From Polyangiaceae bacterium (lineage in GTDB: Bacteria; Myxococcota_A; Polyangia; Polyangiales; Polyangiaceae): 64,000 nt of DNA. The first letter of the stretch is position 1. Every line of letters begins with the position of its first letter. The stretch is taken from NCBI GenBank assembly GCA_947475525.1, contig CANJMI010000008.1:62001-126000 (forward strand), written 5' to 3'. Of this stretch, positions 1 through 64,000 are shown piece by piece. The notes below the pieces were generated by a model. It saw only the letters and a program-made list of their open reading frames with translations, had not been told where the DNA came from and ran no database searches. The position numbers and the translations under genes were made by a program.

Positions 1-203
1 CGGCGGCGATGCTGGCGCTGGCCGCCGGCGTCGCCCCAAACCTCCCAGGGTTTTTGAAGGGGATCCACGTGATTGATTCCGTCCCCGCCGTGTTCGATGG
101 GCTCTACATCTACGCATGGTTCACCGGATTTTTCTTGTCGGGCGCGGTCTACCTCGGCGTATCCAAGCTCGTGCCCCCGAAGACCGAGGCCACCGCCGAG
201 TGA
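1..203 (+). CDS. C-terminal end of an NCS1-family nucleobase permease (partial)
   Basis: The reading frame is open from the left edge to a TGA at 201-203, so only the last 67 or so residues of a longer protein are visible. They hold two hydrophobic segments separated by a short loop (IDSVPAVFDGLYIYAWF, then FFLSGAVYLGVSKLV) and a short charged tail. This resembles the last helix pair of NCS1 cytosine/purine/allantoin cation symporters of the inner membrane. The family call is an inference from a short tail; another 12-helix transporter is possible. The next gene starts inside the stop codon (GTGA overlap), suggesting co-transcription, and a PRPP synthetase follows, which would fit nucleobase salvage. 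Confidence 0.6.
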   Translation, partial: AAMLALAAGVAPNLPGFLKGIHVIDSVPAVFDGLYIYAWFTGFFLSGAVYLGVSKLVPPKTEATAE

Positions 204-601
204 ACGTGCGGCGCCTCCTCGCGCTCTTGATGCTCGCGGCGTGCTCTCGGGCCCCTGCCCCGAAAGCGCCGCCCGCTACGCCACCGTCACGCCTCCGAGG
301 GGCCGTGGCGGAAGCGACCGACGACACGGTCGTGATCGATGCCGGTCTGGACTGCGTGCATGCGCGGGTCCGCTGTGAACTCGCGGCGTGCCGAGCCGAG
401 CTCCACAATGAGTGCGCATCGCCCATCGTTTGCGGGCTCGACGTGATCGCGACGTGCGACGCGGCTCCTCTCCCACTTGCGGTTGAGGCGACCGCGCGGG
501 AGTCGGTCCCCGTCGACAGCGCGACGACGCTCGAGGCGACGGCCGACTGCGGAGCCAGGAGCGTCATTGGCGCGCGGATAGGCAACCTGCACTGCCGTTA
601 A
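200..601 (+). CDS. Small predicted lipoprotein of unknown function
   Basis: This encodes about 133 residues. I chose GTG at 200 because it overlaps the upstream TGA (GTGA) and places a compact signal peptide right at the N-terminus: Arg-Arg, a hydrophobic stretch, then the lipobox LAAC with Cys near residue 15. GTG at 206 is an equally workable start. The mature part begins with a Pro/Ala-rich linker and then has a small domain with about eight cysteines, including a Cys pattern around CVHARVRCELAACRAELHNEC, which suggests a disulfide-bonded periplasmic or outer-membrane protein. I do not recognise the family. It may be translationally coupled to the permease upstream. Confidence 0.6.
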   Translation: MNVRRLLALLMLAACSRAPAPKAPPATPPSRLRGAVAEATDDTVVIDAGLDCVHARVRCELAACRAELHNECASPIVCGLDVIATCDAAPLPLAVEATARESVPVDSATTLEATADCGARSVIGARIGNLHCR

Positions 602-607
602 CGCGCG

Positions 608-637
608 CTGGCACGTGCGGCGTGCAGCGTTTACCCT
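608..637 (+). promoter_or_regulatory. Candidate sigma70-type promoter of the PRPP synthetase gene
   Basis: A CTGGCA hexamer (608-613) lies 18 bases before TACCCT (632-637). The -10-like box ends nine bases before the ATG at 647, so a transcript would start at or just before the start codon. No Shine-Dalgarno sequence is visible in the gap. Prediction only. Confidence 0.35.
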
Positions 638-646
638 GGCGCGAGC

Positions 647-1585
647 ATGACGCTGAGCCCGAAGCTCCTATTCGCGACACCGACCTATGACTACCTCGCC
701 GAGGAGTTCTGCCACGCAGGCGGATTCGCGCGGGGAACGATCGAACGGAGGAGCTTCCCCGACGGAGAAATCTACCGGCGCGTCGTCGACGATCCGTGGG
801 GCCGCGACGTGGTCTTGCTCGGCGGGACTCCCACCGATGCCGACTGGCTCGACGTCTATGACCTCGGCTACGCCATCGCTCGCGCCGGCGCACGCTCGCT
901 GTCGATCGTCATGCCGTACTTCGGTTACGCAACGATGGAACGCGCAGTAAAACCTGGAGAAGTTGTCACGGCGAAGACGCGCGCCCGGCTCATCTCGGCT
1001 ATCCCTTCGTGCGAAGGCGGTACGCGAACCTTCCTCTTCGATCTCCACACCGACGGGATCGAGTTCTACTTCTCGGACAGCCATGTCACCCACCACCTCT
1101 ATGGCTCGCCGGTGATAACCGAGCTCATCCGCTCGATCGTCGCGGCAGAGGGGGCGAGCGAGCGCTTCGTCCTCGGTGCGACCGACGCCGGCCGCGCGAA
1201 GTGGGTCGAGAGCCTCGCTCTACGCCTTGGTTGTCCGCCCGCGTTCGTCTACAAGCGGCGCAACCCAAGCGATGGAGCCCTCACGGTCACCGGGGTCAAC
1301 GCCGACGTGAGCGGGAAGGCCGTCGTTATCTACGACGACATGATCCGGACCGGTTCGTCGCTGATTCAAGCGGCGAGCGCCTACCGCGCAGCCGGAGCGA
1401 CCTCGGTGCACGCCGTCGCAACGCACCTCGTGTTGCCGAACGATGCGGTCGAGCGAATCCTCGAGTCCAACCTGATCGACTCGATCAACGGGACGAACTC
1501 GCATCCGAACTCCTTGAAAGTGGGGAGCCGCGGAACGGTCATCTCAATCTGCGAGCTGCTCGCGAAGGCCGTGCAGCGAAGTTAG
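647..1585 (+). CDS. prs: Ribose-phosphate pyrophosphokinase (PRPP synthetase), divergent member
   Basis: Makes phosphoribosyl pyrophosphate from ribose-5-phosphate and ATP for nucleotide, His, Trp and NAD synthesis. The 312-residue length fits the Prs family. Visible motifs are FPDGE near residue 38, the PYFGYA segment, FDLHTDGIEFYF (matching the metal-binding DLH element) and the PRPP loop VVIYDDMIRTGSSL. Several normally rigid stretches differ from classical bacterial Prs: the segment after PYFGYA reads ERAVKPGEVVTAK rather than the usual RQDRK form, and the DVGG-like element reads ATDAGRAK. This looks like a separate subgroup, so allosteric control may differ. It is followed by a convergent gene after 26 bases, with no obvious terminator. 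Confidence 0.85.
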   Translation: MTLSPKLLFATPTYDYLAEEFCHAGGFARGTIERRSFPDGEIYRRVVDDPWGRDVVLLGGTPTDADWLDVYDLGYAIARAGARSLSIVMPYFGYATMERAVKPGEVVTAKTRARLISAIPSCEGGTRTFLFDLHTDGIEFYFSDSHVTHHLYGSPVITELIRSIVAAEGASERFVLGATDAGRAKWVESLALRLGCPPAFVYKRRNPSDGALTVTGVNADVSGKAVVIYDDMIRTGSSLIQAASAYRAAGATSVHAVATHLVLPNDAVERILESNLIDSINGTNSHPNSLKVGSRGTVISICELLAKAVQRS

Positions 1586-1611
1586 CGAGTCGGCCAGCGA
1601 GGATGCGACGC

Positions 1612-3153
1612 TCAATTACCGAGGGTCAGGAGCTCGCTCTTCAAGTGCCAGGGCTCGCCGGGCGCGGGCGGGTGATCATGTGGGAGCGGGAGCGAACGGA
1701 GTTTGGCAACATCGCGGCCCGCATCACGGGCGGCGGCTGCGAGCATTCGGCGGAACGCTTCGGGGGTCATGCGCCGCAGGTTCGTGCTCGCGAGCAGGGC
1801 GCCTTGGGGAGCGAGCACTCCGACCGCGAGCGCTGCGAGTGCTTGGTAGTCGCGCTCGGCGCGGAAGGTCCCGTGCTTCGTGGTGGAGAAACTCGGAGGA
1901 TCGAGCACGACGACATCGAAGCGTTCGCGGCAGGACGCGAGCCACGAGGCAGCGTCAGCCCGCACGACGGCGTGCGCTGAGCCAGACGCGACCCCGTGAT
2001 GCTCGAGGTTCTCGCGAGCCCGTTCGAGGGCGACCCCCGACGCATCGACGGTCACAGTGCGACGTGCGCCGCCCGCGATGGCGGCAACCGTAAAGGCACC
2101 GTGGTAGGCGAACAGATTGAGCACGGATTTTTCGGCGCCCGCCCCGTGAAGCCAGCGACGCGCCGCACGTTGATCGAGGAAAATACCAGTCGATAAGCCA
2201 TCGCCCAAGCGCACGGCGTACTCGATTCCGAGCTCGCGCACGAACGCCGGGGCGCCGAGAGGCTCGCCGCGCACGGGGCTCGGAGGGGCCACGTTCTCGC
2301 GTCGTGTGTCGACGAGCGTGTTCGCCTGCTTCGGTCGGAGCTTCGCGTAGACACCTTGAAAGCCGAGCGCGTACACGGCATCGAAGTGGGCCTCGCGAAG
2401 CGCAATCGCTTCATCGGTCGAGAGCGAGACGACGGCGTGCTCGCCATAGACATCCACCTCCACACCCGGCACCTCATCGCCGGCTCCGTTGAGCAGCCGG
2501 AAGGCGTTCGTGTCCTCGCGCGTGACGAGCGCATAGCGGAGCTCGGCCGCCGCGGTGAGGCGGGCGCCCAACTCCGTCGAGGCCGCGCTTCCATCGAGCC
2601 AACGCTGAAGCGACGCGGGCATCGGCGCACGCGCGGGCAGCGGAACCTTCGAGATTGGATGAGCGAGAGCGAGATGCTCGACGTGCCACATCAAACGAGC
2701 GGCAGGCGAACCGCCGTTGTCGCGATCACCGGCGATAGGCGCGCCGCCCTCGGCAAAGACGCGACGGAGGTTTCGGTGGTCGTCGACGCGCACGATCAAG
2801 CGGTCAGCCACCTTGGCCACGACCTCGTGACGGAGCCCACGTGGTCGTGCGGTCACCCCGACGAGATGACGCTTCGCGACGCCCCGCTCGAACTGCCCGG
2901 CAAGGCCACGCGACGCCTCGCTGTCGAGAGCGAGCACCATCACGCCGGAGGCTTCACGATCGAGCGCGTGCAGGATCGACGGACGGCGTCCAAGCCACCG
3001 CTCGAGCCGCAGTCCGACATCGGCAAGCTCCAGCGCGTCGACCGGGTGCGATGCGACCGCCGCCGGTTTATCGATAACGAGGACGTGAGCATCCCGGTGG
3101 ATGACCCACGCGTCGCGCCAATGACTGCCTGCAAGCTCGGTGAGACGAGTCAC
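1612..3153 (-). CDS. Fused RluA-like pseudouridine synthase and RlmI-like rRNA methyltransferase
   Basis: This 513-residue protein carries two RNA-modification modules. Residues about 15-170 look like an RluA-family pseudouridine synthase: VIHRDAHVLVIDKPA and the catalytic loop HALDREASG with Asp65 (the usual HRLD has Arg replaced by Ala). Residues about 190-510 look like an RlmI/RlmK-type SAM-dependent 5-methylcytosine methyltransferase without its PUA domain: LLNGAGDEVPGVEVDVYG, TGIFLDQR, the SAM motif VLNLFAYHGAF and VVLDPPSF. The start is GTG at 3153, overlapping the upstream TGA (GTGA). Both enzymes act on rRNA, or on rRNA/tRNA for RluA members, so a single polypeptide could modify neighbouring sites. 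The fusion lies in one uninterrupted frame. The RNA target is unknown. Confidence 0.8.
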   Translation of the reverse strand: MTRLTELAGSHWRDAWVIHRDAHVLVIDKPAAVASHPVDALELADVGLRLERWLGRRPSILHALDREASGVMVLALDSEASRGLAGQFERGVAKRHLVGVTARPRGLRHEVVAKVADRLIVRVDDHRNLRRVFAEGGAPIAGDRDNGGSPAARLMWHVEHLALAHPISKVPLPARAPMPASLQRWLDGSAASTELGARLTAAAELRYALVTREDTNAFRLLNGAGDEVPGVEVDVYGEHAVVSLSTDEAIALREAHFDAVYALGFQGVYAKLRPKQANTLVDTRRENVAPPSPVRGEPLGAPAFVRELGIEYAVRLGDGLSTGIFLDQRAARRWLHGAGAEKSVLNLFAYHGAFTVAAIAGGARRTVTVDASGVALERARENLEHHGVASGSAHAVVRADAASWLASCRERFDVVVLDPPSFSTTKHGTFRAERDYQALAALAVGVLAPQGALLASTNLRRMTPEAFRRMLAAAARDAGRDVAKLRSLPLPHDHPPAPGEPWHLKSELLTLGN

Positions 3154-4232
3154 TGAAGAATGTTCGTCCCTTCGGGCGCGATGAACTCGAACTCGCTATC
3201 GGGGATGCTCTGCGGTTGCTCGACGAGGAGGAAGTCGAACCGGTTGCGATTGCCCTGGGCATCGATCACGAGCACGCGCCGCACGCACGCCGGGTCGCCC
3301 TTCTTCAGGAGCTCTTCGTCGATGTAGAAAAGGACCTTCTCGTAGCCAGGATTGGGCACACGCGGCGTGCCGACGATCACCGGGCCGCCCTCCCACTTCG
3401 CCGACTCGTTGAAGTCGAACTTGAACGAGTGCCGCATGCCCTTGCCGAGAATGAACGCGAGCGCGCCCGGATACTCCGTACTCGCCACCGAGCGCGTGAA
3501 CATCTGCTGGTTCTCGGCCTCGTAGATCTTGAGGGTCACGCCGTCAGAGACGACCCGATTTTTGTTGGGCGTGTGGTAGCTGAAGGAGACTTTTCCGGGG
3601 CGACGGATGTAACAGACGCCGTCACTGTTCTTCGTCGTGCCGGCGATCTTCGCGGTGTACTTTTGTTCGAAACGCGCGCGAAATCGCTCGATCGGAAGAT
3701 AGACCGCGTCCACCTTTTCGGCGATGGCGTCCGCGCTGTTCGGCGCCGCAACTGAAGGAGCCTCGAACGAAGCTGCCAGCGCAGGGCCCGACGCAGCCCC
3801 GCCCGACGCAGCCGCGCCCGACGGAGCGAGAGCCGCCGAGCCCGTAGCGGTCACGCCCTTCGACTCAGGCTTCTCGGCAGGCTTCGAGCCGACCGCCGCG
3901 GACGCGCTCGCGGCAGGTTGTGCAAGGCCACCCGGCACCCCCCGGGCGACCGATCCCGAAGGAGCCGCGCTCGACGTGCCCGCCGAGGCTTGTGCGCTCA
4001 CGGACGGTGCAGCCAGCCCCCCCTCCGGCAGGTCGGGCAATGCCGCGCTCGAAGGCGACCCCGACACCGCCGCGTTCACCAACGTCCGAGCGGCCGAGCC
4101 CTCCGGTTGCGCCTTCAACGCGCTTTCCTCGGACTTGCAGCCCGACAGCACAATCAGCTGAAATGCGAGGCAGGCGGCGAGAGCCAGAGGCGGACAGGAG
4201 CCAAAACGGAACATGGGCCGGACGGTCTTCAT
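3150..4232 (-). CDS. Lipoprotein with long linker and LolA-like domain
   Basis: This encodes 360 residues. An N-terminal signal peptide ends in the lipobox LSGC (Cys32), so the protein should be lipid-anchored. A low-complexity linker rich in Ala, Ser, Gly and Pro runs to about residue 170. The C-terminal 185 residues resemble the LolA/LolB fold (outer-membrane lipoprotein carrier): IERFRARFEQKYTA, the Arg-Arg-Pro-Gly-Lys turn, FSYHTPNKNRVVSDG and a TEYPGALAFILG segment. Classical LolA is soluble and periplasmic, so anchoring is unusual; a LolB-like receptor role is an alternative. The linker includes 15-bp in-frame repeats. It overlaps the downstream fusion gene by four bases (GTGA), indicating an operon. 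Confidence 0.75.
   Translation of the reverse strand: MKTVRPMFRFGSCPPLALAACLAFQLIVLSGCKSEESALKAQPEGSAARTLVNAAVSGSPSSAALPDLPEGGLAAPSVSAQASAGTSSAAPSGSVARGVPGGLAQPAASASAAVGSKPAEKPESKGVTATGSAALAPSGAAASGGAASGPALAASFEAPSVAAPNSADAIAEKVDAVYLPIERFRARFEQKYTAKIAGTTKNSDGVCYIRRPGKVSFSYHTPNKNRVVSDGVTLKIYEAENQQMFTRSVASTEYPGALAFILGKGMRHSFKFDFNESAKWEGGPVIVGTPRVPNPGYEKVLFYIDEELLKKGDPACVRRVLVIDAQGNRNRFDFLLVEQPQSIPDSEFEFIAPEGTNILQ
3786..3830. repeat. 15-bp tandem repeat inside the LolA-like gene linker
   Basis: Three adjoining 15-bp units, each starting gcccgacg; the first two are nearly identical and the third has diverged. They encode part of the Ala/Ser/Gly linker, so copy-number change would keep the frame. 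Confidence 0.7.
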
Positions 4233-4237
4233 GGTGC

Positions 4238-4243
4238 ATTTTA
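4238..4243 (-). promoter_or_regulatory. Candidate -10 box of the LolA-like operon
   Basis: On the minus strand, TAAAAT (five of six matches to TATAAT) ends five bases before the ATG at 4232. I see no convincing -35 box: the expected place is taken by the 14-bp tandem repeat at 4243-4270. If used, it would give an essentially leaderless mRNA. Confidence 0.35.
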
Positions 4244-4270
4244 CGGGGAGACGGGTACGGGGAGACGGGT
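4243..4270. repeat. Perfect 14-bp tandem duplication in a divergent promoter region
   Basis: The unit acggggagacgggt occurs twice back to back (4243-4256, 4257-4270) in the 108-bp region between the divergent LolA-like and nadE genes. It adjoins the candidate -10 box of the LolA-like gene and lies upstream of the nadE promoter. It could be a pair of protein-binding half-sites or a replication slippage product. Confidence 0.8.
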
Positions 4271-4303
4271 TCAGTCAATCGCAACGGCCGCGGAGGGCGC
4301 GAG

Positions 4304-4332
4304 CTTACACGAGAGCGCGCCATGGCTATACT
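4304..4332 (+). promoter_or_regulatory. Candidate sigma70-type promoter of nadE, leaderless configuration
   Basis: CTTACA (4304-4309; four of six matches to TTGACA), a 17-bp spacer, then TATACT (4327-4332; five of six matches to TATAAT). The -10 box ends only eight bases before the nadE ATG at 4341, so the predicted transcription start is at or next to the start codon. Confidence 0.5.
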
Positions 4333-4340
4333 GCACCGCC

Positions 4341-6293
4341 ATGAGGCTTGTGAAGATCGCCGTGGCGTCCGTCAACTCAACGGTCGGCGCCGTCACGTCG
4401 AACGTGGACCGATGCATCGCGCTCGCCCGCGAGATCGCAGCCGAGGGCGTCACCGTGGCGGTGTTTCCCGAGCAAGTCATCGGTGGGTACGCATCGGAGG
4501 ACCTCGTGCAATGGCGCGGCTTCGTTGCGAGCCAACGACGTGAGCTCGAACGATTCGCCTCTGAAACCGCCAGCCTCCCGACGGTATTCACGATCGGCCT
4601 AACGATCGGGCACGGGGGCGACCTCTACAACGCCGCCGCGCTCGTGCACCACGGCAAGGTTCTGCTCTTCACGGCGAAAGAGAAGCTCCCGACCTACAAC
4701 ATCTTCTACGAAGCGCGGACCTTCTCCGCGGGCATACCGCTCATGCACCTCGACGCCGAGGGCGTGCCGCTCGCGGACGCCGTCGCCACCTTCGACTTCG
4801 GCACGCTCGCCCTCGAGGTTTGCGAAGACATCTGGTCGCCCGACGGTCCGATGCGCAGGCGCTGCTACTCCGGTGCGGAGCTCGTGCTCAACTTGTCGGC
4901 CTCGCCGTACCGCGCAGGCGTCGTCTCCACGCGCCGCGAGATGATCGCGACCCGCGCGTCGGACAACCAATGCACCGTGGTCTACGCAAACCTCGTCGGC
5001 GGCAACGACGGCCTCGTCTTCGACGGCGGGGGCTTCGTCAACCAAAACGGCCGACCGATGCTCGAAGCCAAACGATTCCGCGAGGGCTTCGAGGCCACCG
5101 TCGTGGATCTCGATCGCACGCAGCGCTGCCGTCGCGAGGCGAGTACCTGGCGCACCGATGCCGAGCGATATCGCCTCGCGGAGCGCACCGTTCCCGTGTT
5201 GCGATTCACCGCGCCAACACCCGATCGCTCAGGCCTACGCTATCCGTTGCCGCTGGGTTATTCGGCTCCGAAGGGGGTGGGTGGCCACGTGGACTCGGGC
5301 GACTACCCGAGCTTCTTCTTGCCCGCTCGGGGAGAGCTCACGCTGTCGCCGCGCGACGTCTTGCTCGACGAATTGTTCGAGGTGCTCGCGCTTGGTGTCG
5401 CCGACTACTTCCGAAAAACGGGCGCGTTCGACAAACTCGGCATCGCGCTCTCGGGTGGCCGTGACAGTTGCTTGTGCGTCCTCGTCGCGTGGCGCGCCAT
5501 CGGCGTCATGCACCCCGACCTCGCAGGCGATGCGCTCCGCGAAAAAGTAGGCGACCTCTTGCACACGTTCTACATGCCCTCGCGGTTCTCGAGCGAAGGC
5601 ACCAAAAAGGCCAGTGAGTGTCTCGTCGCGGACATCGGAGCGAGCTTCGCAACCATTCCCATCGACGACGCGTTCGAGGCGGAACGGGGCGTCACGCAGA
5701 CGATGCTCGGAAACGAACCGCTGACCCCAATCACGGAGCAAAACATCCAGGCGCGTGTGCGTGGGGCGCGCATGTGGAACTGGGCGAACACAAGCCGGGC
5801 GCTCTTTCTCCAGACCGGCAACATGAGCGAAAAATCGGTCGGCTACACGACCGTGGGTGGCGATCTCGAAGGCTGCTTCAGCGTGATAGCGAACCTCCCA
5901 AAGACCGCGGTCGTCGCGATGCTCGAGCGACTCTACCGGCGCTACCGCTTCGACGGGATCGCCGCCGTGCTCGCGACGATGGCCGGTCCGGAGCTCGCGT
6001 CAGCGCAGTCCGGCGAGGCCGAGCTGATGCCGTTCAGCGTGCTCGATGCGTGTCTCTACCTCTATGCCGGCGAGAAGATGTCCGAAGACGAGGTCGCCGA
6101 AGCGTTGCCCGCGTTGTTCCCGGAGATCGAGCCGCAGCAATTGGAGGCGTGGGCCCGCAAGTTCTCCGTGCTGTTCACGCGGTCCATCTTCAAATGGGTC
6201 CAGGCTCCACTCGCGATTCACTTGGGTGCGCTCGACCTCGACCGCGAGCGTGCGCTCCAGTTGCCCGTGGTGCAACGCACCGAATGGCGCTGA
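4341..6293 (+). CDS. nadE: Glutamine-dependent NAD+ synthetase
   Basis: Catalyses the last step of NAD synthesis: amidation of deamido-NAD using ammonia taken from glutamine, with ATP. The 650-residue product has an N-terminal nitrilase-type glutaminase domain, with a likely Glu44-Lys113-Cys161 triad in FPEQVIGGY, AKEKLPTY and LEVCEDIW. The C-terminal synthetase domain carries the pyrophosphatase P-loop SGGRDS at about residues 371-376. The frame is open further upstream, but ATG 4341 matches the conserved N-terminus (MRLVKIAVASVNSTVG) and sits directly behind the candidate promoter, so I rejected longer starts. It stands alone and converges on the vWA gene that ends at 6314. Confidence 0.95.
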   Translation: MRLVKIAVASVNSTVGAVTSNVDRCIALAREIAAEGVTVAVFPEQVIGGYASEDLVQWRGFVASQRRELERFASETASLPTVFTIGLTIGHGGDLYNAAALVHHGKVLLFTAKEKLPTYNIFYEARTFSAGIPLMHLDAEGVPLADAVATFDFGTLALEVCEDIWSPDGPMRRRCYSGAELVLNLSASPYRAGVVSTRREMIATRASDNQCTVVYANLVGGNDGLVFDGGGFVNQNGRPMLEAKRFREGFEATVVDLDRTQRCRREASTWRTDAERYRLAERTVPVLRFTAPTPDRSGLRYPLPLGYSAPKGVGGHVDSGDYPSFFLPARGELTLSPRDVLLDELFEVLALGVADYFRKTGAFDKLGIALSGGRDSCLCVLVAWRAIGVMHPDLAGDALREKVGDLLHTFYMPSRFSSEGTKKASECLVADIGASFATIPIDDAFEAERGVTQTMLGNEPLTPITEQNIQARVRGARMWNWANTSRALFLQTGNMSEKSVGYTTVGGDLEGCFSVIANLPKTAVVAMLERLYRRYRFDGIAAVLATMAGPELASAQSGEAELMPFSVLDACLYLYAGEKMSEDEVAEALPALFPEIEPQQLEAWARKFSVLFTRSIFKWVQAPLAIHLGALDLDRERALQLPVVQRTEWR

Positions 6294-6313
6294 GCTTGGC
6301 CGACCCAATCTCG

Positions 6314-9300
6314 TTAATTACGGCGTTTTTTACGTGCCAGGAGAATTTCCGCGGCCGTGAGAACGCGGCCCCCCGCATCGGTCGGCCTCGCATCAGGAAG
6401 GCTCGCCGAAGGCTCCGGCACGCGCGGTAACGGGGCGAAGGACTCCGCTGCAGGTGGCGGCCGCACGAGTGCTGCGGCTGACGCCGTGGACGCCGACGAC
6501 GCCGTGGAGGCCGACGATGCCGACGATGCCGACGATGCCGACGATGCCGACGTCGCCGACGTCGAGACGAACGCAGCCGGCGTTGGAGACCGAGCGTCCT
6601 TAGGATGTTTCACCAGCCACGCGAGGTTCACCGAAAGTCGCCGCGCGGTGACGGCCGCAAGCCACGCGAAGGCCGCGAGCGCAATCAAGCTCGAGGTGAT
6701 GTCGTCGTAAGCGAATCGACGCGCACCGCGATCATCGAATACACCCGCGAGCGTATCGCGCCGTTTACCCGCCGTGAGCTCGGCCAGCCGTGCGAGGAAC
6801 GCCGCATCGCTGCCGGTCGGCCGGAGTTCATCACCGCGACTTAGCGCCGCGCCGGCCGTCGCGACCGCGGCACCGTCAAGCTCATCGATGGCGGTCGCAA
6901 CGTAAGCCCCAGGAGCCGCGAGCGCGAGCGTGCTGCGGTAGGTACCCGGCCCTGCGGCTTCGAGAGACACCTCCCGCGCGAAACCTTCCGGTCCACGCAC
7001 GAGCGCTTTCAAGCGACGAAACGCGCTCGATCGACCGTCGTCATCGACGACCGTGGCGCGGAGTTCGAGTTGCCCGCCGCCGGCTTCCGCCTCGAGCCTG
7101 ACGCGACCATCATCTTCACGCCGCGCCAGGTACCGCGCGGTCTGAGCGACGAGTCGAGCCGCGCCCGGCCACCCGGTCCACTCGGCGCCCCAACGGCCCT
7201 TGAGATCGCTCGTGAACGCCGCTGCATGCCCCACGCCCACCTGCCAGACGGCCAGAATCGGATCGTGCTCTGGCCCGGTGAGCACGACATCCGCACGCGG
7301 CTTCGGCAACGTCACGACGTAGCCGCCGAGCATCGGCGCCGCGTTGACGTCGACGCCCTGCAAGAGGACGTGAGCTGACGAGCTAGTGACGCGAAATCGC
7401 TCCTCCACGAGGGCCGAGCGCGAGGCGAGAATCGTCTCCTGAGTGAAGACCGCAGGCAGGCGTGTCGCGTCATCGACGATGTAGAAGCGCCCTTTGCCAA
7501 GCCTCGATATCTCCTCGCAATCCGGCACGTCGGGGCCCTGTCCAAGCGCAACGACGCTCGTCGTGATGCCGCGTCGCTCGGCCGCGGCGACACTCGCTTT
7601 GACCGCCGGCGTGATGTTCTCCGCGTCAGCACCATCGGCGAAAAGCAGGACGTGCTTCAGATTGACCTTCACCTTGTCGAGCTCCGCGTAGGCGTCGGCG
7701 AGCGCAACATCCACCATGATCCCGCCCCCGCCCGCGCCTTTGCTGCGAATGGCGGCCTCGATGGCGCGTCGATCGAGAACGGGCGCGAGCGGCACCGTCC
7801 ATTGACTCACCGTGTCGACGTGGTCGACGCCAAGCATGTCGCCGCCGCCGAGCAATGCCGCCGAGCGCGCGGCGGCTTCGTTCGCAAGATCGAGCTTCGT
7901 TCGGGGCCCAACGCTCGCGGTCATCGAGCCCGAGATGTCGATCGCGATCACCTCGGCGAGGCTCGCTCGCCGCCGGTCTTGTTTCAGGTCGAAAGACACC
8001 GGTGAGATCTCTTCGAGTGCCGTGCGCGAGTAGCCACCCGGACCGAAGCTCCGGTCACCACCGAGCAAGAGTAAGCCGCCCCCGAGGTCGCGCACGTAGC
8101 CGGCGAGGGCCTCGAGCTGCGCTCCCGCAAGCGCACTCGCAGGAACGTCACCCATGACGATGAGGTCGTAGGCGGCCATCCCCGCAATGTCCGCTGGAAC
8201 GGCCGAGACGCTCCCTTCTTCGACTTCGAAGTTTGCGACACGGAGCGCGCCTGCAACGAACGCCGTCTTGGCCGAGTCCCCATCGAGCACGAGCGCACGT
8301 GCCGGACCGCGTACGCGCACGAAGGCCGCCGCGGCGTTATCCTCCGCGCATTCGTCGAGGCTCGGATCCTCCGCGGTAACGTCGACGTCGAAGCGATGCA
8401 GGCCCGGTCCCGGTGACGGCTCTTGCAGCCACAGCACCGTCTCACCGGCATCCACGCGCGCACGAGCGCGGCGAACGAGCTTGCCATCGCGACGCACGCG
8501 CAGTTCCACGTCACCGGCAGCGGCCGACGCTATGACCATGCGGAGGCGCACGGGTTCCGCGTCGTTCGCCGTCGAGGGTAAGCGCAGCGACGCGAGTCTC
8601 ACGTCTTTTTGCGCGCGTTGCTCGAGCGTGACAACGTCGATGGGGATCCCGCTCGTCAGCGCAGCCGCGGCCGCAGCCAGCGCATCGCCGCGGGTTGCTA
8701 CACCGTCCGAGAGGAGCACGATGCGCGCGCCTGAATCGGCCGGCAGATCGGCGAGTGCACGTCGAAGGCCCGACGCGATGTCGGAGGCATCCCGCGCAAG
8801 CTCGATGCGTTGGGGCGACGATGGCGCGGCCTTCAAACGTGGGAGCTCTTCACTGGCCGCCTCCCCTGCGAAAACGACTCGCCCGACGCGATCCTCCGGG
8901 CGCATCGTTCCCTCGGCCAGCACAAGCTCTTGCGCGATGCGCTCTTCGCCGTGAGGCACAAGATCCATCGAGCGACTTCGGTCGACGACCACCACCACGG
9001 TCATGCGATCGAGAGGCAGGCCAAGCTCGGGAGCCATGGCGGCGAGGCTCGCGGCAATCAGGGTCATCGCCGTGGCCCCATCGTGAAGCGACGTGCGCAG
9101 CCGCGTCATGCGGGCTCCCCCATCGAGGCTGCGCGCCGCCGCAAACAAGACCGCGACCAACCCTACCGGCGCGAGGCCCGGTCGAGCAAATCGCACGTAG
9201 CTCTCGGGGACGACGCCGGCCCAAACGAGAAGCACATCGATCGCGGGGAGCGACGCGACGAGCATGGCCACGGCCCAAACGGGGCGCTGACGAAGGCCGC

Positions 9301-9394
9301 GCGCAAACCCCACGCGATAGGCCGCGACGAGCACAAGCGCGAGCAACGAGAGTGCACCCCAAGGCCACAAGCTTAAGAGTCGCGGCGACGTCAC
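6314..9394 (-). CDS. Large von Willebrand A membrane protein with glutamine-amidotransferase-like domain
   Basis: 1026 residues. The start is GTG 9394, overlapping the upstream gene's TGA (GTGA); the frame extends further up but only into the neighbour. It opens with two hydrophobic segments, then a vWA domain with a MIDAS-like DRSRSM. A segment resembling the class I glutamine amidotransferase fold follows (ALVLDGDSAKTAFVAG, then GGGLLLLGGDRSFGPGGY). A second vWA domain has a clear MIDAS, DISGSM. Near the C-terminus lie another membrane segment and a disordered Ser/Ala tail built from 9-bp repeats. Proteins of this architecture sit with BatA-like and DUF58 proteins, as here. A role in envelope quality control or metal-dependent complex assembly is inferred, not shown. 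Confidence 0.75.
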   Translation of the reverse strand: MTSPRLLSLWPWGALSLLALVLVAAYRVGFARGLRQRPVWAVAMLVASLPAIDVLLVWAGVVPESYVRFARPGLAPVGLVAVLFAAARSLDGGARMTRLRTSLHDGATAMTLIAASLAAMAPELGLPLDRMTVVVVVDRSRSMDLVPHGEERIAQELVLAEGTMRPEDRVGRVVFAGEAASEELPRLKAAPSSPQRIELARDASDIASGLRRALADLPADSGARIVLLSDGVATRGDALAAAAAALTSGIPIDVVTLEQRAQKDVRLASLRLPSTANDAEPVRLRMVIASAAAGDVELRVRRDGKLVRRARARVDAGETVLWLQEPSPGPGLHRFDVDVTAEDPSLDECAEDNAAAAFVRVRGPARALVLDGDSAKTAFVAGALRVANFEVEEGSVSAVPADIAGMAAYDLIVMGDVPASALAGAQLEALAGYVRDLGGGLLLLGGDRSFGPGGYSRTALEEISPVSFDLKQDRRRASLAEVIAIDISGSMTASVGPRTKLDLANEAAARSAALLGGGDMLGVDHVDTVSQWTVPLAPVLDRRAIEAAIRSKGAGGGGIMVDVALADAYAELDKVKVNLKHVLLFADGADAENITPAVKASVAAAERRGITTSVVALGQGPDVPDCEEISRLGKGRFYIVDDATRLPAVFTQETILASRSALVEERFRVTSSSAHVLLQGVDVNAAPMLGGYVVTLPKPRADVVLTGPEHDPILAVWQVGVGHAAAFTSDLKGRWGAEWTGWPGAARLVAQTARYLARREDDGRVRLEAEAGGGQLELRATVVDDDGRSSAFRRLKALVRGPEGFAREVSLEAAGPGTYRSTLALAAPGAYVATAIDELDGAAVATAGAALSRGDELRPTGSDAAFLARLAELTAGKRRDTLAGVFDDRGARRFAYDDITSSLIALAAFAWLAAVTARRLSVNLAWLVKHPKDARSPTPAAFVSTSATSASSASSASSASSASTASSASTASAAALVRPPPAAESFAPLPRVPEPSASLPDARPTDAGGRVLTAAEILLARKKRRN
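6510..6563. repeat. 9-bp tandem repeat (gccgacgat) in the vWA gene tail
   Basis: About six units of gccgacgat or gccgacgtc in a row; the first four are exact. On the coding (minus) strand they encode an Ala-Ser-Ser type repeat in the disordered C-terminal tail. The frame is kept whatever the copy number. Confidence 0.85.
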
Positions 9395-11322
9395 GACCGC
9401 AACTCCACCACGGTGTTCGGTTTTTGCTTCACGCTCGAGCGACCGCGCGTGAACCACCACACGTCGACGATCACAAAAGCGAGCGCCACCAAGGCCACCC
9501 AAAACGCATGGTCTCGCGGGGCAGCCGTCGCCGCCGGCGCATCGGCCACCGAGGCCGCCCCACTGGTCGCATCGAGCGACCGCCGCAGGTCACTCTCCGA
9601 GGCCGACGTCAGGTTGACAGGGACGAGCACCGAGCCTGCCGAGGGTTGCGTCCACGCCACGCGGTAGAAGCCCGCGCGCACGGCCTCGGGGATAACCGCG
9701 ATACCGGAACGTACGCTGACGATTGACGGGGCCTGCCCCTCCGCGCCGGGGCTGACGACCTCCGCCGCCGTCACTGCGAGTGGCACGTGCACTCTGAGAA
9801 GCTCCCCCGCCGTGCCTCCGCCCGCCACCGGGTCGGCTCGATGAATACGCGCCAACTCCAGCAAATTACGGGCAAATACGACAAACGACGCCTTGTAAGG
9901 CCAGTCGCTATCGGCGACATCGAAGCCCAAGAGAGTCACCTCACGCGCCTCGGTCGAGGCGTCGCACGCGATCGCCCCAAGTGAGCTTCGCACCAGCACT
10001 TGGCGCGCGCTTGCAGGCTCGAGCACGCGAGCTTGCGAGACGAGCACGTCATCGAGCGACAAGAACTTCAACCGCGGATCGAGCTCGTCCCACGACGTCA
10101 GTCTTGGCCTATCGACCAGCGCGCCCACCTTCGCCCCGAAGCACTCGCCACTCGGCGGATTGACGATCCACACGTCGCCGCCTGGCACCGTGGCTGGGCA
10201 CGCGTTCTCGACGACGACCAACGCGTCTTCGGGCACAGACGCGAACACGCGAGCGAGTGGTCCGGCGGTCACTTCGGCGTCGGGATCGGAGGCGAGCACC
10301 CGCAAGAGCCACGGAGAGGGTTCTTCGGTCGCGGCGAGAATCACCGGCAACTTCCGCCCGGGCGGAATGCTTGCGAACGCGACGTCATCCACTGCGAGCG
10401 CATCGTGGGGCGAGAGCTCGAACACGAGGCCGCTTCCGCTGTCACCCGGTGCCGGAAAAAACGTGAGCACGATCGGGCTGCGCTCGCCCGGCGCGAGAAC
10501 GACACGCCGCGAAGCAAGGGTGTCCGAGGCACCGCGCTGCTTCATCGTGACGAACACCTCGCGTGCAGCGATGCCGTGGTTTTCAACAAGCAAAAACGCC
10601 TGCACCTGCTCCCGATGCAAGACGGGATCTTCGGCGGCCCGAACGTCCACGCGGACGATCGCCGCATTGTCCATCGGCGCGCCCACGCGAATCACCTCGA
10701 CCGGGACCGCGGCCCGAAGACTCACAGGCCGAGCAAGCGCCCCATCGGTCACGACGTAGATCCGCCGCGAACCGCCACCTTGCGCAAGTCTCTGCACGGC
10801 GAGAGCAAGCGATGCCGCAAGGTCGCCTTCGACTTCACGCACGGTGAGCTCATCGAGCGCTGCGTGCATGCGGCGGCGGTCGCGGTCCGGAGCCATGACG
10901 AGCCGCGGCTCTCGCCCGGCATCGAGGATCATGGCGTCACTCCCGGGACCGAGTGCGGACACGATGTCGTGCGCGACGCGTTTGGCTTCGTCGAGGCGAA
11001 CCTTGCCGCCATCGACGCCCGCCATCGACGCGCTCGTGTCGATGAGAATGGCCACGTGCTCTCCGCTCGTCGCCTTGCCGGAAGTCGCAGGGCGAGCCGC
11101 GGCCAGAGCGAAAGCGGTGAGCGCGAGAAGCTGCAAAAATAGGGGAAGCTGCGGAACGAGGCGCTTGAAGGGCGAGCGCGCAGCGAGCTCCCGTTGGACC
11201 TCCACCCATAGCCAAGTCGACGCGACCCGTTGACGCACGCGACGCGCCTTGAGCACGTAGAGCAGCGTCAACGGAATGAGCAGCCCGAGCAGGCCGAGCC
11301 ATCCTGCCGAGAGCCACCTCAT
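9391..11322 (-). CDS. BatA-like von Willebrand A membrane protein
   Basis: 643 residues. I set the start at ATG 11322 because MRWLSAGWLGLLGLLIPLTL is the typical BatA N-terminal membrane segment; the frame upstream lacks these features. After a second hydrophobic stretch comes a vWA domain with the MIDAS motif DTSASM (HVAILIDTSASMAG), then a long beta-rich periplasmic region and a C-terminal membrane helix (FWVALVALAFVIVDVWWF). Bat-type proteins work with DUF58 proteins and MoxR AAA ATPases in envelope or stress functions. Here the DUF58 gene lies 37 bases upstream and another vWA protein overlaps downstream, but no MoxR gene is visible in the window. Confidence 0.8.
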   Translation of the reverse strand: MRWLSAGWLGLLGLLIPLTLLYVLKARRVRQRVASTWLWVEVQRELAARSPFKRLVPQLPLFLQLLALTAFALAAARPATSGKATSGEHVAILIDTSASMAGVDGGKVRLDEAKRVAHDIVSALGPGSDAMILDAGREPRLVMAPDRDRRRMHAALDELTVREVEGDLAASLALAVQRLAQGGGSRRIYVVTDGALARPVSLRAAVPVEVIRVGAPMDNAAIVRVDVRAAEDPVLHREQVQAFLLVENHGIAAREVFVTMKQRGASDTLASRRVVLAPGERSPIVLTFFPAPGDSGSGLVFELSPHDALAVDDVAFASIPPGRKLPVILAATEEPSPWLLRVLASDPDAEVTAGPLARVFASVPEDALVVVENACPATVPGGDVWIVNPPSGECFGAKVGALVDRPRLTSWDELDPRLKFLSLDDVLVSQARVLEPASARQVLVRSSLGAIACDASTEAREVTLLGFDVADSDWPYKASFVVFARNLLELARIHRADPVAGGGTAGELLRVHVPLAVTAAEVVSPGAEGQAPSIVSVRSGIAVIPEAVRAGFYRVAWTQPSAGSVLVPVNLTSASESDLRRSLDATSGAASVADAPAATAAPRDHAFWVALVALAFVIVDVWWFTRGRSSVKQKPNTVVELRS

Positions 11323-11359
11323 CGGAGGGCCTCGCCTCCCGACGCGCGTCGCTGCGGGT

Positions 11360-12241
11360 TCATTCGTCCACCCCGCGCGCGACCATGCGCCGTACGACGG
11401 GCGCGATCGGTTCGTCGCTTCGCGCGCGCACGTACGTTGCGCCATGGCGGCGAGCCCACGCTCCAAGCTCCTGGTAGAGCGAAGCTAGTCGGCGCGCGTA
11501 CGCGTTGGCGGTTGCAGCGTCCATGACAAGCTCGATTGTGGCTCCCGTCTCGGCGTCTTCAAGGGCAAGATCACCTTCGAGAGATGGCGAGACATCCTCC
11601 GCCGACAGCACCTGAACGAGCACAACGTCATGGCCACCCGCGACGGCTCGCGAGAGCGCACCGCGCCACGGACCCGCGTCGAAAAAATCGCTGAACACGG
11701 CGAGCAGTCCTGGGCGTGCACCGCGCAACACCACGCCTTCGATCGAGCGCGCGAGGTCCGTCTGACCTCCGGCCTCCAGCGCATCGAGTTGGCGCAAGAG
11801 CGTGGGCAAACCATGCCGACCGCGCAACGGGGGAAGGTCGCGCGTCGTCCCCGCTCCGGCGACCACCACTTGAGCCCGCTCCGACTCAGCGAGCGTCATG
11901 TACCCGAGCGCCGCGGCCAGGCGCCGAAGCACATCGAGTTTCTTCGGCTCGCCAAAATCGAGCGAAGCCGAGCAGTCGCAGATCATTCGCGCGACGACGT
12001 CCTCCTCCGCACGAAACACCTTGAGCACCGGCTCACCCGAGCGTGCATACGCCGCCCAGTCGATGCGTCGAAGGTCGTCCCCTTGCGTGTAGGGGCGGTG
12101 CTCGTGAAACTCCGCCGAACCACCACGGCGTTTCGCCAGATGCTCTCCCGGACCACCGGAACGCGCGCGCGGCGAAAAGCGGCGGCGCAAGACTTCGAGC
12201 TCGCGTACAAACGACGGATCGAGCAGGGCGAGGCCAGGCAT
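11360..12241 (-). CDS. DUF58 family protein
   Basis: 293 residues with the DUF58 signature: HRPYTQGDDLRRIDWAAYAR followed by VARMICDCSASLDF, where the usual DxSxSM MIDAS-like motif reads DCSASL. DUF58 proteins accompany MoxR ATPases and BatA-like vWA proteins, and this gene heads exactly such a pair on the minus strand. There is no transmembrane segment, so it is probably cytoplasmic. It lies nine bases downstream of a receiver-like gene and 37 bases upstream of the BatA-like gene, so the set is likely one transcript. The molecular activity of DUF58 proteins is not established. Confidence 0.85.
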   Translation of the reverse strand: MPGLALLDPSFVRELEVLRRRFSPRARSGGPGEHLAKRRGGSAEFHEHRPYTQGDDLRRIDWAAYARSGEPVLKVFRAEEDVVARMICDCSASLDFGEPKKLDVLRRLAAALGYMTLAESERAQVVVAGAGTTRDLPPLRGRHGLPTLLRQLDALEAGGQTDLARSIEGVVLRGARPGLLAVFSDFFDAGPWRGALSRAVAGGHDVVLVQVLSAEDVSPSLEGDLALEDAETGATIELVMDAATANAYARRLASLYQELGAWARRHGATYVRARSDEPIAPVVRRMVARGVDE

Positions 12242-12250
12242 TCAACGCTC

Positions 12251-12619
12251 TCAGGCAGACTTCTGCGCCGACGCGATCGCCTTCTTCACCGCCGTTCCAA
12301 TCGCGCGCCACGTCGCATACCCCGCGTCCGGCACCACCGATTTCATCGACTCGATCGCATCCTCGGTGCCGTCGACAAACACGATCGGAATGTGGCGAGT
12401 CGTCTTTTTTTCGCGAAGTGCCAACGCGAGCCGCTTGCCGTGCGAGGGCTGACGGCTGAGATCGATCACGACTGCATGCGGAGCGGCCGCGCCGACCGCG
12501 CGAAACGCCGCGCTGCCATCCTTCGCGCAGAGGGCCACGTCATAGCCGGCCCGCTCGAGACGCTCCGCGCGCTCCTCGAGGCCGTCTTTGTCCCAATGGA
12601 TCAAGAGAACGCTTGGCAT
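12251..12619 (-). CDS. Degenerate response-regulator receiver-like protein
   Basis: 122 residues with the length and alternating pattern of a single receiver domain: LLIHWDKDG near the N-terminus, VVIDLS with Asp53 at the phospho-acceptor place, and IPIVFVDG. The conserved Thr/Ser is replaced by Asp, and the C-terminal Lys of the KP motif appears replaced (GYATWRA). The first acidic pair is also irregular (His-Trp-Asp). It is therefore probably a pseudo-receiver that may not be phosphorylated in the normal way. It lies between the DUF1877 gene and the DUF58 gene, closely spaced with both, so it may serve the Bat-like set. Confidence is moderate because the motifs are weak. Confidence 0.55.
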   Translation of the reverse strand: MPSVLLIHWDKDGLEERAERLERAGYDVALCAKDGSAAFRAVGAAAPHAVVIDLSRQPSHGKRLALALREKKTTRHIPIVFVDGTEDAIESMKSVVPDAGYATWRAIGTAVKKAIASAQKSA

Positions 12620-12638
12620 TCGCCTCCGCGTCGCGCGC

Positions 12639-13148
12639 TCAAAGCCGCTCCCCTATCCGCACGACCATGGCTTCGCCTGCCACCGCCGCGTGGCCGTAGT
12701 GCTTCGCCAGAAGCTCGAGCTTTTTCAACAAATAATCGCGATTTCCACGGTAGCCGGCGGTTCGCCCGTCCGACATGTACGGGTCGGTGTCTTCCCCATC
12801 GCCCCCGTAGAGCTTCGCGAATTGCCGACATACGGCAGCGAGAGCCTCGGCGACGACCGGCACGCGAACGGCGTCAACGTAGCTCCACGCCGCACGAGCG
12901 TCGCAGTCCGGCAACGGCAGTTCACCGAGCGTAGGACCGCGCTCGGGCAAGCGCACCCCACCGTCGATCAACACGGCAAGCGCCTCCCAAGCGCGCCCGA
13001 GATCGAGCCCGCGGCCGTCCGCGAGTGATACCCGATGGTCAAACTTTGAAAGAACATCCGGCTTATCTCGGAGGCGGTCGACGTCAGAGACGGGCAGACG
13101 GATGTAAACGCCGACGATCGGCTTCGTCCCTTCCCCCACGCCCGGCAC
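12639..13148 (-). CDS. DUF1877 (YfbM-like) protein
   Basis: 169 residues starting at GTG 13148. The pattern VGVYIRLPVSDVDRLRDKP at the N-terminus, LDLGRAWEALAVLI in the middle and a closing YGHAAVAGEAMVV region fits DUF1877, a small family of unknown function related to E. coli YfbM. It appears soluble, with no signal peptide. A TATCCT box ends seven bases before the GTG, so it may start a transcript that runs on into the receiver-like, DUF58 and vWA genes. No link to those neighbours is known. Confidence 0.7.
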   Translation of the reverse strand: MPGVGEGTKPIVGVYIRLPVSDVDRLRDKPDVLSKFDHRVSLADGRGLDLGRAWEALAVLIDGGVRLPERGPTLGELPLPDCDARAAWSYVDAVRVPVVAEALAAVCRQFAKLYGGDGEDTDPYMSDGRTAGYRGNRDYLLKKLELLAKHYGHAAVAGEAMVVRIGERL

Positions 13149-13155
13149 ATCTTGA

Positions 13156-13161
13156 AGGATA
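13156..13161 (-). promoter_or_regulatory. Candidate -10 box before the DUF1877 gene
   Basis: On the minus strand, TATCCT ends seven bases before the GTG start at 13148. No good -35 box is seen. It lies in the 48-bp gap between greB and the DUF1877 gene and fits the leaderless pattern seen elsewhere in the window. Confidence 0.3.
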
Positions 13162-13196
13162 GCCCCAATGCGCGGGGTTAGATACGCCCGCGTCCT

Positions 13197-13682
13197 TTAA
13201 GCATCGACGAAGTCGCCGTAACAAATCGCGAGGATCTCAAGCTCGAGGTCACCGGCGGGCCGCGGCACGACGACACGATCGCCCACTTTGCGTTTCAACA
13301 GCCCTCGGCCGATCGGCGAGAGGTAGCTCACGCGCCCGCGCGATGGCTCCGATTCGTCTTCACCCACGATCTGGTAGCGAGTCCGTTTGCCGTCATCGTC
13401 CTCGACATCGACCGTCGCCCCGAAGAACGCCACGTTGCCCGACTGGCTCCGTGGGTCCACAACCTCGATCGAGTCGAGCCGCTTTTGCAAGAAGCGGATC
13501 CGTCGATCGATGTCACGCAGGCGAAGCTTGCCGTATTTGTATTCGGCGTTCTCGCTTCGGTCCCCATGAGCTGCGGCCGTCGCCACCTCGTGCACCGTCT
13601 TCGGCCGTTCGACTTCGAAGAGTTGCTTCAGCTCGGCCGTCAGCTTCGCGGCCCCTTCCGGCGTGATGTAACTCTTGGCCAC
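13197..13682 (-). CDS. greB: Transcription elongation factor GreB
   Basis: Stimulates cleavage of backtracked RNA in the RNA polymerase secondary channel. The 161 residues match the GreA/GreB family: an N-terminal coiled coil with DRSENAEYKYGK at the tip region (acidic DxxE residues) and a C-terminal FKBP-like domain with VGEDESEP and SPIGRGLLKRKVGD. The ITPEGAAKLTAEL opening and the LRDIDRRIRFLQKRL helix favour GreB over GreA. The start is GTG 13682 (GTG GCC AAG AGT). It follows the Cys-rich lipoprotein gene by ten bases on the same strand, so the two may be co-transcribed. Confidence 0.92.
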   Translation of the reverse strand: MAKSYITPEGAAKLTAELKQLFEVERPKTVHEVATAAAHGDRSENAEYKYGKLRLRDIDRRIRFLQKRLDSIEVVDPRSQSGNVAFFGATVDVEDDDGKRTRYQIVGEDESEPSRGRVSYLSPIGRGLLKRKVGDRVVVPRPAGDLELEILAICYGDFVDA

Positions 13683-13692
13683 GGCGCTCGAC

Positions 13693-15552
13693 TCAAGGCC
13701 CGCAGCTCAGCGCCTTGGTGCAGCCGCTCGGAGCCAGCAGCTTCGTCGCGCAGCATTTTTCACCCTCGGGCGCGCCCTTGCAGTTGGCGTCGTCCGGGGT
13801 AGCCGAGGGCGCGTTCAATCGCGTTTGGTCGCATGAATCGTTCGTGCAGCCGTAGGCATCCAGCCGGTCCGTGAAGGTGCACGCTTCGACGGCGGTCTCC
13901 TTTTTCGAATCACACCACAAGCATTTTTGCTGCGTATTTTTAAGATCGTCGGAGGACCAACCCGCGGGCTTCGCGATGGCCGGGTTGTTCAAGCAGCCTG
14001 CCGCGATGGCCCCAGGCGCGAGCGGCGTCGTGATGCAACCGAGTTTCGCGTCGCACTTTCTCTCGTGGCAAGGGTCGGTGCTTCCGCACAACCCCGCGCC
14101 CGAATCATTCTTGCACTTGCCCCCGTTCTTGCCGAACTCGCAGCTGTCCGCGGTGCACACGCTGGCGTCGTTGCAGGTGTTGCCGCACGCGCCGCAGTGA
14201 CTGAAGTCCTTCGTGAGGTCAACGCAACTGCCTGCGCAATTGGTGAAGCCAACTGGGCAGTTGTCGACGCAAGCACCCGAGCCGTCCGCTCCCGGGCTGC
14301 AGAGCTGACCCGCGGCACAGATCGTCGCGCAGTTGCCGCAATTATTGGGATCCTTCGAGACGTCGACGCAGCCGCCGCCGCAGGCCTGGCGCGGTGAAGA
14401 GCAGCTCGTGGCGCACAGCCCAACGTCGCAAAGCTCGCTCTTGCTTTTATCGCAGGCATTGCCGCAACTGCCGCAATTGGCGGGGTCGGCTTGCAAGTCG
14501 ACGCAGCCGCCATTGCAGTCATCTTGACCCGCCGGGCAGTCGCCGCTCAGGCATGTACCCGCAGAGCACTTCTCGCCAGGACCGCACGCCGTCATGCAAT
14601 TTCCGCAGTGAGCCGGATCGGTTTGCGTGTCGACGCAGGACACGCCGCAGACGGTCTTCTGATCGTTCTGGGTGCACTTCGTCTCGTTGGCGCACGCGCA
14701 CGACGAGCAAAATGGGCTCGATGCGTCGCACGCCTGGTGACCGTTCGCGCAGACTTGCGTAGGCACGACCAACGCCTCGGGACACTCGGGATCACAGCCG
14801 CCGCAGTGGTTGCCGTTCGACGTGATATCGACGCACTTTCCACAGCATTGGGTCAGGCTTTCACTGCAGGTGACGGCGCAAATTCCCGCCGAGCAGAGTT
14901 CCCCAGGTGCGCAGGCATTGCCGCATTTTCCGCAATTCAGCGGGTCGTCAAAGATGCTCGTGCACGCGCCGAGGCACACCTTTTTTTCGCAGTTTTCAGG
15001 AGCGACACAAGCGGGAGCGCCATTCGAGGCGGCGCCGTCGACGCACACGGTCTGGGCCCCGCAGCGCGAGCAGTCCGGGCCGCAGCAGGTCGGATCGGTC
15101 TTGCGATTCGTGCAGCCACCCTGCTCGTTTTTGTCGGGCAGAGTGGCGGGGCAGGTATCCCCCGCGAAGCACTTACCGGCGGCGCAGAGCTCACCCGTCG
15201 CGCACTGGATGTTGCACGAACCGCAGAACGTCGCGTTCGCGAGTGGATTGATGCATTGCTCGACGCACTTGAGCTCCGCGGGCGTACAGCCCGAAGGCAC
15301 GGACTCGCCACCGCCGCCGCCGCCCTGCCCGCCCGCCACGCAGAAGACCGAGAAGGAGGGTTGCACGCCCGAGCAAACCGAACCGACGCCCTTGGCGACC
15401 GCCTTCTCGCAGCTCTCGCGGTAGCCCACGTCGGCACAACGCGAGCACACCTCGGCGAGCTCATTGCAAGGATTGCCGCACCCCGGGGAGAAGAACGCGA
15501 GGGCGAATGCGGCAGCGAATGCCGGGATGACCAGTGACCAAAACCGCTTCAT
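13693..15552 (-). CDS. Cysteine-rich repeat lipoprotein
   Basis: 619 residues. I set the start at ATG 15552, which gives a signal peptide ending in SPGC (Cys25); the longer frame adds an Arg-rich, unlikely leader. The mature protein has about seven copies of a Cys-rich unit whose core is NCGxCxxxC, usually preceded by CVDxxxDP and followed by GxxCxxGxC, for example CVDLQADPANCGSCGNAC. This matches cysteine-repeat surface lipoproteins common in Myxococcota. The last 130 residues are still Cys-rich but do not repeat. It is probably an outer-membrane surface protein with many disulfides; its role is unknown. It lies just upstream of greB on the same strand. Confidence 0.8.
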   Translation of the reverse strand: MKRFWSLVIPAFAAAFALAFFSPGCGNPCNELAEVCSRCADVGYRESCEKAVAKGVGSVCSGVQPSFSVFCVAGGQGGGGGGESVPSGCTPAELKCVEQCINPLANATFCGSCNIQCATGELCAAGKCFAGDTCPATLPDKNEQGGCTNRKTDPTCCGPDCSRCGAQTVCVDGAASNGAPACVAPENCEKKVCLGACTSIFDDPLNCGKCGNACAPGELCSAGICAVTCSESLTQCCGKCVDITSNGNHCGGCDPECPEALVVPTQVCANGHQACDASSPFCSSCACANETKCTQNDQKTVCGVSCVDTQTDPAHCGNCMTACGPGEKCSAGTCLSGDCPAGQDDCNGGCVDLQADPANCGSCGNACDKSKSELCDVGLCATSCSSPRQACGGGCVDVSKDPNNCGNCATICAAGQLCSPGADGSGACVDNCPVGFTNCAGSCVDLTKDFSHCGACGNTCNDASVCTADSCEFGKNGGKCKNDSGAGLCGSTDPCHERKCDAKLGCITTPLAPGAIAAGCLNNPAIAKPAGWSSDDLKNTQQKCLWCDSKKETAVEACTFTDRLDAYGCTNDSCDQTRLNAPSATPDDANCKGAPEGEKCCATKLLAPSGCTKALSCGP

Positions 15553-15610
15553 GTAATTCGCTTTCGATCCTCGCACGTTCGAGAGGCCGCAGGCCAAGAA
15601 CCGCCGCGTT

Positions 15611-17422
15611 TCACTTGGGGGTCGGCGGTACGAAGACCTGATTGATCGCCTGCACGCTCGCGCCCGCCGGATAGGCATAAGACACATCATGTGTGCTCGG
15701 ACTCACGCCGAGTGTGCCCCAGCCCCACACCGTCACGCCGAAAGGAGCCGCGCTGTTCATCTCGCGACGACCATTCGAGCACGTGCCGACATCCTTGAAG
15801 TCGCCCGTGACGAGATCGACGCGCGTGTATTCGAGCTCGTCGCCAAGCGGGAGCCAACCCGCAATTGGACCCGCGCAGTCGAGGTTGACCGGCTCAAATT
15901 GCATCGTGATGAGGCTCTTGCGTCGCACGACAACGAGGCTCGTCTCCGAGTACGTCGGGTCGGCAAAGAACACATACGAGTCAAGGAACTGATCGACCGG
16001 AACGACGTTGACCCACTCCGGATCGCCTTCGTGACCGCCGTACATCTCGGAACCCGTCATGTATTGCGCGAGGTAAAATGGATGGTCCGCGTCTTGACTC
16101 GAAACCTCAAACGGTCCGGCGGCGTCGAACATGGCGCTCTCACCGCTCTTCAACGTCAGCGGTGCGCCGAGCGGCGGCCCTGGTTTCCATTGAAGGGTCG
16201 TCCCGTCTACGGCACCGACGAGGCGCCATGGCGGAGCCTCCTCCTGGCCCATCGCCGATGCGCGGTTCCTGTAGCGCACGAGCGCGTAGCGGCTTCCGAG
16301 CGCACGGACCGGCGGAATTTGTTGGTGCGCGGAGTCACAAAAAGGCACGTCAACCGGCACGCTCAAACAGCTCGCGGCGCCCCACAGACCGACAGGCTTG
16401 TCCGACTGAATCGGCGCGCCGATTAACTCTTCCTTCTGCGCAATTTGCAAGTATTGACCCGCCTGCAATTTGTAGACGACCGGCTGGTTTGCGGGAGTCG
16501 CGGCAATTCCACCACCGCCGACGACGGCCACGCCGGGAAGCAGCGTCACGGTCGTGTTGTCCTCCTTCGCGAGCACATCGATGGATGGCACTGCGGGGCC
16601 GAAGGTCTGCGCCTTCGGGAAGGCGCTTATCGCGACGTAGTTGGTGTCCCATGCGCTCGTCGGCAAGAGGAGGCTCGCCGACGTTGCCTGAGCGGACGCT
16701 CCGCCGAACGGAAGGATCGTGTACGCCACGACGGGCCGGTCGGTGGTGAGGTGGAAGGCCTTGCCGAAACCGCTGCCCATCACGCCGGTGGGCGCGTCGA
16801 TCGCAGGCGGAAAAGGGCACTTCAAGCCCTGACCTTGCGAGTCATGGGAGAGGAACACCGCCGCAACCTCACCTACCGGGAGCCCGACCGCGGGATCGTA
16901 GGGCAAGTAAGTGAGGCTCGCCCCTTGGCCCTGCGGGATGCGGATGAAGTCGCCTTGCAGCGGCTTGCCGTCGTAGGAGAGGGTGATGTGCACCGGGACG
17001 GTCCACGTGTTGGCCACGAACGAAGCGAAACACGCGCCGCGCACCGCGCTGATGATGTCGGGCTTGAGCGCGTAATAGTCACAGCCGTAAGAGCTCTTGG
17101 CCGCTTGGGCCGCGCCGCACGGATCGTTCGAACACTGCCCGGCAAGACACGCTTGATCCCCCGTGCACGCCATGACGATCGCGCCGTCGCAAGTAATTTT
17201 CTTCAGATCCGCGGAACACACCGGTTCGCACGAGGGGCCCGAGCCGACCGAGAGTCCGCCTCCGATATCCGACGAGGTCGAGCTCGCGGGACCACCGCCT
17301 GCGCCCGTGGTCGAGCTTCCAGAAGCGCTGGCCGTCGTCGTTTTCGTGGACGAGCATGCCGCGTAACCGACGAGCCCGAGCACGGCGAGCGCACAACGAG
17401 CGAAGATTGGCTGCGGTCGCAT
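15611..17422 (-). CDS. IgGFc-binding-like surface lipoprotein
   Basis: 603 residues. The signal peptide ends in the lipobox YAAC (Cys23), followed by a Ser/Thr/Gly-rich linker, a short Cys-rich segment (CEPVCSADLKKITCDG, ACLAGQCSNDPCG) and a long beta-rich region. The beta region contains SYGCDYYALKP, FVANTWTVPVHITLSYDG, PVVAYTILPFGG, LLLPTSAWDTNYVAISAF and QIPPVRALGSRYALVRYRNR. These features resemble the IgGFc-binding protein N-terminal domain found in many myxobacterial lipoproteins. It is a paralogue of the divergent gene at 17492, sharing the order linker, Cys segment, YxGCDYxxL, SLLLP and IPPxxxL. Binding to immunoglobulin is not implied; adhesion or prey/matrix contact is a guess. Confidence 0.75.
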   Translation of the reverse strand: MRPQPIFARCALAVLGLVGYAACSSTKTTTASASGSSTTGAGGGPASSTSSDIGGGLSVGSGPSCEPVCSADLKKITCDGAIVMACTGDQACLAGQCSNDPCGAAQAAKSSYGCDYYALKPDIISAVRGACFASFVANTWTVPVHITLSYDGKPLQGDFIRIPQGQGASLTYLPYDPAVGLPVGEVAAVFLSHDSQGQGLKCPFPPAIDAPTGVMGSGFGKAFHLTTDRPVVAYTILPFGGASAQATSASLLLPTSAWDTNYVAISAFPKAQTFGPAVPSIDVLAKEDNTTVTLLPGVAVVGGGGIAATPANQPVVYKLQAGQYLQIAQKEELIGAPIQSDKPVGLWGAASCLSVPVDVPFCDSAHQQIPPVRALGSRYALVRYRNRASAMGQEEAPPWRLVGAVDGTTLQWKPGPPLGAPLTLKSGESAMFDAAGPFEVSSQDADHPFYLAQYMTGSEMYGGHEGDPEWVNVVPVDQFLDSYVFFADPTYSETSLVVVRRKSLITMQFEPVNLDCAGPIAGWLPLGDELEYTRVDLVTGDFKDVGTCSNGRREMNSAAPFGVTVWGWGTLGVSPSTHDVSYAYPAGASVQAINQVFVPPTPK

Positions 17423-17428
17423 TCGTCG

Positions 17429-17434
17429 AACGTA
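17429..17434 (-). promoter_or_regulatory. Candidate -10 box of the minus-strand IgGFc-like gene
   Basis: On the minus strand, TACGTT ends six bases before the ATG at 17422. No clear -35 box; a CGCGC-GAA-GCGCG inverted repeat at 17440-17452 lies in the spacer. The same hexamer precedes the Cys-rich lipoprotein gene at 22346. Confidence 0.3.
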
Positions 17435-17491
17435 CCACGCGCGCGAAGCGCGAGCCTAGCCCGACCCCTCGAACTGTGATGCAGTGACACC

Positions 17492-19351
17492 ATGCGTTCT
17501 CTTTTGCCACTCGCCTGGGTCGGCTTCGTTATCGTGGCCTGCGAGGCGACCAGCCAACGTGCGGTCACCTTTTCTACCTCGGCAAGCAGCGGCAGCGGCA
17601 GCGGCGGCGGCAACGGCAGCGGCAGCGGCGGTACCGGGGGAGACACCGCGAGCACGGGCTCCGGGGGCGCAAGCAGCGCGGTCACGTCCGGCACGGGCGG
17701 CGGCTCACCTTCGAGTGCTACCAACGCGACGAGCGCAAGCAGCGGGATGCTCGTCTGCCCGCAAGGCGCGCTCGTATGCGACGGCAACACATCGAAAGTC
17801 TGCGATGGCAACGGCGGCTTCCTCTCGAGCACGGACTGCGGCGGACAGCAGTGCGCGCCAAACCTCGGCTGCGGCCTCTGCCAGCCCGGAATGGCGTCGT
17901 GCGTCAACGGCACTTCGGTGCTCTGCGCGGACGACGGAAAATCGCAAAAAGAAACGCCGTGCGATCCGCTCCAGGGCGCGTCTTGCGATTCGATGACGGG
18001 CCTCTGCGTGGGCGCGTGCACCCCAGAAAACATTGGCCAAAGCTACTTCGGCTGCGACTATTTCCCAACGCTCACCAACAACCAGCTCGTCTCGAAGATC
18101 TTCGACTTCGCCGTCGCCGTCTCGAACACGACCGCGTTCCCCGTGACGCTCACGGTGACGCGGGGGCCGACGACAGTGAACACCGCGACGCTCGCCGCGA
18201 ACAGCGTTCAGATCCTCACGCTGCCGTGGATTGATGCACTCGATCAACAGGTGACGCAGCGGGTGGTCGATGGCGCATACCGGCTGCGCTCGACTCGACC
18301 CGTCACCGTCTACCAATACAATCCGCTCCAGTACCTAAAGGGCGGGGCCTTCAGCTACACCAACGATGCCTCGCTCCTTCTTCCGGTTAACGTTTGGACG
18401 GGCAATTACCGCGTCGTCTCGCGCAACCACTGGGTGTTCGGCGGCTCCCACTACGGCGGTCTCTACGCCGTCACGGCCTCGCAAGACAAGACGACGGTGA
18501 ACGTGACGCCATCGCCCACGGGCGGCAAGGTGCTCCCCGGCGCAGGCATCGGGTCGAACGGAGTCGGCACCGTCACGCTCGACGCAGGCGACGTGTTGCA
18601 GGTTTTTACCGCGAGTGCCGGAGGTGCCCCCGATGTGTCGGATCTCACCGGGACGCTTATCGCCGCGGACAAACCCGTCCAAGTGATCGGCGGTCACCTT
18701 TGCACGAACATTCCTTACTCCGTAGTCGCCTGCGACCACATCGAAGAGTCGATCCCACCGCTCGAGACGCTCGCGACCGACTACATCGTCACAGCCCCGC
18801 TGATCACGCCGGCCAGCACGAAGGTTCGGATGGTGCGCATCGTCTCGACGGTCAACGCGACCACGCTCACGTACGATCCCCCGTACCCGGGGGCCCCGCC
18901 CCAGCTCGGTGTCGCGGGTAGCTACGCCGAAATCCCTGCGACCGACTCCGACTTCGGAATTCACGCGAGTCACCCGATCCTCGTGGCCGAGTATTTCACC
19001 GGGCAGCAACAGGGCGGAGGTTCCGGCGATCCCGCGATGGCGCTCGCGGTTGCAACGGCCCAATACCGAACCAGCTACCTCTTCCACGCACCGACGAACT
19101 ACCAAGCGAATTACGTCAACGTCGTGGCGCCGACGAAAGCCATCGTCACGCTCGACGGCGTCATGCTCGCGAACTTCAAGCCGATCGGCAACACGGGACA
19201 CGGCGTCGCCCGCATCCCGCTCAACAGCGCGGGTGACGGCAACCACACCATCAGCGCCACCTTGCCCTTCGGCATCAGCGTGTATGGGTACGGGCAGTAC
19301 ACGAGCTACTGGTATCCAGGTGGCCTCGACCTCACGCCGCTCGGGCTCTGA
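17492..19351 (+). CDS. IgGFc-binding-like surface lipoprotein, paralogue of the divergent gene
   Basis: 619 residues. The signal peptide has lipobox VIVAC (Cys17), then a very Gly/Ser-rich linker to about residue 85, two short Cys modules (VCPQGALVCDG, CGLCQPGMASCVNG) and a beta-rich C-terminal region. The latter contains SYFGCDYFPTL, RPVTVYQYNPLQY, ASLLLPVNVWTGNYRVVS, IEESIPPLETLATDYIV and HPILVAEYFTGQQ. It has the same domain order as the gene at 15611-17422 and is divergent from it across 69 bp. Related proteins occur as secreted or anchored surface proteins in Myxococcota. No enzymatic motif is visible. It precedes the Ser/Thr kinase gene by 72 bases. Confidence 0.75.
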   Translation: MRSLLPLAWVGFVIVACEATSQRAVTFSTSASSGSGSGGGNGSGSGGTGGDTASTGSGGASSAVTSGTGGGSPSSATNATSASSGMLVCPQGALVCDGNTSKVCDGNGGFLSSTDCGGQQCAPNLGCGLCQPGMASCVNGTSVLCADDGKSQKETPCDPLQGASCDSMTGLCVGACTPENIGQSYFGCDYFPTLTNNQLVSKIFDFAVAVSNTTAFPVTLTVTRGPTTVNTATLAANSVQILTLPWIDALDQQVTQRVVDGAYRLRSTRPVTVYQYNPLQYLKGGAFSYTNDASLLLPVNVWTGNYRVVSRNHWVFGGSHYGGLYAVTASQDKTTVNVTPSPTGGKVLPGAGIGSNGVGTVTLDAGDVLQVFTASAGGAPDVSDLTGTLIAADKPVQVIGGHLCTNIPYSVVACDHIEESIPPLETLATDYIVTAPLITPASTKVRMVRIVSTVNATTLTYDPPYPGAPPQLGVAGSYAEIPATDSDFGIHASHPILVAEYFTGQQQGGGSGDPAMALAVATAQYRTSYLFHAPTNYQANYVNVVAPTKAIVTLDGVMLANFKPIGNTGHGVARIPLNSAGDGNHTISATLPFGISVYGYGQYTSYWYPGGLDLTPLGL

Positions 19352-19423
19352 GCAATTCAACGGGCACCGCAACCCCTCGCGCTATGGTACGAGACCCACC
19401 GGTTTCTTGATCCCCATTGAGCG

Positions 19424-21310
19424 ATGAGCCCCTGTCCGAGCTGCGGTAAACCTCGAAACGCGAACGCACGTTTCTGCGCAACATGCGGCCTCGCGGTCGT
19501 ACCCGTTGGGTCCGCGGCTCCCACCGACGCGCTTCTCGACGCGTTGCGACCGACCGCTGAGAGCACTCCACTCGAGCACCCGGGCGGTCTCGCGCCAGGC
19601 ACGATCATCGACAACAAGTACGTTGTCTCGCGCGTGCTCGGCGAAGGGGGCATGGGCATCGTCTACTTGGCGCGTGACCGAAACATCGGTGTCGACGTCG
19701 TCTTGAAGGCCGTGCGCGCGGAGCTCGCCCATCGCGCCGATGTTCGCGAGCGCACACTGAGCGAAGGACAAGCGCTCGCGCGGATCGATCACCCGAACGT
19801 GGTGCGGTTCAACGCGGTGATCGTCGAGGGGCCAAGCCTCTGGCTCGTGATGCAATACATCGAAGGTGAGAGCCTCGAGGCGCGGCTCGAACGGCTGAAC
19901 CACGAGGGCCGACGTATGCCCCTCGCCGAGGCGCTCAGCATCTTCAAGCAGGTCGTCGAAGGGGTCGCGGCTGCGCATCGCGAGGGACTCATCCATCGTG
20001 ATTTAAAGCCGGGAAACGTCCTGCTTCGCGCAAAAGACGGCGTCGCGAAAGTCAGCGATTTTGGCATCGCAAAAACCCAAGGTGATGCACTCGAGGGCAA
20101 GGGCGTCACGCGAGGCATCATCGGCTCGCTCTATTACATGTCCCCCGAGCAAGTCCTGGGTCGGCGCGACCTCGACAAACGGGTCGACCTCTACGCACTC
20201 GGCATTTTGCTTTACGAGATGCTGATAGGTCGCGTGCCTTTCGACGCCGAGAGCGAGTTCGAGCTGATGCGGTTGCAGGCCGAAGCGCCGATGCCCCTCA
20301 TCGCGACCCAGCGCGCCGACATCCCGCCGACGCTCGACGCGCTCGTGGGAACGCTGACCGAAAAAGACCGCGACCGACGCTTTGGCTCATGCGAGGCGCT
20401 GCTCGCGGCACTCGCGACGTTCGAGAGCGCGACTCCCGCACCTGGAGCGGTCGCCGCCGGCCGCGGGCACACGGTGATGACGCCGGCCCCGCCTTTCGCC
20501 AGCGCTGCGCCGCACACCTTCAGGGCAGCCAACACCACGACCGGTGGCCAAGCCCTGTCGCATACTCCGCTGCCTTACCCCGAAGTGCACCCATTCGCGC
20601 ACGCGGAGCCCCCGCCACACGCGCGCGGCCCGAGCGAAGTTATTCCACCGACGCAAACGAGAAGCCGACGCGGGCTGGCTATCGGTCTCGGCAGCATGGC
20701 CGTTGCGGGTGCCGTTGGGTTTTTCGTCTTCAACTCGGACTTCGCCGAGCAGCCCTCGAGCGCATCGCCAAACGGCACGTCCCGTCCCGCGAGCTCCGCG
20801 TCCGCACAACCGAGCGCGGAGTCCACCGCACGCGCCGGCTCCGACGGCAACTCGACCGAGGCTTTGAAAAAGCTCGTCGGCGCTTGGCGAACCGTCGACA
20901 CGAAGCGCGATCTCGACGCCGTTCTCGTCGACGCGACCGTGGAGTTTCGGGTGGTCGACGCCGCTCAGTTCGAAGCCAACTCCTACCGCGCTGGCGACGT
21001 GCGATTCCGGCTCGCAGTCTCGCGCGACAACCCCGCGATGTTCGCCGTCATCGATCAACCGCGCGTGGTGCCGCCGACCGACTACACCATAGGAAACGAA
21101 GCGTGGCCGACGTGCGTCGCCACGATCGAAGCGGTCAACGGAGCCCCGTTGAAGGCTCGCGTTGCCGGCGAGACGCTTGAGGTCGAGTTCGCCAACTTCG
21201 TTCCAAAAATGAGCAATTTCACGCTGCAAGCGCGCCGCATCACGAGCTGCGTCGGCCTCGATGCGCTGCCGATCTCACGGCTCCCTGCGATCCGCCTGAT
21301 GCGCCGTTAG
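19424..21310 (+). CDS. Zinc-ribbon Ser/Thr protein kinase with single membrane span
   Basis: 628 residues. A zinc ribbon comes first (Cys4, Cys7, Cys18, Cys21), then a Hanks-type kinase domain at about 65-330. It has the Gly loop GEGGMG (73-78), Lys95, Glu114, the catalytic loop HRDLKPGN (Asp193, Lys195, Asn198) and DFG (Asp212). All catalytic residues are present, so it should be active. A low-complexity juxtamembrane region leads to one transmembrane helix at about 416-437 and an extracytoplasmic domain of about 190 residues that I do not recognise. The layout suggests sensing outside the cytoplasm with phosphorylation inside. It is near surface lipoproteins, but no substrate can be deduced. 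Confidence 0.88.
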   Translation: MSPCPSCGKPRNANARFCATCGLAVVPVGSAAPTDALLDALRPTAESTPLEHPGGLAPGTIIDNKYVVSRVLGEGGMGIVYLARDRNIGVDVVLKAVRAELAHRADVRERTLSEGQALARIDHPNVVRFNAVIVEGPSLWLVMQYIEGESLEARLERLNHEGRRMPLAEALSIFKQVVEGVAAAHREGLIHRDLKPGNVLLRAKDGVAKVSDFGIAKTQGDALEGKGVTRGIIGSLYYMSPEQVLGRRDLDKRVDLYALGILLYEMLIGRVPFDAESEFELMRLQAEAPMPLIATQRADIPPTLDALVGTLTEKDRDRRFGSCEALLAALATFESATPAPGAVAAGRGHTVMTPAPPFASAAPHTFRAANTTTGGQALSHTPLPYPEVHPFAHAEPPPHARGPSEVIPPTQTRSRRGLAIGLGSMAVAGAVGFFVFNSDFAEQPSSASPNGTSRPASSASAQPSAESTARAGSDGNSTEALKKLVGAWRTVDTKRDLDAVLVDATVEFRVVDAAQFEANSYRAGDVRFRLAVSRDNPAMFAVIDQPRVVPPTDYTIGNEAWPTCVATIEAVNGAPLKARVAGETLEVEFANFVPKMSNFTLQARRITSCVGLDALPISRLPAIRLMRR

Positions 21311-21338
21311 CAGGCGACGCGCCGACGAGCCGCGCGCT

Positions 21339-22346
21339 TCAGACGCCGCCGACGGCCGGCACTGCCGCAGGCTTCGACGCGTTGACGACCGGACAACGAA
21401 CCGTGAACGCGAGGTCCTTCGGCTCCGCCGTACCGCCGCCGGAAACCAGGCGCCCAAGAATTTCCTCGGCGGCATTCTGCACGCCAACGACTCCGCCCTG
21501 CGGCACAGCGAGGCTCGGCGCGTGCTCGTAACTCGGCTCCACTTTCACGGCGCCCGCTGACACCGCGGCATTCGCGAAACCAATCATGACCTTTACCCGC
21601 AGCATCGCGCTCTGGCCTTCCTGAACGCCGAACGCCCACGGCCGACGCGCGAATGCGCCGCAAAACGCACTGGTTCCGAACGCGCCGTCCTTGCCGTAGT
21701 TCGCATCGGCCCAGGCTCTCGTGTCCACGCGGTAGCTGTCGGAGGCCGACTTTCCGTACACGACACACTCCCCCGTCGTCACGTCGACGACGGAGCCGCT
21801 CGCACACGATTTGATCTTCACGCAGCTCGCCCCGTCGAACTTTTCATCCGGCGCGCAGCTTTGGGCAAGCGGCACACATGCAGCCAACGCCCCCTCGGTC
21901 ACGAGCGTCTGCCCAGCGGGACAACCGATCGTCTCGCCTTGGTGCAGCTCGACACCGATGGCATTCGCGACCGCCGCAACGTCCTTGCAGTCACCGGTGC
22001 CTTGGTCGAGCTTTTGACCGGCCACGCACACCTTCGCGGTGCACCCTGTCGCATTCCATCCGCTGCCTTTGCCGCAAAATCGATCGGCCTGCGGCTGCGT
22101 CAGACACTGTCCTTGGACGGTGAACAGGCCCGCGCGGCACGCACACGCATTCGTGGCGAGATCGAATTCGGCGCCCTCGGCGCACGTGCTCAAAGGACAC
22201 GTGCACTTACCGTTCACGCAGGTCTTGATGAGACAGACCCCTGGCAGACAACCGATAAGCAACGACGCGATGGGCAATGCGCCGACGAGCGATGCGCCGA
22301 CGAGCAATGCGCCGACGAGCACACGGGGAGGCATCTTGGTCTTCAC
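21339..22346 (-). CDS. Cysteine-rich predicted lipoprotein
   Basis: About 335 residues. I prefer GTG 22346 (VKTKMPPR), as a -10-like box lies seven bases upstream and the Lys residues form a normal signal-peptide start; ATG 22334 is the alternative. The hydrophobic core is encoded by 15-bp repeats (LVGA-type units) and ends in LIGC. The first half of the mature protein is Cys-rich (VCLIKTCVNGKCTCPLSTC and three or four further pairs). The second half is a Cys-poor beta-type domain with GAFARRPWAFGVQEGQSAMLRV. I do not recognise the family. It converges on the kinase gene with 28 bases between. Confidence 0.65.
   Translation of the reverse strand: MKTKMPPRVLVGALLVGASLVGALPIASLLIGCLPGVCLIKTCVNGKCTCPLSTCAEGAEFDLATNACACRAGLFTVQGQCLTQPQADRFCGKGSGWNATGCTAKVCVAGQKLDQGTGDCKDVAAVANAIGVELHQGETIGCPAGQTLVTEGALAACVPLAQSCAPDEKFDGASCVKIKSCASGSVVDVTTGECVVYGKSASDSYRVDTRAWADANYGKDGAFGTSAFCGAFARRPWAFGVQEGQSAMLRVKVMIGFANAAVSAGAVKVEPSYEHAPSLAVPQGGVVGVQNAAEEILGRLVSGGGTAEPKDLAFTVRCPVVNASKPAAVPAVGGV
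22277..22321. repeat. 15-bp tandem repeat encoding a signal-peptide core
   Basis: Three nearly identical 15-bp units (atgcgccgacgagca or -g). Read on the minus strand they encode the repeating hydrophobic Leu-Val-Gly-Ala-Leu/Ser core of the lipoprotein signal peptide, so copy-number change would lengthen or shorten the signal sequence. Confidence 0.85.
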
Positions 22347-22353
22347 GGCATGC

Positions 22354-22383
22354 AACGTAGCGCGAGGCGCTCCGCTTCTGCAA
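22354..22383 (-). promoter_or_regulatory. Candidate promoter of the Cys-rich lipoprotein gene
   Basis: On the minus strand, TTGCAG (22383-22378), an 18-bp spacer, then TACGTT (22359-22354), ending seven bases before the GTG at 22346. It supports the GTG start and a near-leaderless transcript. Confidence 0.35.
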
Positions 22384-22409
22384 CGAAGAGGCATCTGCCC
22401 GAACGTGCG

Positions 22410-25190
22410 TCAGAGCTCCAGAGCGAACGAGCGCGCGCCTTCGAGGACCCGCACTCTTTCACGCTGACTTGCAAGCTGCTCTTCGGTGTCTTTCACGACC
22501 TCGGGCGGCGCGCGGTCGGCGAAGCCTTTGGCCCCGAGCTTCTTCTCGAGCACGTCGATGTCCTTCTGTGCCTTCTTGATTTCGCGGTCGATACGCGACT
22601 TTTCGCCGGCTTGCTCGACGATCCCCTTCAAGAGGATCCGCACCTCAACACCAGCCGCGTGACCGATGGCGGCGCCTTCAGGTCGCGCCCCACCCGGCTC
22701 CGCGATGACGAGGGAAGACGTCTTCAGCAGCGTTTGGATCGACAGTCGCTCCTCGTCGAGCATGGCACGCAGCGCCGCGTCCGCGACGTGGAGCTGCACG
22801 GGCACCTGCGCGCCGGGATGAACTTCGCGTTCGCTACGGATCGCTCGCGCGGCCCCAATCACCGCTTGAACGATGCCGATGTCGCGGACCGCATCCGCGT
22901 CCGCACGCCCTACACCCGCGACCGGCAACTGCGCCAAGGCGATCGACACCGGACTTCCAACTGGCTTGGGCAAGCGCTGCCACAGCTCCTCGGTAATGAA
23001 CGGGATGAACGGGTGCATCGCACGGAGCATCACCTCGAGCGCATACGCGAGCACGTCTCGAGTCTCCACCTTCGCAGCTTCGTCGTCCGACGCGAAGATC
23101 GGCTTCGAGAGCTCGAGGTACCAGTCGCAAAGTTCACCCCAAAAGAAATGGTAGAGGCGTCCCGTCGCATCATCGAACCGAAAGCCGTCGATGCCCTTTT
23201 TCGACTCGGCGCATGCGTCATCGAGGCGCGCGAGGAGCCATCGGTTGATGCGAAGCGACGCCGGTGGGGCCGACTCGCCAACGGTCGCACCTTCGACGTA
23301 GCCGAGCGCAAATCGCGTCGCGTTCCAGATCTTGTTGCAGAAGTGGCGGTTGCCCTCGATCTTCTTCGGTGACAGCGGGATGCGCTTGCTGTGCGGCGAA
23401 TAGCTGCAAAGCGTCCAGCGAAGCGCGTCGGTCCCGTAAGCCTCGAAGCTTGCCCCCATCGACGCGGTCGAGGGGTAGGCCTTCTTGAACTTCTTCATCG
23501 CCTCCTCGAGCGGCGCGCCAGGGAGGGCCTTCTGAACGACGTTCTCGAACTCCGAGCCGTAGATGAGGTCGAGGGGATCGATGACGTTCCCGACCACTTT
23601 GCTCATCTTCTTGCCGGTCTCGTCGACGACGAGCGAGTGGAGCAGGATCCGCTTGAACGGCGGCTCACCCATGAAGTGGATGCCCATCATCATCATGCGG
23701 GCGACCCAGAAGAACAGGATGTCGTAGCCCGTCTCGAGGTCACTCGCGGGATAGAAGCGCCGCAACTGCGCGGTGTCCTCGGGCCAGCCTTGTGTCGCGA
23801 ACGGCCAAAGCGCGCTCGAGAACCAGGTGTCGAGCACGTCCTCGTCTTGTTTGACCGAAGAGGAACCGCAGCTTGTGCATGCAGCGAGGGCCTCGGCATT
23901 GACGACGGTGATGTGACCGCAAGCGTCGCAAAACCACGCGGGGATACGGTGGCCCCACCAGAGCTGGCGCGAGATGCACCAGTCGAGGATGTTCGTCATC
24001 CAATGCTCGTAGGTCTTCGTCCACTCCTCCGGGAGGATCACGGTTTTGCCGGTGCGAACGGCCTCGAGGGCAGGCTTGGCGAGCGGCTCGGTCTTCACGA
24101 ACCATTGGGTCGAGAGCATCGGCTCGACCACCGTCCCCGTGCGCTGACTGCGCGGGATCATCAGGCGGTGGTTCTTGCTCCCGCGAGCGAGGCCTTTCTC
24201 GTCGAGCGCCCGCTTGATGGCCTTGCGCGCCTCGAAGCGCTCGAGGCCGGCGAACGCGCCGCCGGACGCATTGACGCGACCGGCCGTGTCGAAGATCTCG
24301 ACAAGCTCCAGGTTGTGGCGCTTGCCGGTCTCGAAGTCGTTAAAATCGTGGGCGGGCGTGACCTTCACAGCTCCGGTGCCGAACTTCGGATCGACGAGGA
24401 TCGCGTCGCAGACGATCGGAATCTTCCGGTCGAGGAAGGGGTGCAGAACATGTTTTCCGTGAAGCTCCGTATAGCGGGGGTCCTCCGGATGAATCGCGAC
24501 AGCCGTGTCACCGAGCATCGTCTCGGGACGCGTCGTCGCGACCACGATCTCGCCGCCGCCTTCGACGGGATAAGCGAACTCGAACATCTCCCCGTTCTCT
24601 TCTTCGCTCTCAACCTCGAGGTTCGAGAGAACGGTCTGCGCGGCGCAATCCCAATAAATGAGGCGTTTTGCTCGATAAATGAGCCCTTCGTGAAACAGAC
24701 GCACGAAGGCTTCGCGCACGGCGACTGAGTAGCCAGCGTCCATCGTGAAGACCGAGCGTTCCCAGTCCGCCGAGAGCCCGAGCACCTGCTGCTGCTGTAC
24801 GATTCGGCTGCCGCACTCGGCTTTCCACTGCCAAACGCGCTCGATGAACTTGTCGCGGCCGAGCTCATGGCGGCTGATGTTGTCGCGCTTGAGCTGGCGC
24901 TCGACGACGACCTGCGTCGCGATCCCCGCGTGGTCGGTGCCGGGCTGGTAGAGCGTATTGAAGCCGAGCATGCGATGCGAACGCGCGAGCACGTCTTCCA
25001 GCGTGCACATCATCGCGTGCCCCATGTGGAGCGAGCCGGTCACATTCGGCAGGGGCATCGGCAGCACGTAGCGAGGCCGCGCGTCATCCGGCGCGTCGCT
25101 CGCAGCGAAGACGCCGTTCTTCTGCCAGTGCTCGTACCACCGCTGCTCGATTTCCTTGGGTTCGAATCCCTTCGAAAGCTCGTCCACCAT
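22410..25190 (-). CDS. valS: Valyl-tRNA synthetase
   Basis: Charges tRNA-Val with valine. The 926 residues match bacterial class I ValRS. Visible are the opening KGFEPKEIEQRWYEHW, the HIGH-type motif PNVTGSLHMGHA, the CP1 editing domain (TTRPETMLGDTAVAIHP), the KMSKS motif GKKMSKVVGN, the anticodon-binding region with RWTLCSYSPHSKRI, and a C-terminal coiled coil (EKSRIDREIKKAQKDIDVLEKKLG). The start ATG 25190 is the conserved N-terminus. Its 69-bp upstream gap holds a 22-bp tandem repeat. The response-regulator gene upstream lies on the same strand. Confidence 0.97.
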   Translation of the reverse strand: MVDELSKGFEPKEIEQRWYEHWQKNGVFAASDAPDDARPRYVLPMPLPNVTGSLHMGHAMMCTLEDVLARSHRMLGFNTLYQPGTDHAGIATQVVVERQLKRDNISRHELGRDKFIERVWQWKAECGSRIVQQQQVLGLSADWERSVFTMDAGYSVAVREAFVRLFHEGLIYRAKRLIYWDCAAQTVLSNLEVESEEENGEMFEFAYPVEGGGEIVVATTRPETMLGDTAVAIHPEDPRYTELHGKHVLHPFLDRKIPIVCDAILVDPKFGTGAVKVTPAHDFNDFETGKRHNLELVEIFDTAGRVNASGGAFAGLERFEARKAIKRALDEKGLARGSKNHRLMIPRSQRTGTVVEPMLSTQWFVKTEPLAKPALEAVRTGKTVILPEEWTKTYEHWMTNILDWCISRQLWWGHRIPAWFCDACGHITVVNAEALAACTSCGSSSVKQDEDVLDTWFSSALWPFATQGWPEDTAQLRRFYPASDLETGYDILFFWVARMMMMGIHFMGEPPFKRILLHSLVVDETGKKMSKVVGNVIDPLDLIYGSEFENVVQKALPGAPLEEAMKKFKKAYPSTASMGASFEAYGTDALRWTLCSYSPHSKRIPLSPKKIEGNRHFCNKIWNATRFALGYVEGATVGESAPPASLRINRWLLARLDDACAESKKGIDGFRFDDATGRLYHFFWGELCDWYLELSKPIFASDDEAAKVETRDVLAYALEVMLRAMHPFIPFITEELWQRLPKPVGSPVSIALAQLPVAGVGRADADAVRDIGIVQAVIGAARAIRSEREVHPGAQVPVQLHVADAALRAMLDEERLSIQTLLKTSSLVIAEPGGARPEGAAIGHAAGVEVRILLKGIVEQAGEKSRIDREIKKAQKDIDVLEKKLGAKGFADRAPPEVVKDTEEQLASQRERVRVLEGARSFALEL

Positions 25191-25198
25191 TCGCTTCG

Positions 25199-25242
25199 CT
25201 GCTCTGTAATGTTCTGAAGGCTGCTCGGTAATGTGCTGAAGA
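25199..25242. repeat. Imperfect 22-bp tandem repeat just upstream of valS
   Basis: Two adjoining 22-bp units (25199-25220, 25221-25242) match at 19 of 22 positions. They fill most of the 69-bp gap between the response-regulator gene and valS, ending eight bases before the valS start, so they would lie in the valS leader. It does not look like a T-box (no long structured leader). It may be a protein-binding site or a duplication. Confidence 0.8.
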
Positions 25243-25259
25243 AAGGTGAACTCGCGCCG

Positions 25260-26477
25260 TCAGCCTTGCGTCAGGCGCCGCAGCTCTTCCTTGATGATCG
25301 TCTCGGCGAGGGTCGGCACGACCTCCCACACCACCCGTTCGATGACTTCGCGGGACAACGCGATCACGGCACGCGTTTGCGCATCCGTGAGCCCAAGTCC
25401 TTCGAGTCCTGCCTCGAACGCAACCTCATGCGGAGCAGGCGTCTCGTCTACCGCTTCCGCTTCGTCGGGCACCGCCGCGGCGAAGTCCCGATAGGCCGCC
25501 GGGACTTCCCAGCTCGCCGTGACAGGGCGCGAGGACTCGTGATGGACGTCAGCCGAGGCGTACACTTCAGCCGGGGCGTGCACTTCAGCCGACGCGTCGA
25601 CTTCGGCCGTCGGCACCTGTTCACCTGTAGAGGGCCCGTCAACCGTGGGAGCTTGAGCCGGCAACTTCGCCTCGAAGTCCGCCTCACGCGCCGCGATGTC
25701 ACCGACAGCCTGTTTGGTCGCGCGCATCGCGGCGACCTCGGCTGGCAACTCCCAGGATGCCGTCACACTCCGCGCACGGGGTTGTGACCCCGCTGCCGCT
25801 GAAGGCCCAGGCGCAGCAAGTGGCTCGATGAACACCGGGGGCTCGGGCAGCGGCTCGTCGAAAGCATCGACACCGCTCGCGTCCACATCGCTCGCGTCCA
25901 CATCGCTCACATCGACGTCGATATCGACGGTCTCGCTCGGGTCCTCGACCAACGGCGGCAGTCCAAGTTGGGTGCGCGGAAAAGCCCTCGGAGGAGGCAC
26001 GCTCCGGCGCACGACGGGAACGGGCGGGACAATGGGTTCACCGAAGCTCATCGTCTTCGAGAGATCGACCGGGGTCCCGAGGTCGGTCGGCGCTTGGTGA
26101 GATTTCACTCCGCCTGCGAGTACCGCCTTCACCTTGTCGTAGAGTCCTTGCGTGTCGAACGGCTTGTCAACGTAACCGTCCACGAGCACGCCGCGCACAG
26201 GATCGAAGGGGTGAAACTTCGACGTCAAGAGGACCACCGGAATGGCCGACGCCCCCCCACGAACCGCAGAGCCCTTGATCGCGGCGCACAGATCGTAGCC
26301 GGTCGTCGGAGGCAGAGACGCGTCGACGAGTACGAGGGCTGGCCGCAGCGTCGCGACCTTGTCGAGCGCCACCGCCGCGTTGTCGCATACGACGAGAGCG
26401 ATGTCGGTACCGTCGAAGGCGATCTCGAGGCAGGTTCGCATCGTCGCGCTGTCGTCGACGGCGAGTATCGTCAGCAT
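25260..26477 (-). CDS. Receiver-domain response regulator with long linker
   Basis: 405 residues. The N-terminal receiver domain is complete: Asp8-Asp9, phospho-acceptor Asp52 (ALVLVDASLPP), Thr85 and Lys105 (VDKPFD). A low-complexity acidic linker with short in-frame repeats follows, then a conserved-looking C-terminal helix, SREVIERVVWEVVPTLAETIIKEELRRL. That ending recurs in many myxobacterial receiver proteins, some linked to polarity and motility, but here that is recall only. There is no DNA-binding domain, so output is probably by protein interaction. It is upstream of valS by 69 bases on the same strand. No partner kinase is seen nearby. Confidence 0.75.
   Translation of the reverse strand: MLTILAVDDSATMRTCLEIAFDGTDIALVVCDNAAVALDKVATLRPALVLVDASLPPTTGYDLCAAIKGSAVRGGASAIPVVLLTSKFHPFDPVRGVLVDGYVDKPFDTQGLYDKVKAVLAGGVKSHQAPTDLGTPVDLSKTMSFGEPIVPPVPVVRRSVPPPRAFPRTQLGLPPLVEDPSETVDIDVDVSDVDASDVDASGVDAFDEPLPEPPVFIEPLAAPGPSAAAGSQPRARSVTASWELPAEVAAMRATKQAVGDIAAREADFEAKLPAQAPTVDGPSTGEQVPTAEVDASAEVHAPAEVYASADVHHESSRPVTASWEVPAAYRDFAAAVPDEAEAVDETPAPHEVAFEAGLEGLGLTDAQTRAVIALSREVIERVVWEVVPTLAETIIKEELRRLTQG
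25555..25608. repeat. 18-bp tandem repeat in the response-regulator linker
   Basis: Three 18-bp units (25555-25572, 25573-25590, 25591-25608) with a shared acttcagcc-type core. On the minus strand they encode a six-residue unit of the type Ala-Glu-Val-(Asp/His/Tyr)-Ala-(Ser/Pro) in the linker. Confidence 0.75.
25871..25915. repeat. 15-bp tandem repeat in the response-regulator linker
   Basis: Three 15-bp units related to catcgctcgcgtcca; the first two are nearly identical. On the minus strand they encode Val-Asp-Ala-Ser-Asp-type acidic repeats. Confidence 0.7.
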
Positions 26478-26483
26478 GCGGCG

Positions 26484-26489
26484 CTTATA
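26484..26489 (-). promoter_or_regulatory. Candidate -10 box of the response-regulator gene
   Basis: On the minus strand, TATAAG (five of six matches to TATAAT) ends six bases before the ATG at 26477. A weak CTGTCT lies 18 bases further up. It fits the near-leaderless pattern. Confidence 0.35.
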
Positions 26490-26575
26490 CCGCCGGCCCG
26501 CGCCGAAAGACAGGCGAACCGTGCTCCGAAGGGTTCCCCGAAGCGCACGCCGCTGAGGTGGTCACGCGGGCGTCT

Positions 26576-27640
26576 TCATTGCGTCTTTTTGATCGCCGCG
26601 GTCATGGCCGCCGCCGCCGCCTCGACGAGGGGCACAACCTTCGCGTAATCCATCCGCGTCGGGCCGAGCACGCCTACGGTACCAAAGGTGCCATCCGCAC
26701 CGTAATGGGCAGAGACGAGACTCAGGTGGGCCGCGCCGAGGTCCGCGGTGTCACCGCCCTCGTTGCCGATGTGAACCGTTGGAGCGCCAGCGGACATGGT
26801 GCGGTCGAGGAGCGCTATCAACTGAGTGCGGTCATCGAGGGCTCGAATCAACTGCCGCAAGCGTTCGACGTCGGCATACTCGGGGAGCTCGACGAGACGC
26901 TGCCCGCCTTCGATGACAAGTTCGGTGCGTGTGCCGACCACCTCGACGGCGCGCCGGCCGAGGTCAAACGCCCGCCTTCGCAGCTCGTCCACGCGAACAC
27001 GCTCGTCATCCGCGCGCCGCGAGAGCAACTCTCGCAAGGAGGTGAGCGTGCGCCCCTCGACCACGTCGCCGAGAAGCTCATGGATGCGGTTCAAGTCCGA
27101 GTCGCTGAACCGTTCGTCAACGTCAATGAAGCGGTTCTCCACGGTGGCGTCGTGGAAGATGAGAACCGCGAGCACCTGGTTCGCGCGAATCGTGATGAAA
27201 CGCAGTTGAGTCAGCTTGCGCGAGTCTGCGGGAGTGGTCGTGACGATCGCCGCCGCCCCAGAGAGTTCCGATAAAAAAGCCCCCGTCTCGCGCAGGCTGT
27301 CGCTCTCGTGCTCGGTGAATATTTCCTCGAAACGCGCAACCATCTCGCGCTGCTGAGCGTTCGATACGTCCTCGAAGTGGGTGAGCGCGTCGATGAAGGT
27401 GCGGAGTGCGCGCTCGCTTGGTACACGGCCCGCGGACGCGTGTGGCTGCAGCAAATAACCGCCCTCTTCGAGATCAGACAGGACATTGCGAATCGTCGCC
27501 GGACTTAAATCGCTCACGTACTTTCGCGAGAGCGTGCGACTCCCGACAGGCTCACCCGTCGCGATGTACTCCGCTACGAGGGCGAACAAGATCTTGCGGC
27601 TTCGGCTCGCGAGGCCCGTGGGCTTCGACATGGGGGGCAT
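26576..27640 (-). CDS. hrcA: Heat-inducible transcription repressor HrcA
   Basis: Represses heat-shock genes through CIRCE operators in other bacteria. 354 residues from ATG 27640 (nine bases above a second ATG at 27631; a GAG lies close before the first). The N-terminal winged helix has SRKILFALVAEYIATGEPVGSRTLSRKY and LSPATIRNVLSDLEEGGYLLQPHASAGRVPS, both highly typical. The C-terminal dimerisation and GroEL-responsive part includes TTPADSRKLTQLRFITI and IGNEGGDTADLGAAHLSLVSAHYG. It is usually next to grpE-dnaK; here neither is in the window and I see no CIRCE element in the 113-bp upstream region. Confidence 0.93.
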   Translation of the reverse strand: MPPMSKPTGLASRSRKILFALVAEYIATGEPVGSRTLSRKYVSDLSPATIRNVLSDLEEGGYLLQPHASAGRVPSERALRTFIDALTHFEDVSNAQQREMVARFEEIFTEHESDSLRETGAFLSELSGAAAIVTTTPADSRKLTQLRFITIRANQVLAVLIFHDATVENRFIDVDERFSDSDLNRIHELLGDVVEGRTLTSLRELLSRRADDERVRVDELRRRAFDLGRRAVEVVGTRTELVIEGGQRLVELPEYADVERLRQLIRALDDRTQLIALLDRTMSAGAPTVHIGNEGGDTADLGAAHLSLVSAHYGADGTFGTVGVLGPTRMDYAKVVPLVEAAAAAMTAAIKKTQ

Positions 27641-27753
27641 GTTCTCAGACAGCGACGCGCGATGCCACCGCTTCGAATCATTCGAGTCGTTTGCATCCTG
27701 CGCAGAGGACAGCACACTTGGCCCGCCGCCGTTCTTTTGGCACCCTCCTGACG

Positions 27754-28524
27754 ATGCGCGCAAGGTGGCTTTTCGCGGTCGCACTCAGCACGTTGGCGGG
27801 AACGGCCGCGGCGAGTCCGCCCCGCGGCAAGTTGCACGTACGCCGAGCGCACGCACGCCAATCGCTCGCGACGTTCGACGCAGCCGCGGAGACCGCCCCC
27901 TCGTACCGTTACGCAAACCTCTCGAAAGAGGCGTGCCTGGCCGAGCTCACGGAGCGGCACATCGAACACATCGTGGTCCACGAAGCGCCCGGGGTGCTCG
28001 CTCCCGTGCGGCTCCCGAACGGCGTCGGTGGCGTGCGCTACCACACCCGATTGCCAGTGTCGGAACGCGCGACGAGCCCATGGGAGGTATTCGATTGCCG
28101 GCTCGTTCTCGCGCTGGATGAGTTCTCCAAAATCGTGGTCGCGCACGGCTACGACGAAGCCATCACCTACTCGGGCTGGCGTCCGCCCAACAAGGGCTGG
28201 CCCAAAGACAAACTCGCCGTCCGGCACCCAGGTGGGCTCGCAGTCGACATCAAAGAGCTACGCAAGTCGACCGCTCCAAACAACGACGAAACACTCGACG
28301 TCATGAAGGATTACCAGGGCGCGATAGGTTCACCGAGCTGCGGACCGAGCGCGAAGTCACCGCGCCCGGAGTCTCCGAACTCGAGTCAATTGCGGGCCAT
28401 TTTCTGCGAAGCCGTGAGCGCCCGCATGTTCACCTCCATGCTGTCTCCGAACCACGACCGTGCGCACCACAATCACTTTCACCTCGAAGTGACCCCTCAC
28501 GTGACCTGGCGCCTCATAAGGTGA
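27754..28524 (+). CDS. Secreted extensin-like / M15-type metallopeptidase-fold protein
   Basis: 256 residues from ATG 27754; the frame is open further up but the signal peptide (MRARWLFAVALSTLAGTAAAS) begins here. The mature part has the YSGWRPPNK, RHPGGLAVDI (His158, Asp165) and HHNHFHLEV (His241, His243) elements of the extensin-like C / D,D-peptidase M15 fold, with the His-Asp-His zinc ligands in place. It probably acts on peptidoglycan or a related peptide in the periplasm. It is divergent from hrcA across 113 bp. I find no good promoter or Shine-Dalgarno sequence before it. Confidence 0.7.
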   Translation: MRARWLFAVALSTLAGTAAASPPRGKLHVRRAHARQSLATFDAAAETAPSYRYANLSKEACLAELTERHIEHIVVHEAPGVLAPVRLPNGVGGVRYHTRLPVSERATSPWEVFDCRLVLALDEFSKIVVAHGYDEAITYSGWRPPNKGWPKDKLAVRHPGGLAVDIKELRKSTAPNNDETLDVMKDYQGAIGSPSCGPSAKSPRPESPNSSQLRAIFCEAVSARMFTSMLSPNHDRAHHNHFHLEVTPHVTWRLIR

Positions 28525-28550
28525 CGAACGTCTCGCCCAAGCGTTATGCT
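28521..28550 (+). promoter_or_regulatory. Candidate promoter of the first vWA lipoprotein gene
   Basis: GTGACG (28521-28526), an 18-bp spacer and TATGCT (28545-28550), ending eight bases before the ATG at 28559. The -35 box overlaps the stop codon of the previous gene. Confidence 0.4.
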
Positions 28551-28558
28551 CAGTCTTG

Positions 28559-29776
28559 ATGCGTCCATTCGGCTTCTGCTTTCTCATCGCCGCCTCCACA
28601 CTCATCCTCCCGGTCGCCTGCGACACCGGGGGTGAAACGGCGACACCGCCGTGCATAGGGGCCACAGGCGGAGGCGGGCAGACGGCCAGCGGGAACCCCG
28701 CTTCCTCGACCACGAGCGGCGTTGGCGGCGGGCTTGTCGCGGGCTGCCAGCCCCCGTGTGCGGCGGGCTCGATCTGCAGCGCGGCGAATACGTGCATCCC
28801 CGAAGGGACGTGCGTCGATGCCGAGGACTGCGCCGCGGGGCTCACGTGTGACGCCACCACGAAGACGTGCGTTCCGGGCGGAAACTGCGGCTCACAAGAA
28901 GCGTCGGCCGCGCTGTTGTCCCCTAATTTGCTGATGGTGCTCGACCGTTCGTGCTCGATGATGAGCAAGGTCAACGGCGTGACGAAGTGGCAAATCGCGC
29001 TCGCCGCCATCGGCACCATGATGACGGCCTACCAAAATAAAATTCGATTCGGGCTCACTCTCTTTCCCGACCTCGTGGCGCCGGACTGCGGACAAGCGGT
29101 GATTCCGTTCCCTCCCACCGTCGGCAACGAGCTTCCGATCGCGAACTTCTTGTTCAACGCGCTGAGTTTCGTGAACCCATTTTATCCGAAAGGACCGTGC
29201 GTCACGAACATCGACACCGCCATGCTGCAAGCCTCGACCGAACCCGCTCTCACCGATCCAACACGAGAGAATTTCGTGATGTTGATCACCGACGGGGCGC
29301 AGTGGAAGGGATGCTCGCTCGGTGGCGCAGACGCCGGAACCGAGGCCACCATCACCGCGCTCCTCGCCGCCGGGGTGAAGACGTTTGTGATTGGTTTTGG
29401 CGGCAGCGACATCGACCCGCAAGCGCTGAACGCCTTCGCGGATGCCGGTGGTGTCGGCGTGAACAACGGGATGATCCACTACTACAACGCCGCCGATGCC
29501 GTCTCACTCGACCAAGCGCTCGCGGCGATCGCAACGCAAGCGATGAGCTGCACCTACGTGCTCGATAAACCCATCGACGATCCCGACCAACTGTTCGCGT
29601 TTTTCAATAATGATCCAGTGAAGGTCCCTCGCGACGAGACTCACCTGAACGGCTGGGACTACGACGCCGCCACGAACTCCGTCACCTTCTATGGCCCCTA
29701 CTGCGACCAATTGAAGGCCGGCAAGGTGACCGACGTCGACCTCGTCAACGGCTGCAGCGAGCCTACCCCAGGGTGA
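28559..29776 (+). CDS. von Willebrand A lipoprotein, first of a tandem pair
   Basis: 405 residues. The signal peptide ends in LPVAC (Cys21). A Gly/Ser linker and a short EGF-like Cys module (CQPPCAAGSICSAANTC, EDCAAGLTCDATTKTC) precede a vWA domain. Its MIDAS appears as VLDRSCSMM, then GPCVTNIDTAM and MLITDGAQWKG. A C-terminal tail with DDPDQLFAFFNNDPVKVPRD and GWDYDAATNSVTFYGPYC is shared with the next gene. It is probably surface-exposed and adhesive or metal-binding; no enzymatic motif is seen. The ATG at 28559 is used rather than the TTG three bases up, since the -10 box lies eight bases before it. Confidence 0.8.
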   Translation: MRPFGFCFLIAASTLILPVACDTGGETATPPCIGATGGGGQTASGNPASSTTSGVGGGLVAGCQPPCAAGSICSAANTCIPEGTCVDAEDCAAGLTCDATTKTCVPGGNCGSQEASAALLSPNLLMVLDRSCSMMSKVNGVTKWQIALAAIGTMMTAYQNKIRFGLTLFPDLVAPDCGQAVIPFPPTVGNELPIANFLFNALSFVNPFYPKGPCVTNIDTAMLQASTEPALTDPTRENFVMLITDGAQWKGCSLGGADAGTEATITALLAAGVKTFVIGFGGSDIDPQALNAFADAGGVGVNNGMIHYYNAADAVSLDQALAAIATQAMSCTYVLDKPIDDPDQLFAFFNNDPVKVPRDETHLNGWDYDAATNSVTFYGPYCDQLKAGKVTDVDLVNGCSEPTPG

Positions 29777-29800
29777 CCGTGCGCACGCGCCCGTGATAGT
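29773..29800 (+). promoter_or_regulatory. Candidate promoter of the second vWA lipoprotein gene
   Basis: GTGACC (29773-29778), a 16-bp spacer and GATAGT (29795-29800), ending eight bases before the ATG at 29809. The layout mirrors that of the first vWA gene, including overlap of the -35 box with the preceding stop codon region. Confidence 0.35.
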
Positions 29801-29808
29801 CTCCTCGG

Positions 29809-31017
29809 ATGAGGCTAGGCATCGCACTCAGCGCTTCGACATTGTCTCTCGGCGTGCTCGCGGCGCAAGCCTGCGGCAGCACGGACACCAACCCATTCAC
29901 GAGTGGTGCCGGCGGCGCGTCGACCTCGGCGGTCACGAGCGCGTCCAGCGATTCGTCAGGGATCGGTGGCGGACTCGGCGCTGGCTGCACGCCACCGTGC
30001 GACGCGGCGGAGTTTTGCGGCGTCGCGGGGACGTGCCTACCCGACGGCTCCTGCGCCGACGACGAAGACTGCGCCATGGGGCTCGCTTGCGACATGGCCA
30101 CAAGCACGTGCATCCCCGGCAGTGAGTGTGGCGCACAAGAAGAGTCGGCGAAGGTCGTGCCCCCCAATTTGCTGATCGTGCTCGATCGCTCCTGTTCGAT
30201 GACGTCGGCGGTGAACGGCAAGTCGAAGTGGGCGATCGCCGTCGCTGCGCTCAATGGCATGATGGTCAGCTTCAAGGACGACATTCGGTTCGGCCTCACG
30301 CTCTTCCCCGACAAGGTCAACCCGACTTGCGGGCAGGACAAGATCCCGTTCTCGCCGGCACAAGGCAACGAGGCCGCGATTACGGCGCTCTTGACGAGCG
30401 CGCTTGTGAAAGGCGACGTGAACTACCCGGCCGGCCCATGCGTCACCAACATCGACACCGCGCTGCTGCAAGCGCAGGGAGAGCCGGCGCTGATGGATCC
30501 GCTGCGCGCGAGCTACGTGATGCTCGTTACCGACGGTGCGCAGTCCGGCAATTGCACCCTTGGCGGTGGCGATATGGGCACAGCGCAAGTGATAACCGCG
30601 CTCTTGGCCGCGAAGGTGAAGACCTTCGTCATCGGCTTTGGCGGGACGGGCATCGACAAGACCGCGCTGAACACGTTCGCCGATGCGGGCGGAGCTCCGG
30701 TGAACAACGGCACGATTCATTACTACGACGCGGGTGACGCCGCCGCGCTCGAGCTTGCGCTCACCGCGATCGCCGCCGAGACGCTGAGTTGCACCTATGC
30801 GCTCGACCAAAAGGTGGACGATCCCGACCAACTCTTCGTGTTTTTCGACAACGATCCGAAAGCTATTCCGCGTGATCCGACCCACACGAACGGCTGGGAT
30901 TACGACGCGGCCACGAACAGCATCACCTTCTATGGCGCGGCGTGCCAGGACCTCAAAGACGCAAAAGTGAAGGACGTCGACATCGTCTACGGTTGCGCGG
31001 CCCCAACGCCTGGCTGA
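29809..31017 (+). CDS. von Willebrand A lipoprotein, second of a tandem pair
   Basis: 402 residues, a close paralogue of the gene just upstream across the whole length. It has a signal peptide with Cys22 (LAAQAC, an acceptable lipobox), a Ser/Gly linker, a Cys module (CTPPCDAAEFCGVAGTC, EDCAMGLACDMATSTC), a vWA MIDAS (VLDRSCSMT, GPCVTNIDTAL, VTDGAQSGNC) and the shared tail (DDPDQLFVFFDNDPKAIPRD, GWDYDAATNSITFYG). The pair clearly arose by tandem duplication. The linker and Cys module have diverged more than the vWA core. Function is unknown. Confidence 0.8.
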   Translation: MRLGIALSASTLSLGVLAAQACGSTDTNPFTSGAGGASTSAVTSASSDSSGIGGGLGAGCTPPCDAAEFCGVAGTCLPDGSCADDEDCAMGLACDMATSTCIPGSECGAQEESAKVVPPNLLIVLDRSCSMTSAVNGKSKWAIAVAALNGMMVSFKDDIRFGLTLFPDKVNPTCGQDKIPFSPAQGNEAAITALLTSALVKGDVNYPAGPCVTNIDTALLQAQGEPALMDPLRASYVMLVTDGAQSGNCTLGGGDMGTAQVITALLAAKVKTFVIGFGGTGIDKTALNTFADAGGAPVNNGTIHYYDAGDAAALELALTAIAAETLSCTYALDQKVDDPDQLFVFFDNDPKAIPRDPTHTNGWDYDAATNSITFYGAACQDLKDAKVKDVDIVYGCAAPTPG

Positions 31018-31134
31018 ATGCTCGAGCGCCCGCGAACACCGCGACGGCCGATGGAGAATCGGCATTGGCTCTCGGGGAGTTTGACGCCGCAGGCTGCGCG
31101 CCTCTCGCGAATCGGTGATAGACAACGAGCACAC

Positions 31135-32076
31135 ATGGTCTCAGGTGCTCCGCGCAGGTGGCCGATTCTCCTCGTCGCATGCTCGAGCGCGCTTCTCGCT
31201 TGCCGGAGCGGAGACGACCACGCGCCACCACACGACGCGGGTGTGAGCGCAGCGGCCTCTGCCATTGGAAGTGCGTTGCCTGAACCGAGCGCGACCGGCA
31301 TCGCGAGCGCGGCGGCCGTCCCCACGCCGGTAGCCGCGTGCCCAGCCTTTGAAGTGTGGCTGCCTGCCACGAGCAGCGAAGGCTTTTGGATGGGCTCGGG
31401 CTCACTCGGGAACGATCCGAAGCACCGCGTCGTTTTAACGAAGCCGTTCTGCATCGACGCCACCGAAGTCACGGTCCGCGCCTACAAAACCTGCGTGGAT
31501 GAAGGCGCGTGCGAACCGCCGCGCACATGGGGCATGTGGATAAACTTCCCGACCAAGCTCGACCACCCGGTGAACAAGGTCGGCTGGCGCGCGGCACGGA
31601 CCTTCTGCAAACACGCGGGTAAAGACCTTCCGACCGAAGCACAGTGGGAGTGGGCCGCAACCGGCGACGATATGCGCCCTTGGCCCTGGGGCACCGAGTC
31701 GCCGACGTGCGAGCACGCAGACTTTACACCGGGGCTCCTCGAGAGCCCCTCGTCCGACGATGGATGTCGCGGCGGAGGCACGTCGCCCGTCGGAACTTCA
31801 CCCCGAGGCGATCACGTCTGGCCGAGTGGAAACGTGCACGATCTCGCGGGAAATGTTTGGGAGTGGACGCTCGACAACTACGTCGCGGTGAGCCCGAAGA
31901 TAGGTTCCACGACCGAAATAGACCCTCTCTTTATGCGCAACGAAGCGGCCCCGCATGTGGCGCGCGGCGGCGGATGGAACCGCAGCGCGAAAGGCATCCG
32001 CTCGCAATTTCGTGCTGGCTCACCCGTGGATTACCAGGTTCCCGGCCTCGGATTTCGCTGCGTGCGCGCGCTGTGA
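31135..32076 (+). CDS. SUMF1/formylglycine-generating-enzyme-like lipoprotein
   Basis: 313 residues from ATG 31135, which gives a signal peptide ending in LLAC (Cys23); the longer frame from 31018 has no signal features. After an Ala/Ser linker, the domain shows FWMGSGSLGNDPKHRVVLTKPFCID, ATEVTVRAYKTCV, LPTEAQWEWAA, GNVHDLAGNVWEWTLD, VARGGGWNR and GLGFRCVRAL. These are the hallmarks of the FGE-sulfatase/SUMF1 fold. The copper-binding Cys pair of true formylglycine-generating enzymes is not obvious, so it may be a non-catalytic ligand-binding variant. It follows the two vWA lipoproteins closely on the same strand. Confidence 0.75.
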   Translation: MVSGAPRRWPILLVACSSALLACRSGDDHAPPHDAGVSAAASAIGSALPEPSATGIASAAAVPTPVAACPAFEVWLPATSSEGFWMGSGSLGNDPKHRVVLTKPFCIDATEVTVRAYKTCVDEGACEPPRTWGMWINFPTKLDHPVNKVGWRAARTFCKHAGKDLPTEAQWEWAATGDDMRPWPWGTESPTCEHADFTPGLLESPSSDDGCRGGGTSPVGTSPRGDHVWPSGNVHDLAGNVWEWTLDNYVAVSPKIGSTTEIDPLFMRNEAAPHVARGGGWNRSAKGIRSQFRAGSPVDYQVPGLGFRCVRAL

Positions 32077-32128
32077 GTTGGCGACACGGCGAGAGCGGGC
32101 CCGGGTTAGCGGCGGCTGCGACGGAAGC

Positions 32129-32737
32129 TCATGTGGCGGGAACGATCGGCAGCTCGCGGCGTTGCAGCTCCTTGCCCTGGTCATCCCGCACGATCGCCTC
32201 GAGCTTGCCGCGATCGTCTTGGCGCAGCGTGTTGTAGCCCCAGGTGCGCCATGACCACGATCGGCCGACTTTTTGGGTCAGTGTGGTGCGCGATTTCCCG
32301 TTCACTCGAAGTTCGATCGTGATGCAGCGCTCGCGTCCACTTCGATTGCGCAAGACGATGTGAGTGTGCACGCGCTGACCGGGCCGCGCGACCGAGAGAT
32401 TGACGCGCGCATCTTTGCCTTCGACCGAATCGGTGAAAGCAAATCGCAAGATGTCGAGCGGTTTCAAGGTCGGGTCTTTTGGCGCGCACGCCGCCTTGGC
32501 CGCGGCGCTCGGCTCCGCGGCGTCGGGCTCATCATCGACGGTCTCAAGCTCGCTCGGTGCAGGCGCGCTCGGCTCCGATGACGGAACTTGGCTTGGCGCG
32601 GGAGCCGAGGCCACAGGAGCTTGAACCGCACTCGCCGAAGCGCTGGCCGTCGAGGCGAACGCCGGCGTTCCAGCACTCGGTTCGCAGGCGAGGAGAAGAA
32701 ACAAAATAGCAGCAAAACACAAGCGATTCAGGATCAT
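32129..32737 (-). CDS. Predicted lipoprotein of unknown function
   Basis: 202 residues from ATG 32737 (a GTG one codon up overlaps the upstream stop; the junction reads GTGATG with the TGA inside). The signal peptide ends in LLAC (Cys18). An Ala/Ser/Pro linker runs to about residue 80. The C-terminal 110 residues form a small beta-rich domain (ILRFAFTDSVEGKDARVNLSV, HTHIVLRNRSGRERCITIEL, SWSWRTWGYNTLRQDD) that looks immunoglobulin-like in pattern, but I do not recognise it. Translational coupling with the glycosyltransferase gene is likely. Confidence 0.65.
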   Translation of the reverse strand: MILNRLCFAAILFLLLACEPSAGTPAFASTASASASAVQAPVASAPAPSQVPSSEPSAPAPSELETVDDEPDAAEPSAAAKAACAPKDPTLKPLDILRFAFTDSVEGKDARVNLSVARPGQRVHTHIVLRNRSGRERCITIELRVNGKSRTTLTQKVGRSWSWRTWGYNTLRQDDRGKLEAIVRDDQGKELQRRELPIVPAT

Positions 32738-34404
32738 CACGGGCGCGGGCCTCCTCGGTCGCGGCTGTCCGTCAGCTCATCGACCACGGCGGTCGTGAGC
32801 GCGAGGATCCCCGGCAGCAAACGCTCCGCCGCGGGCTCGACGAGCCGTTCGACCTTATCGAGCTTTCCCGCACGAAGCCAATGGGCCACGAGCCGTCGCG
32901 CCGTGCCACGCGTGATCGGACAACGGAGGCCGCGAGCCATTGCGCCGGTGACGGCCGTCGTGCCTCCACTTGCAAGCTCCGCAAGTTGGCCGAGCGGCCC
33001 CGGCGCGGACACGGGTCTGTCGAGGAACGAACCGAGCGCGACGAGGGCATCGTGATACCGCTCGCGGCGGTGTGGAGCGACGAAGCCCCCGCCGAGTAAC
33101 GACTGCGCTTTCGCAAGCCACTGGCCCATCGCATCGAAGCTTCCGGCAGCCTCGGCGGCGAGAGCCGCAAGCGTCCAACCATCCGGCTTGTCATCGAGCT
33201 GCGACGTGACTTCTCGAAGCGCCTTCGTCGTCTCGCCGCACGCGAGCAGCGCCTCCACGCGTCCCCACCGAGCCTCGCAAGCCGTGGCGTTCTCCGCGAG
33301 CGCCCAATCAAATGCAGCGAGGGCCTCAACCTCGCGCCCGAGCAAGAGGAGCACCGTCCCCCGCCGGATCTGCGCCGCCCACCCCGCACCGCCCTCGATG
33401 AATTTTTGCAGGTAGACGCCCGACACACAGCCGATAGCCGCCACATAATCCACGAGCGCGGCTTCGAGGTAATCACGGCGCTGAAGCTCCGTCGCGCACT
33501 GCAAGCCCACCATTTCAGAGGCGCAGCCGCGAATGAAAAAAACGTCCGGGTGGTCCGCGAGGAGCCGCGTCGCAACGGCCATCGTCTCGAGCGCGGCGTT
33601 CGGCTCGCCGGCCTGCACCTCGAGCCATGCGCGTGCGGTGACGAGGCGAAGTGCGGGCAAGTCGAGGGTCTTCGCTCCACCGACGAGCACAGCCCAACCG
33701 CGGTCGGCGACCTCTCGCGCACGCGCCCGGTCACCGGCGTCGAAGTACTCATGGGCGAGGTACCCGTAAGGCGCCACGTCATTCGGCGTCTCAGCGCACG
33801 CGCGTTCGAGCAGGCGGATGTTGCGACGACTCTTGTCGCGAAGCGCTCGCAGGTCCGGAACCGCACCGAGGTGAACGATGTCGACGCTGGGTAGAAGCTT
33901 CGGCCTGCGTCCGTTTGAAAACAACCACTCGCCGACGTTCTCGTGGACGATGCCGGTAAAGCGCAAGTCGGGCGTCCGTCGCATCAAACGCGGCAAATAC
34001 GCGGCATCACCGACGCGACAGGTTCCCCGCGCGACCGCGTCGATCTCGGCATCGAGGCGCGTCGCCGTGGAGAGGCGCAGCATTCCACAATCGAAGTCAT
34101 CCTCCGCCACAGCGCGCCGCAAGGCCTCGCGCGCCCCTTGAGTGAGCCGTTCATCCGCATCGAGCACGAGCACCCAATCACATGCACACTCCGCTATCGC
34201 GCGGTTGCGAGGCGCCGAGAAGTCATCCGACCATGCCTGCTCGAAGACCCGTGCTCCGGCCGCACGAGCAAGCGCGATCGTCGCATCCTTACTCCCCGTG
34301 TCGACGACGACGATCTCGTCTACCGCTCCTGCCACCGACGCGAGGCAAGCGGGGAGCAGCGACTCTTCGTCGCGCACGATCATGCAGAGAGAGATGGTCG
34401 CCAT
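32737..34404 (-). CDS. Family 2 glycosyltransferase with TPR-like C-terminus
   Basis: 555 residues. The N-terminal 240 or so show a GT2 (GT-A) domain: ISLCMIVRDEESLLPACLASV, DEIVVVDTGSKDATIALA, FSAPRNRAIAECACDWVLVLDADERL (DxD-type motif) and RFTGIVHENV. The remainder is an alpha-helical repeat region rich in Ala/Leu with TPR spacing (DVAPYGYLAHEYFDAGDRARAREVADRGW). GT2-TPR fusions of this kind typically add sugars to peptide or lipid acceptors; the acceptor is unknown. A TAACGT box lies 11 bases before the ATG. A lipoprotein gene overlaps its end. Confidence 0.82.
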   Translation of the reverse strand: MATISLCMIVRDEESLLPACLASVAGAVDEIVVVDTGSKDATIALARAAGARVFEQAWSDDFSAPRNRAIAECACDWVLVLDADERLTQGAREALRRAVAEDDFDCGMLRLSTATRLDAEIDAVARGTCRVGDAAYLPRLMRRTPDLRFTGIVHENVGEWLFSNGRRPKLLPSVDIVHLGAVPDLRALRDKSRRNIRLLERACAETPNDVAPYGYLAHEYFDAGDRARAREVADRGWAVLVGGAKTLDLPALRLVTARAWLEVQAGEPNAALETMAVATRLLADHPDVFFIRGCASEMVGLQCATELQRRDYLEAALVDYVAAIGCVSGVYLQKFIEGGAGWAAQIRRGTVLLLLGREVEALAAFDWALAENATACEARWGRVEALLACGETTKALREVTSQLDDKPDGWTLAALAAEAAGSFDAMGQWLAKAQSLLGGGFVAPHRRERYHDALVALGSFLDRPVSAPGPLGQLAELASGGTTAVTGAMARGLRCPITRGTARRLVAHWLRAGKLDKVERLVEPAAERLLPGILALTTAVVDELTDSRDRGGPRP

Positions 34405-34482
34405 CGGACGGGGCCACGTTAGTCGAAGAACGGCAACCGAAAGACTGTGAATTGGCGCGTGCGGAAGGCTTCGATGGCGGGC

Positions 34483-35889
34483 CTAGAAGGCGTCGCCGCC
34501 GCACTCGATTTTGACCTGCACCTTGGCGGTCGCATCGGCTTCGACGAGCACGCAGGTGAGAGGGCAGAGGAAGATCTTCCCCTTTTCTTTGTCGATGTAG
34601 AACTCGTTCTTCTTGCCGCTACACGCAGCGGGCGACGCCGCCTGCACGAACTCCTCGGCCATTCCCATGCCGCTCGGCGTGTAGAGAAGCGAGACCGTCT
34701 TCAGATCGAGTTCCTGGTTGTCCTTGGGCTTCGGAAGCTCAATCTCGCAGGGGATCTTGGTTCCAGAGACGACCCCTTTGGCGATCGCCGTGAAGATCGC
34801 GTCGAAGCCGTTGAGTTCGCAGACGGGGAAGCGAAGGCCGCCTGTCCCCTTCGCGAGGTACTGGTACCCCATCGCCGCGGATACAGCCGAGGGGCACTCA
34901 TCTTGGGTCACCCCTTCGGTCGGTAGGAAGGGGTCGAGCGGGCTTGCTTGCGGGGCGATCGGCTGGGCGCTATCGACGTTTTTTGCGAGGTTTTTCGCTT
35001 GCAGGCCGATCAGTCCAAAGAACTGATAGTTGCGTGCCGCGCTCGTACCGAACTGTTGCGGGGCGAGCCCCAGGAGAGCCTTGTCGAAAGCGATCGCCAT
35101 CTGTTTCGCGCCGGCGGAGGTCGACTTATCGTCGAACTCGATCGGTGTGTCGCCCCCGAGCCATGTACACGAGGGGCGGTCGTCCGTGATGAACAGCAAC
35201 ACCTTCGCGGCCTCGGGTCGAAGCCACTCGACCCATCCGTTCGGCGCGAGATTGAAGTCATCTTTTTTGGTACCGTAGAGCGAGTCGAGCACGAGACAGA
35301 GCGAGTCATTGCTCTGGGGATAACCGCTCATACTGTACTGGTAGAACTTGCCGGGGTTCGTTCCCGGCGGCTTCGAGCCAATGGTCGCGCAGCCACCTTT
35401 GGGGATCGTGCTGAGCGGCGCTTCGACACACAGCTCGAATGTGCCCGGACCGTGATCGACGAGCATGATGATTCGGTAGTCGACCCCGCTTTGACTGATG
35501 ATCTGGGCGAAGTTGAGGTTGATATTTTTCTCGATACTCGCGATCTCCTCGCTCATCGAACCGGACACATCGACGACGAAGATGATGTCGACCGGCTTGA
35601 CCGTCACGTTCGCGGCCACCACGGCATCGGCACAGGAGCCACCTGCGCCTACGCTGCCACCTTGGCCCGCCGCGAAGGTCGGACTCGCGCCGCCTACACC
35701 CGCGCCGCCTACACCCGAACCGGCGAGCCCCCCGGAGCCCCCTGCTGCGACGGCCGATGAAACCGACGACGCTCCCCCACCCGCTCCGGCTGAAGTAGGC
35801 GCCTCGTCCGAGCCGCAAGAAACGAGCGAGCTCCCTCCTGCGAGGACAACCATGGCGGACGCAGCGATCGCGGAACGTAGGTAGTTCAT
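34483..35889 (-). CDS. von Willebrand A lipoprotein
   Basis: 468 residues. The signal peptide ends in LVSC (Cys25), followed by a Gly/Ala/Ser linker with a 15-bp repeat (35687-35716). A vWA domain has a perfect MIDAS (FVVDVSGSMSEE) and later VLLFITDDRPS. Several Cys pairs near the end (CELNGFDAIF, CEIELPKPKD, SPAACSGKKNEFYID, CPLTCVLVEADATAKV) suggest disulfide stabilisation. It is less similar to the tandem vWA pair at 28.5-31 kb than they are to each other. Probably a surface or periplasmic binding protein. It is divergent from the 1407-residue membrane protein across 185 bp, where I see no certain promoter. Confidence 0.8.
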   Translation of the reverse strand: MNYLRSAIAASAMVVLAGGSSLVSCGSDEAPTSAGAGGGASSVSSAVAAGGSGGLAGSGVGGAGVGGASPTFAAGQGGSVGAGGSCADAVVAANVTVKPVDIIFVVDVSGSMSEEIASIEKNINLNFAQIISQSGVDYRIIMLVDHGPGTFELCVEAPLSTIPKGGCATIGSKPPGTNPGKFYQYSMSGYPQSNDSLCLVLDSLYGTKKDDFNLAPNGWVEWLRPEAAKVLLFITDDRPSCTWLGGDTPIEFDDKSTSAGAKQMAIAFDKALLGLAPQQFGTSAARNYQFFGLIGLQAKNLAKNVDSAQPIAPQASPLDPFLPTEGVTQDECPSAVSAAMGYQYLAKGTGGLRFPVCELNGFDAIFTAIAKGVVSGTKIPCEIELPKPKDNQELDLKTVSLLYTPSGMGMAEEFVQAASPAACSGKKNEFYIDKEKGKIFLCPLTCVLVEADATAKVQVKIECGGDAF

Positions 35890-36074
35890 CGGTTATGCAA
35901 GCCTCGAAAAAAAAGAACGCGATGATGATCGAACTTAGGTCGTTCTACCGTCAAGCAGCGAATTGAGCGGTCGCCATGCCACACGTGGGAGCGTTACGCC
36001 ATCCGAGGCGCCTTGTCGGGAACTCCCGCGAAGTAACACTTGGGCGGTCGTCCGTGTCCTATTAGGCTGTCCGC
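35890..36074. other. Divergent intergenic region, longest gap in the window
   Basis: 185 bp between the vWA lipoprotein and the 1407-residue protein. It contains an eight-base A-run near 35910 and a TATTAG ending nine bases before the GTG at 36075, but no convincing -35 box, inverted repeat or RNA gene. Confidence 0.5.
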
Positions 36075-39000
36075 GTGGAAAGGGGCAAGACGGCACCGCC
36101 GGGTTCGAACCGGAAAGATTCGGAACGCAAGACAGCGCCCGACGACGCCGCTGCCGCGAAAAACGCGGTTCGCCCGAAGCGTGCGCGCGGGCCAAATTCC
36201 GCCCGTGCGACGACCGTAGAAGCAGAGCCTGCCCCGCCACGCAAACGAACGGGTCGAGCCGTAACGGTGCCGGAGAGCGCTTCGCCAGAGCCCTCCCAGC
36301 AAACGAAAAAGCGGGCCACCACGAAAGCGACAGCGGCGAAGACTCGAAGCGAGGCTCGCATCGCCCCGCCCGAGCCGCCCGCTGCACTCGGTGACGTTGA
36401 GGGCGACGCCGGTGACCTCGAGGCGCTCGGAGAATCGCTGGCCCCACCTCCACGGCCAACCGAGCGATCGAAGCCCCATGATTCTCGGCGAGCGAGTGAC
36501 GAGCCCGTCGCGCCTGCCGCGGGCACGCAAGTCGAGCTCCCACTTCGCGCGCCAACTCTCCGACCCGTTGCCGCCGTAGCTCCGGTGGAGCGAGCCCCCG
36601 ATCGGGAAGCGTACGATGCCCCGGCGCCCTCGCAACGTGCGACGAACGTACCTCCGCCAGGCCGGGTAGCGAAGCTCCCGCCGCCACTCGCGGCACCGAC
36701 GATTCGGCGCCGCCAAGCCTCGCGAATGCCGGTAATAGACGAGCGGCTCGATACGCAGCCCGCGAATCGATACGCGTTTCCCGATGACGGCATGCCTCGC
36801 TCGCGGCGCCCAGGCGCACCGTCGATCCGCCCCGGCTCGATCCCTCGTGGGATCACCATCCCACCACCACCGCGAGTGGCATTCGGCGCAGAGTTCGCAG
36901 ACCAGGCGGAGAGAGCGTCACGCGAACTGTCGCGAATGGGGGACTCAGCCGATGTCGTTGTCACGAGCGCATGGCCGTTCGACGTCGACGAATCCGCCGC
37001 CTCGCTGCCGAAGGCGACCGGTCGACAGACGCGCGTTCCATCCGAGGCCTCGGAGAAGTTCGCCGACGGGGTGCAAGATGTGCTCGCGCGACTGCGACCC
37101 AGCGAATCATCGGCGCTGCGCGCTGCGGCCACCGCGGGCGAGGCGGAAGCGGCGCTCAATTCGTGGGGTGAGCCTCACGCAGGCGTCAACCGCGCGACCT
37201 CGGAGCCGTCACGACGCGCCCGCGACGAGAGCCCCCTCGCGCGCGACGATGATGACGCGTTCAACCCGTTCACCCGGCGGGCGCTGGATGCCGCTCCAGC
37301 GGCGGTCTCGGAACCTCGCGCGCAATCCTCCAGCGACGACGAGCAACCGACGTCCGGGGTCGACAGCTTCCGAAGCAAGGACGACGAACCACTCTCGAGC
37401 GGCGTCGCAGCAATGTTCGCCAGCGAGTCCGCGCGAGATCCAGAATGGAACCGCGGCTCGAGCGATCGGAGCGGTGGCGAAAGCGCAGCCCCAACCACGC
37501 ACGCGTTCTCGGAACTTCCCAGCGAGGAGCGCATCTCGGAGATCCCACGATCGCGGGGGGATATGCCGAGTGGAGCTTCGAGCGAATCCCTCGACGCCGC
37601 GATCGGAGACATCCTCGGCTCCAGCTATCCGGCGTCGATCGCCGACGGAACGGCAAACTTAACCGCGCATCTCGACGCGCTCCTGGAAGATGCCGCGAGA
37701 ACGGCCGACGCCAATCCCGAAGTCGACTTCGGTAACCTCGACGACGAATTTCAGCGCGGAGGTCCGACGACCAAGCCGGCCTCGCCCGCCTCCGACTTCG
37801 GACCACCGGCAAAGACGCTGCGCGGCCGCGACGTCGACGACAACGATTTTTTCGGCGATGACGCCGAGCGCCCATTTGCAATCGACGCGGAGCCCTCGAG
37901 CTGGGGCGATACGTCGTCGCGCGCCGCGAGCTCCGCGCCACCCGGCCGAAGGCCGACGCCAAACGATGACGTGCTCGACGTCGATCCGCGAGACGTCTCG
38001 TCGCTGCCGCCCACCGCCGGTCTGCGCTGGCCCGACGAAGGAGATGACGATTTCGACCAGGAGCCGAAGCGTCAGCGTTCAAGCTACTCGCCCGAGTCGC
38101 AGGAGCCACAGCCTTCAGCGCCGCCCGACGACGAGGACGACGACCGCGCGTCGGAGTGGGGCAGCGTCGATTCGCAGGCGGGCTCGCTCGCTCGCTCGAT
38201 CCCCAATTACAATGCCGCGCTAGAGAAACTGGCAAAGCCCCCGAGCGCGGCGCCAAGCGAGAGCCGTCGGCCGCTCCACACTTCGCTCCCACCAAAGGTG
38301 TCGAGTCGGCCCGCATCGCGAATTGCTAGCCGCGGCATCTGGCTCGCAACGGCGCTGGTTGTGGCTGGCGTCGCCGTCACACTGCTGCCTTGGTACATGC
38401 TGACTCGTGCGGAAAAACACGCGCAAAACTGCTTCCACAAGCTGGTCAAGACGACGGAAGGGGACCCGGCCGAGTGCGTTCCTTCGACAAGCGAGTTGGC
38501 CCTCCCACGCAGCCTGCCGTGGTTGAAGGCCGACGCCCTCCGCATCCGCGAACAGAGCGAATTCCGCGCCGCACGGCTTGCTTACGACATCGCAACGGCG
38601 ATCGTTCCCAACGCGACACGACGCGATGAAGCCGCCCTTCGCCTCCTCGAACTCACCTACCGCGGCAGTGCGACCGAACGCGCGGCGGCGCTCGGTGTGG
38701 TCGCGGGCGCACACGCAGCCGTCACTCAATTCGCCATGTCGAATCGCGAGCCCGAGGCGGTCTCGTTCGCGTTGCGCAGCTCCCGTGCGATTGGCGATCT
38801 CGATGGGATGCGCTCGCTCGCGACGGGCAGCAGCGAGGACGACCCCTTCGGCATGAGCCTGCGCCGTGGAGCGCTCTTGTGCTTGCTCGGCGATCCCGAA
38901 GAAGGCGCCCGCGCATTCGTGGCAGCAGACCTCGCACAACAGCGGCAGGAGATGAGGCAGACGGGGCACGGACTCGCGAGACTCGGCCTGATCGCGTGCG

Positions 39001-40298
39001 GCAAGCCGAAAGGCGTCGATGGCGAAATCAACGCGCGACGTATGGAGGACCGACTTCTGCCCGCGATGGCCGCCCTCGATGCAAGCTTCGATACGCCGGA
39101 CGGCTTCGCGAAAGCGCGCTCGTTCCTCGAGGATGGAAAGCTCAAAATCGGTGGCATTCAGCGGTTGCGCATCGCGCCCTACGTCCTTCGCGAAACGAAG
39201 CAGACCGCGCTCGAGGCGCTTCGACTCATGGCGCCACTCCACGCGCCGGCCGCGCGCTCGGACCTCGCCGCCGTGCGAACGCCATGGATGATGTTCGACG
39301 TCGAAGCGCCGGTTCAGGCGGTCTACATCGACACCCGCGCAGCCGAGATCGCAGCGCCGTATCTCGAGAACTTGGCGGAAAAACTCAGCGGAAAGCCACT
39401 CGACTGCAGCGGCGAGGAGTGCCCCGATCCCGCGGCGTTGAAGTTGCCCGACGCCGTCCTCAAGGAGGCGGCACGGATGGTCTGGTTCGAAGCCGCTGCC
39501 GAGCACGCGCGCCTTGGACATCGGGAAGCCGCGATCGAAGCGGCCAACCACGCGACCGAACTCGCCGCTCGCACGCGTCGCTACCTCGTGGCCCCAATCC
39601 TCCTTGCCGTCGGCGATGCCGAAGGCGCATTGAACTTACTCGTCGACGCCGTCGCTAACCTCGACGGTTACACGCCGCTCGCGCAGACGCGCGTCCACTT
39701 GAACCACGCGCTCGCCTTGGCGCATCTCGGCCGCTACGAGCCCGCCATGGCCGCCGCCGAACGAGCGTACGTCGCGGCCGGCCGGGCAGAAGAACTGGCG
39801 CGCGAGGGTCGCGAGGGCATCGACACCGAGGTTGCTCTTCAGGACGATAAAATTGCGGCCGCGTGGCTCTGGGGTGCAATGGCGCTACTCGTCGGCAAGC
39901 CGGACAGCGTCGGCGAAGCCTTGCGCGATGCGACCACGAAAGAACTCGCAGAAGTGGCCACTTGGGTTGGACTCGCAACGCGCCCCGAAGAAGAGCGCCG
40001 CGCCGAACGTTGGGAGCTCGCGCTCGCGATGCCTAGCCAGCCAGCCCTCCCGGCCGTGATGTACGTGGTGAGCCGCGCCGTGCCGTCGATGACCGAGGTC
40101 GAAGTCTGGATCGACCGAGTATTTCAGCAGGAAAACCGCACCCAGCCCATCCGCTCGATGCTCGCGCGAGCCGAGGCCGCCCGATGGCGCAACGACGCCG
40201 AAGCGGAGCGCAACTGGCAAAGCCGCGCGGCGAAAATGCTCGGCCTGATCAAAGACTACAAGACGTCGCTGCTCGCCCACTTCCTCGAGCTCCACTGA
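36075..40298 (+). CDS. Large single-pass membrane protein with disordered N-terminus and helical-repeat C-terminus
   Basis: 1407 residues starting at GTG 36075. The first 750 residues are low-complexity, charged and Pro/Ser/Ala-rich, with a basic N-terminus (KRARGP, PPRKRTGRAV) and then long acidic stretches. One transmembrane helix lies at about 754-776 (GIWLATALVVAGVAVTLLPW). The last 630 residues are helical with TPR-like spacing (LGLIACGKPKGVDGEINA, EHARLGHREAAIEAANHATELA, LNHALALAHLGRYEPAMAAAERAYVAAG). The long N-terminus should be cytoplasmic and the solenoid periplasmic. I do not recognise the family; no kinase or peptidase motif is visible. It may be a scaffold linking cytoplasm and envelope. 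It stands alone. Confidence 0.65.
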   Translation: MERGKTAPPGSNRKDSERKTAPDDAAAAKNAVRPKRARGPNSARATTVEAEPAPPRKRTGRAVTVPESASPEPSQQTKKRATTKATAAKTRSEARIAPPEPPAALGDVEGDAGDLEALGESLAPPPRPTERSKPHDSRRASDEPVAPAAGTQVELPLRAPTLRPVAAVAPVERAPDREAYDAPAPSQRATNVPPPGRVAKLPPPLAAPTIRRRQASRMPVIDERLDTQPANRYAFPDDGMPRSRRPGAPSIRPGSIPRGITIPPPPRVAFGAEFADQAERASRELSRMGDSADVVVTSAWPFDVDESAASLPKATGRQTRVPSEASEKFADGVQDVLARLRPSESSALRAAATAGEAEAALNSWGEPHAGVNRATSEPSRRARDESPLARDDDDAFNPFTRRALDAAPAAVSEPRAQSSSDDEQPTSGVDSFRSKDDEPLSSGVAAMFASESARDPEWNRGSSDRSGGESAAPTTHAFSELPSEERISEIPRSRGDMPSGASSESLDAAIGDILGSSYPASIADGTANLTAHLDALLEDAARTADANPEVDFGNLDDEFQRGGPTTKPASPASDFGPPAKTLRGRDVDDNDFFGDDAERPFAIDAEPSSWGDTSSRAASSAPPGRRPTPNDDVLDVDPRDVSSLPPTAGLRWPDEGDDDFDQEPKRQRSSYSPESQEPQPSAPPDDEDDDRASEWGSVDSQAGSLARSIPNYNAALEKLAKPPSAAPSESRRPLHTSLPPKVSSRPASRIASRGIWLATALVVAGVAVTLLPWYMLTRAEKHAQNCFHKLVKTTEGDPAECVPSTSELALPRSLPWLKADALRIREQSEFRAARLAYDIATAIVPNATRRDEAALRLLELTYRGSATERAAALGVVAGAHAAVTQFAMSNREPEAVSFALRSSRAIGDLDGMRSLATGSSEDDPFGMSLRRGALLCLLGDPEEGARAFVAADLAQQRQEMRQTGHGLARLGLIACGKPKGVDGEINARRMEDRLLPAMAALDASFDTPDGFAKARSFLEDGKLKIGGIQRLRIAPYVLRETKQTALEALRLMAPLHAPAARSDLAAVRTPWMMFDVEAPVQAVYIDTRAAEIAAPYLENLAEKLSGKPLDCSGEECPDPAALKLPDAVLKEAARMVWFEAAAEHARLGHREAAIEAANHATELAARTRRYLVAPILLAVGDAEGALNLLVDAVANLDGYTPLAQTRVHLNHALALAHLGRYEPAMAAAERAYVAAGRAEELAREGREGIDTEVALQDDKIAAAWLWGAMALLVGKPDSVGEALRDATTKELAEVATWVGLATRPEEERRAERWELALAMPSQPALPAVMYVVSRAVPSMTEVEVWIDRVFQQENRTQPIRSMLARAEAARWRNDAEAERNWQSRAAKMLGLIKDYKTSLLAHFLELH

Positions 40299-40365
40299 AC
40301 CGTACGCGGCACTGCGGTGCTGCGGTGCTTGTTGCCTCTTCGGCTCACGCCTCAGCGGGTCGGGC

Positions 40366-41094
40366 TCAGAAAAATCCGCAGCCGTCGAGGATCCCCGCAT
40401 CGGGGTCCGTCGGATCGATTCCGCCACTGCAAAAGTCTTCGTAGTTCTTGCCGTAGTGCGCCTCGATGAACGCGTCCGTTGCACCACGGTCGAAGCAGTC
40501 CGACTTGAGCGAGTACCCCCACGCTACGGCCGCGTAGGGGACGTCGAGTTCGGGATCCGGCGTGAGGATGATGCGGTTGTGCGTCGGTTCGTCGCACTTC
40601 GGGTCGGCGGGCTTCTCCGCAACGTACGCGTTCAGCGTGGCGACGGTTTCGGCACACTCGTCCTCGCTTGCAAAAAGCTTGCAGTTGTAGAGCAAGATGA
40701 CGCCGCTGTGTTCGGCGTCATGGAGGTAGAACCCGCGCGCAAGTGGCTTCTCGTACGTCTTAAACAAGCCCCAGATCGGATAGTGCGGTCCACTGGTCGG
40801 GGGATTCGACGTGAAGGCGATCTCCGAGCACATCTCGACATGCTCCGCAGCGACGACCGGCGGCTCACAGGTGCGGGTCTTACACGCCCCAGCAGGCGGA
40901 CTGCACACTTCGGGAAGCGGCGGCGCGGGGGGACCTGGATCGATGTCGAACGCGAAGTCGAACGTGCTCCGTGCGCCGCAGCCCAGGCCTGCTTGAGCCG
41001 CAATGAGTACGACGAAAAGCTGGAAGCACACGCGGCTGCGACCACGTTTGCCAAGCCCCGCACGAGAGCGTGTCACTCCAAAATCACGTTGCAT
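40366..41094 (-). CDS. DUF3105 predicted lipoprotein
   Basis: 242 residues as drawn; GTG 41076 is an equally likely start because it overlaps the upstream TGA (GTGA), as at other junctions here. The N-terminal hydrophobic segment ends at GLGC, a weak lipobox. The core contains FTSNPPTSGPHYPIWG, YLHDAEHSGVILLYNC and LTPDPELDVPYAAVAWG, which match DUF3105, a secreted domain of unknown function. Several cysteines at both ends suggest disulfides. It lies last in a run with DUF1552 and DUF1592 genes, so it may belong to the same envelope system. Confidence 0.75.
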   Translation of the reverse strand: MQRDFGVTRSRAGLGKRGRSRVCFQLFVVLIAAQAGLGCGARSTFDFAFDIDPGPPAPPLPEVCSPPAGACKTRTCEPPVVAAEHVEMCSEIAFTSNPPTSGPHYPIWGLFKTYEKPLARGFYLHDAEHSGVILLYNCKLFASEDECAETVATLNAYVAEKPADPKCDEPTHNRIILTPDPELDVPYAAVAWGYSLKSDCFDRGATDAFIEAHYGKNYEDFCSGGIDPTDPDAGILDGCGFF

Positions 41095-42503
41095 GGCGTC
41101 TTCGTCTTTCCGGTGAAACCTTCGACTTCACCGCCGTACTCGGTCAGCGCGTCAGGGTTCGGCACGACCGCTTTCAAGCACGCAAAGCCGATGTCGGTGA
41201 TGCTCGCGCCCTCCGTCGACCGATAGTGGCCAACGCCCGACTTCAGGCGACCGCCCGCTCGACCGGCGACGATGATTGGGTAGTCGCTCTCCGAATGACT
41301 CCAGCCTTCGCAAACGTCGCTTCCGGCCAGCACGCACATGTTATCGAGCATCGTCGCATTGCCCTCCGGCACCGCCTTGAGCTCACCGAGTAGCGTCGCG
41401 AAATTCTGCATGCAGAACTCGGCGCAGCGATGGATGAACTCCTGCTCGTAAGGAGCGACCATATGGCTCACCATGTGCTGGTCCGCGTGGCTGTAATCCG
41501 TCGCGCCGGGAAACTCCGGAAACTGCGACGGCGTGAGCAGGTCGAACTGCTGACCGCCGCTCGGGGCGGTAAACATGTAGCTTACCGCGCGGGTGAGGTC
41601 GCACGCGAAAGCGACGGCAACGAGCTTGCTCATCACCGCGTTGATCGCGGCAAGAGGCTCGCTACCGTCGGCGTTGTAATCGAGCTTGCCGGGCTTCATC
41701 GGCAAGTCGCATTGCGGTGGAATTGCGAGGATCTGCTTTTGCAAATCGAACAAGCTGTCCAGGTGGTGTTCGAGTCGCTGCCGGTCGGTGGTGCTGACGA
41801 GTCCGTGCAGCCGCTTCGCGTCCTTCATCACGGCATCGAGGGTGGCGACACGCAACGACGTCGTGTCGTTACCGGTACCTGGCACGGGGACAAACGCACC
41901 GAACAATTTGTCATACAGCGCCTGCGGATCGCGCTCCATCGGCAGCGGTTGACCGGGCCCGCGATGCGACATCGTCTCGAGCGTCGGACCTTGATTCGTG
42001 ACGTGGCGCTTCGTCACGCCGATCTGCAGGGACTTGAACATCGTCGAGGCCCCGATGAGATCCGTCGCTTGCTGGTCTATCGACTTACCGCCGAACTTCG
42101 AGGCGTACGGCGCGCCCGCCGGATCGAGCGCGATGAACGGGTAACCGGAGAACAGCCCCGCGATCCCGTCATGGTGGCCGCGCCGACCCGCCACCGGATT
42201 TTTGAAGCCGGTAAGCACCGAAAACTCGGCCTTGTGCGGTGCAAGCGACTTGAGCGCGGGACTCAGCTCGTAGTCCGGGCCAGTGGCCTTCGGGACCCAG
42301 TGCTCGAGGCGGCAGCCATTGCCCCACATCCACGTCATCAGTCGAAGCGGCAGCGGCGAGCCGTCGGCGTGGCGTGTACCGTCGTCATGCAGCATGACCT
42401 CGAGGACCGGCAACGCGAGGGCAACGGCGGTGCCGCCCACGAGTCCCCGAAGGAACGTGCGTCGCGGCAATACGAGCTCGTAAGGCAGACGGCGGCGCGT
42501 CAT
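41073..42503 (-). CDS. DUF1552 protein with Tat signal
   Basis: 476 residues from ATG 42503, overlapping the upstream stop (ATGA). The N-terminus carries a twin-arginine signal (RRTFLRG, Arg14-Arg15, then a hydrophobic core), so it is probably exported folded, perhaps with a cofactor. The rest matches DUF1552: LRLMTWMWGNGCRLEHWVPK, LTGFKNPVAGRRGHHDGIAG, SIDQQATDLIG and CDLTRAVSYMF. DUF1552 genes nearly always sit beside DUF1592/DUF1588 genes in Planctomycetes and Myxococcota, as here. Function is not established; sulfatase-like folds have been suggested for the family. Confidence 0.85.
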   Translation of the reverse strand: MTRRRLPYELVLPRRTFLRGLVGGTAVALALPVLEVMLHDDGTRHADGSPLPLRLMTWMWGNGCRLEHWVPKATGPDYELSPALKSLAPHKAEFSVLTGFKNPVAGRRGHHDGIAGLFSGYPFIALDPAGAPYASKFGGKSIDQQATDLIGASTMFKSLQIGVTKRHVTNQGPTLETMSHRGPGQPLPMERDPQALYDKLFGAFVPVPGTGNDTTSLRVATLDAVMKDAKRLHGLVSTTDRQRLEHHLDSLFDLQKQILAIPPQCDLPMKPGKLDYNADGSEPLAAINAVMSKLVAVAFACDLTRAVSYMFTAPSGGQQFDLLTPSQFPEFPGATDYSHADQHMVSHMVAPYEQEFIHRCAEFCMQNFATLLGELKAVPEGNATMLDNMCVLAGSDVCEGWSHSESDYPIIVAGRAGGRLKSGVGHYRSTEGASITDIGFACLKAVVPNPDALTEYGGEVEGFTGKTKTPCNVILE

Positions 42504-44155
42504 TGTGGCGTCCCCACGCGTCGAAACAACTCGTGCGATGCGAGGTCGACCATCAGGGCCCGAAACGAATGCCCTTCTGCCGACCAGGTCGCGAGCAACT
42601 CGTTGATGGCCGGCCACTCGCTCTTCTGCTCCACGTGGCCTGCCGCGTAGCGGTAGAGCTGTTGCAGCATGCAGCTCTTCACGGCATCGGACGCGGCGAG
42701 CACCTCGGCGAGGCCTCGCGGAGCATCCCAAGTGCCGAGGAGCTCTATCGCGGCGCGCGTGTCGATGGCGGCACCGTTCTCGGTCTCGCGGAATTTACCA
42801 ACGGCATCGAAGTTTTCGAACGTGAGCCCAAGTCCATCCGCCATGTAATGACACGCGCGACAGACCGGATCGGCTTGATGGACCTTGAGGCGTTCACGCA
42901 ACGTCGGCGCCGCGCTCGACGGCGGAAGGTTCGTAACGACACCGGGCGGAGGCGGAGGCATCGTCGTGCAGAGGAAGCGTTCCATCACGAAGAGCCCGCG
43001 GTAGGTCGCGGACGTCGTCGTGCTGTGAGCCTGCCGGGTCATGACGGCCGCCGACGTGAGGACGCCGCTACGGCCTTGTGCCTCGGGCAAGGTCGTCACG
43101 CCCCACGCCTCCGCGGGAGCGCCAACCCCATAAAACGATGCGAGCGGAGCATCGAGGAAGGTACGGCTCGTCGTCAGTATCTCGGTAATTGGGGCGTCAC
43201 GTCGGACGACGTCCTCGACGATGCGGAGCGCCTCTTCTCGCATCGACATCGCGAGCTCGGGCGAGAACTCGGGGAAAAGATTCGGGTCTTTCGCGAGGGT
43301 CGGCAGTTCCCCGAGCACCAGCAATTCTTCGAAAAAATCGCGAACGGCGGTGGCCGACTCCGGCAGCGCTACCAGCACAGAGGCCCACTTTCGCACGCCC
43401 GCTTCATCATCGAGCTCGCCCCGCTCCGCCGCGTCGAGGAGCGCGGCATCGGGCGTCACGCCGGCGAGTAGAAACGATAAGCGCGTCGCCACCTCGTAGC
43501 CCGTGAGATCGCGCACGTCCGAGCGAGTCGGGTTCGGTCGGCCAACCTCGACCTGGTAGAGGAAGTTCGGAGACTGCAGGATCGCGCTTATCGCAAGCTC
43601 GACACCGGCGAAAAAGTCGGCCTTCACTGCCGCGCCTTGTTTCGCGAGCGCGACGTAATCCTCCCGCTCGGCTGAGGTCACGGGACGCCGCCACGCAAGC
43701 CGCCCGAACGTGTCGACGAACGACCCAAAACAGTTCGTATCGACGGCACTCACGGGCTTGCAGCCCACGAGCTCCGCGATGCGTTTCGTGTCGAGCGCAG
43801 CCGCCGCAGCAATCGCGCGCGCCGACGATTCGTACGCCCCGACCAGCGAATCATTGAATGACAGTTGGCTCGCGGCGATCGTCGTGAAGCCGTTCAGCTG
43901 CGTGTCTGCGGGAGGGCTCGCGGCTGCTTGCGCCGCGGAGCCGAGTAGCCGGCCAACGCTCCGGCGATAATGCCGGGCGAGCAACCGCCGAAGGGAAGGC
44001 TCGGCCGGAACGGTGACGTGCGCCGGTTTCGATTGCCCGATCGCGTCTTCGGACGTCGGCGCGCAAGCCCCGACCCCCGCGCACACGCCGAGCGCGACTC
44101 CGAGCCAGCGACTCGACACCAAAGAAGTGAGCGAAAACACAGCGAGTAACCTCAT
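42500..44155 (-). CDS. DUF1592/DUF1588/DUF1585 c-type cytochrome-like protein
   Basis: 551 residues from ATG 44155. A hydrophobic leader ends at VGAC, suggesting a lipoprotein. The domain order of the family is visible: an early DUF1587/1595 part (LAWRRPVTSAEREDYV), DUF1592 (LTGYEVATRLSFLL, EILTTSRTFLDAPLASFYG), DUF1588 (RGLFVMERFLCTTMPPPPPGV, then VCRACHYMADGLGLTFENFDAVG) and DUF1585 (EVLAASDAVKSCMLQQLYRYAAGH). CRACH is a CxxCH heme-binding motif, so it may bind one c-type heme. It overlaps the DUF1552 gene by four bases and lies 20 bases after manC. Confidence 0.85.
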   Translation of the reverse strand: MRLLAVFSLTSLVSSRWLGVALGVCAGVGACAPTSEDAIGQSKPAHVTVPAEPSLRRLLARHYRRSVGRLLGSAAQAAASPPADTQLNGFTTIAASQLSFNDSLVGAYESSARAIAAAAALDTKRIAELVGCKPVSAVDTNCFGSFVDTFGRLAWRRPVTSAEREDYVALAKQGAAVKADFFAGVELAISAILQSPNFLYQVEVGRPNPTRSDVRDLTGYEVATRLSFLLAGVTPDAALLDAAERGELDDEAGVRKWASVLVALPESATAVRDFFEELLVLGELPTLAKDPNLFPEFSPELAMSMREEALRIVEDVVRRDAPITEILTTSRTFLDAPLASFYGVGAPAEAWGVTTLPEAQGRSGVLTSAAVMTRQAHSTTTSATYRGLFVMERFLCTTMPPPPPGVVTNLPPSSAAPTLRERLKVHQADPVCRACHYMADGLGLTFENFDAVGKFRETENGAAIDTRAAIELLGTWDAPRGLAEVLAASDAVKSCMLQQLYRYAAGHVEQKSEWPAINELLATWSAEGHSFRALMVDLASHELFRRVGTPQ

Positions 44156-44174
44156 TGTAGCATGCGAGGCACGC

Positions 44175-45254
44175 CTACGTAAGGTCGCTATCCCCGCGCG
44201 ACACGAGCTCGGCAACGACGTCTCGAACGCGCTGCGCTTCGTCGCGATGAACGATCAACAACGCATCGTCGGTCTCCACCACCACGAGGTCACGCACGCC
44301 GCAGAGCGCGATGACGCGTTTTGCTCCGCGGGCGCGCAAATCACTGACGTGGTTGCCCGCCGAGTCAACGAAGATTGCGCCTGAAGGACCGCTGTTGTGG
44401 GCCTCGTCTTTCGAGGCAAGGTCGCTCAGGCTGAGCCAACTTCCAAGGTCGCCCCACCCAAAGTCACCCGGCACCATCGCGAGCTGTTCCATCTTCTCCA
44501 TCACCCCGACGTCGATGCTGACCGCCGGCAACGTCGGAAAGATCTCCGCGAGCACGGCCGACTCGTCGCCGGCACGCGCCGCCGCGTCGATAGCCGCGAG
44601 CCCCCGCGCAAGCTCGGGGAGATGCTCGGCAATTGCGCGCACCATGTCGCCCGCGCGGAAGATGAACATGCCGGCGTTCCAAAAGAAGGTCCCGGCCGCA
44701 AGAAACGCTTCCGCTCGAGCGCGCTCCGGCTTTTCGACAAAGCGGATGGCGCTCCAGACGATCCCTGAGCGAAGCTCGGCCTCGATGTAACCGAAGCCGG
44801 TCTCGGGGTGCGTCGGCTTGATTCCGATCGTCGTGATGATGCCCCGGCGCGCCGAGGCGACGGCCACTTCGAGCGCCGCTCGATAGCCTGGAAGATTGGC
44901 AATGTGATGGTCGCTTGGCAACGCCATGACGACCGCATCGGGATCGGTGCGGGCGATGACATGGGCCGCCCAGCCGATGCACGGCGCCGTGTTGCGAGCG
45001 GCGGGCTCGACGAGCAATTGGCCGCGCGACAACTCGGGGAGCATCGCGAGCGTCGCCTCGACGAGGTGGGCGCCCGTGGCGATCCACACGCGCTCCGGCC
45101 CGCACAGCGGCATGACCCGCTCGACGGCTTGCCTGATAAGCGCCTCGTCCCCCGCCAGCGCGAGCAGCTGCTTTGGTCGAAGGCGCCGTGAGGCTGGCCA
45201 AAACCGCGTGCCTGCTCCGCCGGCCATGATCACGGCGTGGATTGCTTCACTCAT
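44175..45254 (-). CDS. manC: Mannose-1-phosphate guanylyltransferase
   Basis: Makes GDP-mannose from mannose-1-phosphate and GTP for cell-surface polysaccharides. The 359 residues are a single nucleotidyltransferase domain without the C-terminal cupin isomerase seen in long forms. Key motifs are VIMAGGAGTRFWPASRRLRP with the following PKQLL, then LVEPAARNTAPCIG, FVEKPERA, WNAGMFIF and WGDLGSW. It is first in a minus-strand run with DUF1592, DUF1552 and DUF3105, though whether these share a transcript is unclear. It is divergent from the TerB-PPP gene. Confidence 0.92.
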   Translation of the reverse strand: MSEAIHAVIMAGGAGTRFWPASRRLRPKQLLALAGDEALIRQAVERVMPLCGPERVWIATGAHLVEATLAMLPELSRGQLLVEPAARNTAPCIGWAAHVIARTDPDAVVMALPSDHHIANLPGYRAALEVAVASARRGIITTIGIKPTHPETGFGYIEAELRSGIVWSAIRFVEKPERARAEAFLAAGTFFWNAGMFIFRAGDMVRAIAEHLPELARGLAAIDAAARAGDESAVLAEIFPTLPAVSIDVGVMEKMEQLAMVPGDFGWGDLGSWLSLSDLASKDEAHNSGPSGAIFVDSAGNHVSDLRARGAKRVIALCGVRDLVVVETDDALLIVHRDEAQRVRDVVAELVSRGDSDLT

Positions 45255-45356
45255 GGCGTCTCGCTTACCAAGGCTCGGCCTGGCCCGCCACGCCCTTCGA
45301 CGACTTCCGCGAGTGCGCGCAAAACCAAAAAACTTTCATGTAGGATGCGTCCGATT

Positions 45357-47039
45357 ATGTTTGAGCTCAGCCGCGACACCGCCCTCGCAGAGCAACAGGT
45401 CCGTGCCCTAACGTTTTGCCTCGTGGCGTTCGCGTACGTCGATGGCGACCTCGATCCTCTGGAACGGGACTTCATCCTCGGAGAGCTCGACGCCCTCGCC
45501 AAACAGCGCGCCGCTCTCGGACCCGCGTCGGCTGCGGAGGCCAGTGCCGCACATTGGACACGCGAGCATCGCGTGACGTTCGAGGGATACGTCGCTTTGG
45601 TCTGCGCGCATTTCACCGAGTCGGTCGGGGATGGCGAGACCTCAGCAGAGTTCGTCATCAGCCGGCTCAAGCTCGGATGTCTCGAGATGCTCGAACGGCT
45701 CCCCGACGGTCTTCAGCGCAAGGTGGTCCAGGCGGTCGAACAGTTGATGCACGCCGACGGCCACGTACACCCAAATGAAGCGGCGTTCTTCACCAAAGTC
45801 TCGGCGCTCTTGCACACCGAACTCGCATTCGTCGACACCGACGTCGACGACCACGTCCTGCCGGAGATACGGATCGCATCGCCACGAGAGCTGCCACTTT
45901 CACCCGGCGCGGACGACCCGCTACTTCGCGACGGCGAATGGAACTTCTCCGACGAGCCCAGCACCTTCGCGCAGCAGAGAGAGGCCGAAATTGCTCGCGT
46001 CACACACGCCGAAGAGCTCTTTCGGTCCCTTCGTTCACGCGGCACGGGCGTGCTCGCGCAAGCGACCGTACTCGACGATCTGCACGCCGGTCCCCGCTGG
46101 CTCGACGGCCGCGTTTACGCACAGCAGCCGGACCCAACGCGCTCCTACGAACTGCTCGTCCTAGGCGACCTCCACGGCTGTTATTCGTGCTTGAAGGCAG
46201 CGCTGCTGCAGTCCGAGTTCTTCGAGAAAGTTCGGCGTCACGAGGCCGACCCCGAAGCCCATCCGGAGACAACACTCGTGCTGCTGGGCGACTACATCGA
46301 CCGCGGCAAGTTCAGTTACACAGGCACGCTCCGAGCCGCCCTGAACGTGTTCAGCCGATACCCGCGCCAGGTCGTGATGCTGCGCGGCAACCACGAACAC
46401 TACGTCGAATTCCGTGGTCGCGTACTCGCGCCGGTACGGCCCTGCGAAGCGCTCGACTCCCTCGCGAACCACGACGGCATGCGGCTACTCAATGCCTACC
46501 GCCGCTTCTTCGACGACCTACCAACGAGCTTCTTGTTCGGCGACACGCTGTTTGTCCACGGCGGTATTCCGCGAGACGCAACGTTCGAGGCGAAGTGGCG
46601 AGGACTGCGAAGCCTCAACGACCAAGAACTCGCCTTCGAGATGATGTGGAGCGATCCGAGTGACGTCGACGTCGTGCCGCGCGAGCTGCAGAAAGAAGTC
46701 ACCCGGTTCGGCTTCGGCCGGCGTCAGTTTCAGCGCTTCATGAAGGCGCTCGGTTGCCGTGTGCTCGTTCGGGGCCATGAGCGCATCACGGAAGGAATGC
46801 GCGTGACCTACGACTCCCCCGACGCGAAGCTCGTGACGCTGTTCTCCGCTGGTGGCTCAGAGAACGGCGACCTGCCGCCGACGAGCAATTACCGGGCGGT
46901 AACGCCGATGGCGCTGCAACTCTTCCACCGAGCGGGCGTGACGGAACTCGCCCCCTTCACCATCGACTACCGCACGTACAACTCAGCTGCTACGAACGCC
47001 TTGTTCGCGAGTGAACTCGCGCATGTAGCGCAAGCTTGA
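45357..47039 (+). CDS. TerB-like domain fused to a PPP-family metallophosphatase
   Basis: 560 residues. I chose ATG 45357 over 45345 because a TAGGAT (AGGA) lies 10-11 bases before it. Residues about 15-165 resemble the tellurite-resistance TerB fold with two acidic motifs, VDGDLDPLERDFI and ADGHVHPNEAAFF, which often bind metal. Residues about 265-520 form a PPP (PP1/PP2A/Ser-Thr) phosphatase: GDLHGC (about 270), GDYIDRG (about 311), RGNHEHY, FVHGGIP and VRGHERI, with all metal ligands. It should be a cytoplasmic protein phosphatase or diadenosine hydrolase-like enzyme. The domain pairing is unusual. It is 46 bases upstream of gltA. Confidence 0.8.
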   Translation: MFELSRDTALAEQQVRALTFCLVAFAYVDGDLDPLERDFILGELDALAKQRAALGPASAAEASAAHWTREHRVTFEGYVALVCAHFTESVGDGETSAEFVISRLKLGCLEMLERLPDGLQRKVVQAVEQLMHADGHVHPNEAAFFTKVSALLHTELAFVDTDVDDHVLPEIRIASPRELPLSPGADDPLLRDGEWNFSDEPSTFAQQREAEIARVTHAEELFRSLRSRGTGVLAQATVLDDLHAGPRWLDGRVYAQQPDPTRSYELLVLGDLHGCYSCLKAALLQSEFFEKVRRHEADPEAHPETTLVLLGDYIDRGKFSYTGTLRAALNVFSRYPRQVVMLRGNHEHYVEFRGRVLAPVRPCEALDSLANHDGMRLLNAYRRFFDDLPTSFLFGDTLFVHGGIPRDATFEAKWRGLRSLNDQELAFEMMWSDPSDVDVVPRELQKEVTRFGFGRRQFQRFMKALGCRVLVRGHERITEGMRVTYDSPDAKLVTLFSAGGSENGDLPPTSNYRAVTPMALQLFHRAGVTELAPFTIDYRTYNSAATNALFASELAHVAQA

Positions 47040-47073
47040 TTCGTGGTAACAGACGATGGGTGCGGGGAACGAA

Positions 47074-47080
47074 AAGGAGG
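47074..47080 (+). promoter_or_regulatory. Strong Shine-Dalgarno sequence that fixes the gltA start
   Basis: AAGGAGG ends five bases before GTG 47086. The in-frame ATG at 47056 lies upstream of it and has no ribosome-binding site, so GTG 47086 is the better start. Confidence 0.8.
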
Positions 47081-47085
47081 CTCGG

Positions 47086-48384
47086 GTGAACTCTGCGAAG
47101 CTTACGCTGAACATTGCCGGTGTTGAAAAGACGATCGACTTTCCAGTGATCGTCGGCAGCGAGAATGAAGTCGCCATCGACATCCGCGATCTCCGCGCGA
47201 AAACCGGGGTAATAGCCCTCGATCCGTCGTTCGGAAACACCGGCTCGTGCACCAGCGCGATCACCTACATCGACGGCGACGCGGGCATCCTTCGGTACCG
47301 CGGGATCCCGATCGAGCAACTCGGCGAACATTCGAGCTTCGTCGAGACGAGCTACCTCCTGATCAACGGGCGGTTGCCCAACAAATTTGAGCTAGGCGAA
47401 TACTCCCGCAAGCTCACCATGCACTCGCTCATCCACGAGGACATGAAGCACTTCTTCGACGGCTACCCGTCGACCGCGCATCCGATGGCGATCTTGAGCG
47501 CGATGGTCTGTTCGCTCTCGAGCTTCTACCCAGAGGCCCTCGACGCGACGAATACCGAGCTCTTCGACATCACGGCCACTCGTCTCTTGTCCAAGGTCCG
47601 CACGATCGCGGCGTTCTCGTACAAGAAGTCGATCGGCCAACCGGTGATGTACCCGCGCAACGACCTCAGCTACTGCGCAAACCTCCTTCAGATGATGTTC
47701 GCTACGCCGTGCGAGCCGCACGAGCCCGATGAAGAGGTCGTCAAGATCGTAAATTTGCTGCTGATCCTTCACGCGGATCACGAGCAAAACTGTTCGACGA
47801 GCACCGTCCGCGTGGTCGGCAGCGGCCAAGCCAACTTGTTCGCGTCGGTTGCGGCGGGCATCTGCGCGCTCTGGGGCCCGCGTCACGGCGGCGCAAACCA
47901 GGAAGTCATCGGGATGCTGGCCAAAATTCAGGCCAACGGCGGCGACGTCAACAAGTTCCTCTCCCTCGTCAAGGACAAGTCGAGCACCGTCAAGCTCATG
48001 GGCTTCGGGCACCGCGTGTACAAAAACTTCGATCCACGCGCGCTCCTCATCAAGAAGGCCGCCGACAGCGCGCTGAGGAAGCTCGGCAAACCAGACCCCT
48101 TGCTCGACGTAGCCAAGCGCCTTGAAGAGGCCGCCCTGAAGGACAGCTACTTCATCGATCGCAAACTCTACCCGAACGTCGACTTCTACAGCGGCATCAT
48201 CTACCGCGCGCTCGGCTTCCCGACCAACATGTTCACCGTGCTTTTCGCGCTCGGGCGTCTTCCGGGCTGGATCGCGCAGTGGAAGGAAATGAACGAGGAT
48301 CCGACTACCCGCATCGCGCGACCGCGCCAGATCTACACGGGCAACGTGGCGCAAGATTACGTCCCGATCGACTCGCGCGTGTAG
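47086..48384 (+). CDS. gltA: Citrate synthase
   Basis: Condenses oxaloacetate and acetyl-CoA into citrate, entry to the TCA cycle. 432 residues from GTG 47086, chosen by the strong Shine-Dalgarno sequence five bases upstream. The catalytic residues are in place: His267 in WGPRHGGAN, His309 in GFGHRVYKN and Asp366 in NVDFYSG, with the same spacing as the E. coli enzyme. Other family segments are HADHEQNCSTSTVR and YIDGDAGILRYRGIPI. It is of the hexameric, long bacterial type (N-terminal beta domain present). It follows the TerB-PPP phosphatase by 46 bases and may be co-transcribed. Confidence 0.96.
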   Translation: MNSAKLTLNIAGVEKTIDFPVIVGSENEVAIDIRDLRAKTGVIALDPSFGNTGSCTSAITYIDGDAGILRYRGIPIEQLGEHSSFVETSYLLINGRLPNKFELGEYSRKLTMHSLIHEDMKHFFDGYPSTAHPMAILSAMVCSLSSFYPEALDATNTELFDITATRLLSKVRTIAAFSYKKSIGQPVMYPRNDLSYCANLLQMMFATPCEPHEPDEEVVKIVNLLLILHADHEQNCSTSTVRVVGSGQANLFASVAAGICALWGPRHGGANQEVIGMLAKIQANGGDVNKFLSLVKDKSSTVKLMGFGHRVYKNFDPRALLIKKAADSALRKLGKPDPLLDVAKRLEEAALKDSYFIDRKLYPNVDFYSGIIYRALGFPTNMFTVLFALGRLPGWIAQWKEMNEDPTTRIARPRQIYTGNVAQDYVPIDSRV

Positions 48385-48499
48385 CGCGTGACGGCGGTAA
48401 CGCGGGGTCGTCCCGGCGGTCCGAGCGTTGAGCGCGCCACGGGTCGTCGGGCCCGTGCTTGCGGTTGACCGCGGCGGCGTCTGTCGCGATGCTCGACGG

Positions 48500-48505
48500 A
48501 AGGAG
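48500..48505 (+). promoter_or_regulatory. Shine-Dalgarno sequence of the secreted Cys-repeat gene
   Basis: AAGGAG, six bases before ATG 48512, sets the start and rules out the longer frame from 48428. Confidence 0.7.
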
Positions 48506-48511
48506 TCCACC

Positions 48512-49351
48512 ATGCGTACTTTTTTCGTCGCCACCCCATTCGCCCTCGCTTGGGCACTTGCCCTCACCACCGCCGCACCGAGCCGCGCCACAGCTGCCGA
48601 TCTCAGCGCGTGCGGCCCATTCGATTTCAGCGCCGGCATCAACTGCGAACTGAAGTTCTCAGGCGGCTGCGAGACCGCATGCACCCCGCTCAACGTCGCG
48701 GCAACGTGCGACGCGACGTGCGAGGGAAGCTGTACCGCGAAGCTCGACGTCGGCTGCTCGGTCGACTGCAACGTCGGCTGCGAAGGCGAATGCAAAGTCG
48801 ACCCCGGAAAATTCGATTGCACGGCCTCATGCAACGCCGATTGCAGCGGCTCCTGCGACACGAAATGCGCGTCGAGCGGCAACAAGACGCAGTGCAAGAG
48901 CACGTGCAGTTCCACCTGCAGCGGCCAGTGCAGCGCGAAGTGCGAGGTGGTCCCACCCAGCGCAACCTGCAAGGCGAAATGCACGGCGAGCTGTGACGGA
49001 AGCTGCACCGCTGAAGCGAACATCGACTGCCGGGTCGACTGCGAAGGCGGCTGCCAAGTCGACGTCTCGGGCGGATGCAAGACGCAGTGCGCCAAGCCGG
49101 AAGGCGCGCTCTTCTGCAACGGCCAATACGTCGATTCCGACGATCTCGGAGCGTGCATCGCAGCCCTCGCAACAATCGAGGTCACGGTGTCGGGCTCTGC
49201 CGCATGCGACAACGGCGTCTGCACCGCCGAGGGCGAGGTCAGCTGCGCCGCCTCACCGCTTGCGACGACGGGCAAAGGCTCGATGCTCGCGCTTGGCAGC
49301 GTGGTCGCAGGCCTCGCGGTCGCCGTGGGTCGTCGTCGTCGTCGCCTCTAA
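48512..49351 (+). CDS. Secreted cysteine-repeat protein with C-terminal membrane/Arg anchor
   Basis: 279 residues. A signal peptide (FALAWALALTTAAPSRATA) is followed by about 140 residues of a tight repeat in which Cys occurs every three to six positions in blocks like CEGSCTAKLDVGCSVDC and CSGSCDTKCASSG. This predicts a disulfide-laced fibre or beta-helix. The C-terminus has a Thr/Gly turn, a hydrophobic span (LALGSVVAGLAVAV) and the tail GRRRRRL, resembling a C-terminal sorting signal of the MYXO-CTERM kind, but without its usual Cys. So it is probably displayed on the cell surface. It differs from the NCGxC lipoprotein at 13.7 kb. Function unknown. Confidence 0.7.
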   Translation: MRTFFVATPFALAWALALTTAAPSRATAADLSACGPFDFSAGINCELKFSGGCETACTPLNVAATCDATCEGSCTAKLDVGCSVDCNVGCEGECKVDPGKFDCTASCNADCSGSCDTKCASSGNKTQCKSTCSSTCSGQCSAKCEVVPPSATCKAKCTASCDGSCTAEANIDCRVDCEGGCQVDVSGGCKTQCAKPEGALFCNGQYVDSDDLGACIAALATIEVTVSGSAACDNGVCTAEGEVSCAASPLATTGKGSMLALGSVVAGLAVAVGRRRRRL

Positions 49352-49453
49352 TCCGCTTTGACGCCGCGCATGGCGTCGCGTCCGTGCTGCGTGGCCACGC
49401 GTTTTTGCTAAACGCTTCGCACGAGCCGACGCCTGCGCTATCGAGGAAAGAAC

Positions 49454-50203
49454 ATGCTGAACTTCGCACGAATCGCCGCCGCAATCGCTGCGTTTTCGCT
49501 CTCGATGCTCCTCCCAAGCGGCGCTCGCGCCGAGTCGGCGGAGGACTCCCTCGCGAAGGTGGAAAAGTCGCTCAACAACTGGAAGACCCTCGACTCGCAA
49601 TTCGCCATCACGACGAAGAGCGGCAGCTCGAGCGCGGTCCTGAAGCTCAGGAACCGCATGCAGAACAAGGGCGCGTACAACAAGCAGTTCGTTGATATCA
49701 GCGAGCCCGCGGACATGGCTGGCACGAAGGTGCTGACCAAATCGCCCGAGAAAATGTACATCTACCTTCCTTCGTTCAAGAAGGTTCGCCGCATCGCGAG
49801 CCACATGAACGAGCAGGGGTTTCTCGGGACTGCGCTCGCGTCGAAGGACATGACCTTGACGCATTACGGCGCATCGTTCACCGCCACGCTCATCACCGAT
49901 TCGGCGAGCGAGCTCGAGCTTAAGCTCGTAGCCAAGAACGAGAAAGCGCCGTATCCGCGCCTCGACCTGTCGATCGATAAGGCCCGAATGGTTCCTGTTC
50001 GGGTGAAGTTCTACGGTGAAGGCGACAAGCACCTCAAGACCGAGACCCGGTCCGACTACGTGTGCGAGGGAGGCTATTGCTTGCCGAAGGTGATCGAGAT
50101 GGTCGACCACTCGAAAGGCGTCGCCTCGACCCTGAAGCTCCTCTCTTTCAAGATCAATCCGGAGCTCGACAAAGGTCTCTTCTCGAAGCGCAATCTCAAG
50201 TGA
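49454..50203 (+). CDS. Outer-membrane lipoprotein-sorting (LolA-like) periplasmic protein
   Basis: 249 residues with a cleavable signal peptide (AIAAFSLSMLLPSGARA) and no lipobox. The mature part matches the LolA-like sorting family found with RND exporters: SLAKVEKSLNNWKTLDSQFAITTKSG, VLTKSPEKMYIYLPSFKKVRRIASHMNEQGFLG (a very typical segment), SLDLSIDKAR-type strands and VEMVDHSKGVASTLKLL. It probably carries a lipid or lipoprotein across the periplasm. A GAGG Shine-Dalgarno sequence precedes it. It is distinct from the anchored LolA-like protein at 3.15 kb, and 59 bases upstream of the gamma-glutamyltransferase gene. Confidence 0.85.
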   Translation: MLNFARIAAAIAAFSLSMLLPSGARAESAEDSLAKVEKSLNNWKTLDSQFAITTKSGSSSAVLKLRNRMQNKGAYNKQFVDISEPADMAGTKVLTKSPEKMYIYLPSFKKVRRIASHMNEQGFLGTALASKDMTLTHYGASFTATLITDSASELELKLVAKNEKAPYPRLDLSIDKARMVPVRVKFYGEGDKHLKTETRSDYVCEGGYCLPKVIEMVDHSKGVASTLKLLSFKINPELDKGLFSKRNLK

Positions 50204-50262
50204 CTGCCGAGCCGCCGCGAGCGACCCCGCACGGGCGGAGTTGGCGCGGCGGATTTCGTTCC

Positions 50263-52113
50263 ATGCGTTGTTTCGCTGGGCTCTCGTTGTGTCTTGTGTG
50301 GGCCGGCTGCGAACCTTCGCACGTCCCGTCCGACCTTGCCCACGTGCCCCCGACGTCCAGTCCAAGCGTTGCGGAAGGGCCGCATGACGCGAGCCGCACC
50401 GAGACCTCCGCCTCCACACCGAGTGCCTCCTCGTCGCCGCTCCACGCCATCGACGCGAACCACGCGACGTCGACCGTAGCCCCGCCGCGCATCGCCCTCG
50501 GCGGCAAGCACGCGGTCCGCGGAGACCACGGCATGGTGACGAGCGAAGACGTGCACGCCTCGCGGATCGGTGCCGAGGTTCTCGGTCGCGGAGGCAATGC
50601 GGTCGACGCAGCCGTCGCGGTGGCCTTCACACTCGCGGTGACGCACCCCGTGGCAGGCAGCCTCGGCGGCGGCGGGTTCATGGTGGCGCGACTCAAAGAC
50701 GGGAGTGTTCACGCCATCGATTTTCGGGAAATCTCGTCGGCCCACGCGACCCTCGCCTTGAACGAGAAGCAACTGAAGGCCGGCGCACACGGCTACCTCT
50801 CGGCGCCGGTCCCCGGAATCGTCGGCGGCCTGACACTCGCCCGTGACCGCTTCGGCTCACGCCCGCTCGCCGAGCTCGTGACGCCCGCGATCCGTCTCGC
50901 GGAAGAAGGACACGACTTCAGCGAACGGCAGGCGCAGGTGCTCGGCTGGTTCTGGAACAAGCTCAAAGACCCGGCGATCCGCGCACTCTTGGGACGCGGA
51001 AAAATGCCTATCGCGAAGGGCCAGTCGTGGAAGCAACCGCGACTGGCAGCCACGCTTAAAGCCATAGCCGAGCAAGGAGCCGCGGGTTTTTACAGCGGAC
51101 CGGTCGCTCGGGCGATCGCTACGGCTATGACGAAGCATGGCGGCATCGTCGACGAAGCGGACCTCGCAGCGTACCGGGCGAAAGTGCGCGAGCCGCTTCA
51201 CGTTCGTTACCGAGGCCTCGACGTCTACACAATGCCACCGCCGTCGATGGGCGGCATCGCGCTCGCGTCCATACTTGCGAACCTAGAGCTCACGCGCGCC
51301 TACGAGGCCCCGCCGCAATCCGCTGCGTTCGAGCACGCGTTCATCGAGAGCGCCCGCCGCGCGTACGCCGACCGCCGCAGCGTCGGTGCCGACCCCGACG
51401 CTATCGACTACGCGAAGTCTCACGGGCTCCTCGCTCGGCTACTCGACCCGAAGTACCACGCGTCCCGCGCACCGGCGTTCGACCCGAGTCGCGCAACGCC
51501 CTCCGCTTCCGTCCATCCGGTAAGCGACGTGCCGGATTCGCATGAATCGCACGAAACGACGCATTTTTCCGTTGTAGACGCCATGGGCAACGCCGTCGCG
51601 TGCACCATCACACTGTCGGCCGCGTTCGGCGCGTGGGTCGAAGTTCCTGACGCCGGGGTCATCCTCTCGAACGCCATGGGCGCGTTCTCGCCGAGCGGCA
51701 TCAACGGGATCGCACCGCACAAACGCATGGCCAGCTCGATGTCGCCGACGCTGGTCGTTCGCGACGGCAAGACGGTCGCCGTCATCGGCTCACCCGGTGG
51801 CGACACCATCCCGAACACGGTGGCGCAAGTGTTGGTTCACCTCGTCGATCACGGCATGACGATCGACCAAGCGGTCGAAGCCCCGCGCCTTCACCACCAG
51901 TTTCGCCCAGACCAAGTCCGCGTCGAGCGCGCTCGCTCCCTCTCGGCCGGGGTCCTTTCGGAGCTCGCTCGCAGAGGGCACCGCGTCACGAAGGGCAACG
52001 ACCAGGGAGCCGCGAATTGCATCGTGCTCGACCCAGATTCAACCGCGACCTTCGGCTACGCTGATCCGCGCAAAGGAGGGCTCGCGGTAGGCCCGCTAAG
52101 CGTCACTCCATGA
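50263..52113 (+). CDS. ggt: Gamma-glutamyltransferase, predicted lipoprotein
   Basis: Cleaves gamma-glutamyl bonds, for example in glutathione, in the periplasm or at the surface. 616 residues from ATG 50263. The signal peptide ends in WAGC (Cys16), so unlike classical soluble GGT it is likely lipid-anchored, with a Ser/Pro linker to about residue 80. The heavy-chain part has DAAVAVAFTLAVTHPVAGSLGGGGF. The autoprocessing site and nucleophile are Thr432 in HETTHFSVVDAMGNAVACTITL, and MASSMSPTLVV and GSPGGDTIPN complete the active site. All essential residues are present, so it should mature by self-cleavage. It follows the LolA-like gene. Confidence 0.92.
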   Translation: MRCFAGLSLCLVWAGCEPSHVPSDLAHVPPTSSPSVAEGPHDASRTETSASTPSASSSPLHAIDANHATSTVAPPRIALGGKHAVRGDHGMVTSEDVHASRIGAEVLGRGGNAVDAAVAVAFTLAVTHPVAGSLGGGGFMVARLKDGSVHAIDFREISSAHATLALNEKQLKAGAHGYLSAPVPGIVGGLTLARDRFGSRPLAELVTPAIRLAEEGHDFSERQAQVLGWFWNKLKDPAIRALLGRGKMPIAKGQSWKQPRLAATLKAIAEQGAAGFYSGPVARAIATAMTKHGGIVDEADLAAYRAKVREPLHVRYRGLDVYTMPPPSMGGIALASILANLELTRAYEAPPQSAAFEHAFIESARRAYADRRSVGADPDAIDYAKSHGLLARLLDPKYHASRAPAFDPSRATPSASVHPVSDVPDSHESHETTHFSVVDAMGNAVACTITLSAAFGAWVEVPDAGVILSNAMGAFSPSGINGIAPHKRMASSMSPTLVVRDGKTVAVIGSPGGDTIPNTVAQVLVHLVDHGMTIDQAVEAPRLHHQFRPDQVRVERARSLSAGVLSELARRGHRVTKGNDQGAANCIVLDPDSTATFGYADPRKGGLAVGPLSVTP

Positions 52114-52146
52114 AGGCGCTCGCGCGCAGGCCGAGCGGAGCGTGAA

Positions 52147-53082
52147 TCACGGCTTCGGATGCGTGAGCAAGAAGTCGATCGAGCGCTTGGCGAACTCGGG
52201 CCCAAAATTCGGAATATGCGAGCCCCCTTTGATCGTCCAGAGCTCCACCGCCGTCGGTGACGTGCACTTCGGGTAACGCTCGACCACCGTTTCGGCGCCG
52301 CTCAGCTTGTTTTCGAGATCGAGTGGTGGCGATGACCCATCGACGGTGGTCGAACACATGTTGAGCGAAGCCCAATCGAGCACGGTCGTCCGCGCGCTCG
52401 GATACTTCGCGCCTGAGAAGTCGCCTCCGTCATAGAGCACTGTTTCATCGGCATCGCCGTGGATCTGCAACATGCTGACAGGCTCGCTCGGCTTGCACTT
52501 CGTTAGATCCTCGAGCATCGCGCCGGCAACGCTGACGATGGCGGCCACCTTGTCAGCGTGCTCGCACGCCATCCGATGCGACATGAACCCTCCGTTTGAG
52601 TGACCGATGAAGAACACGCGCTTCGGGTCAACCTTGTAGGCCGCGGAGATCTCGTCGATCACCTTCGCGAGGTAAGCGGAATCGTCGATGTCGATCTTGC
52701 CGAAGTTGCAGCACGCATCCCCCGCGTTCCAAAATTTGTTCTTCGCCGCATCACTTGTGCCCTCGGGGATCGCGTAGAGAAACCCGCGCTCCTCGGCCTG
52801 AGCAGTCAGCTTGAAATACGCTTCCTGGAAGAAGCCGCTCGCGCCGTAACCATGCAGCAAAATCACGAGTGGAACGGCCGACGTACCGTCGTAACTCTCG
52901 GGCACGATGAGCTTCACCGGGCGGTCGCCGCCAATCGTCGGGGCTCCGCCACCCGAGCTCGAGCTGGACGCCGAGTCCGTCGTGGTGCTTGCACCCGTCG
53001 CGGTCGAAGCCGACGTGCTCGAAGCCTGAGTCGACGAACAGCCCACGGTCGCGAGGAGGAGGAACGAAGCGAGATGGCGCAT
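52147..53082 (-). CDS. PHB-depolymerase/feruloyl-esterase-like (LpqC family) lipoprotein
   Basis: 311 residues from ATG 53082. The signal peptide ends in TVGC (Cys15), then a Ser/Thr-rich linker. The alpha/beta hydrolase domain shows LVILLHGYGASG (oxyanion loop), the nucleophile GHSNGGF (Ser162), IHGDADETV (Asp212) and GGSHIPN (His289), a complete triad. This fits the LpqC/polyhydroxybutyrate depolymerase group, whose members also act on feruloyl or acetyl esters. The substrate cannot be told from sequence. Placement at the cell surface suggests scavenging. It converges on ggt. Confidence 0.82.
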   Translation of the reverse strand: MRHLASFLLLATVGCSSTQASSTSASTATGASTTTDSASSSSSGGGAPTIGGDRPVKLIVPESYDGTSAVPLVILLHGYGASGFFQEAYFKLTAQAEERGFLYAIPEGTSDAAKNKFWNAGDACCNFGKIDIDDSAYLAKVIDEISAAYKVDPKRVFFIGHSNGGFMSHRMACEHADKVAAIVSVAGAMLEDLTKCKPSEPVSMLQIHGDADETVLYDGGDFSGAKYPSARTTVLDWASLNMCSTTVDGSSPPLDLENKLSGAETVVERYPKCTSPTAVELWTIKGGSHIPNFGPEFAKRSIDFLLTHPKP

Positions 53083-53090
53083 AGGTGCAT

Positions 53091-53096
53091 CGTATA
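53091..53096 (-). promoter_or_regulatory. Candidate extended -10 box of the esterase gene
   Basis: On the minus strand, TGC followed by TATACG forms an extended -10 element; it ends eight bases before the ATG at 53082. No good -35 box. Same spacing as at nadE and both vWA lipoprotein genes. Confidence 0.35.
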
Positions 53097-53190
53097 GCAC
53101 CGAGTGACTCGCCGGTGCCCGTGCCTGTACTCGCCGAGGGGCCCGGGCCGCCTTGACGCACGAGGCGCCCTCGAACACCGTCCGCCTGCC

Positions 53191-54492
53191 ATGATCCCCC
53201 GCTACACGCCGGCCGAATTCCTCGAACTGTGGTCGCCACTCACCCGCTTTCGAGCCTGGCTCGAGGTCGAGCTCGCCGCCTGCGAGGCGATGGAGGAAGC
53301 CGGCGTCGTCCCCGCTGGAACCGCGGCCAACATTCGCGCAAAAGAGCTCAAGCTCGATCCTGAGCGCATCGATGCGATCGAACGCACGACGAAGCACGAC
53401 GTGATCGCATTTTTGACGCACGTCGAAGAGCTCGCAGGAAGCGACGCACGCTGGCTCCACTTCGGCATGACCTCGAGCGACGTGCTCGACACGAGCTTCG
53501 CGATGCTCCTCGTCAAGTCCTGTGACCTCCTCGCCGTGCGCCAGGACCGCCTTATTGCCGCACTCGCGAAGCGCACGGACGAGCACCGCAACACGACGAT
53601 CATCGGCCGCAGCCACGGCATCCACGCAGAGCCCCTGCGTTTCGGCATGGTGCTCGCAGGCCACCTCGCCGAGCTGAAACGGGGCCGCCATCGACTGCGA
53701 ATCGCGCGGGACGAGATCGCCGTCGGGAAGCTCGCCGGCGCGGTCGGCAGTTACGCGCACCTCTCACCCGAGCTCGAGGCAAAGGCACTCGAGACCCTCG
53801 GCCTGCGCCCCGAGACCGTGTCCACCCAAGTCGTCGCGCGCGACCGTCACGCGGCCTTCTTCGCCGCGCTCGCAATCGTGGCCGCGGGGATCGAGCGCCT
53901 CGCGACGAACGTACGGCACTGGCAGCGCACCGAGGTCGCCGAGGCGGAGGAAGCATTCACCCGCGGCCAAAAAGGCTCGAGCGCAATGCCTCACAAGCGC
54001 AATCCAATCCTGAGTGAAAACCTGTGCGGCCTTGCGCGCATCGTGCGGGCTGCAGTCATCCCGGCGCTTGAGAATGTCGCCCTCTGGCACGAGCGCGACA
54101 TCTCGCATTCGTCCGTCGAGAGAATGATTGCGCCGGACGCAATCGCAACCCTCGGCTTCATGCTGGAGCGTGCCGCGGGGCTCGCGGAAGGGCTCGTCGT
54201 TTACGGGGAGACGATGCTGCGAAACCTCGAGTTGTCGGGCGGCCGCTGTTACAGCGAAGGCGTGCTCCTCGAGCTCGTCCGCGGCGGCATGGCGCGCCAG
54301 GAGGCCTACGTCGTCGTGCAGCGCTCGGCGATGCGTTCGTTCGAAGGGCATGGCGACTTTCAAACGCTGCTGGCGGCCGATCTCGACGTCGTTCGTGTTC
54401 TCACGCCCGCGGCCCTGGCGGCCTGTTTCGACCCCGAGCACGTGCTCAGGTGGAGCGACGCCGTGATCGATCGCGCGCTCGAGGCGCCATGA
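53191..54492 (+). CDS. purB: Adenylosuccinate lyase
   Basis: Catalyses two steps of purine synthesis: SAICAR to AICAR, and adenylosuccinate to AMP. 433 residues from ATG 53191, the typical short N-terminus (MIPRYTPAEFLELWSPLTRFRAWLEVE). The fumarase/aspartase superfamily motifs are present: FGMTSSDVLDTSFA, GRSHGIHAEP with the catalytic His, and the signature GSSAMPHKRNPI with the mobile-loop Ser. Length and motifs match the bacterial (B. subtilis-like) PurB group. The ATGA overlap at its end couples it to the DUF885 gene. Confidence 0.95.
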   Translation: MIPRYTPAEFLELWSPLTRFRAWLEVELAACEAMEEAGVVPAGTAANIRAKELKLDPERIDAIERTTKHDVIAFLTHVEELAGSDARWLHFGMTSSDVLDTSFAMLLVKSCDLLAVRQDRLIAALAKRTDEHRNTTIIGRSHGIHAEPLRFGMVLAGHLAELKRGRHRLRIARDEIAVGKLAGAVGSYAHLSPELEAKALETLGLRPETVSTQVVARDRHAAFFAALAIVAAGIERLATNVRHWQRTEVAEAEEAFTRGQKGSSAMPHKRNPILSENLCGLARIVRAAVIPALENVALWHERDISHSSVERMIAPDAIATLGFMLERAAGLAEGLVVYGETMLRNLELSGGRCYSEGVLLELVRGGMARQEAYVVVQRSAMRSFEGHGDFQTLLAADLDVVRVLTPAALAACFDPEHVLRWSDAVIDRALEAP

Positions 54493-56210
54493 AGCGGAGC
54501 CTCTCTCTCGCCGCATGCGCCGTCGCGATCACGAGCGTTTTTGGCTGCAAACCGCATACGGTGGCCGTGACACCGGTCGCAATTGGGTCGGCGAGTCGCT
54601 TCGAGACAACCGCCGATGCGCTCGTCTCTCGGTGGCTCGAAGATGCTCCGGCGTGGGGGCGCCAGGTCGGACTCCATGCCTACGACGGGCGGGTGGCGCA
54701 CGTTTCGTTGGGCGCACTCGACGAGCATGCCCGCTGGCTCGACGAGTCCATCGCGACCCTCGAGAGTTTCCGCGACGAAGACCTCCCGCGCGACCAGGCG
54801 CTCGACCGCGCGATCCTCATCAATCGCATGAAACTCGAGCGCTTCAACTTGCGCAGCCGCGAGCTTCACCGCACCGATGCCCGATTCTACGAAGAGCTCT
54901 TTGACGTCTCGTCTTACGTCAACTTCGACTACGCGCCCCTCGAAGACCGCGTACGAGCGTTGGTCCTCCATGAGGAAGAAGCCCTCGCCGAAGTGCCGCA
55001 CATCACCGCGAATCTACGGCCCGTGCTGAGCCGTTCCGGCATCGTCACCGCGGTCAAAAATTACCGCGGGTTCGCCGAGTACTACCGCGGGGACGTGGCC
55101 AGCCTCGTGCGGCGAGTGAAAGACGCCCCGCTCCTCGCGCGATTCGAGGCCGCGAACGAAGCGCTGGCCAAGGCCGCCGAGAACCTCGCACATCGCTTAG
55201 AGGCCGAGTGGCTCCCGCGCGCGAGCGACACGGTGCACGTTCTCGGCCGAGAGAAATACCTCGCCTTCGTAGAGGCGCAAGAAGGAAGGCCCATCGACCT
55301 CGAGGCCTTCGCTCGCTTGGCGGAAGAGGACCTCGCACGAAACCGCACCGCCTACGAAGCACTCCTGCCCACCGTGAACGTGACGCGACCGAAGGCCGCC
55401 GAGCTTGTCGCGGAGGCCACGCGCATGATGAACGCGGCCCGCCAATTCGTGCTCGACAGAGGCCTCGTCACGTTCCCGAGCGACGAACGCGCCATCGTCG
55501 AAATCTCGCCGCCGTACATGCGGTGGAACGCGGCCTTTCTCAACATGCCGGGGCCGTTCGACTCCGTGCATCAAGGCTACTACTACGTGACGCTGCCGGA
55601 TCCGTCGTGGAGCGCGAAGGAGCAAGAAGAGTACGTCTTTACGCGCGGCACGCTGCTCGCGACCACCGTCCATGAAGTGATTCCTGGGCATTTTCTTCAT
55701 GGTTTGTGGACGCGGCGTGCTCCAACGCGCATCCAACGCATGGGCGATAGTTACTCCTTCACCGAAGGGTGGGCTCACTACGTCGAGCAGATGATGTCCG
55801 ACGAAGGCTTCGGGGCGGACGACCCGCAGAACCGCCTTGGGCAACTCAACGACGCACTCCTGCGCAACTGCCGGTTCGTCGTGTCGATCGGAATTCACAC
55901 GGGTGGAATGACCCTGCCCGAAGCGGAAAGGCGCTTCGTCGAAGACTGCCACCAAGACCGCGCCGGTGCGCGAGAACAAGCGATTCGCGGCACGTTCGAT
56001 CCGGGCTACTTTGCCTACACGCTCGGCAAGCTGCAGCTGCTCGAGTTGCGGCACGACGCCGAGCGGCGCCTCGGAGCCCGGTTCGACCTGCGCGCCTTTC
56101 ACGACGCCGTTCTCGCTCACGGCGCGCCACCCATCGCGCTCATCCGCGACCGTGTCCTAGGCGATCTCGAACGCAAAGCCGCGCCAGACGCTCCGCGTAG
56201 CCCGCGCTGA
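54489..56210 (+). CDS. DUF885 family lipoprotein, putative zinc metallopeptidase
   Basis: 573 residues from ATG 54489, overlapping the purB stop (ATGA). The signal peptide ends in VFGC (Cys20). The family's metallopeptidase-like motif HEVIPGH (about 395-401) is present, followed by FTEGWAHYVEQMM, which supplies the expected downstream Glu, plus QGYYYVTLPDP. DUF885 proteins are thought to be peptidases related to the M32/M2 fold, but their substrates are not settled. Coupling to purB looks like chance of location rather than pathway. The C-terminus is Arg/Pro-rich. Confidence 0.82.
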   Translation: MKRSLSLAACAVAITSVFGCKPHTVAVTPVAIGSASRFETTADALVSRWLEDAPAWGRQVGLHAYDGRVAHVSLGALDEHARWLDESIATLESFRDEDLPRDQALDRAILINRMKLERFNLRSRELHRTDARFYEELFDVSSYVNFDYAPLEDRVRALVLHEEEALAEVPHITANLRPVLSRSGIVTAVKNYRGFAEYYRGDVASLVRRVKDAPLLARFEAANEALAKAAENLAHRLEAEWLPRASDTVHVLGREKYLAFVEAQEGRPIDLEAFARLAEEDLARNRTAYEALLPTVNVTRPKAAELVAEATRMMNAARQFVLDRGLVTFPSDERAIVEISPPYMRWNAAFLNMPGPFDSVHQGYYYVTLPDPSWSAKEQEEYVFTRGTLLATTVHEVIPGHFLHGLWTRRAPTRIQRMGDSYSFTEGWAHYVEQMMSDEGFGADDPQNRLGQLNDALLRNCRFVVSIGIHTGGMTLPEAERRFVEDCHQDRAGAREQAIRGTFDPGYFAYTLGKLQLLELRHDAERRLGARFDLRAFHDAVLAHGAPPIALIRDRVLGDLERKAAPDAPRSPR

Positions 56211-56215
56211 CGTGC

Positions 56216-57091
56216 TCAGCCGTCGGCCCGAAACCCTTCCATACGTGCCGGGTCCCGCAAGATCATGGTCTGCGTCGTGCGAGCGACGAGCCTACCGGTG
56301 TCATCCCAGATGTCAGCGTCCGCGGTAGCGTAGCCGTCCCACGCACGTTGGCAGCGCGAGTCGACGAGGAACCACTGGGCGTCCGTCGCCTCGATGAAGT
56401 GAACCGTAAGGTCGAGGCTCGGCGCGAAAAACCGCTTCTCGGGACCGAGGTAATTCGCGAGCGCCCCGGGCATCGTGTCTGCAATCGGCGGGATCGCGAA
56501 GGGGTCGAACGAACCGCACGCCAGCCGCTGCGGCTCTTTGTACCGGTACCAGCACGCCCACCGTGCGTCGTCGCCGTGCCAACCCGATGGCTCCCAGATG
56601 CGCGACCCGTGCGCGAGGCGCATGTCGAAGTTGTCGAAAAACGCCCGGGGCGTGCGACCCGCCGCAATTCGCGGGATATTCCCCGCTTCGGGGCATTGTT
56701 CGGGCTTGGGAAATGACGGAGGCTGAAGGCCGAGCACGCCGTGGCCCTTGCGTCGACGCGCGAACGTGGCGCTGACTTCGAGGCCAGGCCCTGGACGCGT
56801 CGTAGACGAGAGCGCAGCACGCAACTGAGCCGCCGCGCCGCCCGCCCGAATGACCTCGACCCGCACCTCGAGTGGGCCTGCAGGCACGGGACTGCAAAAA
56901 AGCGTATTCGCGCTCACGGGAAGAAAACTCGAGTCGTTGAGTTCAGCCGCCATCGCACGCATCGCAACGCTCATCAGCACGCCGCCGGACGGCGTAAGGT
57001 AGCTCCAACCGTCATCGAGACAAGCGACGTACCACCCTGGCGCGCGATCGAGCTTCGCGACCGCCGTCGAGCGAGCGAGGTCAAAAGGCAT
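56216..57091 (-). CDS. Acyl-CoA thioesterase-like double-hotdog protein
   Basis: About 291 residues. ATG 57091 or ATG 57100 (three codons up) could be the start; neither has a clear ribosome-binding site. The N-terminal half has the typical opening FDLARSTAV, GWSYLTPSGGVLMSVAMRAM and LEVRVEVIRAGGAAAQLRA. The C-terminal half has RLACGSFDPFAIPPIADTMPG, LTVHFIEATDAQWFLVDSRC and ADADIWDDTGRLVARTTQTMIL. This is the tandem hotdog (TesB-like) arrangement of acyl-CoA thioesterases, used in fatty-acid turnover. Substrate unknown. It is divergent from aroB. Confidence 0.75.
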   Translation of the reverse strand: MPFDLARSTAVAKLDRAPGWYVACLDDGWSYLTPSGGVLMSVAMRAMAAELNDSSFLPVSANTLFCSPVPAGPLEVRVEVIRAGGAAAQLRAALSSTTRPGPGLEVSATFARRRKGHGVLGLQPPSFPKPEQCPEAGNIPRIAAGRTPRAFFDNFDMRLAHGSRIWEPSGWHGDDARWACWYRYKEPQRLACGSFDPFAIPPIADTMPGALANYLGPEKRFFAPSLDLTVHFIEATDAQWFLVDSRCQRAWDGYATADADIWDDTGRLVARTTQTMILRDPARMEGFRADG

Positions 57092-57150
57092 GGAGCGCAT
57101 GTAGCGCGAGCACGCGGCGACCGGAAGCGCGACGGCCTCCGCCGAACCGC

Positions 57151-57179
57151 TTGGAGGAGGCACGACCGCGGACTAGATT
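57151..57179 (+). promoter_or_regulatory. Possible promoter upstream of aroB
   Basis: TTGGAG (57151-57156), a 17-bp spacer and TAGATT (57174-57179), which ends 17 bases before the aroB ATG at 57197. The predicted leader is about 10 bases. Weak -35 match. Confidence 0.25.
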
Positions 57180-57196
57180 GGCTCCACCTGGCTGTC

Positions 57197-58267
57197 ATGA
57201 AGCACCTCTGCGACATCCGACCGAGCGACGGCGACCCGTACCCGGTGCTTTGCGGTGGCGACTCCGCGACGGCGCTCGCCTCGGTGTGGCGGGCCGAGTG
57301 GCGTCAGGCCGTCGTGCTCGGGGACACGACGACGTCCGAGCTATTTGGCAGGTCCATCGCGAGCGGACTGCGCACGCGTGGCTGCGAGGTGCTCGAGCTC
57401 GAGTTTCCGCCGGGCGAAGACCACAAGAACCGCGCCACCAAAGAACGACTCGAGGACGCGATGCTCTCGGCGCACATTGAACGCGGCGCCTGCATCGTAG
57501 CCGTTGGCGGGGGAGTCCCGCTCGACGTCGGGGGATTCATCGCCGCCACTTACCTTCGCGGCATTGCGCACATCAACGTGGCCACGACATTGCTCGCGCA
57601 AGTCGACGCCGCCATCGGCGGCAAGACCGGTGTGAACACTCCCCACGGTAAAAACCTCATCGGCGCGTTCCACCACCCGCGCGCGGTCTTGCTCGATGTC
57701 GACGCATTGGGCTCGCTGCCGACCGCCGAGCTTCGCTACGGCCTCGCCGAATGCGCAAAGCACGCCACCCTTCGAGATGAACTCCTGTTCATCGAGCTCG
57801 AGCGACTGGCGGACGACGTAAGACCCCCGAGCGCCGAGCTCATCCAGCGTTCGGTCGCCGTCAAAGCCGCCATCGTGAGCGCCGATCCCTTCGAGCGCGG
57901 TGAGCGCGCCGTCTTGAATTTTGGTCATACGGTCGGCCACGCCCTCGAAGCCGCCACGAACCACGCGCTGCCGCACGGTGCCGCCATTGCAGTCGGCATG
58001 GTGATCGAATCGCGACTCGCGGCTCGCAGAGGGTGGCTCGATGCGAGCGACCTTACCCGCCTCAGCACCTTGCTCACGCGCCTCGGCCTACCGGTCCATG
58101 CCCCGTGCTCGTTCGAACGCGCCGCGCCTTTTTTTTCGGGTGACAAGAAGACCACGGCCGGCCGCATTCGCTGCGCGATCCCAGAGCGAATTGGGATCGT
58201 ACGAGCCTACGAGGGGTCGTGGACCCGCGTCGTCACGCAAGCTGAGCTTCGCGAGGCGTGGACCTGA
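57197..58267 (+). CDS. aroB: 3-dehydroquinate synthase
   Basis: Second step of the shikimate pathway, converting DAHP to 3-dehydroquinate with NAD and a metal. 356 residues from ATG 57197. Motifs: CIVAVGGGVPLDVGGFIAATYLRG (NAD-binding GGG), INVATTLLAQVDAAIGGKTGVN, KNLIGAFHHPRAVLLD, ELRYGLAECAKHA, and the metal-binding His residues in LNFGHTVGHALE and LPHGAAIAVGM. It starts a shikimate cluster with aroDE (three bases on) and aroA, all in the same direction, so they are probably one operon. Confidence 0.95.
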   Translation: MKHLCDIRPSDGDPYPVLCGGDSATALASVWRAEWRQAVVLGDTTTSELFGRSIASGLRTRGCEVLELEFPPGEDHKNRATKERLEDAMLSAHIERGACIVAVGGGVPLDVGGFIAATYLRGIAHINVATTLLAQVDAAIGGKTGVNTPHGKNLIGAFHHPRAVLLDVDALGSLPTAELRYGLAECAKHATLRDELLFIELERLADDVRPPSAELIQRSVAVKAAIVSADPFERGERAVLNFGHTVGHALEAATNHALPHGAAIAVGMVIESRLAARRGWLDASDLTRLSTLLTRLGLPVHAPCSFERAAPFFSGDKKTTAGRIRCAIPERIGIVRAYEGSWTRVVTQAELREAWT

Positions 58268-58270
58268 CGC

Positions 58271-59746
58271 ATGCTGTGCGTGACCGGAGCCGAGACGTCA
58301 CTGGAGGCCTGGAACCAACGCGTGGCGCTGGCCGACGAGCGCTGTCTCGCAGCGGGACTCGCGCGCCCACTTCACGAACTGCGTATGGACACTCTCCACG
58401 CGATCGACGATGCGACGTTCGACGCCGTCCGCCGACGACGCGCGCAAACGATCGTGTGCTGTCGTCCGAAGGCCCAAGGCGGACACTTCGGCGGCACGGA
58501 ACGGGAACGCCTCGCCATTCTTCGTCGGGCCGCGGCGGCCGGTCCCGCGTGGCTCGATGCCGAGGCCGACCTCGAGGGAACCGAGCTCGCGGCGCTGCGT
58601 TCTACGCTCAGCTCGGGAACCCCAGGAACAGACGGAAAACTTATCGTTTCGTGGCATGCGTCTTCAGTCGGGGCGAGCGACCTCGTGGCGCGCGTTGCCT
58701 TGATGGCGGCACTCGGCGCCGACCTCCTGAAGGTCGCCGTTCAGGTCGAGGATGCCGCCGAACTAGGTCCACTTCTCGCGGCCTTCGACGGCGTGACTCT
58801 GCCTCGGGTGGTGCTCGGCATGGGCGCCGCCGGCATCGTCACGCGGTCCCACTATCGTGCATTTGGATCGGCTTTTACCTACGTATCCGCAAGCGACGCG
58901 CTAGCGACGGCGCCCGGACAATTCGATCTCGAGACCGCCATCGCACTCGGACTTCCGGACTCAGCGAACGCTCCTGTGTACGGGCTCTGCGGCGGGGCTC
59001 AGATCGTAGCGTCACCCGGCCTGCGTGTGTTCAACCGCTATTTTCGCTCGCATGGTCTCCCATCGAGCTACGTGCCGATCGTCACGCGCTCACTCGCTCA
59101 AACGTTGCCGGTGCTCGAGTCACTCGGCGCCGTAGGCCTCAGCGTCACGATGCCGCTCAAGCTCGAGGCCTTGACGCTGTCGGTCGCAGACGAACTCGCC
59201 AACGAGGTTGGGGCGGTAAATTCGTTGCGACTCCGGACACGCTGGGAGGGCACCAACACCGACGTCCTCGGCATTCGCGGGCCACTCTCGATGCACGGAG
59301 CGCCGCTCGGCCTCGAGCGCGCCGTGATCCTCGGCAGTGGTGGTGCCGCACGAGCCGCATTGCGAGCATGTCGTGACCTCGGCTACGACGTCCACCTTCA
59401 CGCCCGTTCGCTCGACATCGCGCAGGCAGTCGCCGCGGGGGCGGCTCATGTTCACTCGTGGGCCTCACGGGGACATGCGGTTTCACTTGGACGCGCCGTG
59501 CTGATCAACGCCACGCCGATTTCGGGAACGGATAACCCGTGGCCAGACGACCAACCACTCGACTCGCCCCTCGTCTTCGACACGGCGCTCGGAGAAGAGC
59601 CTTCGAGCCTGCTCGAGCGCGCGAAGACGTCGGGAGCTGTCACGCTCGGCCCACTCGCCATGTGGTTCTCGCAAGCGGCGGCACAACTGGCATGGATGCT
59701 CGACGTCCGAGTCACCTCCGAAGAACTCGAAGGCCTCTACCCATGA
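58271..59746 (+). CDS. aroDE: Fused 3-dehydroquinate dehydratase (type I) and shikimate dehydrogenase
   Basis: Performs the third and fourth steps of the shikimate pathway in one 491-residue chain. Residues about 1-220 are a type I dehydroquinase: LIVSWHASS with catalytic His129 and ADLLKVAV with the Schiff-base Lys154. Residues about 225-491 are a shikimate dehydrogenase: SPGLRVFNRYF (substrate loop), LSVTMPLK (Lys297), NEVGAVNSL, GTNTDVLGI (Asp331), the NADP-binding loop ILGSGGAARAAL and LINATPIS. All catalytic residues seem intact. Similar fusions exist in plants and Chlamydiae. It starts three bases after aroB ends and overlaps aroA (ATGA). Confidence 0.9.
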   Translation: MLCVTGAETSLEAWNQRVALADERCLAAGLARPLHELRMDTLHAIDDATFDAVRRRRAQTIVCCRPKAQGGHFGGTERERLAILRRAAAAGPAWLDAEADLEGTELAALRSTLSSGTPGTDGKLIVSWHASSVGASDLVARVALMAALGADLLKVAVQVEDAAELGPLLAAFDGVTLPRVVLGMGAAGIVTRSHYRAFGSAFTYVSASDALATAPGQFDLETAIALGLPDSANAPVYGLCGGAQIVASPGLRVFNRYFRSHGLPSSYVPIVTRSLAQTLPVLESLGAVGLSVTMPLKLEALTLSVADELANEVGAVNSLRLRTRWEGTNTDVLGIRGPLSMHGAPLGLERAVILGSGGAARAALRACRDLGYDVHLHARSLDIAQAVAAGAAHVHSWASRGHAVSLGRAVLINATPISGTDNPWPDDQPLDSPLVFDTALGEEPSSLLERAKTSGAVTLGPLAMWFSQAAAQLAWMLDVRVTSEELEGLYP

Positions 59747-60963
59747 CGCTCCTCGTTCGCACTCCGACGAGCAAGAGCATGACCCAACGCGCGCTCGTGC
59801 TTGCCGCGCTCGCCGATGGTCCATGCGAGATCTACGACCCGCTCGACTGCGACGACACGCGGCACCTGCGTCGCGCACTTCAAGCATTTGGGGCCGAATT
59901 CGACACCTTCGACCACGGACAGCGCCTCATCGTCAAGCCCGCGCCATTGCCACTTGTCGCCCGTGCTGGTGCGCTCGATTGTGGCAACGCAGGAACGGCG
60001 CTCCGCTTCGCAGCAGCCTTCGCCCTCATCGCCGACGGCACGTTCACTCTCGACGGTGACGCGCACATGCGCCGCCGTCCTTTAGGTCCGCTGACCGCGT
60101 GCCTTCAAGTCATGGGGGTTGAGGTCGACTACCTCGGCACTCCTGGGTGTGCGCCCGTTCGCCTTCGACGCTCCGCATGCGCGCCCCTTCGTGCCTCGGT
60201 CGACGCCTCCGTCTCGAGCCAGTTTGCGAGCGCCCTCCTGCTCGTCGCGCCACTCTTGCCAGACGGTCTCGAACTCGAGCTCACCGGCCCCATCGTGAGT
60301 CGCCCCTACCTCGACCTGACGCTCACGATGATGCGCGCGGCCGGGTGCGACGCGGAGTGGACCGGCGAGCGGGCCCTCCGTGTGCGCGCCGGTCGTCCGC
60401 GGGCGTTTGTCGCTACCATCGAGACCGACTGGTCGGCCGCTGCATTCGTTCTCGCCGCGGGTCACATCACCGGGTGCGAGCTCGTCCCCGCGGGTCTCGT
60501 CCTGCCCCGAGCGAGCAAGCAGGGCGACGCCGCGATCGTGGGGTGGCTCGCGGAACTCGACCGAGGCGCGATCAATGAATTCGATCTTACGGACTGTCCC
60601 GACTTGATAGCGCCGCTCGCGGCCGTCGCGTTGTTTGCGAAGCGTCCGACGCGCATTCGCGGAGCCGCGCACACCCGAGTCAAGGAGTGCGATCGCGTGG
60701 CCGTGCTTGCATCGGAGCTCAAAAAACTCGGCGCCGTGCTGCGCGTCCACGAGGACGGCCTCGACGTCGCGCCGCTCACCGAACCCGCGCACTGCGGCGC
60801 ACTCCTCGATCCCCACGACGACCACCGAATGGCGATGGCGTTCGGCGTCGCCTCGCTGCGTATCCCGTCGCTCATGGTAACGAACCGCCATTGCGTCTCG
60901 AAGTCGTTTCCCGAGTTCTGGGAAGTGCTCGACGAAATTCGCGCGCATGCCGCCACACGATGA
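59743..60963 (+). CDS. aroA: 3-phosphoshikimate 1-carboxyvinyltransferase (EPSP synthase)
   Basis: Transfers the enolpyruvyl group of PEP to shikimate-3-phosphate. 406 residues from ATG 59743, overlapping the aroDE stop. The motifs match EPSP synthases: TPTSKSMTQRALVLAALADG (usually PGSKS; Gly is Thr here), DCGNAGTALRF, MRRRPLGPLTACLQVMGV, SSQFASALLLVAPLL, RVKECDRVAVLASELKKLGA and DDHRMAMAFGVASLR. The product is short but complete. Shikimate kinase (aroK) is not in the window. The residue after NAGTALR is Phe where E. coli has Pro101, a position linked to glyphosate sensitivity, so inhibitor response may differ. Confidence 0.92.
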   Translation: MTLLVRTPTSKSMTQRALVLAALADGPCEIYDPLDCDDTRHLRRALQAFGAEFDTFDHGQRLIVKPAPLPLVARAGALDCGNAGTALRFAAAFALIADGTFTLDGDAHMRRRPLGPLTACLQVMGVEVDYLGTPGCAPVRLRRSACAPLRASVDASVSSQFASALLLVAPLLPDGLELELTGPIVSRPYLDLTLTMMRAAGCDAEWTGERALRVRAGRPRAFVATIETDWSAAAFVLAAGHITGCELVPAGLVLPRASKQGDAAIVGWLAELDRGAINEFDLTDCPDLIAPLAAVALFAKRPTRIRGAAHTRVKECDRVAVLASELKKLGAVLRVHEDGLDVAPLTEPAHCGALLDPHDDHRMAMAFGVASLRIPSLMVTNRHCVSKSFPEFWEVLDEIRAHAATR

Positions 60964-61012
60964 CCCGCGGGTCAGAAGGACCTCCGTGGCGCCACTTCGC
61001 GCAGCGCCGGCT

Positions 61013-62059
61013 TCAATCGGCGGTGGCCTCGGCGACCTCGACATCGCCTTTGCCCTTCAACGTGCGGATGCCGGCGCGACGAACGGACAGCTTTCCTTCG
61101 AGTAACGGCTGGAGCGAGGCTGGAATCGTAACCACACCAGGATTTCCGACCGACGCCAAGCGCGCCGCCACGTTGACGGTGTCGCCCCACACATCGAACT
61201 GAAATCGCTCACCGCCGACGATCCCGGCAACGACGGGACCGGCGTTCACCCCAACCCTGACTTGCCACCCGGCCACCACCTGGGAAACGGCCGTCGCCAT
61301 GTCGAGCCCAGCGCGCACCGCGTCGTAGAGCGGGTTTTCGGTGGGACTGAGAAGTCCGGCACCGGCCATGTAACCGTGGCCCACCGTCTTCAATTTCTCG
61401 AGCCCGTGTGCCTTCGTTATCCCCTCAAATTCGAGGAACATTTGGTGCAGAGTCGGGACGATTTCTTCTGGCGCGAGCGACTCCGACCACGAAGTGAACT
61501 GACACAAATCGACGAACAAGACGGCCATGTTGTCGATGCGTCTCGCGGCCACGCGCTGAGTCAACCGCAGCTCGTCGGCGGCGGCGCGCGGCAACACCAC
61601 TTCGAGGAGGCGATCGGCATTCTGCTTCTCGCGACGCGCGACATCGATAGCAGCCCGCAACGCCAGGTGGGTCTTCACGCGAGCCATGAGCAGCGGCGGG
61701 CTCAACGGTTTGTGGACGTAATCAACCGCCCCGAGGGCGAATCCCCGCGCCTCGTCCTCGACCGACGAGCGTCCGGTGAGGAAAATGACCGGCACATCAC
61801 GTAGCACCGGATCGCCGGCAAGGACCGCGCACACTCCGTACCCGTCGAGGCCCGGCATCTCGACGTCGAGGATGACGAGGTCGGGAGGATTCGAGCGCGC
61901 GAGGGAGAGAGCTTTCTCGCCGCTCCTCGCGAGTCGCACGTCGTAATCCGACTTCAAAAGCCGCGCGAGCAACTCGAGGTTCGCTGGCTCATCGTCAACG
62001 ACGAGAACCATCGGCCGAGCCGTGCCGCGTGCCAAAACCTCCACGGTCGTGAGTCTCAC
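61013..62059 (-). CDS. Receiver domain fused to a class III nucleotide cyclase
   Basis: About 348 residues from GTG 62059. GTG 62044 and ATG 62011 are alternatives; the receiver domain is certain only from ATG 62011. The receiver domain is complete: Asp22-Asp23, phospho-acceptor Asp65, Thr95 and Lys117. After a short linker comes a class III cyclase domain at about 175-340: metal Asp184 (LFVDLCQF), substrate Lys224 (EKLKTVGHG), and Asp293, Asn296 and Arg300 in DVWGDTVNVAAR. The second metal-binding Asp (KTxGD) is His228 here, so activity may be lost or altered. It is divergent from the stressosome genes across about 110 bp. Confidence 0.85.
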   Translation of the reverse strand: MRLTTVEVLARGTARPMVLVVDDEPANLELLARLLKSDYDVRLARSGEKALSLARSNPPDLVILDVEMPGLDGYGVCAVLAGDPVLRDVPVIFLTGRSSVEDEARGFALGAVDYVHKPLSPPLLMARVKTHLALRAAIDVARREKQNADRLLEVVLPRAAADELRLTQRVAARRIDNMAVLFVDLCQFTSWSESLAPEEIVPTLHQMFLEFEGITKAHGLEKLKTVGHGYMAGAGLLSPTENPLYDAVRAGLDMATAVSQVVAGWQVRVGVNAGPVVAGIVGGERFQFDVWGDTVNVAARLASVGNPGVVTIPASLQPLLEGKLSVRRAGIRTLKGKGDVEVAEATAD

Positions 62060-62169
62060 CCGCCGCGAAGCCACGAGCAAGTCCGGTCGCTAAAGTGGAA
62101 CGGCCCAATGCCTTTGCCTCGCTGACGCCTCCATGCGTTGGTAGGCTGCCTTCGAGCAATGCGCGCGTC

Positions 62170-63105
62170 ATGAAAACGACTTCAAAGTGGCACCCTTCGA
62201 CCCTCCCATCGCAGGCCGACGGGGCCCCAAGCCCAAGCTCGCTGCTCGCGCGGCATCGCATCACCGAGGAAGACCTCGAGTTGGTTCGAAAGCTTGGCGC
62301 TGACCTCGTTCCGCAGCTCGGGAAGTTTATCGAGCAGTTTTACCTGTGGCTCGCAGACCAGCCTGAATACCGCGAATTTTTCTCGAATATCGACCGGGTG
62401 CATGCGGTGCAGCGGGCGCAGGTTGGCTATTGGGAGCGTTTCTTCGGAGCCAACATCGACGATTCCTACCTGTTGGAGCGCTGGCAAGTCGGCATGCGGC
62501 ACGCGGAAATTGGCCTCTCGCTAGGAACGTATTGCGCAAGCGTCGACGTCGCGCTCAGCATCTTCGCCGACGAGCTCGCGGATCCGAAGATTCTTGGTGA
62601 CGCGCACCCGCGAGCGGTAAGGGCGATGACGAAGCTCCTCCACCTCGACATGGCGGTGGTCGTCGACGTCTACACCCGCGCCGAACTCGACAAGCGCGGA
62701 CGACAGGCGCGCGCACTCAACGAGATGTCGACGCCAGTTACCGCGCTCGCAGATGAAATTTTGCTACTGCCGATCGTCGGCATCGTCGACTCGCAACGCG
62801 CGCAAGACATCATGACCTCGGTCCTGTCCCGCGTGGCCGAAGTGCGAGCGCGAATGTTCATCATCGACATCAGCGGGGTGGCTGTCGTCGATACCGCGGT
62901 CGCCAATTATTTGATCAAGGTCGCGCGCGCCACGCGCCTCATGGGCTGTCGTTGCATCCTTTCGGGACTGTCGCCGGCCGTCGCACAAACCGTCATCGAA
63001 CTCGGCATCGACGTCACGGGGCTCGAGACGCGGGCCACGCTCCGTGATGCGATCGAGGAGGGCTACCGCGCGGTCGGCATCGAGCTGCGGGCGACTGGAG
63101 GCTGA
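62170..63105 (+). CDS. rsbR: RsbR-type stressosome protein with globin sensor and STAS domain
   Basis: Scaffold and sensor of the stressosome, the 1.8-MDa complex that releases RsbT. 311 residues from ATG 62170 (a GTG at 62095 is a less likely start). The N-terminal 170 residues look like a globin-coupled sensor: FIEQFYLWLADQPEYREFF and WQVGMRHAEIGLSLGTYC, with a probable heme-ligating His111. The C-terminal STAS domain keeps both phosphorylated Thr positions (Thr242 in VVDT, Thr274 in AQTVIELGI). RsbR globins in B. subtilis lack heme, so the His suggests gas sensing like Vibrio RsbR. It is followed two bases later by rsbS. Confidence 0.85.
   Translation: MKTTSKWHPSTLPSQADGAPSPSSLLARHRITEEDLELVRKLGADLVPQLGKFIEQFYLWLADQPEYREFFSNIDRVHAVQRAQVGYWERFFGANIDDSYLLERWQVGMRHAEIGLSLGTYCASVDVALSIFADELADPKILGDAHPRAVRAMTKLLHLDMAVVVDVYTRAELDKRGRQARALNEMSTPVTALADEILLLPIVGIVDSQRAQDIMTSVLSRVAEVRARMFIIDISGVAVVDTAVANYLIKVARATRLMGCRCILSGLSPAVAQTVIELGIDVTGLETRATLRDAIEEGYRAVGIELRATGG
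63097..63101 (+). promoter_or_regulatory. Shine-Dalgarno sequence of rsbS
   Basis: GGAGG, six bases before ATG 63108, lies inside the end of rsbR. Confidence 0.7.
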
Positions 63106-63107
63106 CC

Positions 63108-63494
63108 ATGCCCTCGATCGCCGACCAAGACGGTCTCGCGGCGAATGCGGTCATAAGCCGCGTCGGTCGCGTGCTCGTCGCGCGACTCGTCGGCGACTTG
63201 CACGGGCAACACCTCACTCGGTTTCAAGACGAGCTGCTCGGCGCCATTCGCCGCGGCCAAGCGCGCGGGGTGGTGATCGATCTGTCGGCGATTGACCTTC
63301 TCGATGACATCGAGTTCGCCGGCCTTCGCGCCACACTGCAAATGCTCGGGCTCCTCGGCGCCACCAGCGTCCTGTCGGGGCTAAAGCCTGCCCTCGCGGC
63401 GGCGTTGATCGCTTCGGGTGCCGAGGTCGACGACCTCACCACCGCACGCTCCGTTGAAGAGGGGATGAAGCTCACCGAGGCTCGAACCACATGA
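63108..63494 (+). CDS. rsbS: RsbS-like STAS domain protein with Asp at the phospho-Ser site
   Basis: 128 residues forming one STAS domain. In the stressosome, RsbS holds the RsbT kinase until it is phosphorylated on a Ser in a VDS-type motif. Here the equivalent segment reads IDLSAIDLLDDIEFAG, so Asp67 stands where Ser59 of B. subtilis lies. This may mimic the phosphorylated state, or the alignment may shift by one. Other STAS features (LVARLVGDLHGQ, LLGATSVLSGLKPALAAALI) are normal. A strong Shine-Dalgarno sequence precedes it and its stop overlaps rsbT (ATGA). Confidence 0.85.
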   Translation: MPSIADQDGLAANAVISRVGRVLVARLVGDLHGQHLTRFQDELLGAIRRGQARGVVIDLSAIDLLDDIEFAGLRATLQMLGLLGATSVLSGLKPALAAALIASGAEVDDLTTARSVEEGMKLTEARTT

Positions 63495-63952
63495 ACGGGC
63501 AGTTCGATTCCCGTGCGCCCGCGGAGCTCGAGGCCCCCGCACTCCACGATTCCGTCCGCCCACTCTTCATACCCGTGCACAGCGAGAACGACCTCGCCGT
63601 CGTAGCCGCGTCGGTTGGCGCGTTTGCGAGCGAGCGGACACGCGACCCCGTGCACCTCGCGCGCATACGGATCGCCGCGCTCGAACTCGCGACCAATGTC
63701 GTCAAGTACGCGAAGCGCGGGCGGGTCGAGATAAGGGTTCTCGTGCAGGGTTCCCGAGAGGCAATCGAGCTCATCGTGAGCGACCGTGGCCCCGGCATCG
63801 CAGACGTCGCGCTCGCTCTGCAGGACCACTACAGCTCGGGGGGCACGCTTGGGCTCGGCCTCCCTGGCGTCAAGCGCATGATGGACGAGTTCGAGCTCCA
63901 CAGCAGCGCGGAGCTCGGCACGACGGTGCGCGTGCGAAAGTGGCTCCGGTGA
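63491..63952 (+). CDS. rsbT: RsbT-like serine/threonine kinase (anti-sigma-factor kinase family)
   Basis: Phosphorylates RsbR and RsbS and, once freed, activates a downstream partner (RsbU phosphatase in Bacillus). 153 residues, a GHKL ATPase domain: the N box ELATNVVKYAKRG with the catalytic Glu-Asn, G1 box SDRGPGI, and G2 box LGLGLPGVKRMMDEF. The spacing matches RsbT (about 133 residues) with a short N-terminal extension. It overlaps rsbS by four bases (ATGA) and the next gene starts in its stop codon (GTGA), so these are one operon. Confidence 0.9.
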   Translation: MNGQFDSRAPAELEAPALHDSVRPLFIPVHSENDLAVVAASVGAFASERTRDPVHLARIRIAALELATNVVKYAKRGRVEIRVLVQGSREAIELIVSDRGPGIADVALALQDHYSSGGTLGLGLPGVKRMMDEFELHSSAELGTTVRVRKWLR

Positions 63953-64000
63953 CCGACCCGCGGAGCCCACTCGCTGAGCCCCTCGGCCGCCTGACCGTCT
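63949..64000 (+). CDS. Start of a further stressosome-operon gene (partial)
   Basis: GTG 63949 overlaps the rsbT stop (GTGA). The frame stays open to the window edge and reads VTDPRSPLAEPLGRLTV. Such a position often holds an RsbX/SpoIIE-type phosphatase or another sensor, but 17 residues are too few to tell. Confidence 0.45.
   Translation, partial: MTDPRSPLAEPLGRLTV

What the first reader, a model, noticed from the sequence alone, without database searches (positions are those of the whole stretch)
45357..47039. TerB-like domain fused to a PPP phosphatase
Two acidic TerB motifs (VDGDLDPLERDFI and ADGHVHPNEAAFF) precede a complete PPP phosphatase (GDLHG, GDYIDRG, RGNHE). TerB folds bind metals and membranes, so this might be a metal-responsive protein phosphatase counteracting the many Ser/Thr kinases of these bacteria. 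It lies upstream of gltA.
Basis: partly seen in the sequence, partly recalled or inferred. Interest (0 to 1): 0.5.

Follow-up and report, generated by a model that had tools for sequence, protein, structure and literature searches.

The report
TerB domain fused to protein phosphatase
A myxobacterial protein joins a small helical TerB domain to a protein phosphatase of the kind best known from eukaryotes and archaea; the same two-part protein is found in about half of the related species sampled, so it is a real and conserved type of bacterial signalling enzyme, though nobody has shown what its TerB part senses.

Summary
Window 45357-47039 (+) is one 560-residue gene. Its N-terminus is a TerB domain: Pfam TerB is above its cut-off, and the best fold match is the TerB-like structure 2h5n. 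The rest is a complete PPP phosphatase. Both parts occur in 21 of 21 family members scanned. Strong relatives occur in 20 of 38 genomes of the window's class but 1 of 149 others of the phylum; a larger, overlapping draw of the class gives 106 of 192. The catalytic domain is not the usual bacterial type: it lacks the (I/L/V)D(S/T)G signature at its proper place and is closest to eukaryotic PP5, PP1 and PP2A in fold. All metal ligands and the catalytic histidine are invariant. Adjacency to gltA holds within the genus (2 of 2 genomes) but in 0 of 21 other neighbourhoods. Metal response is untested. Best reading: a soluble Ser/Thr protein phosphatase with TerB as regulatory module, laid out like PP5 (TPR-PPP), opposing some of the genome's roughly 100 kinases. 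New variant of a known kind.

The parts
45357..47039 (+). TerB-PPP phosphatase gene, 560 aa plus stop
   Evidence: start supported by family alignment
45357..45815 (+). TerB domain, residues 1-153: helices 8-26, 34-53, 57-87, 96-113, 117-131, 139-152
   Evidence: Pfam TerB 27.1 bits; model pLDDT 92.6, pTM 0.86; VIA-align to 2h5n Z 8.5
45441..45464 (+). first acidic corner DGDLDPLE (residues 29-36)
   Evidence: D29 in 61 of 61 and E36 in 59 of 61 full-length sequences
45756..45779 (+). second acidic corner DGHVHPNE (residues 134-141)
   Evidence: D134, G135 and E141 in 61 of 61; H138 in 52 of 53 subfamily-A sequences
45915..47018 (+). phosphatase domain in the structural sense, residues 187-554, including the N-terminal helices shared with eukaryotic PPPs
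   Evidence: VIA-align to PP5 catalytic domain Z 29.6, 284 aligned, 2.9 A, model range 186-554
46152..46781 (+). Pfam Metallophos core, residues 266-475
   Evidence: 68.4 bits
46164..46178 (+). GDLHG, metal ligands D271 and H273
   Evidence: all five residues invariant in 61 of 61; ligand roles recalled from PP1
46287..46307 (+). GDYIDRG, D312, D315 and R316
   Evidence: all seven residues invariant in 61 of 61
46383..46397 (+). RGNHE, metal ligand N345 and catalytic H346
   Evidence: all five residues invariant in 61 of 61
46554..46565 (+). VHGG, metal ligand H401
   Evidence: H401 and G403 invariant in 61 of 61
46770..46781 (+). RGHE, metal ligand H474
   Evidence: R472, G473 and H474 invariant in 61 of 61
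47086..48384 (+). gltA, citrate synthase; probably co-transcribed in this genus only (an in-frame ATG at 47056 is also possible)
   Evidence: Pfam Citrate_synt 437.8 bits; adjacency kept in same-genus genome G329
44175..45254 (-). divergent neighbour, nucleotidyltransferase of the mannose-1-phosphate guanylyltransferase type
   Evidence: Pfam NTP_transferase 138.9 bits and ManC_GMP_beta-helix 52.5 bits

Best explanation
A soluble, metal-dependent PPP Ser/Thr protein phosphatase of the eukaryotic/archaeal-like type, carrying an N-terminal TerB domain as its built-in regulatory module. Shown here: both domains are real, fused in the full-length members examined, under purifying selection, and the active site is complete. 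Inferred: it dephosphorylates Ser/Thr-phosphorylated proteins made by the genome's many eukaryote-like kinases. Also inferred: the TerB domain binds a divalent metal or another small ligand at its two DG-x2-(D/H)-x2-E corners and sets the activity or target choice of the phosphatase, in the way that TPR repeats control PP5 or EF-hands control PPEF (these eukaryotic mechanisms are recalled).
For: Both Pfam domains match in 21 of 21 family members scanned. The TerB part's best fold match is 2h5n, and the family profile finds the same chain as its best PDB sequence hit (whole-sequence E 0.0063, from two stretches each weak on its own). The catalytic fold is closest to PP5, PPZ1, PP1 and PP2A; the family profile matches eukaryotic PPP sequences down to E 1.4e-23. 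All metal ligands and the catalytic His are invariant in 61 of 61. The bacterial (I/L/V)D(S/T)G signature, which according to passages of PMC535813 occurs in all bacterial PPPs examined there but not in archaeal or conventional eukaryotic ones, is replaced by FSAGG (52), FSSGG (8) or FTAGG (1) in 61 of 61. The family groups with archaeal and eukaryotic PPPs and six other bacterial ones, split support 0.83. The genome has 107 Pkinase matches, 103 over cut-off. The full-length model has pTM 0.88, which suggests a defined arrangement of the two domains.
Against: No activity, substrate or ligand has been tested. Ser/Thr specificity is inferred from catalytic type only; the SAPNY motif of eukaryotic PPPs is not kept, and the residue matching PP1 R221 (recalled numbering) is not Arg, an invariant Arg (R450) lying three residues further on. 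Pfam gives TerB a modest score; only 6 of 8 subfamily-B members match at E 0.1, and the one displayed (L085, 20.6 bits) is below the cut-off. Profile comparison with two stand-alone TerB proteins of the same genome gave short, weak matches (probability under 4, E 0.011-0.013). Z 8.5 lies in the range where the tool warns that a helical bundle may show only a common arrangement, and plain Foldseek had no match at E 0.001. No EF-hand family was listed at E 10, though HMMER's filters drop most weak matches. No family-wide neighbours name a pathway.
Confidence: 0.6

Rival explanations
1. The TerB part is not a sensor but a docking or scaffold domain that brings the phosphatase to a membrane, a partner protein or a stress complex; the acidic corners are structural helix caps.
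For: The TerB positions kept in 61 of 61 are turn residues D29, D134, G135 and E141, which could cap helices. The middle position of the corners varies: corner 1 is D in 52 of 53 of A and H in 6 of 8 of B; corner 2 is H in 52 of 53 of A and S or T in 8 of 8 of B. TerB evolves faster than PPP (dN 0.37 against 0.19), as a partner-binding surface may.
Against: E88 and E110, outside the corners, are invariant in 53 of 53 subfamily-A sequences, more than turn geometry needs; E110 is not kept in subfamily B (0 of 8). In the window's own genome terC and terD matches lie on other contigs.
Confidence: 0.3
2. The enzyme is a PPP-fold hydrolase of a non-protein substrate (nucleotide, diadenosine polyphosphate or RNA end), not a protein phosphatase.
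For: The calcineurin-like superfamily is functionally broad. The best NCBIfam hits are polynucleotide kinase-phosphatase (27.2 bits, cut-off 750) and symmetrical Ap4A hydrolase (21 bits, cut-off 176); two protein-phosphatase models score 18.1 and 16, also far below cut-off.
Against: The solved relatives shown by sequence (60 of 93 and 60 of 94 rows) and by fold (50 rows each) are protein phosphatases or constructs that contain one, apart from one chain named only FAP15. The catalytic domain groups with archaeal and eukaryotic PPPs.
Confidence: 0.12
3. The gene is functionally part of a gltA unit and regulates citrate synthase or the TCA cycle.
For: It lies directly upstream of gltA on the same strand, and this is kept in the same-genus genome G329.
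Against: gltA is absent from 21 of 21 neighbourhoods of other family members (20 genomes; several cut by contig ends), so the family's function cannot depend on it.
Confidence: 0.06

Closest known systems
PP5 (TPR-PPP Ser/Thr phosphatase of eukaryotes)
   Same: Same layout of N-terminal helical regulatory domain plus C-terminal PPP domain; best fold match, Z 29.6 over 284 residues; all metal ligands kept.
   Different: The regulatory domain is TerB, not TPR; about 19% identity; no SAPNY motif; bacterial host.
PPEF/RdgC and calcineurin (PPP regulated through EF-hand calcium binding)
   Same: A PPP domain joined to, or working with, a helix-loop-helix metal-binding module (recalled); RdgC is among the fold matches (8jfy_C, Z 28.3).
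   Different: The TerB corner has only a DG-x2-(D/H)-x2-E half-loop (EF-hand comparison recalled); no EF-hand family listed at E 10; the module is N-terminal.
TerB (PF05099; structure 2h5n)
   Same: Two DG corners, all-helical fold, Pfam score over cut-off.
   Different: A long helix (residues 57-87) stands between the two corners; fused to a phosphatase; no terC or terD on the same contig.
Bacterial PPPs (PrpA/ApaH/Shelph/Rhilph type, COG0639), including myxobacterial Pph2
   Same: GDxHG, GDxxDRG and GNHE motifs.
   Different: Lacks (I/L/V)D(S/T)G at the post-beta-12 position; keeps the WSDP region and the N-terminal helices of eukaryotic PPPs; separate branch in the tree.

Membership tests
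[quoted passage not shown]
   Invariant in 61 of 61 full-length members; definition from passages of PMC535813
PPP phosphatase family | calcineurin-like metallophosphoesterase fold with a complete set of metal ligands | tested here: met
   Pfam Metallophos 68.4 bits; PP5 match Z 29.6; D271, H273, D312, N345, H401 and H474 invariant in 61 of 61
PPP phosphatase family | hydrolysis of Ser/Thr phosphate from proteins | not testable with these tools
   needs enzyme assay
Bacterial-type PPP (PrpA/Shelph/Rhilph) | (I/L/V)D(S/T)G motif just after beta-12 | tested here: not met
   FSAGG, FSSGG or FTAGG at that position in 61 of 61; the pattern occurs elsewhere in 4 of 63, once in TerB and three times just after RGHE. 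As a check on the motif, searched anywhere in the frame: 12 of 19 PPPs on the other side of the tree have it and 1 of 26 non-family prokaryotic ones on the family's side (my tally against the tree), so it is not a perfect marker
[quoted passage not shown]
   At most the S-A part is kept (FSAGG)
TerB (PF05099) | score over the curated Pfam cut-off | tested here: met
   27.1 against 24.4 bits for the window protein. 21 of 21 of subfamily A match at E 0.1, cut-offs not shown for the rest; in subfamily B 6 of 8 match at E 0.1 and the one displayed is below cut-off
TerB (PF05099) | TerB-like all-helical fold | tested here: met
   2h5n_B Z 8.5, 3.4 A, 108 aligned, next entry 5.8; plain Foldseek: rank 5, E 0.55, probability 0.97. 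Moderate: the tool warns that helical bundles under about Z 13 may share only a common arrangement. That 2h5n is classed TerB-like is recalled
TerB (PF05099) | metal or ligand binding by the acidic corners | not testable with these tools
   needs binding assay; a passage of PMC7824862 calls TerB a ligand-binding domain that might sense a signal
Ter stress system | gene cluster with terC or terD | tested here: not met
   Own genome: terD matches on contigs C54 and C33, terC on C16, the gene on C8. Other genomes: none recognised by eye among the cluster hubs shown, not searched by profile

The most novel reading that the evidence does not exclude
A bacterial counterpart of the calcium-regulated phosphatases of eukaryotes: one class of Myxococcota carries a eukaryotic/archaeal-like PPP whose TerB domain works as a metal switch (a pair of half-EF-hand-like corners, with D then H in subfamily A and the His moved to the first corner in most of subfamily B), giving these kinase-rich bacteria a metal-gated off-signal for Ser/Thr phosphorylation.
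Probability: 0.22. Interest if true: 0.7.

Novelty: new variant of a known kind. Interest (0 to 1): 0.45.

Why it matters
Myxobacteria have many Ser/Thr kinases and fewer known phosphatases (PMC2887360, passages, gives 41 phosphatases for 315 kinases in Sorangium cellulosum). A conserved phosphatase outside the usual bacterial PPP type, with its own regulatory domain, is a candidate counter-enzyme. It is also a bacterial case of the 'PPP plus regulatory helical domain' design known from eukaryotes, which bears on how such phosphatases were wired in evolution, and it offers a direct test of what TerB domains sense because the output is an easily measured enzyme activity.

Tried and rejected
Rejected: two separate TerB domains (the two acidic motifs are the two corners of one domain). 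Rejected: family-wide gltA operon (0 of 21). Rejected: kinase genes as conserved neighbours; a kinase-like ORF cluster touches 15 of 63 neighbourhoods, at varying distances, near what 107 kinases in 5.15 Mb would give by chance (my estimate). Some neighbours do recur inside subgroups (clusters in 8, 7 and 6 of 63), none across the family. Rejected: anti-phage role (no PADLOC model at E 0.01). Rejected: plain bacterial PPP or ApaH (one search scores far under cut-off).

Led nowhere: the single-sequence scan of genome contigs found no relative. One search read minus-strand loci in the wrong orientation and was replaced. Profile comparison with two stand-alone TerB proteins was weak. Plain Foldseek with the TerB model gave no match at E 0.001.

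Literature: nine searches. TerB with calcineurin-like phosphoesterase (three papers), TerB/TerD with metal sensing or domain architectures (20 of 193 listed), PPP and myxobacteria (20 of 2,059 listed), bacterial-like PPPs (12 of 33 listed), TerB with metallophosphoesterase (none), TerB domain (two), eukaryotic-type PPP and myxobacteria (one), TerB with calcium and metal-binding (one), PPP with myxobacterial genus names (12 of 122 listed). None of the listings or passages seen describes this fusion. The main TerB domain survey, Anantharaman et al. 2012, is not held, so a mention there cannot be excluded. PMC2887360 (no occurrence of 'TerB' in its main text) and PMC535813 were seen as passages only, PMC4012209 and PMC7824862 as one and two passages; other papers only as search listings.

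Rows dropped: 2 partial sequences (L083, L087) of 63 before the conservation count; 4 of 49 non-family PPP loci (L116, L118, L027, L029) before the tree. The two eukaryotic tips of that tree are fragments, one lacking its GDxHG start. Near-identical loci were not removed before the counts: four pairs among the 61 are over 90% identical, one of them 100%, so the 61 are not all independent. The draws overlap.

Full report
Observation. Window 45357-47039 (+) encodes 560 residues without interruption. Pfam finds TerB (27.1 bits, cut-off 24.4, residues 18-153) and Metallophos (68.4 bits, cut-off 21.5, residues 266-475). Upstream in-frame starts exist, but family members begin at or near the ATG at 45357. 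The gene is divergent from a mannose-1-phosphate guanylyltransferase-type gene and lies directly upstream of citrate synthase on the same strand. It is the only full-length copy in its genome; the second match covers 51 residues.

Distribution. In 187 genomes of the phylum, strong relatives (E below 1e-100) are in 20 of 38 genomes of the window's class (own genome included) and in 1 of 149 others (my count from the table). A larger, overlapping draw of the class, searched with the family alignment, gives 106 of 192 (my count: 138 with any match minus 32 with only weak matches; a few of the 106 are split over contigs or segments). Of these, 41 (L053-L093) have E of 2e-102 or better and are labelled Myxococcales, Myxococcaceae, Polyangiaceae, Kofleriaceae, Sandaracinus, Nannocystis, Enhygromyxa, Minicystis, Myxococcota, Deltaproteobacteria or, once, Proteobacteria. 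The other 39 (L094-L132, E 6e-27 and weaker) match only from residue 208 on, that is the phosphatase part. The class is therefore most likely Polyangia (inference; the tool does not name it).

TerB part. The isolated residues 1-165 model at pLDDT 92.6, pTM 0.86, with six helices. Among the 998 chains aligned of those Foldseek ranks highest, VIA-align puts 2h5n, a TerB-like structure (that classification is recalled), first: Z 8.5, 3.4 A, 108 residues; the next entry has 5.8. Plain Foldseek ranks it fifth, E 0.55, probability 0.97. The family profile finds the same chain as its best PDB sequence match (E 0.0063). These are moderate values for a helical domain, and the tool warns about helical bundles under about Z 13, but they agree with Pfam. 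The two acidic stretches are the two helix-loop-helix corners. D29, D134, G135 and E141 are invariant in 61 of 61 full-length members (53 subfamily A, 8 subfamily B); E36, E88 and E110 in 53 of 53 of A. The middle position of the corners differs by subfamily: A has D (52 of 53) then H (52 of 53); B has H (6 of 8) or D (2 of 8), then S or T (8 of 8). Results that weaken the TerB label: only 6 of 8 B members match Pfam TerB at E 0.1, and profile comparison with two stand-alone TerB proteins of the genome was weak. The two subfamilies are homologous along their length (hhalign probability 100, 533 columns).

Phosphatase part. All metal ligands and the catalytic His are invariant in 61 of 61; assignment of roles follows PP1 (recalled numbering, alignment). 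The nearest solved sequences are eukaryotic: BSU1, calcineurin, PP1, PP2A. The nearest fold is the PP5 catalytic domain (Z 29.6, 284 residues), and the match starts at residue 186-187, so the linker helices belong to the phosphatase as in PP5 and PP1. Passages of PMC535813 state that (I/L/V)D(S/T)G marks all bacterial PPPs examined there and is absent from archaeal and conventional eukaryotic ones. This family has FSAGG (52), FSSGG (8) or FTAGG (1) there, without SAPNY. In a 63-sequence tree the family is a clade (support 0.99) that falls with archaeal and eukaryotic PPPs (support 0.83; placement inside unresolved, 0.17 for grouping with L023 and L095). Six other bacterial PPPs (L023, L094, L095, L096, L130, L131) fall on the same side, so a eukaryote/archaea-like PPP in a bacterium is not unique to this family. 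What is particular is the TerB fusion and its class-wide conservation.

Function. Selection keeps both parts (dN/dS 0.32 TerB, 0.41 linker, 0.21 PPP against the same-genus orthologue). The full-length model has pTM 0.88, which suggests a fixed arrangement, but coordinates and domain error were not available. The genome has 107 kinase matches, 103 over cut-off, 14 metallophosphoesterase matches and 6 TerB places, the window gene counted in the last two. terC and terD lie on other contigs. No neighbour recurs across the family, though some recur in subgroups, and gltA follows only in the genus (0 of 21 neighbourhoods from 20 other genomes). The most likely mechanism is a Ser/Thr phosphatase whose TerB domain senses a metal or small ligand. 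Fusion, conservation and the intact active site are shown; activity, specificity and regulation are inferred.

Judgement. The finding is a new architecture within known families, with no description found in the nine searches named under Tried and rejected; the key survey of TerB fusions could not be read.

Noticed in passing
L137 469-2010 (G000:C14): A stand-alone TerB gene ends 18 nt upstream of a 300-aa Ser/Thr kinase gene on the same strand, so TerB and a kinase are probably co-transcribed elsewhere in this genome. A class search with the TerB protein found matches in 15 of 78 genomes, own included, mostly weak; kinase adjacency there was not checked.
   Followed up: partly
48428-49351 (+): 307-aa cysteine-rich repeat protein with a C-terminal hydrophobic stretch and Arg-rich tail like a sorting signal (reading by eye); no Pfam match at E 0.001.
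   Followed up: no
36075-40298 (+): 1407-aa protein with a long low-complexity N-terminal half (by eye); no Pfam match at E 0.001.
   Followed up: no
L034, L039, L067, L072, L074, L078, L080, L081: In eight neighbourhoods the gene upstream of the TerB-PPP gene, on the other strand, clusters as one family; its hub (L072) looks like an outer-membrane protein with thrombospondin type 3-like acidic repeats (by eye, name recalled).
   Followed up: no
G085, G226, G237, G302 and others: Several genomes of one family of the class (f8) carry two or three TerB-PPP copies, one of subfamily A and others whose match starts later, as in subfamily B.
   Followed up: partly
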